NCBI RefSeq assembly: GCF_003144245.1
Contig: NW_020289983.1
Location: forward strand, 124,001-188,000
Length of the DNA: 64,000 nt
Direction: 5' to 3'
DNA from: Jaminaea rosea
Taxonomy: Eukaryota; Basidiomycota; Exobasidiomycetes; Microstromatales
Positions 1 through 64,000 of this stretch are shown piece by piece. The position numbers and the translations under genes are program-made. Each line of letters begins with the position of its first letter. Within the stretch, counting starts at the first letter, position 1. A model generated the notes under the pieces. That model did not search any database and was not told the origin of the DNA. It worked only from the letters and a program-made list of their open reading frames with translations.

Positions 1-71
1 TCGAGGGCGGTGAGGTGCGAGAAGACTGCTCGCCCTAGTAGACCGGAGGCGCCTGTTACGACGACCTTCAT
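1..71 (-). CDS. NAD(P)-dependent reductase/epimerase, 5' fragment
   Basis: Only the first 23 codons lie in the window and the gene runs off the left edge. Reading leftwards from the ATG at 71 gives a classic N-terminal Rossmann strand-loop-helix, VVVTGASGLLGRAVF, with the GxxGxxG dinucleotide-binding loop. This is the usual opening of extended short-chain dehydrogenases, including RmlD-type dTDP-4-dehydrorhamnose reductases and the MAT2B family. Which member this is cannot be decided from 23 residues. Upstream, 217 bp separate its start from the stop of the proteasome gene on the same strand, so its promoter must lie within 72-288. Confidence 0.7.
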   Translation of the reverse strand, partial: MKVVVTGASGLLGRAVFSHLTAL

Positions 72-288
72 TGCGGGCGGCAAGGGGCAAGTAAGAGGAT
101 ATTGGAGGGGAGAGAAGGAAGGCAACAGGACATCTCGCTGACGCCGCCGCCTCATCGACGCCAGTCCGACGCAGAGAGCGCACGGCCCATCGATTCACGA
201 CAGAGCCAATGCACGCATTCACAATCGAGAGGCGACAAGGAGGAAGACAGAGAGGATGACAGCTGCTTTGTATTGATCTCTTCGTCAT

Positions 289-1732
289 CTACAGCACTGT
301 CCTGCTGAGCTTCTGCAATGAGTCTGTAAGCGGATCAAAGGGAAGAACAGTACGTTGTCAGCCTGTATGCTCTTCATCTTCCTCCTTTCTTACCGGTCGC
401 TACTCACTCAAGACAATGTCTCCCTCCTTGATCATCCTAGCGTACTGCGCATTCTTGCTGTCTGGCCTCCTCGTCTCGACAACTCCAGCAACTCTATCGA
501 TGACTGCCGTCAGCCTCCCTGCCGCAATGAACCTCGCCAAGTCCGAATCGATGAACTCCTTCTTGACGCCGAACTCCCTCGCCATGCTGTCGACCGTCAG
601 CGACCTGTATGACTCCAGAAGCTGGCCGTAGGCGATTATGCGCATCTCGCGTACGTAGAACTGCGAGTGAGGAGAAAGGAGACGCGAGGGGAGGAGGTGA
701 TTTTGCTCGACTTCTGCGAGGGACTTGAAGAAGGTGGAGTATTCGGCGTTGTACAGGGAGGTGGAGAGGGACTTGAGGTGGGGCATGTCGTCCTGCGCGA
801 GCAAACAAAGGCAGGACGGTCAGCTCTGGAGTGCTCTATAGCCACTATGCGCATCGCTGCGCTCACTCACGATTACCTGCAATACCTCACTCGAGTCAAT
901 GACCTTCTTGCGCAGCTCGGCGCGCTTTCCCTCCCAACCCAATCTCAACAGGTTCGAGAGCACAGTCAGGCTGACAAAGTCGTGGAAGCTGATGAGCTCT
1001 GTGGCCGTAAAAGTGGGAAGGGCGTCAAGGAAGAGCTGCCCGCCTCGCTTGAAGTCACGGATGGAGAGGAGGTGAAGGCCCTCGTAGACCTTGAGGCGAT
1101 TACGACGATCCCAGTCGCCTCCCTTCTCGATGAGACTGCGTGCGAGCAAGGGGTGGGGACCAAGTCAGCTTCTGTGCAATGCTTTCTGTCAGAGCTATTT
1201 GGTGGCGCACTCACATCCTCGCCTGTTCAATGCTCTGCGCGGTAACATGGGCATCGCCATAGAACAACCCAACCCTAATCTGCGCCATGGCCAGATCGAT
1301 CCTCGATCCTACGCCCACCGATGGGCTGGAGGACAGCTTCTTGAGGGCCTCAAGTCCCTGCTCCTTGTCGCCGATTTGAGCCAAGTAGACTGCCCTCTTG
1401 CGCTTGACAGCTGCCACTTCCATGTCTCCCTCCTCCTCTTCGTTCTTCTTCTCCTCCTCGTCGAAGGCAGCCAGATCAGCCTTGTTGGCTTCCTGCAACT
1501 CGGTCAGCAAGGAGTTGTCCTTCTTGAGGAGATTCGGAGAGGCGGCGATCTCTGGAATGGTGAAGAGGTACGAGTAGTAGGGAGCCATCTTGTCCTTTTT
1601 GACTGCAGCGAGGATTGCATCGCGGGCGGAGCTCTGCTGGGCTGAGGTGGAACGAGGAGAGACGAGAGTGAAGAGGTGTTGCTGGACTGTAATGTCCGGG
1701 ATGGGGAGAGGAACGTCTTCGCTCGATGACAT
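289..1732 (-). CDS. RPN7: 26S proteasome lid subunit Rpn7 (PSMD6)
   Basis: PCI-domain scaffold subunit of the 19S regulatory lid. I model four exons: complement of 289-323, 408-792, 877-1135 and 1215-1732, 398 aa, close to the about 390 aa usual for the family. Introns are 84, 84 and 79 nt with GTGAGT or GTAATC donors and CAG acceptors. Family landmarks are GGDWDRRNRLKVYEG at the start of exon 2, the PCI core FGVKKEFIDSDLARFIAAGRL split here as FGVKKEFID and LARFIAAGRL, and RRPDSKNAQY near the end. The small last exon restores the conserved C-terminal LQKLSR; without it the protein would stop early at GDIVLSE. The start ATG at 1732 is the only suitable one. RPN6 begins 229 bp away on the other strand, which suggests co-expression of lid subunits. 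Confidence 0.95.
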
Positions 1733-1961
1733 GTTTGCGGGTAGTCAGCCGGTCGTGTTGATGAGGAAGGGAGAAGGTGTTGAAGTCTGTCGAGGTCAGT
1801 TGGATCGCGAGTGGAGCTTCGCCCCGTCAAGAGGGCGTCGTCAGCCCTTCGTCTCCCCTTCCGCGCGCCTCCGCTTGGGCCACTCGACACCCACTCAACG
1901 AGTCCAACTGGCTCCTTCTCCTCGCACTCCTCGAAACCATCACTCGCCCTTCTCGCTCAGC
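1733..1961. promoter_or_regulatory. Shared divergent promoter of RPN7 and RPN6
   Basis: This 229-bp stretch separates the start codons of two lid-subunit genes facing away from each other, so it must contain both core promoters and both 5' leaders. I see no TATA box and no clear copy of the yeast Rpn4 proteasome element (GGTGGCAAA). The right half is pyrimidine-rich on the + strand, as expected of a fungal leader. Confidence 0.6.
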
Positions 1962-3494
1962 ATGGCTTCAACATCAACAGCCAAGCCGACTGCCACTAAT
2001 GGCAGTATTCCTACACTCGCAGAAGCCAATGCCGCACTCGCATCCGGCGATCAGTCCCGCGGCGAGTCCATCCTACAATCCATCCTCTCCACCCCGCCAA
2101 AACCAGACGACGAAGATGCCCTCAAGCAGCAAGAGCAAGCCCTGCTCCGTCTTGGTCAGCTCTACCGTGACACCCGCAACCCTACTCAGCTAGCAGCAAC
2201 AGTCCGCTCCTCCCGCACCTTCATGGCCTCCATCGCAAAGGCGAAGACGGCCAAGCTCATCCGCTCCCTCCTCGACTTCTTCGCCGATATCCCTGACTCG
2301 GCCAAGATCCAAATTGATACAATCAAGGAGAACATCGAGTGGGCCCGCTCCTCTCGCCGTATCTTCCTGAGCCAAAACCTCGAGACCCGCCTCATCGCCC
2401 TCTACTACGAGACGCGTCAGTTCCGCGAAGCCCTTCCCCTCATCGACTCGCTGCTGCGCGAGCTCAAGAAGTTGGACGATAAGGCTATGCTGACTGAGGT
2501 GCATCTGCTGGAGTCTCGCGTCAATCATGCAATCAGGAATGCAGAGAAGGCAAAGGCGTCATTGACGTCGGCTAGGACGTCGGCCAATTCCATCTACTGC
2601 CCGCCGGCGCTACAGGCTCAGCTGGATATGCAGTCGGGTATCCTTCATGCGGAGGACAAGGATTATGCTACGGCGTACTCCTACTTCTTCGAGACTCTCG
2701 AGGGTCTTTCAGCCGTCACTGCGGCGAGCAATGCGGCGGCGGCCAAGGCCAACTCTGGTGGCGCTCCTGCAGCCGGGGCAGGAGGAGGTGGGAGCAAGCA
2801 GGCTCAACAAGCCCCGCTAGCCCTCAAGTACATGCTTCTCTGCAAGGTCATGCTCAACCTTTCTGAGGATGTGACGGCTATTGTTCAGGGTAAAGTTGCA
2901 CAAAAGTACGCTGGCATCGGGAGGGATGTTGAGGCGATGCAGAAGGTGGCGGAGGCTCATGAGAAGCGCAGTCTTGAAGGTTTCGAGAAGACGTTGAAGG
3001 AGTACAAGGATGGTAGGTATCCGCCAGAAGGAGTACTCGAGAATGATTGAGCCTGACTGCTTACACGATACGTTCATTCGCCCTCATACAGAACTCTCCG
3101 CCGACCCCATCATCCGAGCCCACCTCTCGGCGCTGTATGACACTCTCCTCGAGCAGAATCTCCTTAGGATCATCGAGCCATACTCTCGGGTCGAGATCGA
3201 TCATGTCGCTTCTTCTGTCGGCCAGCCAGTACGGGAGGTGGAGGTCAAGCTGAGCCAGATGATCCTGGACAAGACGCTTGCCGGTGTGCTGGATCAGAGC
3301 AACAGAAGTCTCATCGTGTTCGAGGACAGGGGCAGGGATGTGAGTGCGAACACACTGAAGGGAGGAAGGAGCACGACCACTGACTACATGCTGCCTTCAT
3401 TCAACAGGAGACGTACGAAGCTTCCCTCGAGGCGCTGCGTCATATCAGTAACGTGGTGGACTCGCTCGGGCAGAAGGCGGCGAAACTGTCGTAG
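1962..3494 (+). CDS. RPN6: 26S proteasome lid subunit Rpn6 (PSMD11)
   Basis: Lid subunit that clamps the regulatory particle to the core particle. Exons are 1962-3012, 3092-3339 and 3408-3494, giving 461 aa; introns are 79 and 68 nt. The N-terminal part is a helical solenoid (for example [21 protein letters not shown] is the start of a conserved block near residue 126). The C-terminal PCI domain reads [20 protein letters not shown] and later [18 protein letters not shown]. The end [20 protein letters not shown] matches the family closely. It is about 40 residues longer than the human protein, partly because of an Ala/Gly-rich insert around residues 255-285. I choose the ATG at 1962 because family similarity begins soon after it. 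It is divergent to RPN7. Confidence 0.95.
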
Positions 3495-3799
3495 CAGGAC
3501 GGAGGCAAATGAAGTTCATGGTTCAGCCAAATAATCACCCGGCGCGATCGTCTGATTGAGAAGCTCTCTCTACCATCTGTCTGCGATCTGCTCGGCCTGA
3601 TCCTTTGTTCAAGCGGGCAAAGGGCTTCGATTTGATTGATGTCGCGTCGTCCTCCCGTCGAGGGCGGGCGGAGCTGCGAGTCGGACTGGCAGGCGGGCAA
3701 GCGGGCCGGCATCGATGAGCCATCTTGCCGCTCGTTCATCTCTGCTCCGCTTCGACTCCATCGCTCCCTGTGTTCCCTCCGCCTGCTGCTGCTCAAGGC

Positions 3800-6700
3800 A
3801 TGGCTAGCAGCAGTAAATTCAGATCTGGTGAAAAGGAAGAAGAAGAGGGTGCGGCTCTTCAGTCTTCGCGCATACACGGCAACGGGGAAGCGGCCCTGCC
3901 ACCATCGTCATCCTCATCCCCATCCTCTTCAGCAGCAATGGGCTGCCTACCGACGAGGCGCCCTTCCCCAACTCCTACTCCTCCGATCACTACTCGAGTT
4001 CAATCTCCGTCCCCTTCTCCTCCATCCTCTTCGACACAAAGGGAGGGTGGTAGTGTCGTGAACGATCGTAGCGAAAGCCCTGCTACTCCGGCGCACCCAG
4101 ATGATCATACTTCTATGCCGCGGCAAACGGTGCATCGCTCCATCAGTACGCCATTGAGTCATCGTATGGGAGATCTGAGACATCCTCGTCCATCACAGCG
4201 AGCGACATCATCGTACAATGAGGGAGCTGCGACCTCGCGCAACGGTCTTGCATCCCCCCAAGCAGCGTCGCATTCTGCTACCTCGTCCTCGATCCGGCAT
4301 ACAACCTCGGTCCCTTCACCTTCCTCCTCATCGCCTCTGCACGAGGACCTCTCTTCCCCCTCTGCTCTAGCCCAACACATACTCGACACACTTCAGCTGC
4401 CCATCTCTCACCTCCTACATACCATCCCCCACCACCTCCTCGAGGAGTCGCAAGAGATGCTCTCCGCGACCAGCCTTCACGTACCAGTCGCAACCGTCCA
4501 GGCTGTATTGGAGGCCTTCAGAGGGCTGAATTGGATCAGTGGCAGGGTAGCTACCCATCCCTCTGATGGCGAGCCATCGAGAGAAAGTAGCTTTGATTTG
4601 GTTGAGCTGGTGCAACGAGCCGCAGACGTTGTTTCTGGTCAGGCAGCGGACAAAGGCATCGAGGTTGTGCTCCTTTCAGACAACTCGTCAAACCCCACGA
4701 GCTCAGCAAGTCAGCTGCAAGTTATGGCCAATGGGGATGTAGGAGCGGTGCGCTGCCTCCTTATCCACACCATGTCGCGCTACATCGACCTCTCCCCGAA
4801 AGGCTCGACGGTAGAGGTGGATCTGCTCCTCGAGAAGAACCAGATCGCCTTCGCCCTAGGAACTCAGACGCCATCTGGAGCTATGCCTCCGCGGTCCGAG
4901 CTCTTTGCTCCTGAAGGCTACATGCTCCAGCTGGCTGGCGCAGATTGGGCGGTAGCAGATGGGGAGAAGCTCAAAGGCAGGCTCAGCTTCCCGTCCATCG
5001 TCGCGTCTCTGGCCCCGCCAGGCGCGCCCACGTCGACCGTGACTACCAAGACCGACGCGCAGGAGAAGATCCCCCACCTTTCCCGCCCCTCTCTAGCAGA
5101 AGATCCCACGCCGACCCAGCTGAGCAACTTTGCCGCGTTCGAGCTCAAGGATCAGCGCGCTGCTCTACACGCCGACAGCGAAAGCCCCTTCGCCGCTGGT
5201 CTCACGGATCTCCTACAGCGGTTCGGCTGTGAAGTGACTCGAATTGCGACCGGTGATCACGGTGAGGGTCCAGGAGGAGCAGCAGCTGCAACCACGCCGG
5301 CGAAGACGGCCATTGCGCTTTCTGGGGGCGATGGGAGGCCGGCGCTTGTGGAGTACAAGTCGGACTTGGCAAAGGAGATTTCTTCATCAGGCGACGCTGC
5401 GGGGGAGAAGATCGATAAAGTGCAAGCCGTGTTGGATCCGGTCTCCGGTGTGCCCGTCATGCTCGGCGATAAGCCAGATGGCGGTTACAGCACAGCCCCC
5501 GTATCACCAGCAGGCTCAGCGCAGCCGTCTTCCGTCCCTATGGAGCGCAATACCACATCAGGCTCAGCCAACTCTAACGCCAGCACCGTGCGAGCCACCT
5601 CGCCGAGCGCTGTCAGCAGCGGCGGCGGCGACGAGATGCCCGCCTTCTCCTTCCTCATGATCGACGATGACGTTGAAGTGCTACAGCAAGAGCTCCTGCG
5701 CATGCGATCGGCCCTTCCCATCCTACGTACAGCGTTGGGGCAGACAACGCCTCACCCGGACAATGCGGCAGCCGTCGCATCAGCCGAGTTTCCATTGGAT
5801 GGAAGAGGACCGTCAACGTCAGTCTCCCCGCCTCGCAGTGCGACGCAGGCCATCATATTCTTCTCGTCGCTCGCCACTTATCGCTCGATAAAGGATCTGG
5901 TACAGCGCCTACTCGAAGGAGGCGTGCAAGCTCCGGGTGACAGCAATGTTACCACACCCAGCGATGTGGCCGCCAACGCTCTCCTGCCCGAGATAGTTGT
6001 CATCCCTAAGCCAGCCGGCGCCCGCCGAATCCTCACTGCCCTGCATACAGCCGTGCGCAAACCGTTCGTCGATGCAGCTTTTACGCCTATCGCAACCAGT
6101 CCGAGCTCGCCGCACTTGTGGGGCTCAAGAACGCGGTCATCGACGAACACGAAGGGTACGTCCGCCGCAGCCTCTCCTTCGCACGAAAGCAAAGGAAACA
6201 CTCCCGCACCTCCACAACAAGATGTTTCACCGTCAAAGAAGTCGGCTCCCTCCTCGCCATCTCAGCAATCAGCATGGAGCGCAGCGACGCCAGCGTCGCC
6301 ACCACGCTCCAGCGCCAATGTTCCCACGTCGCCCCGACGATCTCCGAACAGGCGTGGACCAGGTATGAAGATCCCCAACTTCCCTCGCACAGATCCGGCG
6401 TCCGTCATGGCCAGCACGCCGTCCCTCCCTACGCCATTGCGTCAGGAGCTGTCGAGAAGCAACAGCTCAGAGGGTGGTAATGAAGAGGAGGCTGCGAGCC
6501 CAACAATGCAGCAACATGCTTCACAAGCGGGGGCCACCCTCCAGCCGCAGTCGCGTTCCCCCGTCCTCCACGCCCTGCGCACTAGTGGCGGCAGCCGTGG
6601 CTCCCCCTCGAACTCGACCTCCGCCTCCCCCTCCGTCACCGGAAGCAACCTCCTCACCCCAGCACCACCCCTGTCTTCCCATTCATCACATCGCTCGTCC

Positions 6701-8824
6701 ACCGGCTCGAGCAGTCCAATGCCGGTAGAAGCTCTTGAATACTTCAGCGAGACGGCAGCCCGTCTCGGAACTGGTCTGGGCGCAGGAGGTGGAGGAGGAG
6801 CGAGCGGGATGATGATACAGTCGCACGATGGGAAGCCCGCTGGCATCTTCTTTCAGCCCATCAAGCCGCCCGCGCTGGGTCGTAGAAGTAACAGTGCGTA
6901 CAGTCACGGGAGCGCGGGGACGAGGAGAAGTGGCGCCTCGCGTGGGGGAGGGAGTGGGGGAGCGAATACGCCTGCTGCGATTGGGGCTGGTGGTAATGGC
7001 ACCTCGCCGAATAAGTCGGGCGAAGTCTCGCCGCACCCGAGCAGCGCGAGCGCGAGCAGTGCAGGTGGAAGTGCAGGAAGCAGCAACCAGAGCAACTTCC
7101 GACGTCGAATCTCTGGCGGCAGCGCCGGTGGGGATGTGCAAGACGATGCGTCCACCGCGGCTGTTACGTCTCCCCGTGCAAGACCGCTGGCAAAGATCCT
7201 GGACGAGTCGGGCACGGCGGGCGAAACGCCTTCTGAGAGGCAACGACGTCTTTCCTCCGAGGGCGCGAACAGTATGCAGCTTGATGGGACAGCGTCTGAC
7301 AGTGGGCAAGTGACACCCTTGACATCGTCCAACTTGGAACATCTCGGAGATGAGCAGTCGCCTCAATCTGACGGCACGACCGCTGAACCACCAACGTTGG
7401 CCTCAAGGAACGGCGTAGGGCAAGATTCAGCGGGTCCATCGACATCGTCATCATTGCTCACGGCCCGCTCCCCAGCAACGGACTGGCAGTCTGCGCCACC
7501 AGGTACCCTCTTCTCGCCGCAGGTGGGCATCGATCAAGTACTTGCAGCAAAGTCGCCCCCGCTGGCCACGCCAATCTCTCAGCCTTTCTCTTCCGCATCA
7601 TTGGCGCCGCAGTCATCAGGAGCGTCAGCGTCGACATCGCTGCAGGCAATTGCTGGAGAGGAGAGTAGGGATAGCGATGTCAGGAGACAGCAGGGCATTG
7701 AGATGTCCAGAGGTCCGTCGCCCGCTGTGCCTACACCGCCCCTGCCAGTCGTGCGTCGTGTATCCGCGAGCCGACGCGCTGATGAGGCCAATTCAACTGC
7801 CCCTCAGCCAGGCGCTACTGCCACTGCCTCGCGGCAGGCAGAGCGCACAGAGCATGACAACGCGAACGTGAACGATGCTATCAACGAATCCACCTCGCCC
7901 GAACAACCTGTCAGCGTTCCTCCCTCGGCAGCAGCAGCGTCAACAGCCGCCGCTTCCACTGGCGCGGGCCCCTCCTCTGGCGTTCGTCCATCTGCGCAAC
8001 CGCAATCTGGCCTCCTAATCGGCGCAGGGTTCGCCCCAACTACACGTCGCGGCGCTCCTTCGCGTCGAGCCGCAGTACGGGAGAAAGTCCTGCCGCCCAT
8101 TAAGGTGCTGATCGTTGAGGACAACCCCATTAATCAGCGCATCTTGAAGCAGTTCATGAACCGCAAGCGCATCCAGTCCGAAGTCGCCGTCAACGGACGC
8201 GAGGCGGTGGACAAATGGGCTACTGGTGGTTTCCATCTCATCTTGATGGACATCCAGCTGCCCGTCATGGATGGTATTGAGGCAACGAAGGAGATCAGAA
8301 GACGCGAGATGAGTGAGGGAGTCGTGCCGCCAACCAGTCCTTCGGGTGGACCGACTTCTGGTGGACAGGGCAGGTTGGGCGTTGACGGAATGTCGACCAC
8401 CACAACCGGCACCTCCTCTTCAGCTTCGTCAACAAGTCTCACAACCCCCAACACGGCCCTGAGCACCCCGGCCTCTACCCCCTTCCGCGCCTCCGTCATC
8501 ATCGTCGCGCTGACAGCCTCTTCCCTCAACTCGGACAAGGTAGCCGCCCTTTCCTCAGGCTGCAACGACTTCCTGCAGAAGCCCGTCAGTCTCGTCTGGC
8601 TGGAGAAGAAGATCATCGAATGGGGAAGCATGCAGTACATCGTTGGGTATCTCGGAGAAGAGCAGCGCAGAGCGATCGGCGCGGGAAGTAGCGCTGGGAA
8701 GAGGGGAGGTTATGGGACTTCTGGAGCTGGGCCTGATGTTAGGAAGGCGTTTGGCAAGGCGCCAGATGTCAAGGCGCGACAGCTGGCTAGTAGGTTGCAT
8801 TTGCCTGCAACGAAGGCGAAGTGA
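3800..8824 (+). CDS. SSK1: Ssk1-type response regulator of the HOG stress pathway
   Basis: Single-exon gene of 1674 aa. The C-terminal receiver domain (about residues 1436-1612) begins KVLIVEDNPINQRILKQF and contains the acidic pair E1440-D1441, the phospho-acceptor D1484 in LILMDIQLPVMDG and K1594 in LQKPVSL. In the family this protein receives phosphate from the Sln1-Ypd1 relay and, when unphosphorylated, activates the Ssk2 MAPKKK. A Ser/Thr/Gly-rich insert of about 55 residues interrupts the receiver between its third helix and fourth strand, as is common in Ssk1. The first 1430 residues are mostly low-complexity Ser/Pro/Ala sequence, with an ordered patch around residues 190-330 (AADKGIEVVLL, MSRYIDLSPKGSTVEV) faintly resembling a kinase ATPase fold; that last point is weak. 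The ATG at 3800 is chosen because no in-frame ATG precedes it. Confidence 0.85.
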   Translation: MASSSKFRSGEKEEEEGAALQSSRIHGNGEAALPPSSSSSPSSSAAMGCLPTRRPSPTPTPPITTRVQSPSPSPPSSSTQREGGSVVNDRSESPATPAHPDDHTSMPRQTVHRSISTPLSHRMGDLRHPRPSQRATSSYNEGAATSRNGLASPQAASHSATSSSIRHTTSVPSPSSSSPLHEDLSSPSALAQHILDTLQLPISHLLHTIPHHLLEESQEMLSATSLHVPVATVQAVLEAFRGLNWISGRVATHPSDGEPSRESSFDLVELVQRAADVVSGQAADKGIEVVLLSDNSSNPTSSASQLQVMANGDVGAVRCLLIHTMSRYIDLSPKGSTVEVDLLLEKNQIAFALGTQTPSGAMPPRSELFAPEGYMLQLAGADWAVADGEKLKGRLSFPSIVASLAPPGAPTSTVTTKTDAQEKIPHLSRPSLAEDPTPTQLSNFAAFELKDQRAALHADSESPFAAGLTDLLQRFGCEVTRIATGDHGEGPGGAAAATTPAKTAIALSGGDGRPALVEYKSDLAKEISSSGDAAGEKIDKVQAVLDPVSGVPVMLGDKPDGGYSTAPVSPAGSAQPSSVPMERNTTSGSANSNASTVRATSPSAVSSGGGDEMPAFSFLMIDDDVEVLQQELLRMRSALPILRTALGQTTPHPDNAAAVASAEFPLDGRGPSTSVSPPRSATQAIIFFSSLATYRSIKDLVQRLLEGGVQAPGDSNVTTPSDVAANALLPEIVVIPKPAGARRILTALHTAVRKPFVDAAFTPIATSPSSPHLWGSRTRSSTNTKGTSAAASPSHESKGNTPAPPQQDVSPSKKSAPSSPSQQSAWSAATPASPPRSSANVPTSPRRSPNRRGPGMKIPNFPRTDPASVMASTPSLPTPLRQELSRSNSSEGGNEEEAASPTMQQHASQAGATLQPQSRSPVLHALRTSGGSRGSPSNSTSASPSVTGSNLLTPAPPLSSHSSHRSSTGSSSPMPVEALEYFSETAARLGTGLGAGGGGGASGMMIQSHDGKPAGIFFQPIKPPALGRRSNSAYSHGSAGTRRSGASRGGGSGGANTPAAIGAGGNGTSPNKSGEVSPHPSSASASSAGGSAGSSNQSNFRRRISGGSAGGDVQDDASTAAVTSPRARPLAKILDESGTAGETPSERQRRLSSEGANSMQLDGTASDSGQVTPLTSSNLEHLGDEQSPQSDGTTAEPPTLASRNGVGQDSAGPSTSSSLLTARSPATDWQSAPPGTLFSPQVGIDQVLAAKSPPLATPISQPFSSASLAPQSSGASASTSLQAIAGEESRDSDVRRQQGIEMSRGPSPAVPTPPLPVVRRVSASRRADEANSTAPQPGATATASRQAERTEHDNANVNDAINESTSPEQPVSVPPSAAAASTAAASTGAGPSSGVRPSAQPQSGLLIGAGFAPTTRRGAPSRRAAVREKVLPPIKVLIVEDNPINQRILKQFMNRKRIQSEVAVNGREAVDKWATGGFHLILMDIQLPVMDGIEATKEIRRREMSEGVVPPTSPSGGPTSGGQGRLGVDGMSTTTTGTSSSASSTSLTTPNTALSTPASTPFRASVIIVALTASSLNSDKVAALSSGCNDFLQKPVSLVWLEKKIIEWGSMQYIVGYLGEEQRRAIGAGSSAGKRGGYGTSGAGPDVRKAFGKAPDVKARQLASRLHLPATKAK

Positions 8825-9019
8825 ATGTGAGGGGAGAAGGAGGAGGGTGGATTGAGCGTCACCGAGAGGAAGAAAGAGTCATTCAGGGATTCGTGGCGGT
8901 TTCATCCTCGTGACCTCTCTAATCGATATGGTGCTATTCCAGTGCGATGCGACGATGTGACTCTACGTATCCAGTGTGATGTCCGTCGATGCAAAAGACG
9001 GCTGGACGACGGGCGTCCT

Positions 9020-10580
9020 CTAGCACCCCAAGCTCCAGCAGAACACGTCCGGGAACCACTTTCCCTCTGCAGGGCTCTCTGTCACCACGCTCACGAGTCC
9101 GGGCGTACCCGTAGCGCTCTCGCTCTCGTCGATCTTGGCGCCGCCATTGGCCTGCCTGGCTTCCTCTTCGGCAACAATTTCTGCCCTGCTCTTTCCTTTC
9201 GCCTTCTTCTCCCCCTCTTCTCCATGAGCACGTCGATCGACCACGCACATGCCACGCGTTAATGTCCCCTCCGTTTCGACGGCGAAGTGACGCTCCTGAT
9301 AGCACCAGCCGCGCCCCTCGTCCTCGCTGCGGCGCTCGTTAGGCACCGCGTCTTGCGAAGGTGCAGAGTGGTAGCCTTCCGCTTGAGAGCGAGAGGCAAA
9401 GCAGGCGTGGGCCACGGCAAGCGGGTCGTGCGCTTGGAAGAGGTCGTGCACTGCAGGGTCGAAGGAGGAGGCGGAGGGGGCGTAGCTATTTGTCACTTGG
9501 CGGGGATGGGCAAGGATGGAGGTGATGCTGCGCGTGAGAAGGAGGCCGGGCAATAAGGTCAGCAGACAGTCGCTCAAGCGCTTGTTGAATGAGGCTCGCG
9601 CACTCACAACCGACTCAACGGCGTCTTGTCTCCCCCACTCATCAACCTCTTGTAGGGCACAGTGCTCCTCCCCGTGATGTCCAGCGGGAGAAGCTCAATG
9701 GGCAACCTCTGTCCTCTCTTCTCCTTGAGCGCCTCATGTCCCACGGCCTCCTCGAACAGCACCTTAGCGGCCCACGGGTCAGCATAAGTGTTGAACTCGG
9801 AGCAAGGCGCCGTATTCCCCGGTACATCGAGGGCACCACCCATGACGGAGATGAGCCCAACGCGAGCGAACGTATGCGGATCCTTTTGCCAGGCGAGGGC
9901 CAAATTGGTGAGAGGACCGATGGCCGCGATGCGAATGGTGTTGGGCGGATTGTTGCGCAGGTGCGAGAGCAGAGTGGAGGCAGAGTCGCTCGAAGAGAGG
10001 CGGAGAGGAGCTGGCACGTAAGGCGTCCCCTCGACCTCGCTGCTGCGGCCGGTCATAGGCGGCGGTACGGGCAGCGGGAAGGGGTCGTCTTTGAGGAAAG
10101 CTACCGAGCTCAATCCGTCACGCCCATGGAAGTAAGACGCAGTAAAGCGCTGCCTGCCTCCCAAGGGTCCCTCAGCACCAAGGGCTAGATCAATGACCCT
10201 GTTCCTCGCCTCTGGACCAAACAGGCGACCCCACCTTTCCCTTTCTGCGCTGCCCTCAGGCGAGGCCTCATACTGCTTGCGCAAGACCCCGAAGAGTCGC
10301 AGCACGTTATCGCGCGCATAGTCGAGGGTTGTGTTGCCGAATGTCAGGGTGAGGGCGAGCAGGTCTACGTGCGGGAGGGAGAGGGCGAGGATGAAGGCTG
10401 TGGCGGAGAGAAGAGTATTAGACTGCTCTACAGGCCATGTTTCGATGGTACCGCTCCGGTCTACTTACAGAGGATATCGTCCACGCCAGGGTCCGTATCG
10501 ATGATGAGCTTGACGGGCTCCACCTTCTGTCCTGGCGCGAGCGGAGGATCGCGACTTGGCTCGGATGTGCTGGAGGTCAT
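9020..10580 (-). CDS. Inosine/uridine-preferring nucleoside hydrolase
   Basis: Hydrolyses the N-glycosidic bond of ribonucleosides in nucleoside salvage (family of yeast Urh1). Exons are complement of 9020-9527, 9608-10397 and 10469-10580, 469 aa; introns are 80 and 71 nt. The catalytic calcium-binding signature IIDTDPGVDDIL sits at the end of exon 1 and is completed across the first intron as DDILSFILAL. Further landmarks are LTFGNTTLDYA, IAAIGPLTNLALAW and CSEFNTYADPWAAKVLF. The protein is longer than the usual 310-340 residues because of internal Pro/Ser inserts and a charged Lys/Glu/Ala-rich loop near the C-terminus. The last exon carries the region after RSTVPYKRLMS. It converges with the response regulator (195 bp between stops) and diverges from the EFM7-like gene. 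Confidence 0.88.
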
Positions 10581-11005
10581 GACTGACTCGTGGAAGCTGG
10601 AGGATGCTCTAGATAGATATGAAGGCTTTTCTATGGATAATCACCTGAAGAAGAAGCGAATGAAGAGCGGAAAAAGGTAGGACGCTCTGCGTGGTCAGGT
10701 GGGTCCGGGAATGTGGGGAAGTCCCAAGGTCGAAGCGCAGGGGCTCTGCGCTACTTGTGTGCTTTCTTCTCAATCCAACGCGTGCGGGGCGCTGCTTGTG
10801 TGTGCTTTCTCATCCGGCGAGAAGGCCGAGAGAGTGACTGAGCCGGACCGCGGGAAAAAAAGTGGTGCCTGTTCCTGTTCCACGACTTTGGACCCTGGTG
10901 TTGATTGAGACGAGGAGGTAAAGGCAAAGCGAGATTGGCTCAAGATTGACGGTGACATTAGTCAAGATAGCAAGCAGGCTCGCTTTGACCTCAGGTACAG
11001 GGAAT
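10581..11005. promoter_or_regulatory. Divergent intergenic region, nucleoside hydrolase / EFM7-like gene
   Basis: 425 bp between two divergent start codons. No open frame here has an ATG or family similarity that I recognise. No TATA box or clear binding motif stands out; a run of eight A (gggaaaaaaaagt) lies near 10855. Confidence 0.4.
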
Positions 11006-12118
11006 ATGACGGCGGGAGACTCAAGAAGATCAAGACAACACCAGCAAGATGATGATGCGGATACGGGCCTCTCCTTCTTCAGTGACTCCCTCTCCTCCCT
11101 CTTCGACGTGCACACGCCCTCAAGAGGCACGCCTGGATCGCGTCTAGTCTACTCGCACCCACTCCTGCCATCAAGCCCCCTTGCCTCCTCCGGCTCGGTC
11201 GGGTCACTCACCTACAACATTCCGAACCACGATGGCGTGAATACAAAGCTCTTCGCCCATTATCAGTGGGATGCAGGTTGGGAGCTGGCCAACGACATCG
11301 TTCTCTCGTCTTCCCCGTCCTTTTCGTCCTCCTCCTCTCCGTCGTCATCGGCGTCGTCACGTTGGGCGGACGTCAGAGGCAAGACGACCCTGGAGCTGGG
11401 CGCGGGTACGGGTCTGCCCTCTCTCGTAGCAGCGAGGATGGGAGCAAGACGAAGTGTCGTGACGGACTATCCTGATGAGGGGATACTGAGATGCTTGAGG
11501 GGCAATGTCGAGCTGGAGGAGAAGGAGAGGCGCTCACGGCGAGGTGACCAGGAGAGTACACAGCAAGATGAGCAAAAGCTCATGGTGCGCGGCCTTGCTT
11601 GGGGTGACGAGGCGCAAGAACACGAGCTGTTAAGGTGAGTCACCAATTCGTCTCAATATCTCTCTCTGGACTATTCTTGGCTGACCTTTGCCACTCTCTC
11701 ATTGTTCAGCCTTCAACCAGGAGGATATGATCGACTCTTGATAGCAGACACGCTCTGGGTTTCCTCATCTCACCCGCTCCTCATACACTCCATATTGCGG
11801 CTCATATCCCGTACGCATGGCCGCGTACTAGTCGCGGCAGGATACCACTCTGGTATTCCTTGCGTACGCCGTTTCTTTGAGGCGTGCGAGCGCGGTATGT
11901 CCGGCATGGGTAGGCTTGTGCCAGATGAGGAGATGGGCGGCGTAAGAGAACGAAATGTCCAGAGTGGAGAAACGGGCAAGTGCGCTTGGTACAAGTCGGC
12001 AAATGATGGGCAGGAGGACCAGAACGATGACATGGGGTCAATTGAGGAGAGGGCGAAGCGCTGTGTACTGGCTTCGCTGAGATGGGCCCCGCACGTGGAG
12101 CAGGAGCAGGCGAAATAA
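11006..12118 (+). CDS. EFM7: EFM7-type protein N-terminal/lysine methyltransferase
   Basis: Class I SAM-dependent methyltransferase of the family that modifies translation elongation factor 1A at its N-terminus and adjacent lysine in yeast. Exons are 11006-11634 and 11710-12118, 345 aa, one 75-nt intron (AG|GTGAGT ... TTCAG|C). Landmarks are the pre-motif NTKLFAHYQWDAGWELAN, motif I TTLELGAGTGLPSLVAARMG, the following VVTDYPDEGILRCLRGNV, and YDRLLIADTLWVSSSHPLL in exon 2. A Ser-only linker of about 20 residues separates the substrate-recognition start from motif I. The start at 11006 is the first in-frame ATG. Assignment to EFM7 rather than another METTL21-like member rests on the DYPD motif and is not certain. 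Confidence 0.8.
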
Positions 12119-12780
12119 TGACGAGCACCTGATGTTTCCTGGTTGATCTGACTGCCACTGCATGCTACGTTGGGCCATGCCACTGCGGCGGTGCACGGCG
12201 AGCCAATCACCCTGGCATGACGGCAACCTCGGCGATGCTCTCCAGCTCCCGCGGTTCTGACTGTACCGCCGTACCGCTCGCGGCGTGGCTTTGGCTCAGT
12301 GATCATGCAGAGGCCCGAGGCCCAAGAAACGCATTGCTCGGCCTCAATCTCCACGTACGTCGAGCGACATATCACAAGCGAGTGCTTGACTTGACAACGA
12401 TGTCGAGGGAGCGATGCGGCACCCTTGCCTGTGATATTGCAGATCATCGAATCGAGCTCGTCGCTGGAAGGCTTGGAGACTTGGAGGCTCAAGCTCCCCA
12501 GAGAACGGTACCTCGGTCAGCGAGCCGTCAAACCTTGTCTCGCTCTGCAGCGGCTCGATCGCATGGCGTTTTTCGGCTGCAGGCAAAAGGCGGAGGTGGA
12601 GCTCAGAGCTTCGCGAGGCTTGAAATGGAGGTCAGCATCTCGAATTTGGTACATACAAGCCGGTCAGCAACCTGCACCGGTGCTCGGCCTCGGGAGCCAT
12701 AAGAAGAAGAAGAGGGACCAGGCTGTGGAAGCTTGCACTTCGCCTTCTTTACCACCGCCACTCTCGAGCATCTCGCAACC
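12119..12780. other. Intergenic region, no supported gene
   Basis: 662 bp between the EFM7-like stop and the next methyltransferase start, both on the + strand. Open frames occur on both strands but none shows a recognisable family, a good start context or a splice-consistent structure. It must hold the promoter of the downstream methyltransferase; I see no TATA element. Confidence 0.4.
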
Positions 12781-14015
12781 ATGTCTCCAACATCCTCGTC
12801 AGGTGGCGAAGGCTTCGACGGCCCGCCATCCCCCGACCATCGCAACCACCTTCTCTCCTCCGCCATCAGGCAATTGTACGTCCCCACTCCTCGCCTACCC
12901 TTGGACCCCGAGACACTCGCTCTTTTCCGATGGTCGCGACCGGACCTCTACAGCCTAGTCGAGCAAGCCGACGCCGATGAGCAGGAGCGCAAGGCTCAAG
13001 AGAGCAAGTTGGTGGAGCATATAGTCAAGACGCGCGACAAGATCATGCTCGAGACGCAATACCCTTGTCTGGCAGCGTACGCCTTCTTGGTGCCGGGAAT
13101 GGTATTTCAAGAGCCCTACGGGCGAGCTCTCGACCTTCTGCGCAACGATGAAGGAGGGACACGTCGTCCCACCTTTCTTGACCTAGGATGCGGTCTCGGG
13201 CAGGACATTCGTGCCATTCTCTCCCGCGACCCTGTGCTAGGTCGAGCCGGGATTCCTGCGGAGCGCTGTGTTGCTTCTGATCTGCTGGGTAGTCTGATGA
13301 GGGCTGGATTCGAGCTGTTTGGTGATCGGGAGGGGGAGGGAGGACTGGAAGGGGTCAAGTGGGTTGAGGCCGATGTGTTCAAGAGAGAGGACTTGGAGAG
13401 GTTGAAGAAACTTACGGATGGGGGAGAGGGGTACGACGTTATTTTCCTGGGAAGGTGAGCGTGCACGTTGCGCTCAGGCGCTCATGCTAGTGACGAAGAG
13501 CTTACACCTGCTAATCATCCCCTCTGCTCGTCCGCAGCTTCCTTCACCTCTTCTCCCTCTCAGCGCAAAAGCGCTGTCTCGCCGCTCTGGACTACCTTCT
13601 CTCACGTCGTCCTGGTTCGATAATCTTTGGTAGGCAGACAGGCTGCGATCAGGCTTACAACGTGGTCAAACGTCAAGAAGGCAGCAAACCCGCCGCAGCA
13701 CGTAGCGAGCACGAGCAGGGGGAAGACCCGCAAAGTGAGGTCTTCCGTCACGATGCCCGGACCTTCAAATTGTTGGCGGAGCAGGGCAAGGTGGGCATTG
13801 AAGGGATCGACGTACCTGGAGGCGAGGCACAAAGATTCAAGTGGCGCTGTGATTCCGAGGTGCACAGTGTGGCTGCTGAAGGGGGTGGCAAGGATCCCAA
13901 GAGGAATGCCAAGATAAAGGAGGGGGAGGGAATGCAACGTCGTCGTGATGGGACCGCAGACGGGGAGCAGACCCACGAGATCAAGTCGCTGCATTTCTGC
14001 ATAACGAGGACGTGA
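12781..14015 (+). CDS. Class I SAM-dependent methyltransferase, substrate unknown
   Basis: Exons 12781-13454 and 13538-14015, 383 aa, joined across an 83-nt intron (AG|GTGAGC ... CGCAG|C). Motif I is PTFLDLGCGLGQDIRAI (about residue 137), followed by an acidic strand GVKWVEADVF and motif IV YDVIFLGSFLHLFSLS, whose FLG|S junction is created by the splice. The N-terminal segment with YPCLAAYAFLVPGM is typical of a family of fungal small-molecule methyltransferases. The C-terminal third is charged and less conserved in appearance. The start is the ATG at 12781 with A at -3. No biosynthetic core gene (polyketide or peptide synthase, terpene cyclase) lies nearby, so nothing in the context names a substrate. 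Confidence 0.75.
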
Positions 14016-14096
14016 GGTCGGGGAGAGGGGAGGACATCTATCAATACGTCTAGACATACGCACAGCTACCTCTAATACGATCGATCCACTGCATCA

Positions 14097-15690
14097 TCAC
14101 TGCGCCCGCCAAACTCTCGTCTCTCCCAACCCAGTAGTCTCAAACCACTGGCTCCCCTTGACCAGCCCCTCCAATCTCTGCACCGGCTCCTCCCACTGCT
14201 CATCACTCATGATCCACGTCCCCCAGTGCATCCCGACAGCCTTCTTCGCCCTGATATCCTTGGCAATCTCTACCGAGTCCTCAGGGCTGACATGCTGGGG
14301 TCGCATATGCCAACGAGGGGAGTAGGAGCCAATAGGGAGGAAGGCCACGTCGAAGGGCCCGGAATGGGCGCCGATGCTGCGGTACAGTGAAGGCGAGTAG
14401 CCGGTATCGCCAGAGAAGAAGAGGTGGGGTGACAAAGAGGTGGTGGCGCTGCGCAATTCCAGTGAGTAGGAGCACCAGAGTGATTGGTTGGTGTCCAGGC
14501 CAGTGCGAGCCGTCCAATGCATGGCGGGGAGGGCTCGTGCCTGAAGGACGACGTCACTCTTCTTGTCCTCGCCATCGCCGCCCGTGGGGATCTTCACCTC
14601 TTGCCACCAATCCAGCTCAAAGATGTTCTCCCTTGGTGCCTTGGCCGCGCATGCCAGCAACAGCCTGCCCATCCCCTTCGGCACGACCCACTTGGTGTCC
14701 TCGCCCAACAACGGCACCACCCTCGCGTCGAAATGGTCGAAGTGATTGTGACTCACTACTACGACGTCAATGTGCGTGTGGGACAGGATGTCCTCCAGTG
14801 TCGCAGGGAGGGTTGTATTGAGGCGAGTGGGGGAGAAGAGCGAGGGGATGGGTTGGACGCCGAAGACTGGGTCTGTTAGGATTGTGAGGTGAGAGGAGAG
14901 GGTGAGGAGGAAGGTCGATTGGCCGATCCTGAGTGCGAAAGAAGGAGTAGAGGTCAGCCTCAATCTTGAATCGTATTGATCGCGCTGCTCACCAGGTGTA
15001 CGCCAGATCCGACTGTGAAGGCTTAAGGGAGCGCTGTGGCCCAGCCTTGGAGGCTCGCAGCTCGCTCTCGCTCAACTCATCCCAGCTGTCAGGCTCAGAA
15101 CCCGAGCCAGCGGCTGCTCCCTTGTTGCCCTTGTTCACTCCCCTCTTCTTGGTATTCGGCCCCCTATGCTTCGCCCAGTTCGGCTGCGTCGTCTGCAATC
15201 TACTCATGATTCTCTCTTGCGAGCTCTTCTTGATCCCTCCATCAGCATTAAACCTGAAATGCGTGGCGAAGTATAGGCCCTTCCAGACGATGAATTCCCA
15301 TACGCCTTGCTCCCTCCATTCAGGGAAAGGGTTGACGTAGCGCCCCAAGATGGAGGTAGAGGCAAAGCGCTCCTCGATAGCGGCGCACTCCTCGCTGCTG
15401 AGCGACTGCTGTGTGACGGCCATGGACGACTCGCCGTCGCCTCGAGGCTCATCAACGCCGCTCGCCCCCTTGATTTTGCGATGATGACGCTTTCGCCTCC
15501 TCCTAACTGTACTGCGTCTGAGGGAGTCCTGAGCGAGGTAGTAGAGTCCCCAAGCGGCACAGTACGTCGTGGCGGCCGTGAGGAGGTAGCGAGACCATTT
15601 TGCTGGCTGCTGCGAAGAGGATGAGGAGACCGTGTTGCTGGCGAGCGCCTGCCCAAAGTAGGGCGGAGGCATGCGTGCCATTGTTGGCAT
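14097..15690 (-). CDS. FMP30: NAPE-PLD / Fmp30-like metallo-beta-lactamase phospholipase
   Basis: Putative zinc hydrolase releasing N-acylethanolamines from N-acyl-phosphatidylethanolamine; the yeast homologue Fmp30 is a mitochondrial inner-membrane protein. Exons are complement of 14097-14928 and 14993-15690, 509 aa, one 64-nt intron that restores YTWIGQSTFLL. The metal-binding motif is SHNHFDHFD (HxHxDH form). Further family blocks are LTDPVFG, SGDTGYSPSLY, FLPIGSYSPRWHM and MHWGTW. An N-terminal hydrophobic segment (YLLTAATTYCAAWGLYYLAQ) followed by an Arg/Lys cluster suggests a membrane anchor, perhaps after a mitochondrial presequence. The start is placed at 15690, with further in-frame ATGs at 15681 and 15672. 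It is divergent to the RanGAP gene, whose ATG is 256 bp away. Confidence 0.85.
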
Positions 15691-15946
15691 ATATTGAGGA
15701 TGGAAAGGAGCGAGCCGCGGTGGAGAGCAGCACGAGCCGGCGGAGAGCGGGCTGAGTGTGAGAGCCAGTCGGACCGGCAAAGCAAATTGAGCGGATGGAG
15801 AGACAGACGACTTTGGTCGAATTGATTTGGCTCTGCGCCGCGCAAGATCGACGTTGAGTGAGCTGCACCAGGTCGCGAGACCAACACCACACACAAAACT
15901 CTTGACTACTCCTCTTCACATCACCAAATTCAGCTCGACAGCCACG

Positions 15947-18217
15947 ATGTCCTTTAGCATCGCCGGCCGTAATCTCAAGCTCGACAGCGCAGCGGATATT
16001 CAACCGCATCTCGATGAGCTCAATGCCATTCCCGATCTCACGGAGGTCCACTTTGGCGGTAACACCCTAGGCGTACCAGCATGCGAAGCCTTGGCGGCCG
16101 TCCTCGCCACAAAGAAGAAGCTGCGCATAGCAGACTTTGCGGACATCTTCACTGGTCGATTGATCAGCGAGATTCCACAAGCGCTCAAGGCTCTCTGCGA
16201 CTCCTTGGCAGAGAATGAGGCTCTCGTCGAGCTCGACCTAAGCGACAATGCCTTCGGCGGACGATCTGCTGAGCCCATGGTCCACTTCCTCAAGACAAAT
16301 CGCCATTACTCTGTCCTCAAACTCAACAACAACGGTCTCGGTGTCACTGGTGGATCCATCGTCGCAAAGGCCCTCATCGAAGCAGCAGAAGCCATCAAGT
16401 CCGAAGGCGGCACTAGCCAGCTCCGAACAGTCATCTGTGGACGCAACCGCCTCGAAAATGGGTCTGCGCCCCTCTGGGCTGAAGCTTTTGCAAAGCACGG
16501 TGGGCTGAGGGAGGTGAGAATGTTCCAAAATGGCATCAGGATGGAGGGAATTGAGGCGATCTCCCGTGGTCTGTCCCAGTGCAAGGGCCTAGAGGTACTC
16601 GACTTGCAGGACAACACGGCCACCCTGAGGGGATCGAGGGCCATTGCGGCTGCGTTGCCCAACTGGCCGGAGCTCAAAGTGCTCAACCTGAGCGACATGC
16701 TGCTCAAGCCCAAGGGAGGGATGTTGGTTGCTGAGGCGCTGGCGAAGGGAGGAAACACAAAGTTGGAGACGCTCCAGCTGCAGTATGATGATATTGACCG
16801 TAAAGGGTTGGCGGCGCTGGGTGGCGCCATCAAGCGTCATCTCAGTGCATTGACGAAGCTGGAGATCAACGGAAACTGGGCGGATGAGGATGACGAGTGC
16901 ATCACGAGCATCAAGGAGGCGCTCGAAGCGCATGGACATGAGGATGCTCTGGATGAATTGGACGAGCTGGACCCGGAGGGAGAAGAGTCCGAGGCTGAGG
17001 AGGACGACGAAGATGATGAGGAAGACAAGGAAGATGAAGAAGAGGAGAAGGCAGAAGCGACCAAGCCAGAGGACACCAAAGCGCAAGCTACCGCGCCCAC
17101 CGCTCCATCCTCGACAGAAGCAGCGCCCATCGTCGCCTCAACCGCAGGAGCAGCTGCCCTTGCTACCGGCGCTGCTGCTGCCGCCGCCGCCGCCAACACC
17201 AGCTCGACGGAGCAGAAAGACTCGGCTCCTTCCAAGCCCGTCGAAGCCATCAAGGAGGAGGAGAAGGCCGACCCCGCCCCCGTCCACGCCACGACGGACA
17301 CTGCTCCCCCTTCAACCTCACTCCCGGCAAGCGCATCGGAAATGCAAGTCGACTCGCAAACACAGAGCGCTCGTGCTGCCGCCCATGCCGAGTCTTCGGC
17401 CTCGGGCCCTTCAGCAGATCAGCAACTCGTCGAGTTGATGGGCAATGTGGGCTTTGGACAGGGAGAGAAGAAGAAGGAGGAGGAGGCAGCTCCTGTCGCA
17501 GCTGCTGCTGCCGGCGTGGCTGCCGCTGCCTCGGCCGCCGCCGCTACCACCGCGGCTGCCCTCTCGGCGTCAGCCAAGGAGGGGGAGAAGAAGGCTACCC
17601 CCGTCTCCGAGGCCAAGCCAGAGCATTCAGCTGCTCCCGCCTCAAGCGCAGAGCCAGCCGCTCCCACGGCTCACGCCCCTCTGAGCGGAGAGGCGGCCCC
17701 TCAAGCCCCAGCCCCTGGGCCGGCTGAGGTGGCTGCACCCGCTGAGGCGCCCACCCAAGCTGTTGGGCCCAGTGGCGAGGGGGGGAAAAAGGAGACTCTC
17801 CCTGTCGTTGAGACGGAGGAGGAGAAGAAGCCTGCAAAGAAGGACCCCATCACTGTCGCTGCTCCCGCTGCTACTCAAGAAGAAATCAAGGCCCCAGCAG
17901 CACAGCCTCAGGCCCCAACTGAGCCGCAGAACCAAGCTGCGGCTGCGGCCCCTGCAATCGCTTCCGCAGCACCAGCTTCGGCACAAGTCACGCCCAGTAA
18001 GCACGCCCAACAGGGTAGCCTAGACCTCAACGACGAGCTTTACGCCGCTCCGGCGGCAGCTTCCTCGTCCGCTGCGCCAGCGCCAGCGCCAGCACAGGCA
18101 CAGGCACGAACACAAGCAGCACAAGAGACAACGGTGCAGGAGCAACAGCAGCAGAAGAAGAAACGCGGTGGACTCAAGGCCGCTTTTGGTGCGGTAAAGG
18201 AGTTGCTGTTCAAGTGA
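15947..18217 (+). CDS. RNA1: Ran GTPase-activating protein (RanGAP/Rna1) with long tail
   Basis: Stimulates GTP hydrolysis by Ran on the cytoplasmic side of the nuclear pore. Single exon, 756 aa. Residues 1-350 form leucine-rich repeats in the RanGAP order, including LTEVHFGGNTLG near the start (the catalytic-Arg region follows as FADIFTGRL), VELDLSDNAFGG and VLKLNNNGLGV. An acidic stretch (about 370-405, EEDDEDDEEDKEDEEEE) follows, as in yeast Rna1, which normally ends soon after. Here about 340 further residues follow, rich in Ala, Pro, Glu and Lys, ending in a short basic/amphipathic helix KKRGGLKAAFGAVKELLFK. The start at 15947 (MSFSIAGRNLKLD) has A at -3 and begins at the conserved N-terminus. 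Confidence 0.92.
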   Translation: MSFSIAGRNLKLDSAADIQPHLDELNAIPDLTEVHFGGNTLGVPACEALAAVLATKKKLRIADFADIFTGRLISEIPQALKALCDSLAENEALVELDLSDNAFGGRSAEPMVHFLKTNRHYSVLKLNNNGLGVTGGSIVAKALIEAAEAIKSEGGTSQLRTVICGRNRLENGSAPLWAEAFAKHGGLREVRMFQNGIRMEGIEAISRGLSQCKGLEVLDLQDNTATLRGSRAIAAALPNWPELKVLNLSDMLLKPKGGMLVAEALAKGGNTKLETLQLQYDDIDRKGLAALGGAIKRHLSALTKLEINGNWADEDDECITSIKEALEAHGHEDALDELDELDPEGEESEAEEDDEDDEEDKEDEEEEKAEATKPEDTKAQATAPTAPSSTEAAPIVASTAGAAALATGAAAAAAAANTSSTEQKDSAPSKPVEAIKEEEKADPAPVHATTDTAPPSTSLPASASEMQVDSQTQSARAAAHAESSASGPSADQQLVELMGNVGFGQGEKKKEEEAAPVAAAAAGVAAAASAAAATTAAALSASAKEGEKKATPVSEAKPEHSAAPASSAEPAAPTAHAPLSGEAAPQAPAPGPAEVAAPAEAPTQAVGPSGEGGKKETLPVVETEEEKKPAKKDPITVAAPAATQEEIKAPAAQPQAPTEPQNQAAAAAPAIASAAPASAQVTPSKHAQQGSLDLNDELYAAPAAASSSAAPAPAPAQAQARTQAAQETTVQEQQQQKKKRGGLKAAFGAVKELLFK

Positions 18218-18425
18218 GCGAGCGAGCGTTGAACGAGAGGGTAAGGCGAGGATGAGCATCAGCATACGGGTCGGCGGTCAATTGCATTCGTACACTAGAC
18301 TTGGGTTCACTGATCTGATCGAATAGTTCGAGAGACCGAAGGATGGGTGGTATCACGTACAAAAAAAAGACCTAGCAAATGGTCTTGCTCCTCTCCTCTT
18401 CCCCTCCCTCCCATCTTTGATGTCT

Positions 18426-21080
18426 CTACGCTCCGCTACCCGCCATGCCCATCCCCATCCCCACCGGCTCAGCATCAATCTTTTGCCTCTTCACACTCGC
18501 CTCCCCTCCCCCTCCGCCCCCACCACCAACCCCAACTCCATCCACAACGTGCGCGCCGGTATGCAACCCACTCCCCTCGTGCACCTTCCTATGCCTCTGC
18601 AACTGATCAGGCCTCGAAAAAGCCCTCTTACACTCCTGGCACACAAAGGGTTTCTCACCATTATGAGTCCTCCTATGCTTCGTCAAGTTGGAACTCTCAG
18701 CAAACCTTTTCCCACACCCGGGCCATTCGCACACAAAGGGTCGCTCATTGGTATGACGGGAGCGTTTGTGGATCGTAAGGGAGCCAGCTACGGCGAAGCG
18801 GGCTGTACAGCCTGGGTAGTCGCATGCGTAGGGCTTTTCGCGCGTGTGGGTGCGGACATGCTGACTCAACGTGTTGGCTTCGGAGAAACGTTTGCCGCAC
18901 GTCTCGCACTTGAAGGGGCGATGCCCCGTGTGCGTCTGTACGTGTCGCAGAATCTTTTGGCGTTGTGCGAATTCTTTGCCCTCGGCCGCACGATCGCATC
19001 CGACCCAGCCGCAGGTGTAGGAGGATTTTCCACCGCCGATGTGCACCGAGGCGATGTGGTTTGTGAGGGCTTCATGGCTGCCGAAGGAGAGGGAACAGTT
19101 GATCCAGCCGCATGGGTGTTTGCCGTCGGGGACGGGCTGATCGTCCGCTGCGGATTGTGAGCTGGAGGGAGTAGCGGCGACACTGCTGCTGGCTGTGCCT
19201 GTGGCGCGAGGGGTCGGCTTCGGCGCTGCCACGGCGCGATCGAGCGGTGAGGTGGTGGGCGTGCGAGGAGAGACGGCGCCCATGGCTGAGGAGGAAGAAG
19301 ATGTGCTTGGCGAGGCGGCTAGAGAGGAGGTGGAGGCCGTGGCTTGATTCGCAGAGCTGCTGAAGGGGCCGTGCGCCAGAATGCCAGGCCCCTTGACGTG
19401 GGGCGGTGCGTGACGCCAACTTGGCTGCAGCTGCGAGTGCGGCTGGTGCTGGTGGTGCTGAAGCTGATGGTGCGGATGCGGGTAGGCGGGCGCGTGTGAG
19501 AAGCTGGACATGGGATGCGTTGGCCAATTCGACGCGGCTCCCTGGTGCTGATGTGGCCCCGGCGTTGACAGCGGCCCGAGATGACTCTGGATCAGATGTT
19601 CGAGAAGTGCGGCTTGAGGGTCCGCATCATTGCCCATCCCAGTAAAGAGCGCGCTCTGCTGCGTGTTGCACGAGTCCCACTGGCACACCGGTGCCGCTGG
19701 CGTCGCAGAAGTCGAGGGCGCGCCGTAGGATGGCCATACGCTGCTCGTCGTCGCTGTTGAGCTCGGGGCTTGCAGATGCACATCATTGACATGCTGGTAG
19801 AGATCGTGCTGCGATGCACAGCGAAAGGAGCAGTCTGCCCATTTGCATGTGTGCATGAGCGATGCACTGTACGGCTGGTGCTGCTGGCCATGCGGATGGT
19901 GGTGTTGGTGGTGAGCATGAGGCTGAGCATGCTGATGCGTCAAGCACGGATCGATGCAGAGTCCCGCCTGGTCATGCTGATGTGGCACCATGAATTGGCA
20001 GTCGTCGAAGATATTCGGCGTCGTGGTCCCGCCTGTCGCGGTCGCAGTCGTCGTCGTTGCCGTAGTAGCGTGGCTGTCATGGCAATGTGCGGCATGCCCT
20101 GCCTCATCCAATGCTCTGCAGCAAGCCTCAAAGTCAAGATTCCCGCTACCGTCAGGGCAGCCTGTACAGCAGTTCCAGAACGCTTGCATCGTTTCGTCCA
20201 TCGTAGGAGGGTTGGCTTTACCTTCCACCGAGGGATGCTCACAGGCCTTACAAGCATCGGCACTTGCCACGCCTACCTCGTCGCACGCTGGATCGGTGCA
20301 GATTGGCTCACCGTCGATTGGGCAGACGTTGGTGGCTGCCACAGCAGAGGTGGAGCAGTGTGCGTCTGGGCAGCTTGTAGCAGGGATGGAGTGATGGTGC
20401 GGATCGCAGCAGTCATCGAAGTGTTGAAGGTGACTGTGAGGCGCAAAGTCGCATACAAAGGGATCCGCCGAAGAAGCAGCACCCCACGCCGCAGCCGTCG
20501 ACGCTGCTGTATTGTTGCCCGTCACAGTATGATCCGCCTCGCAGCATGTAGTGGTAGCAGCAGAGCAGTGAGGCTCAGAGCACCATGCAGGGGTGATGTT
20601 GCTGTCGTCGAGGATGCTAAAGTCACACTTGTCGCACTCTGTACTCGAGATTCCCGCGCCACTAACGCCACAGATGTCTCCATGGTGCTGATCAGTGCTA
20701 CCGCTATTGCGTCCGTGTTGACGAGGGAACAGGACGTCCACCAGGTTGGCATCGTCGCATCCGCCGGCGTGCAAGTCGCGATGAGAAGCTGCTCCTCGAT
20801 GAGACGCCATCTGCTGGCGCTGGTGATGGGCGTTGCCTGCTGCTACGTTTAGCAGCAAGGTGCAAGCATCCTTTGCTGTTTCTGGCGTAGGGAGGGAGGA
20901 GGCGTCGCTCGAGGATGAGGCGTCATTGCTTCCCGCTGCTTCGTAGCTTGTGGGGATGCGGGCGTGCGGGAAGAAGGGGGACATGGTGCCGTCGCCATCG
21001 TGAGCGGGTGTCGATGATGCTGTGGCCTTGGATGAGGATGCCATCCCTGGTCCCGAAGTAGGATACCACGGGATATTCAT
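18426..21080 (-). CDS. ZAP1: Zap1-like zinc-responsive C2H2 transcription factor
   Basis: Single exon, 884 aa. I count eight C2H2-type fingers. Two isolated ones (CKWADC from residue 412 and CQWDSC near 465) resemble the regulatory zinc-sensing finger pair of yeast Zap1. Six form a C-terminal DNA-binding block (657 to about 838), with linkers such as HTGHRPFKC and HTREKPYAC. The N-terminal half is rich in Cys and His and repeats a C-x-[DE]-[PA]-(x)-C motif (CSEPHC, CPDAHC, CTDPAC, CIDPC), suggesting further metal-binding modules. In the family the protein activates zinc uptake genes when zinc is low. The start at 21080 opens the frame. It is divergent to a multicopper-oxidase-like gene. The Zap1 assignment rests on finger architecture and could be wrong in detail. 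Confidence 0.75.
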   Translation of the reverse strand: MNIPWYPTSGPGMASSSKATASSTPAHDGDGTMSPFFPHARIPTSYEAAGSNDASSSSDASSLPTPETAKDACTLLLNVAAGNAHHQRQQMASHRGAASHRDLHAGGCDDANLVDVLFPRQHGRNSGSTDQHHGDICGVSGAGISSTECDKCDFSILDDSNITPAWCSEPHCSAATTTCCEADHTVTGNNTAASTAAAWGAASSADPFVCDFAPHSHLQHFDDCCDPHHHSIPATSCPDAHCSTSAVAATNVCPIDGEPICTDPACDEVGVASADACKACEHPSVEGKANPPTMDETMQAFWNCCTGCPDGSGNLDFEACCRALDEAGHAAHCHDSHATTATTTTATATGGTTTPNIFDDCQFMVPHQHDQAGLCIDPCLTHQHAQPHAHHQHHHPHGQQHQPYSASLMHTCKWADCSFRCASQHDLYQHVNDVHLQAPSSTATTSSVWPSYGAPSTSATPAAPVCQWDSCNTQQSALFTGMGNDADPQAALLEHLIQSHLGPLSTPGPHQHQGAASNWPTHPMSSFSHAPAYPHPHHQLQHHQHQPHSQLQPSWRHAPPHVKGPGILAHGPFSSSANQATASTSSLAASPSTSSSSSAMGAVSPRTPTTSPLDRAVAAPKPTPRATGTASSSVAATPSSSQSAADDQPVPDGKHPCGWINCSLSFGSHEALTNHIASVHIGGGKSSYTCGWVGCDRAAEGKEFAQRQKILRHVQTHTGHRPFKCETCGKRFSEANTLSQHVRTHTREKPYACDYPGCTARFAVAGSLTIHKRSRHTNERPFVCEWPGCGKRFAESSNLTKHRRTHNGEKPFVCQECKRAFSRPDQLQRHRKVHEGSGLHTGAHVVDGVGVGGGGGGGGEASVKRQKIDAEPVGMGMGMAGSGA

Positions 21081-21240
21081 GGCGAGCTCGAGTACAGGCG
21101 CGAGAGCACAACTTGGTGCTAGTGATCTGGCTAGCAGCTAGACTGAGCAGGTGATTGCAGGCTGCGTAGGATGATGATGAGGATGACGGTGTAGTCGATG
21201 AAGAGTGGAACGTCGGCGGCAAGATCTTCTTCCTCGTCGT

Positions 21241-21242
<2 letters not shown>

Positions 21243-21274
<32 letters not shown>
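21243..21274. repeat. GCTT tetranucleotide microsatellite
   Basis: Eight uninterrupted GCTT copies, followed within 30 bp by CTCG/GTCG-type degenerate tetranucleotides. It lies upstream of the ZAP1-like gene and is likely length-variable between strains. Confidence 0.95.
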
Positions 21275-21277
<3 letters not shown>

Positions 21278-21500
21278 CGTTCAGTCGCTCGCTCGCTCGG
21301 TCGGTCAGTCGTCCGGTCTCTTTCTCTCTGAGACTTGACTCAGGTCCCAACGCAACGATGCGACAACGACGAAGGAAGGACCAGGACGAGGATGAAAGCG
21401 GGAAAGCGGCGACTCGCCCTTTACCTCGGGATGCCTAGCTCGACTTTCTTTCGCCGGACAAGGCGGACGGGGAGGGGGGAAAGGGCGTGCTAGGCTCGTT

Positions 21501-21520
21501 GGCTGGCTGGCTGGCTGGCT
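21501..21520. repeat. GGCT tetranucleotide repeat
   Basis: Five exact GGCT copies in the same intergenic region. Confidence 0.9.
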
Positions 21521-22148
21521 TGAGCACTGGCAGGCTGCGAGTGAGGGTCGCCAAGGAGAACGAGCGCAGCGCAGCGGATTGGCGGATGGAAAGAATCGGA
21601 CGGGCGCTTCGCCGAGGCCCTGCGTGCGGCGATAGTAGATAAAGGCGAGGCACTTGCCAGTGAGGCCAGGAAACCTCGGCCGAGGGGGCGGGCCAGAGGA
21701 ACGAGCGAACCCGCGTCGCGTGGCACGGCAGGGGAGAGTGGCTGATTCGCACTCGCTGCTACCGTACGCGACTGGCCTAGCAGCTCGTCGAGAGTGGTGG
21801 TCAGCACGAGTGGAGTAAATTGGTGAGAAGTCAAAATGGCAGTAGCTGAGCAAACGCACTCGTTCCAGCAAGAGTCTCTCACGGGTTGAGCTAGGAACAT
21901 TGGTAGATGCACCCTCGACGGCAACAGCAGCGGCGGCGGCGGCGGCAACAATGGCGTCAGGGTGAGGGCCAGCAGACAATTCGTCATCCCGTGCGGGGCA
22001 AGCTACAAGAACAGAGAGTAGAGCGTGAGTCAAGGTCATCTGATTGTGTAGGCTGAAAGGTGCGTGTGAAGTGGGAAAGGGTGACGCAACGCCGAGCCGA
22101 GCCTCTACCGCTCACGCCGCCGGCAGTATCCAGCCGCTACAATGTGCC

Positions 22149-22162
22149 CGGGTAACGGGTAA
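22149..22162 (+). promoter_or_regulatory. Tandem Reb1-like sites
   Basis: Two adjacent exact CGGGTAA heptamers followed by TAGGGTA. CGGGTAA is the core recognised by yeast Reb1, and the spacing resembles the fission-yeast Reb1 site. It sits about 150 bp before the oxidase-like start codon. Binding in this species is an inference. Confidence 0.45.
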
Positions 22163-22308
22163 TAGGGTAGCGGCCCGCAATGAGGTAGTCACCGAGCCAG
22201 CAAGGCAGCCCACGAGGGTCGAATCTCTTCTTCCCGCAGCTCCTCTTCCCACTCAGGAAAGAGCGCCACGACGACAACACCAGCACGCTTCTCTCGCACT
22301 CACACCTC

Positions 22309-24349
22309 ATGCGGTGGGCGCACATCCTCGTGCCTGCCTTCATGGGATACCTAACCCTCTGGCTCTCCCTCTACCTCTATGGGCACAAGCTCATGTGGCA
22401 AGGTCCCACGCTGCACGACCTAGCTCGGCAGTCTGATCCACCCATCAAGGCACCCAGCTATCGGCTCAACGAAAGGTTCGACGTGCACGCCGCACCTCGA
22501 GTCAGGCATTTCATGTTCAATGTCACGGAGCGACTTGCGCGACCTGATGGGAGATTGAGAATGGTATATGCAGTGAATGGTCAGATGCCAGGCCCCTTGG
22601 TGGAGGTGAATGAAGGGGATCGACTGGTGTTGACGGTGAACAATCACCTCACTGGCAACCTGCATAACAAGTCCATCTCTATCCAGTGGCACGGCTTGTT
22701 CTTCAACGAGACCTCGGCCAGCATGGCCAACCCAGAAGGCGTCCCTGGCTTGACTGGATGCTCTTTGCTACCTGGTCAAGGGCAGACGTACACCATCCCG
22801 CTGGAAGGTCAGGCAGGGACGTTCTGGTGGCATGCGCATGTAGGCGAGCAGATGGGCGGCGGGCTATCAGGCCCGATCATTGTTCACTCAAGCAGGAAGG
22901 AGGCTTACAGGCGCAGGAGGGACTACGATTCTGAGCGAGTACTGATGCTGCAGGATTGGGACCACGAAAGCGATCTTGCCGTGGCCGCAGCTAGTGAGAC
23001 CACTCACGGTCCGCAGTCAACGCTGATCAACGGCAGAGGCCAGTTCGACTGCACCCTCCTCCCTCCTGGTCATTCCTCGCCGTACTGTCTCAACCGACTC
23101 AACCCACGCCGCCTCTTCGTCAAGCGCGAGCGTGTTCGCTTCCGCATCATCGCCACGGCCTCGATGGTCGTCAGCTTCGATGGCCGACACGCAGAGATGA
23201 TCGCTGCGGACGGGACGGACCTTGTGCGTCGCCGAATGAAGAGACTGCTCATCAGCGCAGGGCAGCGCTACGACGTGATAGTCGACTTTAGGCAGCAAGG
23301 ACCTACGGACTTCTGGCTACGCTCCATGCTGAACCCTGCGTGCTTCCCCTCCATGGAATCCGCGCCTAGCAGGACGGGCCTCCTTGCGGTGCACATCATC
23401 GACGACTCGGTTCAGCATGCGGCGCTGCTTGCTGCTGGAGCAGAGGAGCTCGACGAGAATGAGCGCACGCGAGACCGTCTGCGCGTCACTTTGCCGGCCT
23501 TGCCGGCTACGACGGACTGGCCTGGCCCGATACCATGGAGGTGCGCCGACTTTCCTGACCCTGTCCTCATCCCTGTGATTGAAAAGCAAGTACCCGCGAA
23601 TCGTGATAGAGAGGCGCTGGGGATTTTGAATGCCAGACATGGACTGATCAAGATGGTGGGCACAGCTCACGACGCGCGAGCTGCTACTGCGTCGCTTAGT
23701 GAGAACGCGCACCTAGTGGGCCCGCCTGTGCTCGCCACCACCGCGCGAACGGGCAGCATTTCCGAAATAGTAGATGTTGGGCGCCTGCCTCTCTTCGAAG
23801 TCAAAGACGACCAATGGGCGTACGATCTCGTCATCAATAATCTGGACAAGGAATCGCTGTGCGTGCCAGCTGCTCAGTGTCTCTTCCGTCTACCTGCCGT
23901 ATTGACGTCACCTTCCCTTCGCCAGCTCGATCCACTTGCACGGCCCGCCCTCCCATATCGTACGTCGTGGCTCAGGACCAATCAGCAACGCGACTGCCTG
24001 GCTCTCCGCTCAGCCCTCGTTCGACCTGGCCAATCCGATAAGAAGGGACAGCCTCCTCGTGCCCGGCGAAGAGCACATCGTCCTCCGCCTGAAGACGGAC
24101 GTGGCTGGCGTATGGGCGATTGAGGCTCGTGGAGCACGTCATCAAACCTCCCTCGGCGCGCTCGTCGTGCACCCGCAACAGATCAAGAAGCTCAAACTCT
24201 GGACAGAGCAGAGCCAGCAGGTCTGTGACCGGAATGCGAACAGATTGAGGGAGATGAAGGTGCAGAGGGAGAGGGAGGAGAAGGAGGGCGAAGGGGAACA
24301 GGAGACGAAGAGGAAGGGGAAGGACCTGCGCCATCGTGATCGTCTTTGA
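22309..24349 (+). CDS. Membrane-anchored multicopper-oxidase-like protein, probably inactive
   Basis: 657 aa from exons 22309-23858 and 23926-24349 (67-nt intron, GTGCGT donor, CGCCAG acceptor). A single N-terminal hydrophobic segment (about residues 6-30, ILVPAFMGYLTLWLSLYLYG) predicts a signal anchor. Three cupredoxin domains are recognisable, for example NGQMPGPLVEVNEGDRLVL and FWWHAHVGEQMGGGLSGPI. In laccases and Fet3-type oxidases ten His and one Cys bind copper. Here site 1 reads Q126-W-H128 instead of HWH, site 2 H175-A-H177 is intact, site 3 reads L517-S-I-H520-L-H522, and site 4 reads E583-A-R585 instead of HCH. Five of eleven ligands, including the type 1 cysteine, are therefore replaced, and oxidase activity is unlikely. 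The reading frame is intact, which argues against a pseudogene. It lies divergent to the ZAP1-like gene. Confidence 0.8.
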
Positions 24350-24919
24350 CTTCATTGCTTTCCCTGCTTCCTGCCTGACCAGCATCTCCGCCGAATAATT
24401 TATCTGACTTTGCCACCACTCGGTCTGCTCTTCACCGCGTTGGGCTAGGCGAAGATGGATTGAAGTCAAGTGGGGGCTCATCGAGCTCTATGGGGAGGCG
24501 GGTGGTGAGAAAAAGAGGCGAGAAGGAGAGGAAAGAAATCTATACACAGCAAAGAAAAGGAGGGAATGGGGAGTGGGAAGAAGGAAGATCTACGGGCGAA
24601 CTTGACGGTGGGCTTGAGGATGGGGGTTGTCGCTAGAAGTAAAGAGGCTTTTGGTGACGATGGCGCCTTGCAAGACGTGTTCGCATTGCCTGGCATGAAC
24701 GTGCCGGCGTTTGACGCTTGTGTCTGCGACGCTTGTGCGTGTGCGAGGCTACGACGAAGCTTCGATCTTTGAGTGCAGCGAAGGGGGGCTGCTGTCTTGG
24801 CCAGTATTGGCGTGATGGTGGATGTGGGCCTCAGGCAGTTCCAAGGTCGCCTACACCTCGTGACTTACTTGCCTGCTGACGGCCAGACTAGCGCTCTAGC
24901 CTTGCCTTTTTGGCCACAC
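24350..24919. other. Intergenic region downstream of the oxidase-like gene
   Basis: 570 bp. No recognisable gene. On the minus strand 24888-24980 has good coding character in a frame different from the adjacent small gene and may be its last exon. Confidence 0.35.
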
Positions 24920-25267
24920 CTACCAGCTCTTCAAAAAACGCAAGAGTGCCTTCCTCCTCCTTCGCGCCGTGCCCCTCCTCCCACCATTACTCTGCTGCTG
25001 TCCTCCACTCATAACGCTGCTCGTCCTCCTTCCCAGCCCTTCCCCTGCTACTCCACCGGCAGCAATGTACCTCGCGCTACCCACGAGCGTAGCATCCTCG
25101 GCCCAGGAGCGCATGTAAGCCGCCTCCCGCAAGGCGCGCCATTGCTTGTCAGCTGCCTCGAGCTCAGCGAGAGTAACGCGTTGAGCGGGCGGGAGGAAGT
25201 AGATGCCGGTAGGGTGAGTGAGGGACTTGGGGAGACAGCGCGGTAGGCCAGTGGAGGACATGAGCAT
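24920..25267 (-). CDS. Possible small gene, unassigned
   Basis: Minus-strand frame of 115 codons from tandem ATGs at 25267 and 25261 (MLMSST). Residues 7-60 (GLPRCLPKSLTHPTGIYFLP, then AELEAADKQWRALREAAYMR) look like genuine protein with codons like the neighbouring genes. The last 35 codons turn Arg/Gly-rich, while another frame at 24888-24980 reads GTLAFFEELVGVAKKARLER and then stops. A phase-0 intron from the GTGGGT just after ATL would join them, but the only usable acceptor (GGGAG) is poor. The frame also stays open upstream of the ATG for about 40 codons (ENTAYHHRCIATQSPLPPGV). I recognise no family. It could be a genuine small protein, or the end of one with a non-AUG start. Confidence 0.35.
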   Translation of the reverse strand: MLMSSTGLPRCLPKSLTHPTGIYFLPPAQRVTLAELEAADKQWRALREAAYMRSWAEDATLVGSARYIAAGGVAGEGLGRRTSSVMSGGQQQSNGGRRGTARRRRKALLRFLKSW

Positions 25268-26131
25268 TTGAGGAGTCGGGCGGGTGTTGATGGGTGGAGG
25301 TGTTGAGAATTGCGAGAAGTCCGCGACGCCGGGTGGGAGAGGTGATTGCGTCGCGATACAGCGGTGATGATAAGCGGTGTTTTCTACTTTGAGTGAATCA
25401 CCACGTCAAGCAGCTGAGACGATGAGGTCGGTGAGGTGGAGCCAGAAGAGGAGTGTCTCTGACACGTCCTCGCGGCTCCTTTATCCGAAAAGTGTGCGTG
25501 GCGGTGTGATGAGCGTCTAGCAAGACGATGTGGAGCGAGACAAGCTGAACGCTATCAAAGAGTCCTCGGGAGAGGATGGAGAGGTGGTCGGAGTGGGGAC
25601 TGGGGAGTGGTGGTGGTGAGAAGGGAGAGAGGGGGCGGTGAGGTGATGGTAAGAGAGGCAAAACAAAATGGCCCTCTCACTCACTCGCTACGATTAGTCC
25701 ACTGCAGCCGCCTCTCTCTCTCGCCGACACTCTACTGCCGCCCCGACTCGCCGCCTCCGTCGTCCCCGGATTAAGGGTCGCCCCGCTCGCACGAGCAAGC
25801 CTCCTCGCCTGCTCGCCCGGCAAGAGCGGCAGGACAGAGCAAGGCGGAGCGTCGGCACGCGAGTCGACTGGACAGGAGGGGGTTTCCTGGGAGATCGCGA
25901 GAGAGATCAAGGCACTACGCGTAAGGAAGACGAGGCCACACAGGCCAAGAATATCGAGGCGGGAAGGGGGGAGGGGAAAGAAGGCAGTGATGGAAGCACG
26001 AAGGTAAGGGGCCGCTTAGTGATCGCTATCACGCTCGGTCTCGATGACACCCACAAGTTCTGGATAGAAGCTAGGAAATGATTTTGATAGCGAAGACGGT
26101 AGATAGGATGGAGTCGTAGACAGTGGCCCCT
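25268..26131 (-). other. ATG-free stretch on the minus strand
   Basis: 864 bp between the eIF3c stop and the possible small gene. The minus strand contains no ATG at all here, while the plus strand contains a dozen or more. CT-rich runs and potential GTGAGT donors occur on the minus strand (for example near 25683). This is what a long leader selected against upstream start codons would look like. No protein family is visible. Confidence 0.5.
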
Positions 26132-29100
26132 CTACGCCCTCCCAGTAGCCACCTGGCCCGGCAGAGCCTGGAATTGTGTCCTGCCGCGTCCACGTCCTCC
26201 ACCACCACGTCCACCCCTTCCACCTCTGCGACCCTCTCTCCTCCTCTCCTCACCACCACGCTGCGCGCCTCCTTCACGATCTCTACCCGCTCCACCAGCA
26301 CCAGCAGCTCCTGCCTGGCCCCCAGGTCCGTCTCCAAGCTTGGCATCGAGCAGCCTCTCGTTCTGCTCCAACATGCTGCTCGCCCTCTCCGCCAGGGTCT
26401 GTGCCAGCTGGTGCACACGCGACGCCTCCGAGCGGTGAAGCACGACCACCGGCTGCCCGCCAGCACCGCTGTCCAAGCTGGCAGCGATCTCCTCGAGCCA
26501 GATCATGCGCGACACGATGGAGCGCACTGCACCGAGGGGCAGGTCGAAAGTGGACGCCAGGTGTTGCAGGCTGACCGACGAGTAGTAGGCATTGTAGCTG
26601 AACAGATAGGTGCGCAACCCCTCTTCCTGGATACGGCGAGCAAGGAGAGCCTTGACCGACTCCTCGCCTCCGCGGGAGGAAGGAGCAGCGCTGCTTCCCG
26701 CGGCGGCGGGTGTCTCGACGCTGCTGAGGAGCTTCCAGATCTTGATCTCGCTGACGAGGCGGACAGCCTCGCGCCACTCGCCCACCTGGAGAGCCTTGGT
26801 CGCCTGCATGATGTGGTCGCGAGCCGACTCGGGAGGGCCCGAGAAGACTTGGCGGTCGGTGTAGTCCAGCATGCGGCGGAAGGGCCTAGACAGGACGCGG
26901 CGACGTTGGTCAGGGTCAGAGCCTGCGCGAGCCATGTGCGGTACCTCGAGGAGCATGGAGCAGACGAGGTAGGCAGACTCGAGGAGCTCGAGGTTGATGT
27001 GCAGGTGGAAGGGGAGTTGACGCTGCCTGTCCAACTTCTCTTGCTCGGGCGACAAAGAAGCATAAGCGCTCGGTCGCTGCACACCCTGGGCGAGAAGCTC
27101 CTTCACCCTGCCCGTAGCAAAGATGTCCGAGAGCGCAGCATGAGCCTCCTTGACCAGACCGACGCGGAACGCTGCCAACCCAATCTGGACGACAACACGG
27201 TTGTAGAGAATCTGAGTCGCTGCATCCGCAAGGGAGATGGAGTCCTGGAGGTGAGACATGAGAAGCATGTCTCTCGCCACGTAGTAGTCGGCATGCAGTG
27301 CCGTGTTGTAGATGTGGCAGAGCATTGCGCGAGTGCGAGAACGCTCACCAGCGAGGCCGGGAGCCTTGTAGAGGTGCACGCACAGGCTGCGAACCAGCTG
27401 AGCAGGACCCGTGGAAGAGGAAGAGACTGCCGAACCCATGGGGAAGCTTGAAACTTGGGCGAGCTTCTCTGCATCTTCCTTCTGCGAGGCTGCACTCGCC
27501 TGCTCAAGGGCTTGAATGATGATCGACTGCTTCGAGTAGACGTGCTCCAGGCGACGCATGATGACACGAGCAAGGGCGTCCTGCGCCGTAGCGGCGCTGA
27601 TTCGAACGGCCTGCTCGAGGTAGGTCTGTGCGCGCACGATGGTGGCGTAGAGCAATCGCTCGTCACGGAGGCGCTCCAGGTACTCCGTCGAGTGAGGGTC
27701 GAGGTTCTGCAGGTGCTTGGTGAATTCGTCGTCCAGTCGATCAACAAAGGAGATGATGCTGCCGCGCACAGCAACGACGGGGCCCTCGCCCTCCTGGTTG
27801 GGAACACGGTCAATGGAGTCATCGTAGTCCTCCGTCTCCTCCTTGACAACGTACGACGGGTCGGCGACCAGGGTAGCAATGAGCTGATCGACCTCGGTGC
27901 GGGCTGCGTTCCACATCTCGAGGGGCATGTAGGCGTTGGCTGACGAGTTGTAGTCGAAACGAGCAGCAATGAGGGCGAGGAGGACACGGAGGCGCTGGTA
28001 GGTCGACTCGGCGACGCCCAGCAGCTTCGAGAGGATGGCCACCTGCTCAGAGCGATCGGTGCTCTTGCGTCCTCGAGCCTCCATGACGGCAGCGAGGGAC
28101 TTGAAGAGGCCCTCTGATGTAATGGCGAGAGCGCGACCGCCCTTGCCCACAGTCTGGAAAGCGTCATCCTCCTGCTCACCACCAGCGGCAGCCGTCGAGG
28201 TCGGAGCAGCAGACGAAGCAGCCTTGGGAGCGGGCGGTGCAGCCTTGACGGGTGCATTGGCAGCAACGAACTCAGCCTCAAATGCCTCTGGGTCCTTGTT
28301 GTAGCGCTGCAGTGCCTCTTCGTGGTCCTTATTGGCCTTCTTGAGCTTCGATTTCATGCCGTTCATGGCCTTTGCGTTGGGCGCCTTCATCTTCTTGCCT
28401 TTGCCTGCTGCAACCGACTCATTGAGGAACGTCTCAAGGCCGGAGAGGCAGCGGTAGAAGGAGACGGGAACAGACTCGGTCATCGTCTTTTGGCGGTCGT
28501 GAAGGCGGAGGAGGCCGTCGAATTCTGAGCGAGCAAAAGGGGAAGAGTGGAGAATAATGAGCCAGATGTCCCGGTATTCAGATTGCCCTCGCATCGCTAC
28601 TCACCCTTGGAAATGGCCACCCAATCATCGATCCTCTGCGCATTCTCAATCGTCTTGACAACGGCATCCACCTCGTCCATCCTCTTGTCCTTCGCTGAAC
28701 GAATTACAGTACGCCTCTCTCCATCATCACTATCGCTGTCCGAGTCGTCTCCTCCGCGCATGAAGCGCGACATCTTGGCAGGTGCGGCTCCACCCTTTGC
28801 GGCCGTCTTCTTTGCGGGCGCATCAGAGTCGTCCGAGTCATCGTCGTCGTCATCATCGTCATCGTCGCTGTCGTCCGAGTCGCTCATGTCCTCCTCTTCT
28901 TCCGAGGAGGACTCAGAGCTGTCACTATCTGCCGACTTGAGGAAGCGACTCTTCTTTGCTGCTCCTCCAGCGGCGGGTGCTGCCTTTGAGGCTGATGCTG
29001 ATCCAGATGATGCAGCTGGCTTGTCGGTGCTCTTCTTCTTGTCCTGCGACTTCTTCTGCTGCTCCTCATCGGAGTCGCTCATGACCTCCTCGTCGGAGGA

Positions 29101-29157
29101 TGAGCCAGACTCAGACGACTCGGAGTCGCTGGTGCTGCGGAAGAATCGGCTCGACAT
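26132..29157 (-). CDS. NIP1: Translation initiation factor eIF3 subunit c
   Basis: Core scaffold of eIF3, which recruits the 40S subunit with eIF1 and eIF5. Exons are complement of 26132-28524 and 28605-29157, 981 aa, one 80-nt intron. The splice restores DDWVAISKEFDGLLRLHDR, a hallmark of the family. The N-terminus (MSSRFFRSTSDSESSESGS) is the typical acidic Ser/Asp-rich tail, including a run of ten Asp; family members use it to bind eIF1 and eIF5. The middle is helical (ITSEGLFKSLAAVMEARGRK, and IDRVPNQEGEGPVVAVRG near residue 390). The C-terminal PCI domain includes SARDHIMQATKALQVGEWRE and FDLPLGAVRSIVSRMIW. An Arg/Gly tail (RRGGRGGRGGGGRGRGR) ends the protein, as in fungal and animal homologues. 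Confidence 0.95.
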
Positions 29158-29711
29158 GATGGGGGGAGGGTGATGGTGGTAGTGAGGAAGACGGTGCGAA
29201 TTGTACGCCGCTGCTCCTCGACTAGGCAGAAGATCCGCGTCTCGTCGACTTTGGCCCTCCGTGGCTGGTCTGCCGCGCAGCTGAGCCGCTCAAGAGAATC
29301 GACGTCGGCGAGAGCGGAGCGGAACAAAGGGCAGCAAGGCCACATGCACACGAGCGCGCGCGCTGCCGCCTCGTATACATTTTGGCGGCCATCATTGCTC
29401 GCTACCATCGATACGACTTCGAAGTCGACGAGATGAAGGCATATTGTCTGGCCTGAAGCTTTAAATTGCAGACGTCGCGCCGATGGAAGCGTCATTGTAC
29501 TTGCTTCTGGAGCTAGGGTGTTCAGACGAGGAGGTAGTCGGTCGCTCGCATCGATGGAGTGGGGAAGTGTCTGTTTATATTTTCTGCTATTGTTACATGA
29601 ATATCTTCTTCTTCTCAATCGAAATTGTCGTTCAACGTCATCACAATCTGCATATCATCACGTCGCTGGATAGCCTCTCTCTCTCTCTCCCTGGCCTCTC
29701 CTAAAAGCCAT
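29158..29711. promoter_or_regulatory. Upstream region of the eIF3c gene
   Basis: 554 bp between the eIF3c start and the stop of the next minus-strand gene. It contains a short (CT) run near 29682 and an AT-richer patch at 29575-29650 that is probably the 3' end region of the neighbouring gene. No gene is supported. Confidence 0.4.
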
Positions 29712-32202
29712 CTACGCGCCGCGGGAGCGACGGCCCCTCCCACCTGCCGCCACTGTGGTCGCACGAGTGCTCATAGTCCTCGAAGGAGAGGTGGAGGAGC
29801 TCACTGGGCTAGCTGCCGCTGTCTTGCCTTCGCGAGAGCGCTGCTGCTGCTGCTGGCGGGGCGTGCTTCGTTGAGCTGCAGCTTTGGAGCTGTACTTTCG
29901 CTTGAGTGGTGGAGGGGGCGAGGCTGCTGCTGGCGTTGCAATTGGCGAAGGGGAACGAGCAGCCTTCCTGCTACTGGTTTCCTCGTCCTCTTCCTCCTGC
30001 GCAGCCTCAAGGCAGCGCTTGCCCTTTCGCAGCCCTCGTCGCGTAGGTCGGTCGGGCGTCTTCTCTGCGATAGCCTGAACCACCACCTCGACTCCCTCGT
30101 CCTCAGCTTCGTTCTCGACCTCGTGCTCAGCCTCGACCTCCTGCGTCTCCTTCGCGTCCTTCTTCTGTTCTTCCTCCTGCTCGGGCTCAGCCTCACACAC
30201 CACCATGCCCGTTCCCCCATATGCAACATCGATTGCGCTCATATCCATCGATTCTGGCAGGCCGAAGACAGCCGGCGCATTTGCCTCGTCATCGTCGTGC
30301 TCCGCACCGGGAGAAGAGTACGTTGTGATGGGCGAAGAGCCATCCTCCTGATCCACGCTTGCGCTTCGACTGCCGTCGAGATCAAGCTCATCCTCATCGA
30401 GATCCCTGCCATCCTCGGCGCCGTGCGGACTCGCACTAGGGAAGGGGGAGACGTCGGTGAGGTCTTGGTGAGTCGATGCGGGCGAGGCGGCAGTCGCCCC
30501 AGCAGCTGTAGCGGGCGAATGATGAGGGCCGAGGGTGCTACTCGTCGTCACCGCAGCAGGCAGATTGAATGTGGGGAGAGGTGATCCAGGACGGCTGAGC
30601 GATGATCGATGAACGGCAGCGAGGAAGGGGCTGCTGGTCATCGACATCGAGACGCCGAGGGAGGCCTTGCTATGTGGTGGGGCTGCTAGACCCATGAGGG
30701 CGCGTGTGGGGCTCATGGGCGGGGAGGTCGTGGGTGAGGTCGTCTCGTTGTCGGCCTGGCTGGTTGGGTGAGGTTTGACGGCGCTTGGACGGGAGGCGGA
30801 CAGCTGCAGCTGAGAGAGCTTGCCCTTCGACGCGGTACGACGCAGCGTGGGGGTCGAGAAGCGGGCGATGGCTGAATGCTGACGATCCAGCTCGTCATCA
30901 TCGTGCTGCTCCTTCTTGATCGAAGGCGACTCATCGAAGGGCAGCGACAAAGTCAGAGCACCCGCATGAGAGCGTACGCGCCTCGACGAAGATGGCAAGG
31001 CGCGGGCAAAAACGGCGTCGTGAAGCTCTTGGGCAGCTCGCTCTGATGCAGCCTTTGCAGCTTGTGCGTCCGCTACCATCTTGTCGGTGTTGCTGTTGCT
31101 CGCTTCGTCCTTGCCGTCTTCTGTCAGTGCAGAGAGCGGCTCGCAAGTCGATTGCGGGCTGCGCGGCGTAGTTGCGGGCGTATCAATGGCCCCGGCGGAC
31201 GTCCAGCCATACTCGTCGTCAAAGTCGCCGTCCAACATTGCGCGGTGAAAGTCGTTCTCATCTTCGCCGTCCGTTGTGTCTGCGGTGGACATATGGCCGT
31301 CATCCAGGGTGGCTGTGTGGTGCTGTTGCTCTACCTCGAGGGAGGGCCGACTCTGCCTTTGCCAGACAGGCAAGGCAGCGCCCATTGAGGGCATGCTCTT
31401 GGTCCTCGCATGGCGGAACGAGGTACGAGCAGCAGGACGCTTGCGCTCTGCGACCAAACCGCCGGCCCCAGCCGTCCTTCGACCAGAGGAGCGATGGGAG
31501 ACACTGCTGCGCTGGAAGATGAGTGGAGGCGGCGCGATGGCATCGAAGTCTGCCTCGGTGTCCACCTCGGCGTGTGCGTCCCAATCATGCTCTCTTGTTG
31601 CAGTTGGGGCGGGCGCTGCTCGGCCGCCGTCGGACTCATAGCCTCCAGTGGATTGGTCGGCGATGGGCTTGACTGCGAGTCGTACCTTGGCCTTGGATGT
31701 CGTTTGGGTCTGCGGCGCTGCTGCTGCTGCTGTCTGCTTTGGCTTTGAGCCTCCAGAAGGACGACTGGGAGCGAATGGGAAATGTCAAAGTGATCAGTAC
31801 GCTGGATTGACTGCGACTTGGGTCCAACCGTCGGACTCACCTGCGTCTGCGAGATTCCCCGCTGGTCTCATTGGGGTCAAGAAGAGTGACGGATGTCTGA
31901 CGCTTTTTGCTTGTCCCGCCAGCCGTCTTGGCAGTGGCAGTGGTGTTTGCTGATGTCGCTACGTGAGAAGAAGATGTGGATGAAGCTGGCTGAACTTGCG
32001 CAGCTGCTGAAGTTGCTGTCGTTGATGGAGCAGTGAAGCAGGCTGGGGGTGGCGAGGGGGATCGCAGGTGCTTGGGCAACCTACGCACTCGCGAGGACCC
32101 CGCCCTTCTCTCTGGCAGCGGCGCCATTGTCCTTGTGGTGCTCTTGGCCTCAACGGCGCCTGCTGCTGGAGAAGACGTCGTTGTCGCAGCGGAATTCGCC
32201 AT
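29712..32202 (-). CDS. Large disordered protein of unknown function
   Basis: 804 aa from exons complement of 29712-31764 and 31841-32202 (76-nt intron, AG|GTGAGT ... CCCAG|T, frame kept as SRRRSRPSGG). I recognise no family. The protein is largely low-complexity: Ser/Pro/Thr-rich with many SP/TP dipeptides, an acidic middle (about 480-510), Glu-rich coiled-coil-like residues near 590 and a basic C-terminus ending GGRGRRSRGA. Short ordered-looking islands are EDENDFHRAMLDGDFDDEYG, TPTLRRTASKGKLSQLQLS and ALMGLAAPPHSKASLG. Basic clusters (PTRRGLRKGKR, PPPLKRKYSSKAA) could act as nuclear localisation signals. The many SP/TP sites fit a protein regulated by proline-directed kinases. The start at 32202 is the first in-frame ATG. 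Confidence 0.75.
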
Positions 32203-33341
32203 CGAAGAAGGGAGCAGGCCAGACGGCAAGGAGAGCCAAAGAGGAGGAGCGATCAAACGCCTCTCTCTTCAGCATCACCCTTTGAGCGGCGACGAGTGGC
32301 ACTGTCGTCGTCGACGTGATCGCCTTTGAAGCTAGTCAGCTGGTCGGAAGGATGGGAAGGATGTCGTGAGATGAGATGAAGGTAGCCGTTGGGAAGCTTA
32401 GAGGACCGAGGACCGGTGGTGCTCAAGGCTCTCAAGCTCATGTCGCCTGCCAGGAAGGAGTCAAGTCGGGCGCAGCCACGCAGTGTGAGCAGCCGCCAGC
32501 CACTTCGCGCCCGCCTCCCCTTCCTCCCTGCTGAGCCAAAACCCGCGCCGCATGACTGCACTCGAATCGACAGCCAGCCAAGAGAGGCAGAGCCGGCCAA
32601 AGCTGCGCCCCGTCCGCGGCACGAGACGAGCGAGGGACGACATCACAGCAGGGTGCAAGCGCGAGTCGAGACGCGAGGACGGCGAGCAGGGAGGAGCAGA
32701 CGACCGGCAAGAAATGGAATTGGCTGGCACCGACGAGCGCGAGAGCAAGAGCAAGAGAGCACGAGATCGAGACGGCCAAAGGAGCACGAGCACGAGCACG
32801 TTACGCACGCAGGGGAGAGCTTGATTTGGGCACTTGTCGACGACTTGGACTTCTCGGCAGCCCTCGTGATCGTCATGGCTGGCCGCAACTTGCAGGAAGA
32901 AGCACAAGATCGTGACGCAGAGATCGAAGGGCGAGCGAATACAACGAATTTGAACACTCGCTACGCTTTCTGCTATGGCTTGCTCTGCCATGTCAGTTTA
33001 AGCCTTCTCACTTTGCTCTGGCTGCAGAGTAGCTACAGGGAACAGCTGCGCGTGCTCACCATAGCCTCGCCTTCATGGCTACTACCACTCACACGACTGG
33101 ATGCGGCGCTGATCTCACTACTGCTAACTGCTTCTTTTGCATCCCTATTTTATTTAGGATACAGATCGAGAAGAGCTCTCAACGGAAGGTGGCACGCCAA
33201 GGAAAACGAAGCAGCCATGGGCAAGACAGCGATGACACCCATTACGCCTGTGGCGCTCTCCCTCTCCCTCTGCTTATCTCTTCTCTTCTGCCCCTCTCGT
33301 AGCCATTGTTCGTCTGTCCACTACAGCTTCGTCTTGCCAGC
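32203..33341. other. Intergenic region with a possible unannotated + strand exon
   Basis: 1139 bp between the start of the disordered-protein gene and the aldolase stop. It must hold the former's promoter. On the + strand it also contains a well-formed intron 3' end (CTAAC at 33124, TTTAG ending at 33157) followed by a short frame; see the separate entry. A + strand frame with hydrophobic stretches covers 32876-33345 but its codon choice is unlike neighbouring genes. Confidence 0.4.
33158..33235 (+). CDS. Candidate terminal exon of an unknown gene
   Basis: Directly after a pyrimidine-rich tract ending TATTTAG, 25 sense codons (DTDREELSTEGGTPRKTKQP, then five more residues) run to TGA. An exact CTAAC branch-point sequence lies 30 bp before the AG. 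The matching 5' exon is not clear: no good GT donor lies within the usual 60-100 bp, the nearest plausible one being GTCAGT near 32991. It could be chance. Confidence 0.25.
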   Translation, partial: DTDREELSTEGGTPRKTKQPWARQR

Positions 33342-34832
33342 TTAGAGCTTACCAGCAGACCCCAGGTCCTGGTAAGCGATGGTGCAGCGCTTAGCCATGG
33401 TCTTCTCACCCTCACGAACCCAAACACGCGGGTCGTAGAACTTCTTGTTGGGGGCGTCGGGGCCCTTCTCCGGGTTACCGACCTGGCTCATGAGGTAGTC
33501 CTTCTTGTTGAGGACAAAGTCACGGATGCCCTCGAGGTAGGCGTACTGGGTGTCGGTGTCGACGTTCATCTTGACGACACCGTACGAGACGGCGTTGGTG
33601 ATGTCCTTCTTCTCCGAACCGGAACCGCCGTGGAAGACAAAGAAGACGGGCTTGTCCTCCTTTGACTTAATCTGCTCCTTGACGAAGTCCTGGTGCTTGC
33701 GGAGCAGTTCTGGGCGCAATTGCACGTTGCCCGGCTTGTACACGCCGTGGACGTTACCGAAGCCAGCAGCGATGGAGAAGTTGGGGGTGATCTCGCTGAA
33801 CTCGCGGTAGATGTCCCAGATGTCCTCGGGCTGAGTGTAGAGCGAGGCGTTGTCGACGTGCTCGTTGTTGACGCCGTCCTCCTCACCGCCGGTGATGCCG
33901 ATCTCCATCTCGAGCCAGATGCCTGCGGGGGCGCGCGAAGAGCGGAGAGATTGTCAGCTATGTCAGTCAGGACGATGTCGCGTCGCTCCGCTTGCTCACC
34001 GATCTTGGCCATGCGGGCGAGGTACTTCTTGCAGGTCTCGATGTTCTCCTCCTTGGGCTCCTCAGACAGGTCGAGCATGTGCGACGAGAAGAGGGGCTCA
34101 CCAGTCTTCTGGTAGTGAGCCTCGTCAGCGTCGAGCATTCCGTCGAACCAGGGGAGGAGCTTCTTGGCGCAGTGGTCAGAGTGGAGGATGACGGGCACGC
34201 CGTAGAGGGGAGCGATGTTGCGGATGTGGTGGGCAGCAGCGACGGCACCGGCGATGGAGGCCTGCTGCTTGTCGTTGGCGACACCCTTGCCGGCGAAGTA
34301 GGCGGCACCACCCTGAGAGACCTGGAGGATGACGGGGCTCTTGGCGTCACGAGCGGCCTCGAGGGCGGCGTTGGCGACCGAGGATGAGCTGGCGGCGAGG
34401 TGATATGTAGAAGGTCAGGCAATGTTTCGATGGCAGGCTGATGGTATTCCGTGCTCGCACTCACGTCACGTTGAAGGCGGGGATTGCAAAGCCATTCTGG
34501 CGAGCGTAGTCGAAGACCTTGTACTGCGGAGGCGAGGGCGAGCGCGAGGGCGAAGGGGAAGGATTAGACAGAAGTCAGCGGCCCGGCGATAGATGCTGCG
34601 TTTCTGGACACAGCGATACGTACAACGTCCTTGCCGGCAACGACGCCAGCGGGAGCAATGTCAATGAGACCTGTACGATAGGAGGGCGACGAAGCAATGC
34701 GGCGGGAAGGACCGGAGCAAGAGGAGGTGGAGGGGCAGCAGCGGCGATGATAGCGAGGCGGGGGTCGGCAAGCACAGAAGACCATCAGCTCGTAGCCTTG
34801 CTATTGCCTCTCTCCAGCTCGCACCCACCCAT
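33342..34832 (-). CDS. FBA1: Class II fructose-bisphosphate aldolase
   Basis: Zinc-dependent glycolytic enzyme splitting fructose 1,6-bisphosphate. Five coding exons: complement of 33342-33922, 34000-34388, 34465-34523, 34624-34670 and 34829-34832, 359 aa, exactly the length of yeast Fba1. The first coding exon holds only ATGG. Introns are 77, 76, 100 and 158 nt; all lie in the 5' 60 percent of the gene. Zinc-site and substrate motifs: HSDHCAKKLLPWFDGML, GITGGEEDGVNNEHVDN, FGNVHGVYKPGNVQLRP and VFHGGSGSEKKDI, VKMNVDTDTQYAYLEGI. Codons are strongly biased to C-ending forms, fitting high expression. The small exons restore the conserved FDYARQNGFAIPAFNVTSSS. Confidence 0.96.
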
Positions 34833-35746
34833 GTTGTTGTTGGTAATGAGCTGATTAGAAAAGGGGAAGCGATGCGATAGTGTTGGATCGATGGGAAGGA
34901 AGAGGAGTTGCTCGTGCGTTGCGTGTGCAGCCAGGGTAGAATATGTTGGGAAGAGTGCGCTGCCTCGGCGGGTTGGCCCGCGCGAAGACAGAGGCGAGAG
35001 ACGTGCCGCCGACGACGCCGCCGCCGCCGCCTGGCCGCCGCCCTGTGTGCGTGCGAGCGGGCGTCTTGTGAGACGTTGGGTGACGACGGGACGGCTGTGC
35101 GACCCAGAGGCAACCAAGGACGCTGCGCTGTGACGCTACCGCTTCAACCTCGCCTTGGCCACTTCTTCTCGTCGCTTGGCTTAGGCGGACGAAGGCGGAC
35201 GAAGGAGCAGTGGCAAGGACTAGATTCGATGGCACAACGACGATGATAGGGCTGCAACTGGCTGTGATAGACGGTTTGAGAGCAGAGATCATGCTCGACA
35301 TCTTCCAGGCAGGGGAGTCGTGTGCAAGATACCGACGGCCGGCCGGCTGGTGAGGACCAATGCACACAGGCTGCGCAACATGATCAATCCACAATGTCTT
35401 CACACTCAAACTGGTAATGGTGGTGGGGTAAGAAAGAAGATTGAATTGATTCGAGCTTGCGCGAAAGCGACAGAAGCAAGAGCCGAAGAGTGAATAAGGA
35501 GGCGATGGGAATGGTTCAGCGACTAGCACTAGGCTGAAGCTGGGTACGGTTGTTGGGTGAGGAATCCAAGCTGGAGGGGCGTGAAGAGATGCAATACTCC
35601 GCCCCTGTAAGAGAGGGAAGAGACGTGTGCACCGGACATCCTTCTAAGGGCACCTGCCCGACGCCCAAGAGAGATTCGAGGAGGGGAGCGAGCGAGACAA
35701 ACGAAGGAGCGAGACCTTGGGGTTGGTTCTTCGAACGCTGCTGCGC
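34833..35746. promoter_or_regulatory. Aldolase promoter region
   Basis: 914 bp upstream of the aldolase start and downstream of the eS10 stop, both on the minus strand. The aldolase leader next to its ATG is A-rich on the minus strand (ACCAACAACAAC directly before the ATG), typical of highly expressed fungal genes. No other gene is supported. Confidence 0.5.
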
Positions 35747-36493
35747 TTACTCGGCGCGAGGGGCACCGCGACCGACACCGGCGAAGCGGGGACGGTACTC
35801 GCCAGAGGGCTGGTCGCCCTTCTTGTCGCCAGCGTCGCGGCGACGGTACTCTCCGCGGTCACCACCCTCGGCACGGTCGCCGCGGGGGGCACGGTAGGCG
35901 CCAGGAGCACCACCGCCAACAGCGCGCTGCGGGCGAGCAGGGCGCTTGTGGGTAGCGGGGACGATCTCGGCGGGGAGGTGAAGGTACTCTCGGAGGTACT
36001 CGAGACCCTCGTTGGTGAGGGTGTAGAAGTACCACTGCCAGCTGAATTGAGTGTGGACGAATCCGCGAGAGGTCAAGCTGCGGGTGCGAGAGAAGAGGGA
36101 TCGAGGGTGTGAGCGGACTGATCTTTCGTATGCTGTCATCACGCTCGCACGCACCTCTGCATAGCCTTGACGACGTAGAGGTTGCGAATCTGGAGCTCCT
36201 GGTGGACAGACTCGAAGTTCTTCTCGGCGACGAGGACACCCTCCTTGAAGAGGGCGGCGTAGATTGCCTTGCGGTCAGCCTTGGGGATGATCACTGTGGG
36301 TGGGGAGTGAGAGAGATAGAGCAGGTCAGCTACTGAAGCTTGGAGTAGCATGGGTCACGCGTCCATCATCGGTCGAGGAGTGCTGCAGCATCATCTCTCC
36401 CTTCCTTCAGCCAGGCCTGCATTCACGCCAGCAGCTTCTCAAACTTGCACCATCCGTCCTTCCTTCCTTTGAACATCTCGCACTATACTCACT
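35747..36493 (-). CDS. RPS10: Small-subunit ribosomal protein eS10
   Basis: Component of the 40S beak near the mRNA entry. Coding exons are complement of 35747-36077 and 36155-36293 plus a single coding base at 36493, 156 aa. The start codon is split: exon 1 ends in A (CATCAAGA|GTGAGT) and exon 2 begins TG after CCACAG, across a 199-nt intron. The resulting [20 protein letters not shown] aligns residue for residue with human [20 protein letters not shown]. The second intron is 77 nt (GTGCGT donor) and restores [12 protein letters not shown]. The core [20 protein letters not shown] and EIVPATHKR are diagnostic. The C-terminal tail is Gly/Arg-rich. No ATG lies in the A-rich leader before the split codon. 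It is divergent to RPS6. Confidence 0.93.
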
Positions 36494-36877
36494 CTTGATG
36501 TGTTTGTTTTTTGTTGTTGAAGGGGGGGCCGGTGACTGGATTCCTAAGAGGAACAAGAAGGTGCGACCCGGCGTCTCGCAGCGACTTTGGTGTGGAATCG
36601 CTGAGTGGGCGGAAGAGGGATGGACAGGCCAGTCGACGGATCCGAATCCTGCGGACCGCGGCGGAGCGACTTGAAGCAAACCGTCCAAGGGCGGGCAGGC
36701 GGCAGCCAGGCTCACGGGGCGGGCGAGGACGAGAGCCTTGGAGCTGGGCGGACGAGCGGGCGGACGCGCTGGGCTTGGACGACGAGCGACGGCGAGGGCC
36801 AGCCTTCGAATGAGTCGAGAGATTCTCAATCACCTTCATCATCATCACCATCGTCCCCCTTCCCCTACGCCGACTTC
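36494..36877. promoter_or_regulatory. Shared divergent promoter of RPS10 and RPS6
   Basis: Between the inferred eS10 leader (A-rich, 36493 to about 36525) and the inferred first, noncoding exon of RPS6 that ends at 36877. It should hold both core promoters. I see no TATA box; a T-run on the + strand at 36505-36513 is the eS10 leader read in reverse. Confidence 0.5.
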
Positions 36878-37301
36878 GTAAGTGTCTACGCACAAGCGTC
36901 ACATCATCATCGTCATCATCTGTTTTGCAAGGGAGCAGACAGAATTGCGTCTACATGCGCAATGCTCCTCGCAGAGGGATAGGAAGGAGGGGAAATAAGG
37001 GAGGAAGGACTGGTGGGCAGGCGCATACACAGCGAAGCAATGTCGTCTACGCCTTGATGAAGAGAATAGAAGGACGGCCTCATTCGAGGGAGATCAGGAT
37101 GATAGAAGGGCAGGCACGAGGGAAAGGGAGATGAGAGCAGACCTCGCAGCCACTTGGCAGCCGGTGGGACACGCCAGCATAGGTTCGCTCATATGCTGGA
37201 GTTCTTCGCCCACCTCTCGATGTGTTGTGCTTCATGACCCTTTGCACAACGTTGAGCCGTATAGCTGACACGATTCACCCCCTCTCTTCCTCACCGCACA
37301 G
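36878..37301 (+). other. Probable 5'-UTR intron of RPS6
   Basis: A GTAAGT donor follows CCGACTTC at 36877. The acceptor CCGCACAG ends at 37301, only four bases before the RPS6 ATG, with a CTGAC branch-like sequence near 37265 and a CT-rich tract between. The 424-nt length would be unusual here for a coding intron but common for leader introns of ribosomal genes. Confidence 0.55.
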
Positions 37302-37305
37302 CATC

Positions 37306-38031
37306 ATGAAGCTCAACTTCGCCAACCCCGCTACGGGCGCTCAGAAGAGCTTCTCCATCGACGACGACCTCAAGACCCGCGTCTTCTGGGAGAAGCGCAT
37401 GGGTCAGGATGTCGCCATTGACCAGCTCGGTGACGAGTTCAAGGGCTACGTCGTCCGCATCGGCGGTGGTAACGACAAGCAGGGTTTCCCCATGAAGCAG
37501 GGTGTCCTCCTCCCCAACCGTGTCCGCCTCCTCCTCGGCGAGGGCCAGTCGTGCTACCGTCAGCGCCGCACTGGTGAGCGCCGCAGGAAGTCGGTTCGTG
37601 GCTGCATCGTCGGCTCGGACATCCAGGCTCTCCACCTCATCGTCGTCAAGCAGGGCGACAACGAGATCCCCGGCCTCACCGACGCCGCGTCCACCGTCGA
37701 CAAGCGCCTTGGTCCCAAGCGTGCCAACCACATCCGCAAGTTCTTCAACCTGTCCAAGAAGGACGACGTCCGTCAATTCGTCATCCGTCGTGAGGTCACC
37801 TCCAAGAAGGAGGGTGCCAAGCCTTACACCAAGGCCCCCAAGATCCAGCGTCTCATCACTGGTCAGCGTCTCCAGCGCAAGAGGCACCTGCGCTCGCTCA
37901 AGAAGAGGAAGACCGAGGCACAGAGGGAGCAGAAGGCAGAGTACGACCAGATTCTCGCCAAGCGCACCGAGGAGAAGAAGCAGCGCTCGTCGGCCGCCCG
38001 TGCCGCCCGCGCCGCCGCCCGCAAGGCTTAA
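37306..38031 (+). CDS. RPS6: Small-subunit ribosomal protein eS6
   Basis: 40S protein and classic target of TOR/S6-kinase signalling. The coding region is uninterrupted, 241 aa, starting [16 protein letters not shown]. Family blocks are [71 protein letters not shown] and [19 protein letters not shown]. Codons are strongly biased to C-ending forms, matching high expression. The C-terminus ([20 protein letters not shown]) has a single RSS pair where other fungi carry the phosphorylated Ser pair. The transcript probably has a long leader intron (36878-37301). It is divergent to RPS10. Confidence 0.96.
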
Positions 38032-39076
38032 GGAGGATTTCGAGTTAACGGGGGTCCCTAGCATCATCGCAACGTCGGCGGCTAGAGGCAAAAGGGTTGG
38101 AGCCTGGCCTTGATGTACTGTCGTCGACGAACGTGGTGGCACCGGGACTGATGCAGCGAGGGAGCACGCCTCTTTCTCTAGTCGTTGGTCCACATCCCCT
38201 CTTGTCCCTCCCCCTTGTCCTTGATTTGATCATCACCTTGTAACACTTTTCTCTCCGTCAGCTCATCACCGTGAGCTACGACCACGCACGCCATCTTCAT
38301 CATAAAACCAGGCTCAATCAGAATTGTCGACACAATGCTGCCGTGTGAATGAGCGTGCGATCTGAGATGGCCAGAGATGCAACGGCCGATAGTGAGGCAA
38401 AGCAATGAAAGTGTCTTCAAGCCACCAACTGCCAGGGCTGGCTAACGGGGCGGTCAGTCTTGCGAGGCGGGACCCTCGGGCGAATAATCTGAGCACGTAG
38501 CCCTGCCCTTAGCTCAACGAAGCCGCCAAGTCGCCACACCTAGGAGTAGGAGTATGATGATGCGTTCATGACGACGAGAGTGGACGAAGCGGGCCACTTT
38601 ACGCTTCGCCGCTACCCATTAAGCCGCGACGCTTGCGTGAATGAAGTGAATCTGGTCCGCTCACTTGCCCTCACTCGCTCAAGGTTCGGCAGACGAGGCG
38701 AGGCGGGGCCAGAGAAGTCAGGGCAGGACGCTCTTTGCGTCGAAGCAGCTGGCTTAACTTTGGACTCGCAGTCCGCGGGTTCGTTGAGGCGCCGCGCCTG
38801 CTCGTGCCTTGCTCTCTCTCCTATTCACGGACCGCCGCCCAGTCTTCCGGAAACGGTCTTTCACTAGCGCTCGCTCCTCGACGTCATGAGTAGCCGGGGG
38901 GAAAGGGCCGTACCAATCATCGGGCGTGCTTTGGAGCACTTCGTGCTTTGTGATCCATCCATTTAACCATCTCTGCTCTCCATTCATCCATCAATCAACA
39001 CTCTGCCCTGTTGAGGTCGATACCTCCTTGACTGACTACCCTCCATCGATACCACCTCCACCCCTCCGCGTTCGGC
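38032..39076. promoter_or_regulatory. Intergenic region upstream of the WS/DGAT-like gene
   Basis: 1045 bp between two + strand genes. No supported gene. The last 150 bp before the acyltransferase ATG are C/T-rich (CATCCATCCATT-like motifs near 38952-38995), as in fungal leaders. Confidence 0.4.
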
Positions 39077-41728
39077 ATGTCCAAACCCATTCACAATCGA
39101 GGAAGCGCAGCAGAGCAAGGAGCCGCCATCCGCCGCCAATTCGAAGGCCAACAGCAAAAGCGCTTCTCCTCCCAGATCCAGACGGATCGTCTGCACCATC
39201 GCGAGACTCCACCACCGGCCAGCGACGATGCATCCGCGGTAAGGAGGTCGTCCACTCGCAGAAAGAGGAGGACCCACAAGCCGGCTGGGGACGAGGAGTC
39301 AGTAGGGGCAACATCCGCTGAGGAGAGCCGCTACCGTGACTCGCTGCGCAACAACAGGGATAGCATCCGGAAGACGAGCACGATCGCGAATGAGCCGCCT
39401 CCGCCATCCCGAGCTGCAGTCACTGACAAGCCAAGGGAGGAAGAGCCGGAGACGCAGCGTAGCAAGAGGGGGTCGAGGGCACTGAGGAAGAAGGAGACAG
39501 AGGCTGATGTGGCTGCTGCGCCCGTCGCTGCTGTCCCTCCTGCTTCAAGGAGGGGAAGGGATCCAGAGAAGGCGGCCGCCGCTGACGAGGAGCCCGCTGA
39601 CGAAGAGCCAGCGGAGCCTGCTGACCCGGAGCATGACTCCAAAGCCAAGGAAGCAGCGGGCGCAGGTGGCCTCATGGCTGCTCTTGGCCTCGGAGGCTGG
39701 GGAGCCAAGAAGGCTCAGGACGATGCTGAGCCTGCAAAAAAAGAGAAGCAGCCCACGGAGAAGGTCGTTGAGAAGCCGGCGAAGCGCAGCAAGTCGAAGA
39801 AAGAGAAGTCCAAGCCCGTGGCGGCTGTTCCAATTGGCAGCGAAGGGCGACGTCGCAACTACGCCAAAAAGGACAAGGCCGCAGCTGCCGCGCCTGTCTA
39901 CGATGGGGATGGGCAGCCGAGCGAATCTGCTGCAGAGCCTGTCGAGCAGGAAGAGGACGAGGAAGACGAGGAGGACGAGAGTCACGCTGGAACCGGAGCC
40001 CTCGCTGCTGGTGGAGCTGCCGCTGCCGCTGGAGCTGGAGGCGCTGCTGCAGCATCTCACGGCGAGCGCAAGTCGGTCCCCCTCGAGAAGAAGGGCCGCA
40101 TCTACTCCCTCACCGGTATCGACAATCTCGCACTCATGCTCGAGGATGCTGGCTACCAAACGGCATGCTTCAGCGTCTACCTCTTCAAGACGAAGCTCGA
40201 TTATGATACGGTGCTCAACTTCTTCGAGAAGCTGGCTGAGGCGTACCCGAAGTATCGCTACGTCTGTGAGCTCAACCCGAGTGACGCGACAAAGAAGGAT
40301 AAGGCAGCTCGCAAGGGTCAGGCAACTTCCACCTCGTCCACCTCGTCCTCCTCGCCCAACCCAGGCCGCAAGACAGGCTACTCCAAGAGTCTCAAAGCCG
40401 GTGGCAATTTCCGCCCAGCCAAGTGGCGCGTTGATGAGACTTTCGACGTAGCGCAGAACATTCGCGTCGTCAAGGCGCAGAACGACGGCAGCGACGACGA
40501 CCTTTACGACGTGTGCGGCGACTGTCTCGGCACCCACTTCGACTTCAATAAGCCCCTTTGGGAGGCCACGGTCGTGCACGGCCTGCATACGTCCGGAGGC
40601 GCCCGTTCGGCGCTGATGATCAAGATCCACCATGCATTCTCCGATGGGCAAGGCATGATCCAGTCGTACCACTCGGCCATCGAGGCCATGTCTACTGGCG
40701 TGACGGTGGAGAGTAAACAAGCGGAGATCGACTCGCAGGTGGCCCGCGCCAGCGCCAAGCAGAAGAAGACGACAGAAGAGCAAGTCCGCGAGAAGTCCGA
40801 TGGCGAGGAGCAGGAGAAGAAGATTGGCTCGCGCAATGTCAAGCCCACGGTGGGTGGGACTATCTCCCACTCGTGGCACACGGTGCGCGGCCTCTACTTC
40901 CGCAAGCGAAAGGCATTCACCTACCCGGATTCTGCAGGCAAAGACGCCGTACGTCGCTATGGCGCTCAGCTGGGCAAGAATGAGCGACCCTCGACCCGCC
41001 TCTACGCTCACTCGGACGGCATCTCCATGTCGGACATCAAGCTCATCCGACAAGCCTTCTCGACGGACAAGGTCAATCTGTCACTCAACGACGTTGCCTG
41101 CGCTCTGCTCAGTCGTGCGCTGCGTATCGCTGCGGAGACCATGGCCTCCAAGCATGGTCAGAAGGTCTCGGACAAGCGCATCGCCGTCTTCATTCCCATC
41201 TCCAAGCGACCAAAAGGCGACTGGAGCCTAGCCAATTACACGACAGGTGCCATCGCCTGGTTCCGCTTCCACGAGCCGTCTAGGTATGGCTTCGAGTCAT
41301 TGCTGATGCAGGTGAATCGCGAGATGAACAGGATCAAGCGCTCCAAGCTCCCCGGGATCTGGTACGACGTCTTTGGTGCATTTGCGAAGAGACGATTCTT
41401 CATGATGCCCAACTACCCGATCGCGAGGCAGATCTTCCAGTCAGCGTACAGAGAGTACAACGTCTTCACCAACGTGCCCGGACCCCCCAAGCCAGTCAGC
41501 TTCGGCAAGCACGAGGCCTTCTCGTATCACGTTCTACCGCCTTCGTCGCCAGGCAAATCCACTCTCGCGATGGGCGCCATCTCTTACGCGGGAGAGTTCA
41601 GCTTGGCCGTCTCGTGCGATGGGGTGAGGGAGTTCAAGGAGGGGAATCTGCCGGAGACCATCTGCCAGGCCTTTCAGCAGGCGTCGCAGGAGCTGGTCAG
41701 GGTGGCAAAGGAGAAGATGGACGCGTAA
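39077..41728 (+). CDS. WS/DGAT-type acyltransferase with disordered N-terminal half
   Basis: Single exon, 883 aa. Residues from about 335 on belong to the wax-ester synthase/diacylglycerol acyltransferase superfamily: the catalytic motif is H518-H519-A-F-S-D523-G (KIHHAFSDGQGMIQSYHSAI), and the C-terminal domain has DKVNLSLNDVACALLSRALR, NYTTGAIAWFRFHEP, FTNVPGPPKPVSFG and MGAISYAGEFSLAVSCDGV. Enzymes of this family transfer fatty acyl groups from acyl-CoA to alcohols or diacylglycerol. The first 330 residues are disordered: Lys/Glu/Ala-rich with repeated RRS and KKE clusters and an Ala/Gly run (GAAAAAGAGGAAAA), unlike bacterial relatives of about 460 aa. Basic patches could bind membranes. 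It forms a lipid-metabolism block with the phospholipase and elongase downstream. Confidence 0.82.
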   Translation: MSKPIHNRGSAAEQGAAIRRQFEGQQQKRFSSQIQTDRLHHRETPPPASDDASAVRRSSTRRKRRTHKPAGDEESVGATSAEESRYRDSLRNNRDSIRKTSTIANEPPPPSRAAVTDKPREEEPETQRSKRGSRALRKKETEADVAAAPVAAVPPASRRGRDPEKAAAADEEPADEEPAEPADPEHDSKAKEAAGAGGLMAALGLGGWGAKKAQDDAEPAKKEKQPTEKVVEKPAKRSKSKKEKSKPVAAVPIGSEGRRRNYAKKDKAAAAAPVYDGDGQPSESAAEPVEQEEDEEDEEDESHAGTGALAAGGAAAAAGAGGAAAASHGERKSVPLEKKGRIYSLTGIDNLALMLEDAGYQTACFSVYLFKTKLDYDTVLNFFEKLAEAYPKYRYVCELNPSDATKKDKAARKGQATSTSSTSSSSPNPGRKTGYSKSLKAGGNFRPAKWRVDETFDVAQNIRVVKAQNDGSDDDLYDVCGDCLGTHFDFNKPLWEATVVHGLHTSGGARSALMIKIHHAFSDGQGMIQSYHSAIEAMSTGVTVESKQAEIDSQVARASAKQKKTTEEQVREKSDGEEQEKKIGSRNVKPTVGGTISHSWHTVRGLYFRKRKAFTYPDSAGKDAVRRYGAQLGKNERPSTRLYAHSDGISMSDIKLIRQAFSTDKVNLSLNDVACALLSRALRIAAETMASKHGQKVSDKRIAVFIPISKRPKGDWSLANYTTGAIAWFRFHEPSRYGFESLLMQVNREMNRIKRSKLPGIWYDVFGAFAKRRFFMMPNYPIARQIFQSAYREYNVFTNVPGPPKPVSFGKHEAFSYHVLPPSSPGKSTLAMGAISYAGEFSLAVSCDGVREFKEGNLPETICQAFQQASQELVRVAKEKMDA

Positions 41729-41919
41729 GCGCGCGTGAGTATGTCACAGTCGGGTTCAGTACCATACAGATCACCACCACTTTCTTTTGGACCGTTTCCT
41801 CCCACTACTGTCGCTTCTCGGCAACCGCGATTGAAGGACAGCATCACACTCTTTACTTCATTGTCTCTGTTGCTCAATTAAATGATCTGGTATACCACGT
41901 CTTCCGCTCTGCCTTGCCT

Positions 41920-44210
41920 TTAGCTTGCTCCAGCGTGCGTTGCGTATCGTCTTCTCGCCTCAGCATCCATCCTCTCGCTCTTCCGCTTCTCATACGCTGC
42001 CCGTATTGCGCTCCTGACCGCCACCACGCCCTCGCGAGCACAAGCGCGAGCCGTCTTTCGAATGGTCTGCACCTGCTCGTCGGTCCAAGTCAGATTGTAG
42101 CTAGAGCTGAACGGGGCCGTAGAGGGGTCGTAGCCAGGCTGCACGGCATGAGGTAGGAGCGGCAGGTAAACCATCGTCTGCTCGTGTAGCAGCTGCGGCT
42201 GGTGGCGAGAGTTGTACACGGCGCTGGTCTCGGCGGCGCCTGAGCCGGTGTGTGTCGGATGGAGCGTGAGTGTCTGGGCGTACTGGCCTGCAAAGCGTTG
42301 CGCTATCTCCTCGGCAGTAGGTGTGTGCTCATCGCCTTTCGCGTCGTGCTTCTCGCTCGATGCCGCATCACCGCCGGTACCACCCTTCGTGGCCCGCTCG
42401 CCATCCGCGCTTGCCTTTTTGACCACGTAACCCCTCTCCTTCCCGTATTCCACCAAGCGCTGAACCGCCCCTCCGCTCTGCACATCGCTCGAGTAGTCAC
42501 ACATGACCACAACGTCCACTTCTCTGCCAGGTCTGAAGTGCACTTGCGGCAGATTGTTCGAGATCCCGGCGTCGATCAGGTGAATCCTCGGCGAGTTCTC
42601 GAAGCCTTCTCCCCTCCCCTCCTTCTTCTCAGCCCCGAAGAAAGGATTAGCCTCGTTCATCGCATGTACTGGATGGTGCGCCTGGATCTTCTCCGTCTGT
42701 TCAGGGTGCTCCGCAGTCCACTCGTCTGTCTCCTTCCTCAGCCAATCGCCGAACTTGCCGGTAGGTAGATTGCGGTAGAGGGTCTGTAGCCACGCTGAGA
42801 GAGGACCGGCCGGAGCCGAGGTGCACATACCTAGGAGGAGGGAGAAAGAACGCTCTGGTAGACGTTGAGTGGACTTGCCACCGTCGAAGCGTCTCCCGAA
42901 GGACCAAGCAGGGATCCAACCTTCGAGCTCATCGCTGCCAAATTCGAGGGGGGAAAGCTCGAACCATTGCCACCAGGTGCGCGAGCCTGCGGCTTGGTGC
43001 TCGGCGGACATGTGGTTCGACGAGGCGAAAGGTTGCTCGCCAGGGGCTTTCCAATCTCTGCGGGCGTGAAGAAATGGCAATTTCAGCTCTCACGGCCATT
43101 GTGCCCTAGAAGCAACGAGGATACCCACTTCCATGGACGTTCATGCCTGACCGCAGTCAGTATTGGCAGGGGTTGCTCTCCCTGATCGATACGGCATCTT
43201 TCGAAGACGCGGGACCATTGGTACCACTCGCGCTTCAAGCAGGGCTCCTCCTCCTCCTGCCCTTCGTCCTTGCTTTTGAGCAACAGATGGCTAGTCAAGA
43301 GCGTGCCATATAAATCCAAGGGGCCCGGATGAAGGTGCTTCAGGTGCAACTTCTGTAGAAGGGGCCCAAGCTGAAAGTACGTCCCCTTTGCCGAACGGGC
43401 TACTGCATCTATGGCGGCCAGACTGAGCGGGTGTCGAGAAGAGGTAAGGGCGAAGTGATCGAAGAGGTACGCTGCGTCCATGCGACCGACGGTATAGAGG
43501 GTGCCGAGGGTCCAACATGATCCACTCACGCCAGACGTATAGCTGAAGAGGGGCCAGATGGAACTGCGCAAGAAATGTAAGGGAGGTCAGCGGGCAAAGG
43601 ATGAAGGAACCGCTGGCGCGGCTCACCTTTCTTCCCTCTGAAACTCTTCGATGAATCCAAGAAATCCAAGCATAGCCCTGTACCCTCCGCCTGACCCGCC
43701 CAAGCTGACTGTAGGCACATCTTTGGGCTGCACTACCTCTCCCTCTTTCACGCCCGCGAGCTGTCGGAACGCCTCCGACTGTGCAATGCGCTCCTTGCGC
43801 TTAAGCAAAGAATCGGCCTCAGCCTTGCTGAGAGTGTTCTCTCTTCTCAAGTGAGCATCCCAGTCGAGCTCGGGGTAGAGCGTGGAATCTGAGAGGTCAG
43901 CAAGGGCTTCGCTGTGGACATGCCAGAGGTCGCGGAGACGGTGAGAGTGGTGTCGACGTGTCTGCGGTCGTGGGATCGAGGAGGAGGAGGAAGGGGAATT
44001 TTGCTCCTGATGGCCGAGGTGTAGCTTAGAGGCAAGCGAAGAGAGGCACTCTTTGGGCTTTGACCTTGAGTCGCGCGACTGATCGTCCCCATCAGCCGCC
44101 AGGAGCGCATCTGGAGCGTCGTGGCTTGCTGCTTCTCCCCCGTCACCATCGTGCCAGGGTCGATATCCCTCAGGATGAGTGTCGTCGAGTCCTGTCTCTT
44201 TTTGGTCCAT
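41920..44210 (-). CDS. Cytosolic phospholipase A2-like (PLAc) protein
   Basis: Serine acylhydrolase of the cPLA2/lysophospholipase group. Exons are complement of 41920-43057, 43129-43563 and 43627-44210, 718 aa; introns are 71 and 63 nt. The oxyanion motif is LGGSGGGYRAM with R178, the nucleophile S208 lies in TSGVSGSCW, and the catalytic acid D502 in LIDAGISNN, so the Ser-Asp dyad is complete. Other family blocks are WWQWFELSPLEFG and HPVHAMNEANPFF. The second intron must use the AA|GTGGGT donor, which keeps the frame as PWKDWKAPGEQPF. There is no C2 domain and no signal peptide. The first 130 residues are charged and Ser/His-rich. The start at 44210 is the first in-frame ATG. It is divergent to the elongase. 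Confidence 0.85.
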
Positions 44211-45263
44211 GACGTGGGCAAAATTGAATGATTGCGCAGCGACGCAAGGCCTTCCATGATGACCCTTTGGCCCTCGTCGAGCTGCTCAACACGGCCACGT
44301 TCGCACTATCGCAATCACGCACAGACCATCGAAATCGGCAATGCGAAGAAGGCAAGGGTCCTGGCTGAGACATGTCACTTTATTGACGGGCAGAGGCAGA
44401 GATGTCACCCTGATCGTCAAGTCGAGTAGGAGAATAAGTTTCAGGCCTGACTGTGACATGATTTCGACAAGTCGCAAAGCGGACGTCTGGAAACGCGTCG
44501 TCGATTCACACGACTGCTGAGCATCGCAAGGTCGAGCTTACGCCAATCGTTTCGTTCCTTGGTCCATCGCTAGCGTGCAGTGGAGGGAAGCGAAGCGGCC
44601 TTGCGGCTAGGCTGCTGTGCCCTTATCCTTTGACCCGCTCAGAGGCAGCGGAACCTGGACCACGACCTGCCTGACGAGGGCAAATCCGCGCCCTTTAGCG
44701 TGGCCTGCTCCTCGATCGGCCGTATCTTATCCACTCGAGAGGAGGTCATGGGACAGCAATGTGGGCGTCGTTATTCTCTCTCTCGAGACGGTGCATCGGC
44801 TTTCATCATGACCGGTCCGGCCAAGCCCTTGCAACCGTTAGCCGCCCCAAATATTTCTTTGAGCGAAAAAAAGAGGCGTTGAGGCTGCAGCTCGCCGCTA
44901 CTTCCGCTCCCGCCGTCCGCCTTGTCTTATGTCGTGTGGAGCGAGCGAGGCGGGAGGCGGGAGCGTAGAGAGGCTCGAGCTTCATGCCGAGGTGGGGAGC
45001 AGAGCTTCCTTTCTTCATTTCTTCTTGCTCCCCCGCCCTTTTTTCATCTCATCTCGATCGATCCCCTCTGTGACGAAGCTTGCAAGTAGCTATCTTTAGG
45101 GGCTTGGACTACAAACGACAAGAAGCGGTCCGACCGGTCGTAGCATATAGTCGTCCCTACGCAGCATATAGTCGCCTAGCCCTCATCAGCGACTCCCTCG
45201 CTCCCTTCTTTCCTTTCCCCACCAACCTGTGTTCCCTACATACATACCTGTCTCATCATCAAC
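44211..45263. promoter_or_regulatory. Divergent intergenic region, phospholipase / elongase
   Basis: 1053 bp without a supported gene. Close to the elongase it carries CGG-N5-CCG (45126-45136, a Zn2Cys6-type half-site arrangement), the palindrome CGACCGGTCG (45131-45140) and a 12-bp direct repeat. Confidence 0.45.
45142..45174 (+). repeat. 12-bp direct repeat AGCATATAGTCG, spacing 21 bp
   Basis: Exact copies at 45142-45153 and 45163-45174, starting 21 bp apart (two helical turns) and 90-120 bp before the elongase ATG. Each contains CATATA, so they may act as TATA-like elements or as paired regulator sites. Function is an inference. Confidence 0.6.
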
Positions 45264-46598
45264 ATGCCAGCCACCCTACTCGATCAGTTCCTCCTCAGGG
45301 GCGTCGGTCCAAAGGACCCCGTCACCTCCAGCACCCTCTCCGACCGACTGAGCAGCACCACCATCTCGCCTTACCCACCTGGGCCCGAGCAATGGCCCGG
45401 TGTGCTGCGCAACATTGTCCCCAACTCCTTCTACGAGGCCTCCCTCCAAGCCTGGGTCCCCATCGTCTTCAGCATCGTCTACTACATTGTGGCTCACGGC
45501 GCCAATCATGCCTTCTTCTTTAGCCAGAAGTCCAAGGACCTCACTAAGGCCAACTCGCCCTTGGCAGCCCTGCTCCGCTGGGGCATTGTGGCGCACAATG
45601 CCTTCCTCGCCGTCTACTCCGGCTGGACCTTCTACCACGTCGTTCCTGTCGTCATGCGCTTCTTCTACGTCGGCGCTCGCGCTGCGGGACTGGACGGTGT
45701 CAAGCTTTCGCTCTGTTCTATGCCGACCAACACGGTCACGCTTGCCCCGTATGCGTGGTTGTTCTACATCTCAAAGTACTACGAGGTGGTCGACTCGATT
45801 ATTTTGGTGCTCAAGGGCAAAAAGGTGTCCAACTTGCAGTCCTACCACCACGCTGGTGCGCTCCTTGCTATGTGGATCGCATACAGGTACCAGAGCCAGG
45901 CGGTCTGGGTCTTTGTAGCCTTCAACTCGGGCGTGCACACGGCCATGTACTCGTGAGTGTCCGCACGACGTCTACTTGTTCATCTTCGGCCGCGTCATTG
46001 ACCTTCCTTGCCTTGCCCCTCATACAGTTACTACTTCTGCTCGACGATGAAGCTGCCCTTCCCCCGCACGCTCAAGCGCAACCTCACTACGCTTCAGATC
46101 GCCCAAATCACCTCCGGCGTCGTCCTCACCAACCTCTACTGGATCACCAAGCTCGACCCCACGCGCGTCGCCGCTGGTCTCGTCAAGCTGGGTTTCCGCA
46201 GCTCCACCGGCTCTGCCTCTGCCTCCGATGCTTCCTGGGCCGCAGGCTCCGAGCTCCTCACCCTGGCCACGGCCCGAGCGGCCAAAGTCGGCCGTCACTC
46301 CGACCAATGCCTCGAGTCCAGCGGAGCCTCCCTCGCCTTGCACTTCAATACCGCCTACCTCGTCCCACTCGTGGTCCTCTTCGCTCGCTTCTTCGTGCGC
46401 AGCTACCTTCGTCAGCAGAACGAGCAGCTCACCAAGAAGAGGCGAGACAGCGCTGTCCTGACCGCCACCAAGAAGGCGGCTGACCGGGCTGCCCCGGAGA
46501 GCTCTGCGGCGAGTAGCACGGCGGTGGAGAATGGAAATGGCCATGCTGCAAACGGCAATGGGCATGCGAATGGCAACGGGAAGAGGCGTAACAAGTAA
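45264..46598 (+). CDS. ELO: ELO-family fatty-acid elongase
   Basis: 3-ketoacyl-CoA synthase of the ER elongation cycle, condensing malonyl-CoA with acyl-CoA. Exons are 45264-45952 and 46028-46598, 419 aa, one 75-nt intron (TC|GTGAGT ... TACAG|T) that restores HTAMYSYYFCST. Family motifs are WLFYISKYYEVVDSIILVLK, the histidine box with Q192 and H195-H196 (NLQSYHHAGALL), and MYSYYF. The QxxHH form is typical of elongases acting on polyunsaturated acyl chains, whereas saturated-chain ELOs usually have HxxHH. Several hydrophobic helices predict a polytopic ER protein. The C-terminal tail is Asn/Gly-rich (ENGNGHAANGNGHANGNGKR) and ends KRRNK, a possible ER-retrieval signal. The ATG at 45264 follows CATCAAC. 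Confidence 0.9.
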
Positions 46599-46975
46599 AG
46601 TGAGCGACCCATCATAGTCTACCGGTGGGCCCGGCTATACACGCACAACCTCTGCCAGGCCCAGCATTCAACCCCATGTTCGGCTCACAATCCAGCTTTG
46701 ATACGCTTCCATGGTCCTATCTGTTGTTTTACTCTTACCACCGCTACGACACTTTAATTTCCAGACCATCCATAGCTAGGGCAGGGATAGGGAAAGAGGT
46801 CGAGGGAGATAGGGAGAGAGGTCGAGGGAGAAGGCGAGGCCAGTGACACACGATGGTGACGACAAAAGTGGTTGACTGCGTCATGACATTGTGTTGACTA
46901 GAAATACATGAAGAAAGATCGAAATATGCTTTGACCCGCTCGAGCCGGATGACCTGCGAGTTGCCCCTCGTCTAC
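46599..46975. other. Convergent 3' region, elongase / Mg transporter
   Basis: 377 bp between two converging stop codons. It holds no supported gene, but contains a purine-rich 22-bp tandem duplication at 46786-46829. Confidence 0.5.
46786..46829 (+). repeat. 22-bp tandem duplication, purine-rich
   Basis: Two adjacent 22-bp units (46786-46807, 46808-46829) differing at one position, each containing the core AGAGGTCGAGGGA. They lie in the 3' flank shared by two convergent genes. Confidence 0.8.
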
Positions 46976-48787
46976 TCACACCTTCGCCTTGACCACATCT
47001 CCCGCCAATCCCTTCGCGGTCGCGTACGCCATGACGAGCAAAGCCTGTCCCACCACGTCGACGATAGAGGACACGAAAGGCAGGCAGTAGATGTCAGGAT
47101 CATAGTCCCGCTTCCAGAGCTCCATGGTCATGACATGCGCCAGTGCCAAGGAGAAGGCGAGAGCGCCGAGCGAGGAAAGGGAGAAGGTGAGGGCGAAGCT
47201 CCAGCCGAAGGTGAGCTGGCCCGTGGTGAAAGTGAGAACGAGGAAGAGGACCTCGATTATTAGGCCGATGGCGAGGAGGGTAAAGGGGATGAGGTAACCT
47301 TCGCTTGGAGGGGAAAGCCAGGGCGTGATGAGCGTCGTATAGACACGGCCCCAGAAGCCCGGTTGTGATGTTGAGGAGCGAGCGTCAAGTGAAAAGAATC
47401 CTCCACTGCCCTGCCTCCCACCACTCGACTCTCGAAGCGCGACCTCCCCTTTCCCAGCGTGCAAGCACGTCGTAGTCCTACTAACCAAGATGGCCGCACA
47501 GGCTCCCGGCAAGCCCGTGATCACGGGCACAAGAAGTGCGAAGCCTTCGTACTCCTGCACGAACGAGTCGAGCACCAGTCCAGCGCCAGAGGAGATGAAC
47601 ATGGCCAGGATAAGGGGCACCCAGCCCGAGGAGAGGAGCTCCTTGACGTAGCTGTTGCGTCGTGTGACGAGCCAGCAGACCAAACAGGCCCCGACGAGGC
47701 AGACGAAGATGACTGTTGCTAGGCCTGTGCCTTCGAAGCGGACTAAGCTGCTCGCCACGAGCCCTACGAGCGTGAGGGTGAGTAGGTCCCCCAAGCTGGC
47801 AGCGAGAGGAGAGGCGATATTGTCTGGGTTGGCACCGCAAAGTCGTGCAATGACGACTAGGGCGCACATGAAGTTTCCCAGGATGGCAGAGGAGAGAGAT
47901 GCTGAGAGCATGCCAGTTGCGAGGACGAGGACGAACTCGAAGTAGCCGTTGCGTAGCCGCATCGTGGGATCGCTCGGGGGCTTAGGGTGGTGGTGGATGA
48001 TGCGGCGAGGTTGGAGTACTGGCCCTGCGGTAGTTGTAGCTGCTGCTGCTGCTAGTGCTGATGTCGCTGATACTGTCCCTGACGCGGTCGCCGGAGTGAT
48101 GCTGGTGATATTAGTCCCCTTGCGATCCGCTGCAACCCCTAGTAAGAATGCAACCACCCCGGCCCCAGCGCTCACGATCAAGGCCTGCACCTGCAACAGC
48201 GTCATATTTCCCCCAACCAGCGTCCTCCTCGTCCTCCTGATGTCCAGTTCACCAATATTCGCACTCGTGCTCATCCTCAAACTCAAGTTCATCTCCAGAT
48301 TGCCCTTCAAGTTGAGAAGGATAGGGATCAGGATGAACAGCTTGTCCACTTTGAGGAATACGGGCCAGCGGGAGAGATGGACGAGGACTTCGCCTGAGAA
48401 GATGAGGGAGACAAGAGAGAGGAGAAGTGTCGGGAGAGCTTCTTTGCTGATGGAGTAGATTCGGTGGAGAGCGGAGGGTTGGGAACGGCGGGAGGTGCGG
48501 GTGCGACGTAGAGATGGGGTGGTGGAGATGGTCTTGTCCTCGTCTGCTGAGGCATTGACGCCATTCTCGTACTGCCTGCGATCATCGAGTGCGTCTTGCC
48601 CCTCCTCATCGTCATTGAGGTCTTGCGTCGAGGTAGTCAGCTTAGCCAGATCCTCATCGTCGTCATCTACATCGCTGTCACTGTCTCGCGAAGCCCTGCG
48701 AATGGTATCGTCGCTACGACGCTGTTGCTGCTTTCCAAGACGGGCCTGCTCCTCGCCATCTTGTGAGGCCCTGTTGGTCGCGACCAT
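46976..48787 (-). CDS. SLC41/MgtE-like divalent cation (Mg) transporter
   Basis: Single exon, 603 aa. The signature ILLNLKGNLEMNLSLRMSTS matches the SLC41 motif (LGLKGNLEMTLASRLSTA in animals), and it recurs in weakened form in the second half (ITGLPGACAAILVSRTTT), reflecting the internal duplication of the family. About ten hydrophobic segments are visible from residue 110 on, for example ALPTLLLSLVSLIFSGEVLV and FALTFSLSSLGALAFSLALA. The first 100 residues are charged, Asp/Arg-rich and presumably cytosolic. In the family the protein carries Mg across membranes. The start at 48787 is followed by MVATNRASQDGEEQ. It converges with the elongase gene. Confidence 0.87.
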   Translation of the reverse strand: MVATNRASQDGEEQARLGKQQQRRSDDTIRRASRDSDSDVDDDDEDLAKLTTSTQDLNDDEEGQDALDDRRQYENGVNASADEDKTISTTPSLRRTRTSRRSQPSALHRIYSISKEALPTLLLSLVSLIFSGEVLVHLSRWPVFLKVDKLFILIPILLNLKGNLEMNLSLRMSTSANIGELDIRRTRRTLVGGNMTLLQVQALIVSAGAGVVAFLLGVAADRKGTNITSITPATASGTVSATSALAAAAATTTAGPVLQPRRIIHHHPKPPSDPTMRLRNGYFEFVLVLATGMLSASLSSAILGNFMCALVVIARLCGANPDNIASPLAASLGDLLTLTLVGLVASSLVRFEGTGLATVIFVCLVGACLVCWLVTRRNSYVKELLSSGWVPLILAMFISSGAGLVLDSFVQEYEGFALLVPVITGLPGACAAILVSRTTTCLHAGKGEVALRESSGGRQGSGGFFSLDARSSTSQPGFWGRVYTTLITPWLSPPSEGYLIPFTLLAIGLIIEVLFLVLTFTTGQLTFGWSFALTFSLSSLGALAFSLALAHVMTMELWKRDYDPDIYCLPFVSSIVDVVGQALLVMAYATAKGLAGDVVKAKV

Positions 48788-49603
48788 GCTCTGCTCAGCT
48801 CTCAGCCCTGCCTGGTAGCAGCGAGTGAGTGTGGTGGAGAAAGAAAAGAAGCAGAGTTGGCGCTTTCTCCCCGAGTTCTAATGTGTTGATTGCGCCGCCT
48901 CGCACGCACTCACTCACGCGGGCGGACATGAGGCGAGATGCAGGAGATCAACGCCCGCCCGCCCGCTTGTCAAGCCTCTCTCACACATGGAATCGCGTCC
49001 TCCTCCTCGCATTGATTGGCATGGCGGGCAGTCGGGCCAGCCCGTCATCTCGAGGAAGCGAGTCGCTGGCTCGACGTCAAAAGATGGTATCGTACGAGGA
49101 CAATCGACTCCTCTAGCTCGATCACGAGAGTAGGGTTAGGTGAGGAGCGCTCCAGTGAGCAGAGGGCCGCCGCATCCTTCGCCATCACACAACGACCACT
49201 CCCCACGCACGACACCAGCGACATAGAACGAGGCAGGCGATAATGTCTTCATTCTCTTCAAAGATTCAAAGTATCGCAGCATAGGCGATACAGAAGAGGA
49301 GGAGAAGAAGCTAGATAGATGAATAGATGGGCTTAACATGGGCGATTAGCGGACGAGCGACGGAGAAGGGTAAGAGGGATAATAGAAAGGGGCCAAGAGA
49401 CCCAGGAGAGAGAAGATTCAAGCGCTCGATAAAGCAAGAAGGAGGAGGAGAAAGAAGAGGCGGGCGTAATGGAAGGATGGAAATAGGACGAGAAAGAGGA
49501 AGAAGGAGCTGCGGAGGAGGAGTACTGAATCAATGACAGCAGCGTCCCTACGCGAAAAGCTCATGTATCGTATCGTGGCGTGGGGCCGCATCGCGCCGCG
49601 TGC
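48788..49603. promoter_or_regulatory. Upstream region of the Mg transporter gene
   Basis: 816 bp between the transporter start and the stop of the arrestin-like gene, both on the minus strand. It is purine-rich on the + strand from 49360 to 49530 (GAAGGAGGAGGAG-type), probably the arrestin 3'-UTR. No gene is supported. Confidence 0.4.
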
Positions 49604-52600
49604 TCAAATCGCGCCCCTCCCCTTCACCAGCCTGACATTGATCCACAAAGCTCCGACAGTCTTGCTCAACTTTGCCATCTCAGGCGCCATGACCGTCTGG
49701 TCCGAGGGACTCCTCTTTGTCCATCCAGCCTCAGAAGCAGCGATGCCGCTCGCCCCAGCAAAGCCGCCGAGCGTCGAAGAAGGGACGCTAGGCAGGCTGG
49801 GGTCGTAATGCACTGATTGCCCGCCCTGCTTGGATGGAGACCATTGTAGCGAGTTTGAGGCGGTGAAAGAGGAGGAGAGGGAGGGATTGGTCTGGTGCGC
49901 TTGACCTGGACGCTGCGCGTAGGCGGCGTGAATGGACGGACGACCAGGTGGTGTCCTCGGAGGGCTCGAAGGCGTAGCGTTGACACGCGTCTTCGTCCTT
50001 GGATTGAAAGGGAGTAGGTCGACCTTGATCGCGTACTTGAGCTCAATGCCCTGCACTCTAAAGGACGGGGTGGCCTCCCTTCCCACCCTGAGCAGCCCAC
50101 GAAGCACGCGCACACCCTTACGCTTCGCCTCCTCTACTTGCAAAGCAACATCCGTGCCCTCTACCGCCCCACCTCGCGCGCTCACAATGGCCGCGTAGTC
50201 CACCTCTTCCAAGTCGGCCACGCTGACGAGGCGGCGCTTGTTCTTTGGCGTCTCGTTGACCGAGCTGCTCGAGTAGAAGACGTTCTGTAGCAACGACACG
50301 CGTACGAGGGCGGGGAGGTCGACGGGGGAACCGCTTGACCCGGATGATGAGCCCGGACCACCGCCGCCGCGGACGGTGAAGGATGTCTCTGTGCCGGTGC
50401 GCGACTCATCACTCCCCGTCGTCGAGGGAGCAGTGCTGGGTCGATTGCGACCAAAGGCGAATGAGGGGCGGGATGACTTCTTCTTCAAGGGCTTCTGCTG
50501 CGACGATGACATTTGCGGCGAGGAAGGAGCTCCGCCAGCTGAGTCCATGCTTGGTCGTCCTGCCGCTGCCCCTGTTCCCGACGAGGTCGCTGAGTCATTG
50601 GCATTGTTCGGCCGCGTGATCGAGAGGGAGGAGCGAATGAGCCGCGACAGAGAGTTCCCCTGGTTCGACGTTGAGGGCGAGACGCCAGCGTTGCTTTGCG
50701 TTGGACTAGCACCGATGTCATCTCCGTCGTCGAGCTGTTCTTGCTCTTCGTCATCCTCACTCGCCCGAGAGACTTGCGCCAGGGAGCTCTTCGTCGGGAC
50801 ATGGTTGCCGCTGGCCGTTCGCTGCTGCAGATACGGTGGCGATCGAACCTGCTGATCACTGCCGACCGCGGTATCGTCCGTTCGTGACAAGGCACTGCTG
50901 AGTCTCGGCGAGCCAGGATGCGACCGACTTGGAGAGCCCAGCACGGGCGAAGCTGCCGAAAAGGGTTGCGGAAGCAGCTCGGGATCTTCGGGCCGGATGA
51001 CTAGCAGCACGGGGATAACGCTCGGCGCCTGAATGATCTTTCCCGCCGGGAAGAAGAGCTCGAGCTCCACGTTGCGCTTGAGTGCCTTGAGTAGCATGCC
51101 GGACCACTTGGCCGTCACCACCTCAGACTCCCAGCCGCGAGCCAATGGCACGCTCGGCGTGGATAGGATACTGAGCCGCAATGGCGGGAGGCTTGCCGGT
51201 GGGGGCGGCAGCTGTGTCGGCTCGCCGAGGAAGACGAAGGGGATCGAGATGGTATCTGAGCCTTTGCCCTGCTTGCCCGCTGTGGCTGTTGATCCTGCTG
51301 ACCCTGAGGGAGACGTGGCCTTTGCACTCTTCTTTCCCTTACTGAAGAAGGACCCTGACGACTTGCGACTGCGGTCTCCCGACGTCTTGCGCCTGACCAG
51401 AGTGAAGGTGATGCGGTAGAAGCAGCCGATGCGATACACCTGCTGCAGGCCACTTTCCACGGCATCTCTCAGCGTGAGAGCGGTCATCTTTGTCCTGCTC
51501 GTCTTGATACTGGCTGCCCCGCTACCTGGCGGTACACCTCCTCCGCTGCCTTGTCCATCACCGCTGCCTCGACCACTCGAGCCTGTGCCCGCGCTTGCAG
51601 TATTCCGCAGCACTGCCTTTTCTCTGGCGTCCTGTTCTGAGGACATCTCGAATGACGGCGGGAGGGCCACAGCGACCGTCTCCACGTTGCCATCGACCAT
51701 GCGCGTGTTACCTCCGACTGGCAGATTGAGCGTAAATGGAATCATGTGGACCGCATCCCCGCTGTCAGCTTCCTCCATCGGCTGTAAACCAGGTGTCGGC
51801 GCCTCGACTCTCCCCTCTTCGAATGCCACCTTCTCTACAGTCTGGAACACTGCTCGCTCTGTTCCGCTCTCTGGAGGCTGCAAAGCCACACCGTCCCAGA
51901 CGGCTGCTGCAGAACCGCTCGTGGTGTGAGCAGAGATCTGTGCGAGCGCGACGTAAAGCAGTGGAAATGTCAGTCTGAGATGCTCACTAGTATACTACTC
52001 CTCTACCTGGTCAAGTAGCAACGCACCTTGATGACCACATCAGCCACATCCGATCGCCTCATTCTAATTTCGCCCTTGATGCCCGCTGCTCTCCCGGAGT
52101 ACACGGGGTATCCTCTCTCGTCAAAAGTGGGAGCCTTGAGCTCGACGCTGAAGTTAGGCCACTGCTTCGTCTTTGGATCGACGCCCGTACCCAGGAGCGT
52201 AACCGCCTCTGCGGGCACGATACCGCCGGGGAAAAAGGCTGGATCGACGAGGTCCTCTTGTGGGCGCAGGTTGCGGCCCAACCCGAACGTCCTTGATCTC
52301 AGCGGCGGTCGAACGTGCGGAACCGTCATCATCGAAGGGCTGGCGGAGGGTATCCCCGACGGCTGCTGAGCTGCGTAGTATTGCTGGATCTGCTGTTGCT
52401 GCAGCTGTTGCTGCATGGCTGGATGCGAGTAGTTGATTCCAGCCCCACCTTGACCATTGGGCACGGGCACTCGACCGTAGTCGACTGCGGATATGCGATG
52501 CATGGACGACGACGCGCTTGGGCCGCCAGTTGATGAATCTGAGGGAACGCTTTGCTGCCAATGCGAGGATGAAGAGCCCACTTCTGCCTGTTGTCTGGCT

Positions 52601-52887
52601 AGCATGTCAGCTGATCGCCTAGACATGCCCGAATCTTGCGACGCCTGCTGGGAGCGGACGAGAGTGCTGCTAGGGCTGTTGCTACCGCTGCCACTGGCGC
52701 TCGCACTCCCACTGCCGGCTGCGTAGTCGTAAGGGACCTGCGGGTGGTGCTGCGGGTGGTGATGATAATGAGGCTGTTGAGGAGTAGCTAGTGAGGAGTG
52801 GTGGTGGTGGTGATGGTCCATCGATGGCCTCGCACTATTGGACAACGCCATGGGGCCGCCAGCGCGATCATGGTGATCCATGGCCAT
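49604..52887 (-). CDS. Arrestin-domain-like protein
   Basis: 1064 aa from exons complement of 49604-51937 and 52027-52887 (89-nt intron, phase 0, AAG|GTGCGT ... CACAG|ATC). Beta-rich arrestin-type pieces are FPGGIVPAEAVTLLG and VVIKISAHTTSGSAAAVWDG (across the splice), IPFTLNLPVGG, GCFYRITFTLVRRK, KRNVELELFFPAGKIIQAPS near residue 580, and WPNFSVELKAPTFDERG. In fungi such proteins adapt membrane transporters to Rsp5-type ubiquitin ligases; I see no clear PPxY motif, so the ligase link is unproven. Long disordered inserts (Ser/Pro-rich, about 640-830) split the fold. The N-terminus has His- and Gln-rich runs (MDHHHHHH, QQQLQQQQIQQYY). Start codons at 52887 and 52881 are in frame; the first is used. 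The family call is moderate. Confidence 0.6.
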
Positions 52888-53895
52888 GGATCAATGGCCG
52901 ACGACGTGGCAGAACAGCAGAGGTGCGGCACCGGCCGACGAGGAAGAGGAAGCGGGAGCGGCAAGTAAGCCAGGGACCTTGGGCCAGCACGGGCTAAGGA
53001 CGAAGTGAAAGGATCGGGCGGTTATTGCACGAGGATGGCGAGGGAGATAGGCGGACTCCTTAGCTCAGCGGGCAGGCGCGGCAGTCGCAGATGATGATGG
53101 CGCGGCCGGGTAGAGGAAAGCGAAGGTGCGAGGCTGCGAATGTCAAGATGAGGAGGGAGGAGTTGATCGACGTCGACGTGGTGGTGCAAGTCGCGGCGGA
53201 TCAGCCAGCGACGGCGGCGGCGACGGAGACGCGAAGGCGGTCCGATGTGGATTGTGAGGGCGTCGAGGGCGCTCAACGTTGGTGATCACGGGTGAATGGA
53301 TGGCCAGCCAGCCGAACCTCTATCGTGCCTGAAGACAAGGGCGGACGACGGACCGTAGGCCGGTGCCTGGAACAGGCGAGCGGCGGGTAGGGAGCTCGTG
53401 ACGAGAGACTTTGTCGGCAGCGCAAGAGAGCTGCTCGTCGCCTCGGTATCAATGGACGAGAAGTTGCTCGACGGGGATGATGGCGAGGAGGACGTCGACG
53501 GACGGAGCCAGAGACGTCGTGTATGCCAAGGCGAGATACAGGGAGTGTATCAATAGGCGCGGCCTTCGCTTCCTGCCAGAGGCCCGAGCGGTATTGCTTC
53601 TCTCGCCGTCGGTCCGTGGTCGAGTCTACTTTGTGTCGTAGGCAGGGCAGTAGCCGTCGTCGCTGGTCGCCGCTGCTATGTCTCGTGAGGAGGAGGGGGG
53701 AGGAGGAAGAGGAGATGGTGATAGGGAGATGAGAAGCAGCCAGACGGCAATTTTGCCTGCCTCTCGTCCTCGTCGCCGCCTTTGCCGTGTGCTCCTCTTT
53801 TGACGAGGTTGGTTGGCAGTTGCTTGGCTGTGGATCTTGCTTGGCCTGCTTCTCAACTCGACAGACTCGATTTGCTGCTCCTGTGGTCTACTCTA

Positions 53896-53922
53896 GCTGC
53901 TGCTGCTGCTGCTGCTGCTGCT
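53896..53922. repeat. GCT trinucleotide microsatellite, 9 copies
   Basis: Nine exact GCT units (CTG/CAG repeat) outside any supported coding region. Confidence 0.95.
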
Positions 53923-55454
53923 CTCTCCGCGTCTCAACTCAGGGCGGGCAGCGCGTCGGAGCGCGAAAAGGCAGCAACCCGCCCATCACACACACACATC
54001 ACAAGGTCAAGGGCCAAAAGGCACCTCGCTCACTCGCGGATCAGAACGGAGACAGAGGCGGAGCAGATTGACAGAGTGGTAGGGCGGCGCTCAGACACGA
54101 CGCAGCGGAGGCGATGGCAGGTCGAAGCTAGTCATAAGGTTGGGCGTTGAGAGGGCGCAGCGCAGCAGCTAGTGGCTGCCCTGAGCAAGGTAGGAATAGC
54201 AACGAGCAAAGGAGAAGAAGCCGTTGAAAGAGTCAACCCACCGACCGCGGCGAGGACGGCTACCATGACCAAGTGGAAGCAAAGTTGCTTGCTCGCTCGA
54301 GCGCGCGCGCGCACACAAAGTCAATGTCATGTATTGGTCGACGTCGTCAGCCATGACTGACGGCTAATGTCAGACAGCGAGTACTCAGCAGGGGAGCGAC
54401 GCAAGGTGTCATCTCGCTCTCTCCCTCTCACGCAGCAAGGGGGCTCGTCCGGCCACTAGAACCAGAGGAGGGGCAGAAGAGCGAGAGTAGCGAGCAACGA
54501 ACAGCCGGGAGGCGGCCGAGGAAGGAGGTAGGAGAACACTCACCACCACCTCGGTACCACAGTCTCGACACGACATTGGCTGCGCTACGACTGACCGATA
54601 GACCGCGGGGCGGGGCAACGGCTCCCAAGATTCAGCGCAAGCACGCTAGCACGGCTGGGCGGCTGGGCGCTGTGCATCTTGATGGACAGAGATCGACGCC
54701 AGGAACAGCGCTACAAGGACGAGCAAGGGGGGGCCTCCATTTTGGTCGCGCCCAAGGCAGGCGGCAGCCAGCGGCAGCGGCAAGACGGCAATACGGCAAC
54801 ACGCAACGAAACGGACAGAGGAATGAATCGTCGACAAATGAGGGACCTTGAGCTTGGTAGGAACTGGTGCAAAACCCTTCTCTCTTCTAAACACTAATGA
54901 TTCACCGTCTCTCGTGCTGAGCTCGAGGCAACAAACAAAGCGTGCCCGTCAATCGTCGCACCACCACCCGTCAAGCTCGATTGCAGTGTCAGTGTGACGA
55001 CGGACGAAGAGCTTGAGCGCGGAATTAGCAGCACACCTGGCAGGCTAGACGTGCCGCGCCTTTTTTGCTTCACTCATTCGGCCAGGACTAGGCCCTCGCC
55101 ACCACAGACTCTTGAGAAGAAGTCACGACGACCGCGTTGCGCTGCGACGATGATCATGTGATACAGGGATGATGCTAATCCTTCTTCTGCTCGACACCCA
55201 GCCTAGGTTGCTCACCAATCCCAGGCGGCAGGCGGGGAGCAGCTGCCCTCCGTCGAGGGCGCCGCGGCACTGAAAGGGTCTCCCGTTGTCCTCTTCCAGA
55301 TAATCGCCTCACAGCCCACAGCTAGCGCACTAGCTCACTAAGCGCGCTTGGCCAGCAAACAAAGCGCCAATCGATACGGGCGAGCAGCTTTCGTGACCAA
55401 GACCTCGTGATAGAGTAGCAACTTCTTGGCTGCGCCATCACGCAGGAACGGGTG

Positions 55455-55498
55455 GCCCCCGCCGGGGGCGCCGTCGCAGGTACCGGCGTGAAACGCCG
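55455..55498. other. Two adjacent GC-rich hairpins
   Basis: GCCCCC-GCC-GGGGGC (55455-55469) and CGGCGT-GAA-ACGCCG (55484-55498): each a perfect 6-bp stem with a 3-nt loop, 14 nt apart, about 250 bp beyond the SLA1 stop. No tRNA or known RNA family fits the surroundings. Confidence 0.5.
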
Positions 55499-55747
55499 TG
55501 AGTCGAGCGAGTGGGAACCAGAGAAAGGGAAGAAGGTTCAGATTAGACCGTGGCTCGACTGAGCGAGCGAGGGAGCGAGCGCCAGTCTAACCAGATCGTG
55601 AAGTCAGGGAAACGCGTAAAATTGAAGTGAAGTGTAAGAGGAAGAGATCGCGCATTACACCGAATGCGTGGAGCCCAAGCTCCGCCTTGAATTCGTTCAT
55701 TTCCATCGTGATCATCATCATCAGCATCGTTACCCTCGTCAATCCCT

Positions 55748-58700
55748 TCAATACCCCTGATAGCCTCCGTACCCACCTCCATAGCCCTGCTGTTGGCCAT
55801 ACGGCTGTCCCGTCTGCTGCTGCCCGAAGCCACCCATACCAGGCTGAGCAGTATACTGAGGCTGCATCCCCATGCCCATGCCGTACCCGCCCATGCCAGT
55901 CATCTGCTGTCCCATTCCACCACCGTAGCCGCCCATGCCCATCCCTGTAGCCTGGGGCTGCTGCACTCCCGCCGGACTCCATCCCGTAGGCTGAGGTCGC
56001 AGCGCATCATAGCGTTGAGCCTGCTGAGGCTGCTGCGCTTTAGCATTGTCGCCCTGCGCGAACGTGCCGCTCTTCATGGAGGCGAAGATACTGCCAGCGC
56101 CGTACTTGTCTCCGCCATTTGCTGTGGCGTTAGAGCTGCCGTTGGAAGTGGTGCTCTGTCCTGTCTGCTGTGGCTGCTGCTGCTGCTGAGCGGGAGGCTG
56201 GGGAGAGCCCATACCACTACCAGCGCCGAAACCAGAGACGTTCGTGCCCTGCATAGCCGTCTGCTGCTGGCCCATCCATCCAGTAGGCTGTGATTGCATA
56301 CCACCACCATACCCGGTAGGCTGCTGCTGACCGTAGCCTCCATACCCAGTCGGCTGCTGCTGCATCCCACCCCACCCCGTCTGCTGCATCCCCATCCCAG
56401 TCTGCTGCATCCCCATACCTGTAGCTTGCATGCCCATGCCGCCTCTCGTAGGCACGTACTGCCCTGTCCCATGCGTAGGGACCAAGGGTTGGAGGAGACC
56501 CTGGTTCTGTGGTACCGGAGCCATAGGTCCTCGCGGGCCATTGTACATGAAGGAAGACTGCCCTGCCGGACTGGCGCCTGGGCGATCCACTCCAGCTGAG
56601 GGAGCCTTCATTGCTGCTAGCTTGTCGAAGAGAGCTGAATTGGGGTCCGCGGCTGGCTTGGCTGGCTCTACAGGGGCGGCAGGCGCAGCGGGTGCGGGTG
56701 GGGGTGTTGGAGCTTTGGCTGGGGCGGGGGGAGCTGGAGGAGGTGTTGGCGCTGAGGCGGCTGGCGCGGGAGCAGGCGCAGGGGTAGACGGCTTGGCGCT
56801 ACTGGGCCTTGGTGTCCAGGCGTCATCATCGAATCCGCTGCTTGCCGGTGCCGCCGCTTTGGCGCTCTTGCGCTCCACCTGCGGACTAGTTGTGCTGGTC
56901 CTTGAAGGCGGACTCGACACGCGCGAGAGGCTCTCGCCGGCCTTTGCAATGGAGGCTGCGTCGACGGAGGTATCGGTAGTAGATTTGGGCGTTGGTCGAC
57001 CTCGCCTCGTGTTGTTCTTGAGCGATCCGTCAGGCCCAGAGAAGAGGCTCTGCGAACTCGACCCTTCAGCGTCGCGTCGTGCAGCCCTCTCTTGCTCCTG
57101 CAACTTTCTCGCCAGCTCTTCATCCGCCTTCATCTGTTTGTCAATGTCCGCTGCTCCACCCCCTGACTTTCCACCGGCAGCAGCGCGTCTTGCACCGTAC
57201 TTGCGCTCAATGTGCTTCATGACCCGAATGTTGTCACCCTCTCGCAACCCTAGGCTGCGTAGGATGCTCGCATCCATGTGCTCCAGCACCGTATCGTCGA
57301 TGTTGTCTCGTTCAAACGCAGCAGCATAGCGAGTGCAATCATGCACGTCCACACCGGCAGCAAGGAAGAACTCGAACCAGTCGATGTTCCTCTTCGGCCC
57401 GCGGCCAGCCTCGGCCCTGCGGCGGGCCTCGCGCTCTTTCTCTTTGCGACGCTCTCGCTCTCGCTCTGATTGGCGCGGATCTCCGCCTACGGGGGTGGAG
57501 AGGGGAGCTCCTACTGCTGTTGAGCTGGAAGGGCCGCCGCTGCGACGGCTGGAAGGGATCAATTGCTTGCCGGTGACTTCTTCCAGGTACTGAATGTCCG
57601 GGCGAGACATCTTCTCGATCGCCACCTCGATGACTACGCCGTTGATCTTGTGCAATCGCAGCTTTCCTTGATTGAAGCCAAGAAACTCGGCCTCAACTCG
57701 GAATTGACCAGAGCGATCATGCCATACCCTCGTGCGACCCGGGGCAGGCTTGGATTTGCTGCCAGCCTCCTTCGGCCTTGCGGGGGCAGAGCGTCCTTCG
57801 GGAATCTTGACGTCCCGTGCGGCGCGAGCATTCTCTGCTGAGGTGGTGGCAGGGGCAACCTTGGGTGGGGCTGGCGCAGGCTGAGCCTTGAGCGCTTCGC
57901 GACGTCGCCGTTCTTCTGCTTCGCGGGCAAGCCTGTCCCGAGCCTCCTTGCGACGTTGCTCTGCAGCGAGGAGCTGCTCGCGCTCTCGTTCGGCGGCGAG
58001 AGCTTCAGCCTCCTCCTGACGACGACGTTCCGCTTCAACATCTTCGCTCGCCGCTGCGCCTCCAGCTGCCCCATCCGTGGTGGCACCAGCCTCTGCGACC
58101 TCGATGTAGCTTGCCGGTACCACACCCTCCTGGCCAGAGGCGTTGCGCACTTTCCACCAGTCGTCATTCTCTCGCTCCACGAGGGTAAGGCTCTCATTCT
58201 CCGCAACGGTGAGCTCATCGTCGCCTTGCGCTTCGAAGTCATAGAGCGCGATTGCAGGTTCGCCGTCGCCATTTGGGGCTGCAGGATGACCATTGGTAGC
58301 AGCCGCCGAATCCTCAGTAGCAGTAGGAGGGGCGGGGCTGGTTGCTGTTTTGCGTACTGGCGGAGGAAGGATGGCGGTGCTTCGAGCTGGAGGCGGCTGG
58401 AATGCTGGAGCAGCAGGCGGTGCTGGTGGGGCAGGTGGTGCGGCGGGTGCAGCCGGTGGCGCTGGAGTCGAGCGAGGTGGAGCAGCAGCCTCCTCTTCCT
58501 CTGCTGCAGGAGCCTCTTCTGCCTCTTCAGGCGCTTCCTGCGCAATCGCCAACATCCTCTCCGCCTTCTCCTTACTCTCATCCAGCTTGGCAGCGATCTC
58601 GTCCGCCTCCTTCTTGTCCGTCACAAAGTTCATCGCATTCCCTTCGATGCCTGCACTGGCGTCCAAGTCGACGTGGAGCTGCTTGCCCTTGTTCTCGATG

Positions 58701-59395
58701 GCGTGCGCCGTAATGGAGAGAACGGGGATCTTCTGAACGGGCGTCTTGTCAGACTCGGAGGCAAAGAAAAGAGCGGCATTGCCTATGCCAAGGGTCCCCT
58801 TTTTCTTCTTTTTCTTAGCATCGAGGAGTGAGACTGCCCACATTTTGATGCCGTCCGTCTTGTCGATTGCGGGCGTTGCGGTGGACGTGTTGCGCGGGGC
58901 CATTGGGATGGCGGCAGCGCCAGGTGCTGGTGCTGACGAGTAGGAGGGCTCCTCCTCGACTTCTGGCGCATCGCCTGTGTCTACTGCTGCTACCTCGTCG
59001 ACATAGTTTGCGGGCACGTAGCCTAGCCTGCCTACACCGCCTTCCCCCAGCGCATCATCCCCCTGCTTCTTGACGAGCAACCACAGCCCATCTGTCTCGT
59101 AGACCCTGAGCAGCTCATCCTCGGCAATATCCAGCTCATCGTCATTCTGTGCCGCGTAGTCATACAGCGCCCTGCTCAATCGCATAGGTTCTGCTTCCTC
59201 TACATAGTTGGCAGGCACGAGTCCCACGGGCCCCTCTTGCTCATCAGCGCCTCCTTCACTCTTCAGCTTGGCCTTGTACCATTCTGGATCGTCCGCCTCG
59301 AGGATGTAGAGAACATCGTCTTCTTTGAGGGTGAGCTCATCCTCTGCTTGCGCCTCGTAGTCGTAAAGGGCTTTTGCTAGCTGGACGTAAGCCAT
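55748..59395 (-). CDS. SLA1: Sla1-type endocytic actin-patch adaptor
   Basis: Single exon, 1215 aa, with the full fungal Sla1 order. SH3-1 (about 4-66, KALYDYEAQAEDELTL) and SH3-2 (about 72-135, RALYDYAAQNDDELDI) are followed by a PH-like segment (180-290) and SH3-3 (about 380-437, ALYDFEAQGDDELTVAENE). SHD1 (about 552-614, RTRVWHDRSGQFRVEAEFLG) is the domain that binds NPFxD cargo signals in yeast, and the SAM-like SHD2 spans about 667-735 (DWFEFFLAAGVDVHDCTRYA). The C-terminal repeat region contains about seven [LIVM]xxQxTG motifs (for example MGMQATG, MGMQQTG, LRPQPTG), the sites of Ark1/Prk1 kinases. In the family it links cargo, clathrin and Arp2/3 activators. It is divergent to COX9. 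Confidence 0.95.
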   Translation of the reverse strand: MAYVQLAKALYDYEAQAEDELTLKEDDVLYILEADDPEWYKAKLKSEGGADEQEGPVGLVPANYVEEAEPMRLSRALYDYAAQNDDELDIAEDELLRVYETDGLWLLVKKQGDDALGEGGVGRLGYVPANYVDEVAAVDTGDAPEVEEEPSYSSAPAPGAAAIPMAPRNTSTATPAIDKTDGIKMWAVSLLDAKKKKKKGTLGIGNAALFFASESDKTPVQKIPVLSITAHAIENKGKQLHVDLDASAGIEGNAMNFVTDKKEADEIAAKLDESKEKAERMLAIAQEAPEEAEEAPAAEEEEAAAPPRSTPAPPAAPAAPPAPPAPPAAPAFQPPPARSTAILPPPVRKTATSPAPPTATEDSAAATNGHPAAPNGDGEPAIALYDFEAQGDDELTVAENESLTLVERENDDWWKVRNASGQEGVVPASYIEVAEAGATTDGAAGGAAASEDVEAERRRQEEAEALAAEREREQLLAAEQRRKEARDRLAREAEERRRREALKAQPAPAPPKVAPATTSAENARAARDVKIPEGRSAPARPKEAGSKSKPAPGRTRVWHDRSGQFRVEAEFLGFNQGKLRLHKINGVVIEVAIEKMSRPDIQYLEEVTGKQLIPSSRRSGGPSSSTAVGAPLSTPVGGDPRQSERERERRKEKEREARRRAEAGRGPKRNIDWFEFFLAAGVDVHDCTRYAAAFERDNIDDTVLEHMDASILRSLGLREGDNIRVMKHIERKYGARRAAAGGKSGGGAADIDKQMKADEELARKLQEQERAARRDAEGSSSQSLFSGPDGSLKNNTRRGRPTPKSTTDTSVDAASIAKAGESLSRVSSPPSRTSTTSPQVERKSAKAAAPASSGFDDDAWTPRPSSAKPSTPAPAPAPAASAPTPPPAPPAPAKAPTPPPAPAAPAAPVEPAKPAADPNSALFDKLAAMKAPSAGVDRPGASPAGQSSFMYNGPRGPMAPVPQNQGLLQPLVPTHGTGQYVPTRGGMGMQATGMGMQQTGMGMQQTGWGGMQQQPTGYGGYGQQQPTGYGGGMQSQPTGWMGQQQTAMQGTNVSGFGAGSGMGSPQPPAQQQQQPQQTGQSTTSNGSSNATANGGDKYGAGSIFASMKSGTFAQGDNAKAQQPQQAQRYDALRPQPTGWSPAGVQQPQATGMGMGGYGGGMGQQMTGMGGYGMGMGMQPQYTAQPGMGGFGQQQTGQPYGQQQGYGGGYGGYQGY

Positions 59396-60049
59396 AGTGG
59401 TGCGATTACAATGCTGTTGCGATTAGGATGCTCCACTTGACTTGGACCCTGCGAGTGACGCGGGTTAGGCTGCGATGATGGCGGCGACGTCGTATGAACA
59501 GGTTGTATGCGTTGCGAGGTGAAGGCTGTGGTTTTGTGTTGATACAATGCGTGCGATTTGAGATGTTGGTGGTACCCCTGAAGTGGAAAGTGGAAGGTGA
59601 TGATCGTGGTCGAGGCGTCGTGAGGCGGTGAGAGTGACGTGAGAGTGTCTCCGCCTCCAGATGAGCGGCGGCACGTCGACGCCGGCCCATCGACTGGCCC
59701 CGCCGAGAGTCCGTCAATGTGGCTGGCTGGGTGAGACTCGACTCGACTCGACTCGCCGCTCGACTCGGAACGGGAGTCGACGGAGGCGATCAGCGAGTCC
59801 GACCTCCCCGAGGCGCGAACGAGGGGAACAATGAGCACCGACGCTTTGATTGCTCACCATCACTACCACCTCGCCCCTTCTGTCGTATCATCAGCGACGT
59901 GAGTGTCGTCACGCATCAGAGCATCAGAGTACGCCATGCCTTGCTTCTACTAACACGAACGAGTCCCCCCTTCGACCTCTCTACCCCGCGCAGAAATCCT
60001 GCTTCCTTCCTACGGACCCGCGCAAACACACCTTCACTAGACCTTCAAC
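59396..60049. promoter_or_regulatory. Divergent region SLA1 / COX9 with COX9 leader intron
   Basis: 654 bp between divergent start codons. Four exact ACTCG copies lie at 59736-59755. A leader intron for COX9 is well supported at 59899-59993: donor GAC|GTGAGT, a perfect TACTAAC branch point near 59948, pyrimidine tract and CGCGCAG acceptor, leaving a 56-nt spliced leader before the ATG. Confidence 0.6.
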
Positions 60050-60326
60050 ATGCCCGTCGGAGCAGTCGCCCCCATCACGGGAAAGATGCGCAAGAGGCTC
60101 ATTCTCGACCTCTCTGTCGCCCTCGGCGGTGGAACTGCTTGCGGTTACGCTTTCTGGTGAGCACGAGCTCTACTTTCAAACCAGCTTTGCATCAAGGTTT
60201 CGCTGACGCTGGACGACGCCCCTTTGATCCTCGCCCAATAGGTACGGCTACCACCTCCCGTCGACTCAGCGCAGAGACGACTTCTATGCTAAGCTGCAGG
60301 CTAGCCAGCAGGCTAACAAGGAGTAA
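60050..60326 (+). CDS. COX9: Cytochrome c oxidase subunit VIIa (Cox9)
   Basis: Small inner-membrane subunit of respiratory complex IV. Exons are 60050-60156 and 60242-60326, 63 aa (yeast Cox9 has 59). The 85-nt intron (TG|GTGAGC ... AATAG|G) splits the Trp codon of FWYGYH. The protein reads MPVGAVAPITGKMRKRLILD, then a single membrane span LSVALGGGTACGYAFWYGYH, then STQRRDDFYAKLQASQQANK. The order APITG, basic patch, helix, H, R-(D/E)-x-FYA matches yeast Cox9. It was too short and too split to stand out as an open frame. Expression should follow respiratory genes. It has a probable leader intron and converges with the RING gene. Confidence 0.92.
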
Positions 60327-60688
60327 AGGATGGGATGAATTGAGCAGTGGTGGCCTTGCGGGAAAGATACAGTCAAGGGAGCGCTGGCTAGCCTCGCCCT
60401 GCCTCAGCCTTCTCTTGTCGATCGGCCCGCCATGGTCAGTCTGCCGCTGGGAATTCAAAGGTCATATTAAACTACACAGAGAGTCGCTGCTGCGGGTCTC
60501 AGGATCGCATTCGAATGGACTTGGTTGGATTGCATGGGAGAAGCGCTCAATGAACGTCAAGGTATGAGTGAATGCTCTACAAAGTGCCACGACGTGTTTC
60601 GAAAGGGTGTGGGTGGGAAGAGAGAGCAGATGGAGGAAACGAGGGCTTGCGGCTTGAGCGTGGATGGCGAAAGGCCAGCTCCGACGCA
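60327..60688. other. Convergent 3' region, COX9 / RING gene
   Basis: 362 bp between converging stop codons. I see no gene or RNA; a possible polyadenylation-type AT patch (CATATTAAACTAC) lies near 60465. Confidence 0.4.
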
Positions 60689-62693
60689 TCAAGCCCTCAG
60701 CCTATGCTTCGGTCCCGTAACAACCGCCGCCCCCTTGCCTCCCAGAAGCTGAGCCAGTGGCAGGGTCTGCGCGCGTTTTGCTTCCTCTTGGCGGTGTTGC
60801 AGCTGCTGCTCGTCATCACGATGACGTTCTGCACGGCAGTCGTGACATTTGCAGTACGGGCCTCTAGAATTCGGTCTTGCTGCTGATGCTGATGAAGGCT
60901 GAGGAGATACGGCGACGCCAGCAGTGGCGAGATTCGCGGTGAGAGGGGCAATCTTCGTGCAATGGACTTGCGATGCCGATGCTGATGCTGCTAAAGCTGC
61001 TGATGCTGAGGTTGGGGCCGTCGCCCCACCCACTCGCCCGAAAGGCACGTTGCTGCTCACACTCTTCTCACTTCGGCGACTGCGACGAGGCGAGCCACCT
61101 TCTGGCTCAACCTTGTGCTGTCGATGAGCGTGAGCGAAACGCAATCCGGGCATGGGCGCATCGAAGTCGTCGTCTTCCTCTTCGCTGCTACTGTTGCGGT
61201 GGCGATATCGTCCTGACGGGTTGCGAGGCTTGCTCGACGACTGTGCGTCAGGTGCTGCAGGGGCTGATTCGCGGTTGCTACGCTGCGTCGAGTCAAGGAA
61301 GACCAGTCGAGGGGATGTTTCTTCGTCATTGTCGAAGGCGTGGGCATTGGCGCTGTGGTGTTCATGTGTAGGCGAGCCAGCGACCGCCCGCGAGCGTTTG
61401 ATGAATGGCGAAGGCATCGATGTAGGGGAGAGAGAGGCTGCACTGCCCCTCCTGTGCGCCGTAGATGAGGGTGAAGGTGCCACTGTGTTGTTGTTGATGC
61501 TGCTGCTGCCCATCAAAGTCGGCGCTGCCACCGCTGCAGCCGCTTTGGCCTGCTTGAGCTGCTTCTCCAGTTTGGCCCGCTCACCTTCAAACCTCTTCCT
61601 CTCATCCGCCCGCTTCTGCTTCTCACTCGCCACGAAGCCCTTCCACTTCTCCATCTTCTCCTGCATGACCTTCATCTGCGCAGCCATCTCATTCTCCTTT
61701 GTGCGATGCGCATCTCTCTCCCTCTCCGCATCGTCTCTCCTAGCCTCTGCAGCGGCAATTCGCTCATCGATCTTGGACTGAAGCTCCTCGAACTCGACCT
61801 GCCTGGCGGCAACCCACTGCTTTGCTTCGACACGCGCACGAGCAGCATCTGCAGCAGCCTGCTGTGCTTCCATCTTGGACTTCTCCACCTCTTTCCTTGC
61901 AGCATTGACATGAGCTTCCCACCCTGCCGTCTGCTTATGGAAGGCTGCGCGTGCCTCTTGAAGCGTCTGGGTCGACTTGGCGACTGCGGCCTCCTTTGCT
62001 TGCACAGCCTTCTCCAGAGCTTGTACCTCATCGCGCCTTTTGCGAACGTGGGCGAGCTTTTGATCAACTTGCTCTTTGCCCTTGCTGAGAACCGCAGATT
62101 CTTTGGACGCGCGGGAGAGTTGGTAGTCGAAGGTCAGGATAGAGGATTCGAGTTTGGTGAGCATAGTCTGAGCGGGCAGAAAGGGTAAGGGCGGTCAGCC
62201 AAGAGAGTTGAGTGCTCCACGCATTGCTGCTCACCTGTAGATTCTGATGCACAGCAGGATTGTTCGTCTTGTCCTGTATCAGCTTGAAGACCCTCTTCCC
62301 CGCTGCCCTCGTAGATACGGCGTTGACGCCGAGTACGCCCTGTACGTATTGCTGAGCGGCACACTGGAAGTCGACGAGGTCATCAAGGAGCTGTTTTGCC
62401 TCATCCGGCGTCAGATGAGCCAGTGAGGCAGCCCATTGCGAGTCAGGGTCGTTGCGCTCAGCGAGGAGTCGATCGAGATCATGGACATCGTCTGGCCAAA
62501 GGCGCGTGATGTCGTCCTTCTTGGCTTTGGCCTTGCATTTTGGGCAGCCTCGTCTTGCGTGACTGCTGGAACCGGGCCCGTCTTGAAGCCATTGCGTAAT
62601 GCAGTTGCCGTGGAAGACGTGCCCGCAGGGGAGGCAGACGGGTCGTACATCGTCGTCATCGCCGTAGGCATCGAGGCAGATTGAGCAGCCCAT
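60689..62693 (-). CDS. RING finger / coiled-coil protein, TRAIP-like
   Basis: 645 aa from exons complement of 60689-62167 and 62235-62693 (67-nt phase-0 intron, CAG|GTGAGC ... CTCAG|ACT). The RING starts at residue 3: CSICLDAYG, then CLPCGHVFHGNCITQWL and CPKC, a C3H2C-type zinc site of E3 ubiquitin ligases. A long coiled coil follows (about 160-370; for example LEKAVQAKEAAVAKSTQTLQ and EKQKRADERKRFEGERAKLE). The C-terminal third is Ser-rich and disordered, with CKCHDC near the end and a basic terminus GPKHRLRA. An N-terminal RING followed at once by a coiled coil is the architecture of TRAIP, a replisome-linked ligase; the assignment is by architecture only. The start is MGCSICLD at 62693. 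Confidence 0.8.
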
Positions 62694-63434
62694 GCCGGAT
62701 GGGCTGGAGAGGGCGGAGCGGGGCTGTCGATGCTACTCAGGGCAAGTGATGGGTGGGAAAGGAGGAGATGGGAATCCCCTTGCCTGCTGATTAGCCCTCG
62801 AGATGCCGGCCGCCTGTCAAGGGCTCATCGGCGGCTTGATCGCGGATGAATGGATAACCAGGGGAGCAAAGTGCTCTTTCCGCTCGTCTCAGGCCCAAAC
62901 GCGTCGCCCTTTTGCAGCTCGACGCGGGCCACACGAGCGGACTGGCAGCGGTCATTCAACTCGCGAGTGGCATTGAGGCAGCTCCCTCATGGCTGACGGA
63001 CTTCTTGTCAGCTTCACTTCTCGCCTTTCTGACTCGTCATCGTAGCTCTGTCTGATCGAGCATCCGCCACTACTCGCTGCCGCAGTCTCGGCGACAGCGT
63101 CGAGTCATGGTAGCTAAAGCGACGCGCTCACGACAGCCGCTAGCTTCATCGTCCTCGTCCGGGTGAGCGTCATTTCTGCTCAGCGCGTCCAACTGAGGAT
63201 GCCCATAGCTGATACTGGCCCCTCTCCATCGCACCTACGCTCAGTCAGATCAAGAGAGTATACGGCTCTTCTATTGGTCCCAGCGTCAAGCGCTTCCGCA
63301 GTCTTGGCCCCTCGTCCTTCGCCATAAATCAGGGATGGAACGGCGCTAGCTCAGTCAGCCCTCTCTCTTCTCCTTCTCCCTCTGCCTCCCACTCACTCGC
63401 CATCACCGCCAACACTGAGGCTCAACAACTCGAT
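62694..63434. promoter_or_regulatory. Divergent region, RING gene / Ser-rich gene
   Basis: 741 bp between divergent start codons with no supported gene. A TATA-like CCATAAATC lies at 63322-63330, about 105 bp before the right-hand start codon. Confidence 0.45.
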
Positions 63435-64000
63435 ATGGGCACTTTCGATGGAGCAGGACCATCAAAGACGTCGAGATCCCGCTCTTCGTCCGCATCGTCC
63501 TGCCTGTCACTTCCTTCAACTGCCTCGTCGCTCAGCATGTTCGATGACGATGGCCACGACAAGGGCGGCCGCACTCAGGAGCAAGAGCCCACGCCGCCTT
63601 CTAGCCCATTCGAAGGCCAGCAGCAGTTCGATGACAAGAAGATCGCTGGCGTTGAGCTTGAAGGTGAACAGGCGCCCCCTAGCTCCCAGCCTGGCACGCG
63701 CTTCAATGGTCTTCTGAAGCAGAGACCATCCGGACTGAGTGCGGATGCGGACGGCATCGTCGAAGACAGCCTGGCCTCGACTTCAGCTCTCGTCGTGCCA
63801 GCGAAGAGGCAAAGGAGAGCGCCCAAGAGATCGCCCACAATGCTCAGCGAGCAGGCGTCCCGGCGGGCGTCGAGTTCAGCCACCACGAACTCACGTAGCG
63901 TATCAGCATCAACCTCCGCACATCCTCAATGCAAGGCTGGGTCGAGAGCTTCATCTGCATCCTCCGCTACGTCCTCTCTGTCGTCAGTCCCATCAGCCTC
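63435..64000 (+). CDS. Ser-rich protein, 5' part, unassigned
   Basis: Open frame from the ATG at 63435 (MGTFDGAGPSKTSRSRSS) with no stop before the window edge, 188 complete codons. The visible part is disordered: Ser-rich at both ends, with an island around SSPFEGQQQFDDKKIAGVEL and TRFNGLLKQRPSGLS, and a basic patch PAKRQRRAPKRSP that could be a nuclear localisation signal. Codon choice matches the neighbouring genes. I recognise no family; a conserved domain may lie beyond the window. Confidence 0.65.
   Translation, partial: MGTFDGAGPSKTSRSRSSSASSCLSLPSTASSLSMFDDDGHDKGGRTQEQEPTPPSSPFEGQQQFDDKKIAGVELEGEQAPPSSQPGTRFNGLLKQRPSGLSADADGIVEDSLASTSALVVPAKRQRRAPKRSPTMLSEQASRRASSSATTNSRSVSASTSAHPQCKAGSRASSASSATSSLSSVPSA

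Follow-up and report, generated by a model that had tools for sequence, protein, structure and literature searches.

Does the eS10 ribosomal protein gene of Jaminaea rosea carry an intron inside its own start codon and, if so, does that intron act as a gate on translation? A sequence-only reading of the 64,000-nucleotide stretch analysed here (the window) had proposed both. The answer that we favor, with a probability of about 0.9, is that eS10 is here an ordinary gene with its first spliceosomal intron positioned at the start codon, so that the normal AUG would be present only in the spliced mRNA. What carries this answer is the sequence itself, its splice signals, the conserved N-terminus of the protein and a like pattern in other ribosomal protein genes.

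The eS10 gene and its interrupted start codon

Joined across two introns (Table 1), the eS10 reading frame encodes a protein of 156 aa, which matches the Pfam S10_plectin domain (PF03501) at 138.5 bits and aligns with solved fungal eS10 chains, for example 7r81, from the first residue of each. Its top homologues are from Sympodiomycopsis kandeliae (88% identity) and Parajaminaea phylloscopi (87%), both of which belong to the Microstromatales of the Exobasidiomycetes. Judged by these closest eS10 homologues, the host most likely belongs in or near this order, within the subphylum Ustilaginomycotina; to call it a smut is a matter of usage. In a PF03501 search of the 16.6-Mb genome, the only matches were the two exons of this gene that carry the domain; as no other gene was matched, a duplication of eS10 was ruled out.

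On the minus strand, exon 1 ends in A at 36493 with CATCAAGA (in longer form AAACACATCAAGA) and exon 2 opens with TG at 36293 as TGATCATC (in longer form TGATCATCCCCAAG). By sequence, a GT-AG intron therefore lies between the A and the TG of a conserved start codon. The A|TG split, the 199-nt intron at 36492-36294 with its GTGAGT and CCACAG ends, the eS10 identity with its conserved N-terminus and the absence of ATG from the leader had all been claimed from the letters of the DNA, and all four are borne out. For the leader, a scan to 37000 placed the nearest upstream ATG at 36839, at a distance of 346 nt from where exon 1 ends. Ahead of the start, the spliced frame stays open for 112 codons, none of them ATG, back to a stop at 36832.

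The 3' portion of intron 1 includes a branch-like CTGAC, followed by a pyrimidine tract that extends between this element and the 3' splice site. One detail of the donor counts against the inferred splice model, namely that the last exon base is A, where G is usual. Across both strands of the window, leaving out the first 600 bases of each, there are 153 YAG|TG sites, and an A|GTRAGT donor lies 50-500 nt upstream of 7 of them. Among these 7, the eS10 site has the highest pyrimidine fraction (0.82, as compared to 0.36-0.59 for the other six) and is the only one with a CTRAY branch-like site, a criterion that is not universal in this genome, being absent from eS10 intron 2 and from the eL37 intron described below. 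A second GT is located 4 nt inside eS10 intron 1 (36487-36492, GTGA|GTATAG), whose use would likewise restore an ATG in frame, and eL37 has an equivalent site.

Table 1. Positions of eS10 and neighboring eS6 features in the window, of the split eL37 intron, and of predicted first-intron boundaries (in nt from the ATG) at ribosomal protein gene starts of the same genome.
Feature	Position	Strand	Remarks
eS10 exon 1, 3' part of leader	36493..36540	-	ends ACATCAAGA; last base is the A of the start codon
eS10 intron 1, GTGAGT...CCACAG	36294..36492	-	199 nt; splits start codon A|TG; by sequence, splicing inferred
In-frame ATG within eS10 intron 1	36349..36351	-	C at -3; open into exon 2
Branch-like site CTGAC in eS10 intron 1	36325..36329	-	32 nt between its A and the 3' splice site
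eS10 exon 2	36155..36293	-	starts with the TG of the start codon
eS10 intron 2, GTGCGT...CCGCAG	36078..36154	-	77 nt; within a Ser codon (MQ-S-LTSRG)
eS10 exon 3	35747..36077	-	through TAA stop (35749-35747)
Inferred 5' UTR intron of eS6, GTAAGT...GCACAG	36878..37301	+	ends 4 nt before ATG; pattern only
eS6 coding sequence	37306..38031	+	one open frame; divergent from eS10
eL37 split intron	G000 C7:320300-320378 (L010:1296-1374)		79 nt; by sequence
Boundary in eS10, eL37	+1 (A|TG)		by sequence
Boundary in eS17, eS27a, eS27b, eL43	+3, directly after ATG (phase 0)		by sequence
Boundary in eL34	0, directly before ATG		by sequence
Boundary in eS26, eS8	-2		eS26, either of two neighboring acceptor AGs; eS8, best candidate by pattern
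Boundary in eS6	-4		best candidate by pattern
Boundary in eL19	-5		by sequence
Boundary in eL15	-6		best candidate by pattern

Start codons in spliced and unspliced eS10 RNA

The sequence-only reading further held that without splicing the mRNA lacks a start codon for this protein, and on this point it was wrong. Intron 1 holds eight ATGs, the last of which, at 36351, shares the reading frame of exon 2 and continues into it without a stop. The unspliced RNA is therefore not devoid of a start codon: from this ATG it could encode an extended eS10, a 175-aa product with a 19-aa N-terminal extension given splicing of intron 2. It might therefore be argued that the true protein, or a second isoform, starts at this ATG by way of a downstream transcription start or of intron retention. 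A relative's predicted protein, P0003, could be taken as a precedent, since it too reads through upstream and has a Met further up. However, ATG 36351 is probably little used, because it has C at -3, seven intronic ATGs come before it, and between its extension and that of P0003 there is no match, the alignment starting exactly at VIIPK. The splice signals of intron 1 are also complete, with both a pyrimidine tract and a branch-like site, and among the 120 eS10 homologues listed of 1211 found, 99 begin with MI (84) or ML (15) at the conserved position. Taken with these observations, a protein starting at 36351 is highly improbable. A further 4 of the 120 listed homologues have MF or MY at the conserved position, and the remaining 17 have no start there; most of these 17 look like mis-called starts.

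In our preferred reading, an ordinary gene with its first intron at the start codon, splicing would join CATCAAGA to TGATCATC and thereby build an AUG in good context (A at -3), at which scanning ribosomes would begin. Because the eS10 boundary falls after the A, this normal AUG would exist only in the spliced mRNA. Unspliced eS10 RNA would be mostly unproductive because of the ATGs in its intron, a general effect of introns so placed. We infer that intron 1 is spliced as drawn and that its ATGs are little used.

P0003 also bears on whether the split is conserved. Where Met is expected it reads V-IIPK, and its alignment with the extended eS10 begins at exactly this point. Such a Val is as expected if the start codon of its own gene were split and the intron read through, which hints, from this one predicted protein, that the A|TG split is conserved. 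DNA of relatives was found neither among viral contigs, queried with P0003, nor among genome contigs, queried with the spliced eS10 protein, in one scan of each.

Several other predicted fungal eS10 proteins are irregular at this end. The N-termini of P0002, P0003, P0018, P0020 and P0057 are extended, truncated or Met-less, and an intron at or near the start codon could account for them. P0002 reads ...IKMIIPK, in agreement with the ...HIK|M of the eS10 exon 1 frame in the window. In P0016, the start falls just ahead of the intron 2 junction.

Predicted first introns at other ribosomal protein gene starts

We surveyed 13 ribosomal protein gene starts, representing 12 families, in the same genome. 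In this count the matches L001 and L002 are both eS10 and were taken as one, and L017 is the eS6 locus already present in the window, which was confirmed as eS6 and not counted separately; L005, a second S8e-family match, and L008 and L013, later matches in eS17 and eL36, were excluded. For 12 of the 13 starts, the inferred first-intron boundary is located at -6 to +3 nt of the ATG (Table 1), with the donors for eS8, eS6 and eL15 being less certain, as best candidates by pattern, and with either of two neighboring AGs possible as the eS26 acceptor. For eL36, no AG occurs in the 62 nt before the ATG.

The start codon of eL37 is likewise split A|TG, as ACAAGA|GTGAGT...TCGCAG|TGACCAAG, with the same AAGA|GTGAGT donor as in eS10, and the alignment of the encoded protein with solved eL37 begins at the first residue. 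The eS10 case is therefore not singular. The eL37 intron is without any ATG, so the argument from intronic ATGs in eS10 is not transferable to it.

These two genes bring up the question of regulation, for which the sequence-only reading had proposed that splicing directly gates translation. That statement stands only in a generic sense that applies to every first intron lying on or close to a start codon, and nothing found here indicates regulation. In a stronger version, the split start would be a selected gate, with eS10 and eL37 translated only under efficient splicing as a means of controlling ribosome supply. The occurrence of an A|TG split at 2 of the 13 sampled starts is in keeping with this idea, as is the unspliced frame of eL37, in which the stretch from the closest upstream stop to exon 2 is free of in-frame ATGs. 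Yet first introns that lie on or close to the ATG would be expected to act much alike, and one is predicted for 12 of the 13 sampled genes; moreover, eS10 itself contains the in-frame intronic ATG. A selected gate is accordingly a very improbable explanation, and the split start is not evidently a dedicated one.

A common pattern does emerge around the start codon. The predicted mature context is CAAGATG in eS10, eL37, eS27a, eL34 and eS26 and CAAAGATG in eS27b and eL43, and in these seven genes the shared context is independent of the side on which the intron lies, with boundaries at -2, 0, +1 or +3. Since the mature context stays the same while the boundary varies, the intron position looks as though it has slid around a fixed context. 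Thus, unrelated ribosomal protein genes of one genome can share a predicted mature start context and yet differ in the side on which the intron lies. A more far-reaching proposal would be that first introns in the ribosomal protein genes of this lineage slid around a fixed CAAGATG, coming to lie before, inside or after the start, and that the eS10 and eL37 splits form a conserved, splicing-licensed set that ties ribosome supply to the spliceosome; we regard this as very unlikely.

Relation to known start-codon introns

Introns of a similar kind are known from Yarrowia, which is an ascomycete. In the available portions of the report on this fungus, the 5' splice site immediately follows one of the three start-codon bases, A, T or G, in 42 introns, splicing efficiency is highest near the start codon, and genes with such introns are highest in expression (PMC13309789). 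This class includes the A| position, as in eS10, although it is from a different fungus, and the text available to us gives no breakdown among A, T and G and does not name eS10 (PMC13309789). Similarly, according to the accessible part of Nielsen and Wernersson (2006, PMC1626468), ribosomal protein genes show an enrichment of start-codon introns; introns disrupting the start codon are there termed 'relatively rare', and Yoshihama et al. are quoted on human ribosomal protein genes. The eS10 intron is alike in that it comes first in a short, conserved gene for a ribosomal protein and lies at its start codon. It differs in that the boundary in their form follows the G of the start codon, whereas in eS10 it follows the A; at +1, the eS10 boundary falls outside the definition of a phase-0 start codon intron, which lies exactly between codons 1 and 2. 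The phase-0 form that they describe does occur, by sequence, in the same genome, in eS17, eS27a, eS27b and eL43. The eS10 split is real at the sequence level and ordinary in kind, one more case of a known and fairly rare arrangement. The consulted portion of PMC7049704 contains nothing on split start codons, and phrasings for an interrupted start codon gave no match in the open-licence literature; we therefore do not assert that the eS10 case is unpublished.

The arrangement also has a practical consequence for annotation, as predictors that are unable to handle spliced start codons can miscall the N-terminus, making it too long or too short or giving Val for Met. For example, spliced start codons are named as beyond the prediction of the Tiberius gene predictor in the text available for it (PMC11645249), a limitation of software as opposed to a gene such as that described here.

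The surroundings of the gene were also inspected for other elements. A snoRNA within eS10 intron 1 was considered and rejected, as the two matches that Rfam returned for 35600-38300 were weak (E 0.54 and 1.8) and neither lay in the intron. Across the whole window, Rfam returned nothing at the gathering threshold, and no tRNA was found by ARAGORN. Finally, eS10 and eS6 are arranged head to head (35747-38031), the inferred first intron being at the start codon in the former and 4 nt before it in the latter, and the eL19 and eS27a matches are also head to head, about 1.3 kb apart.
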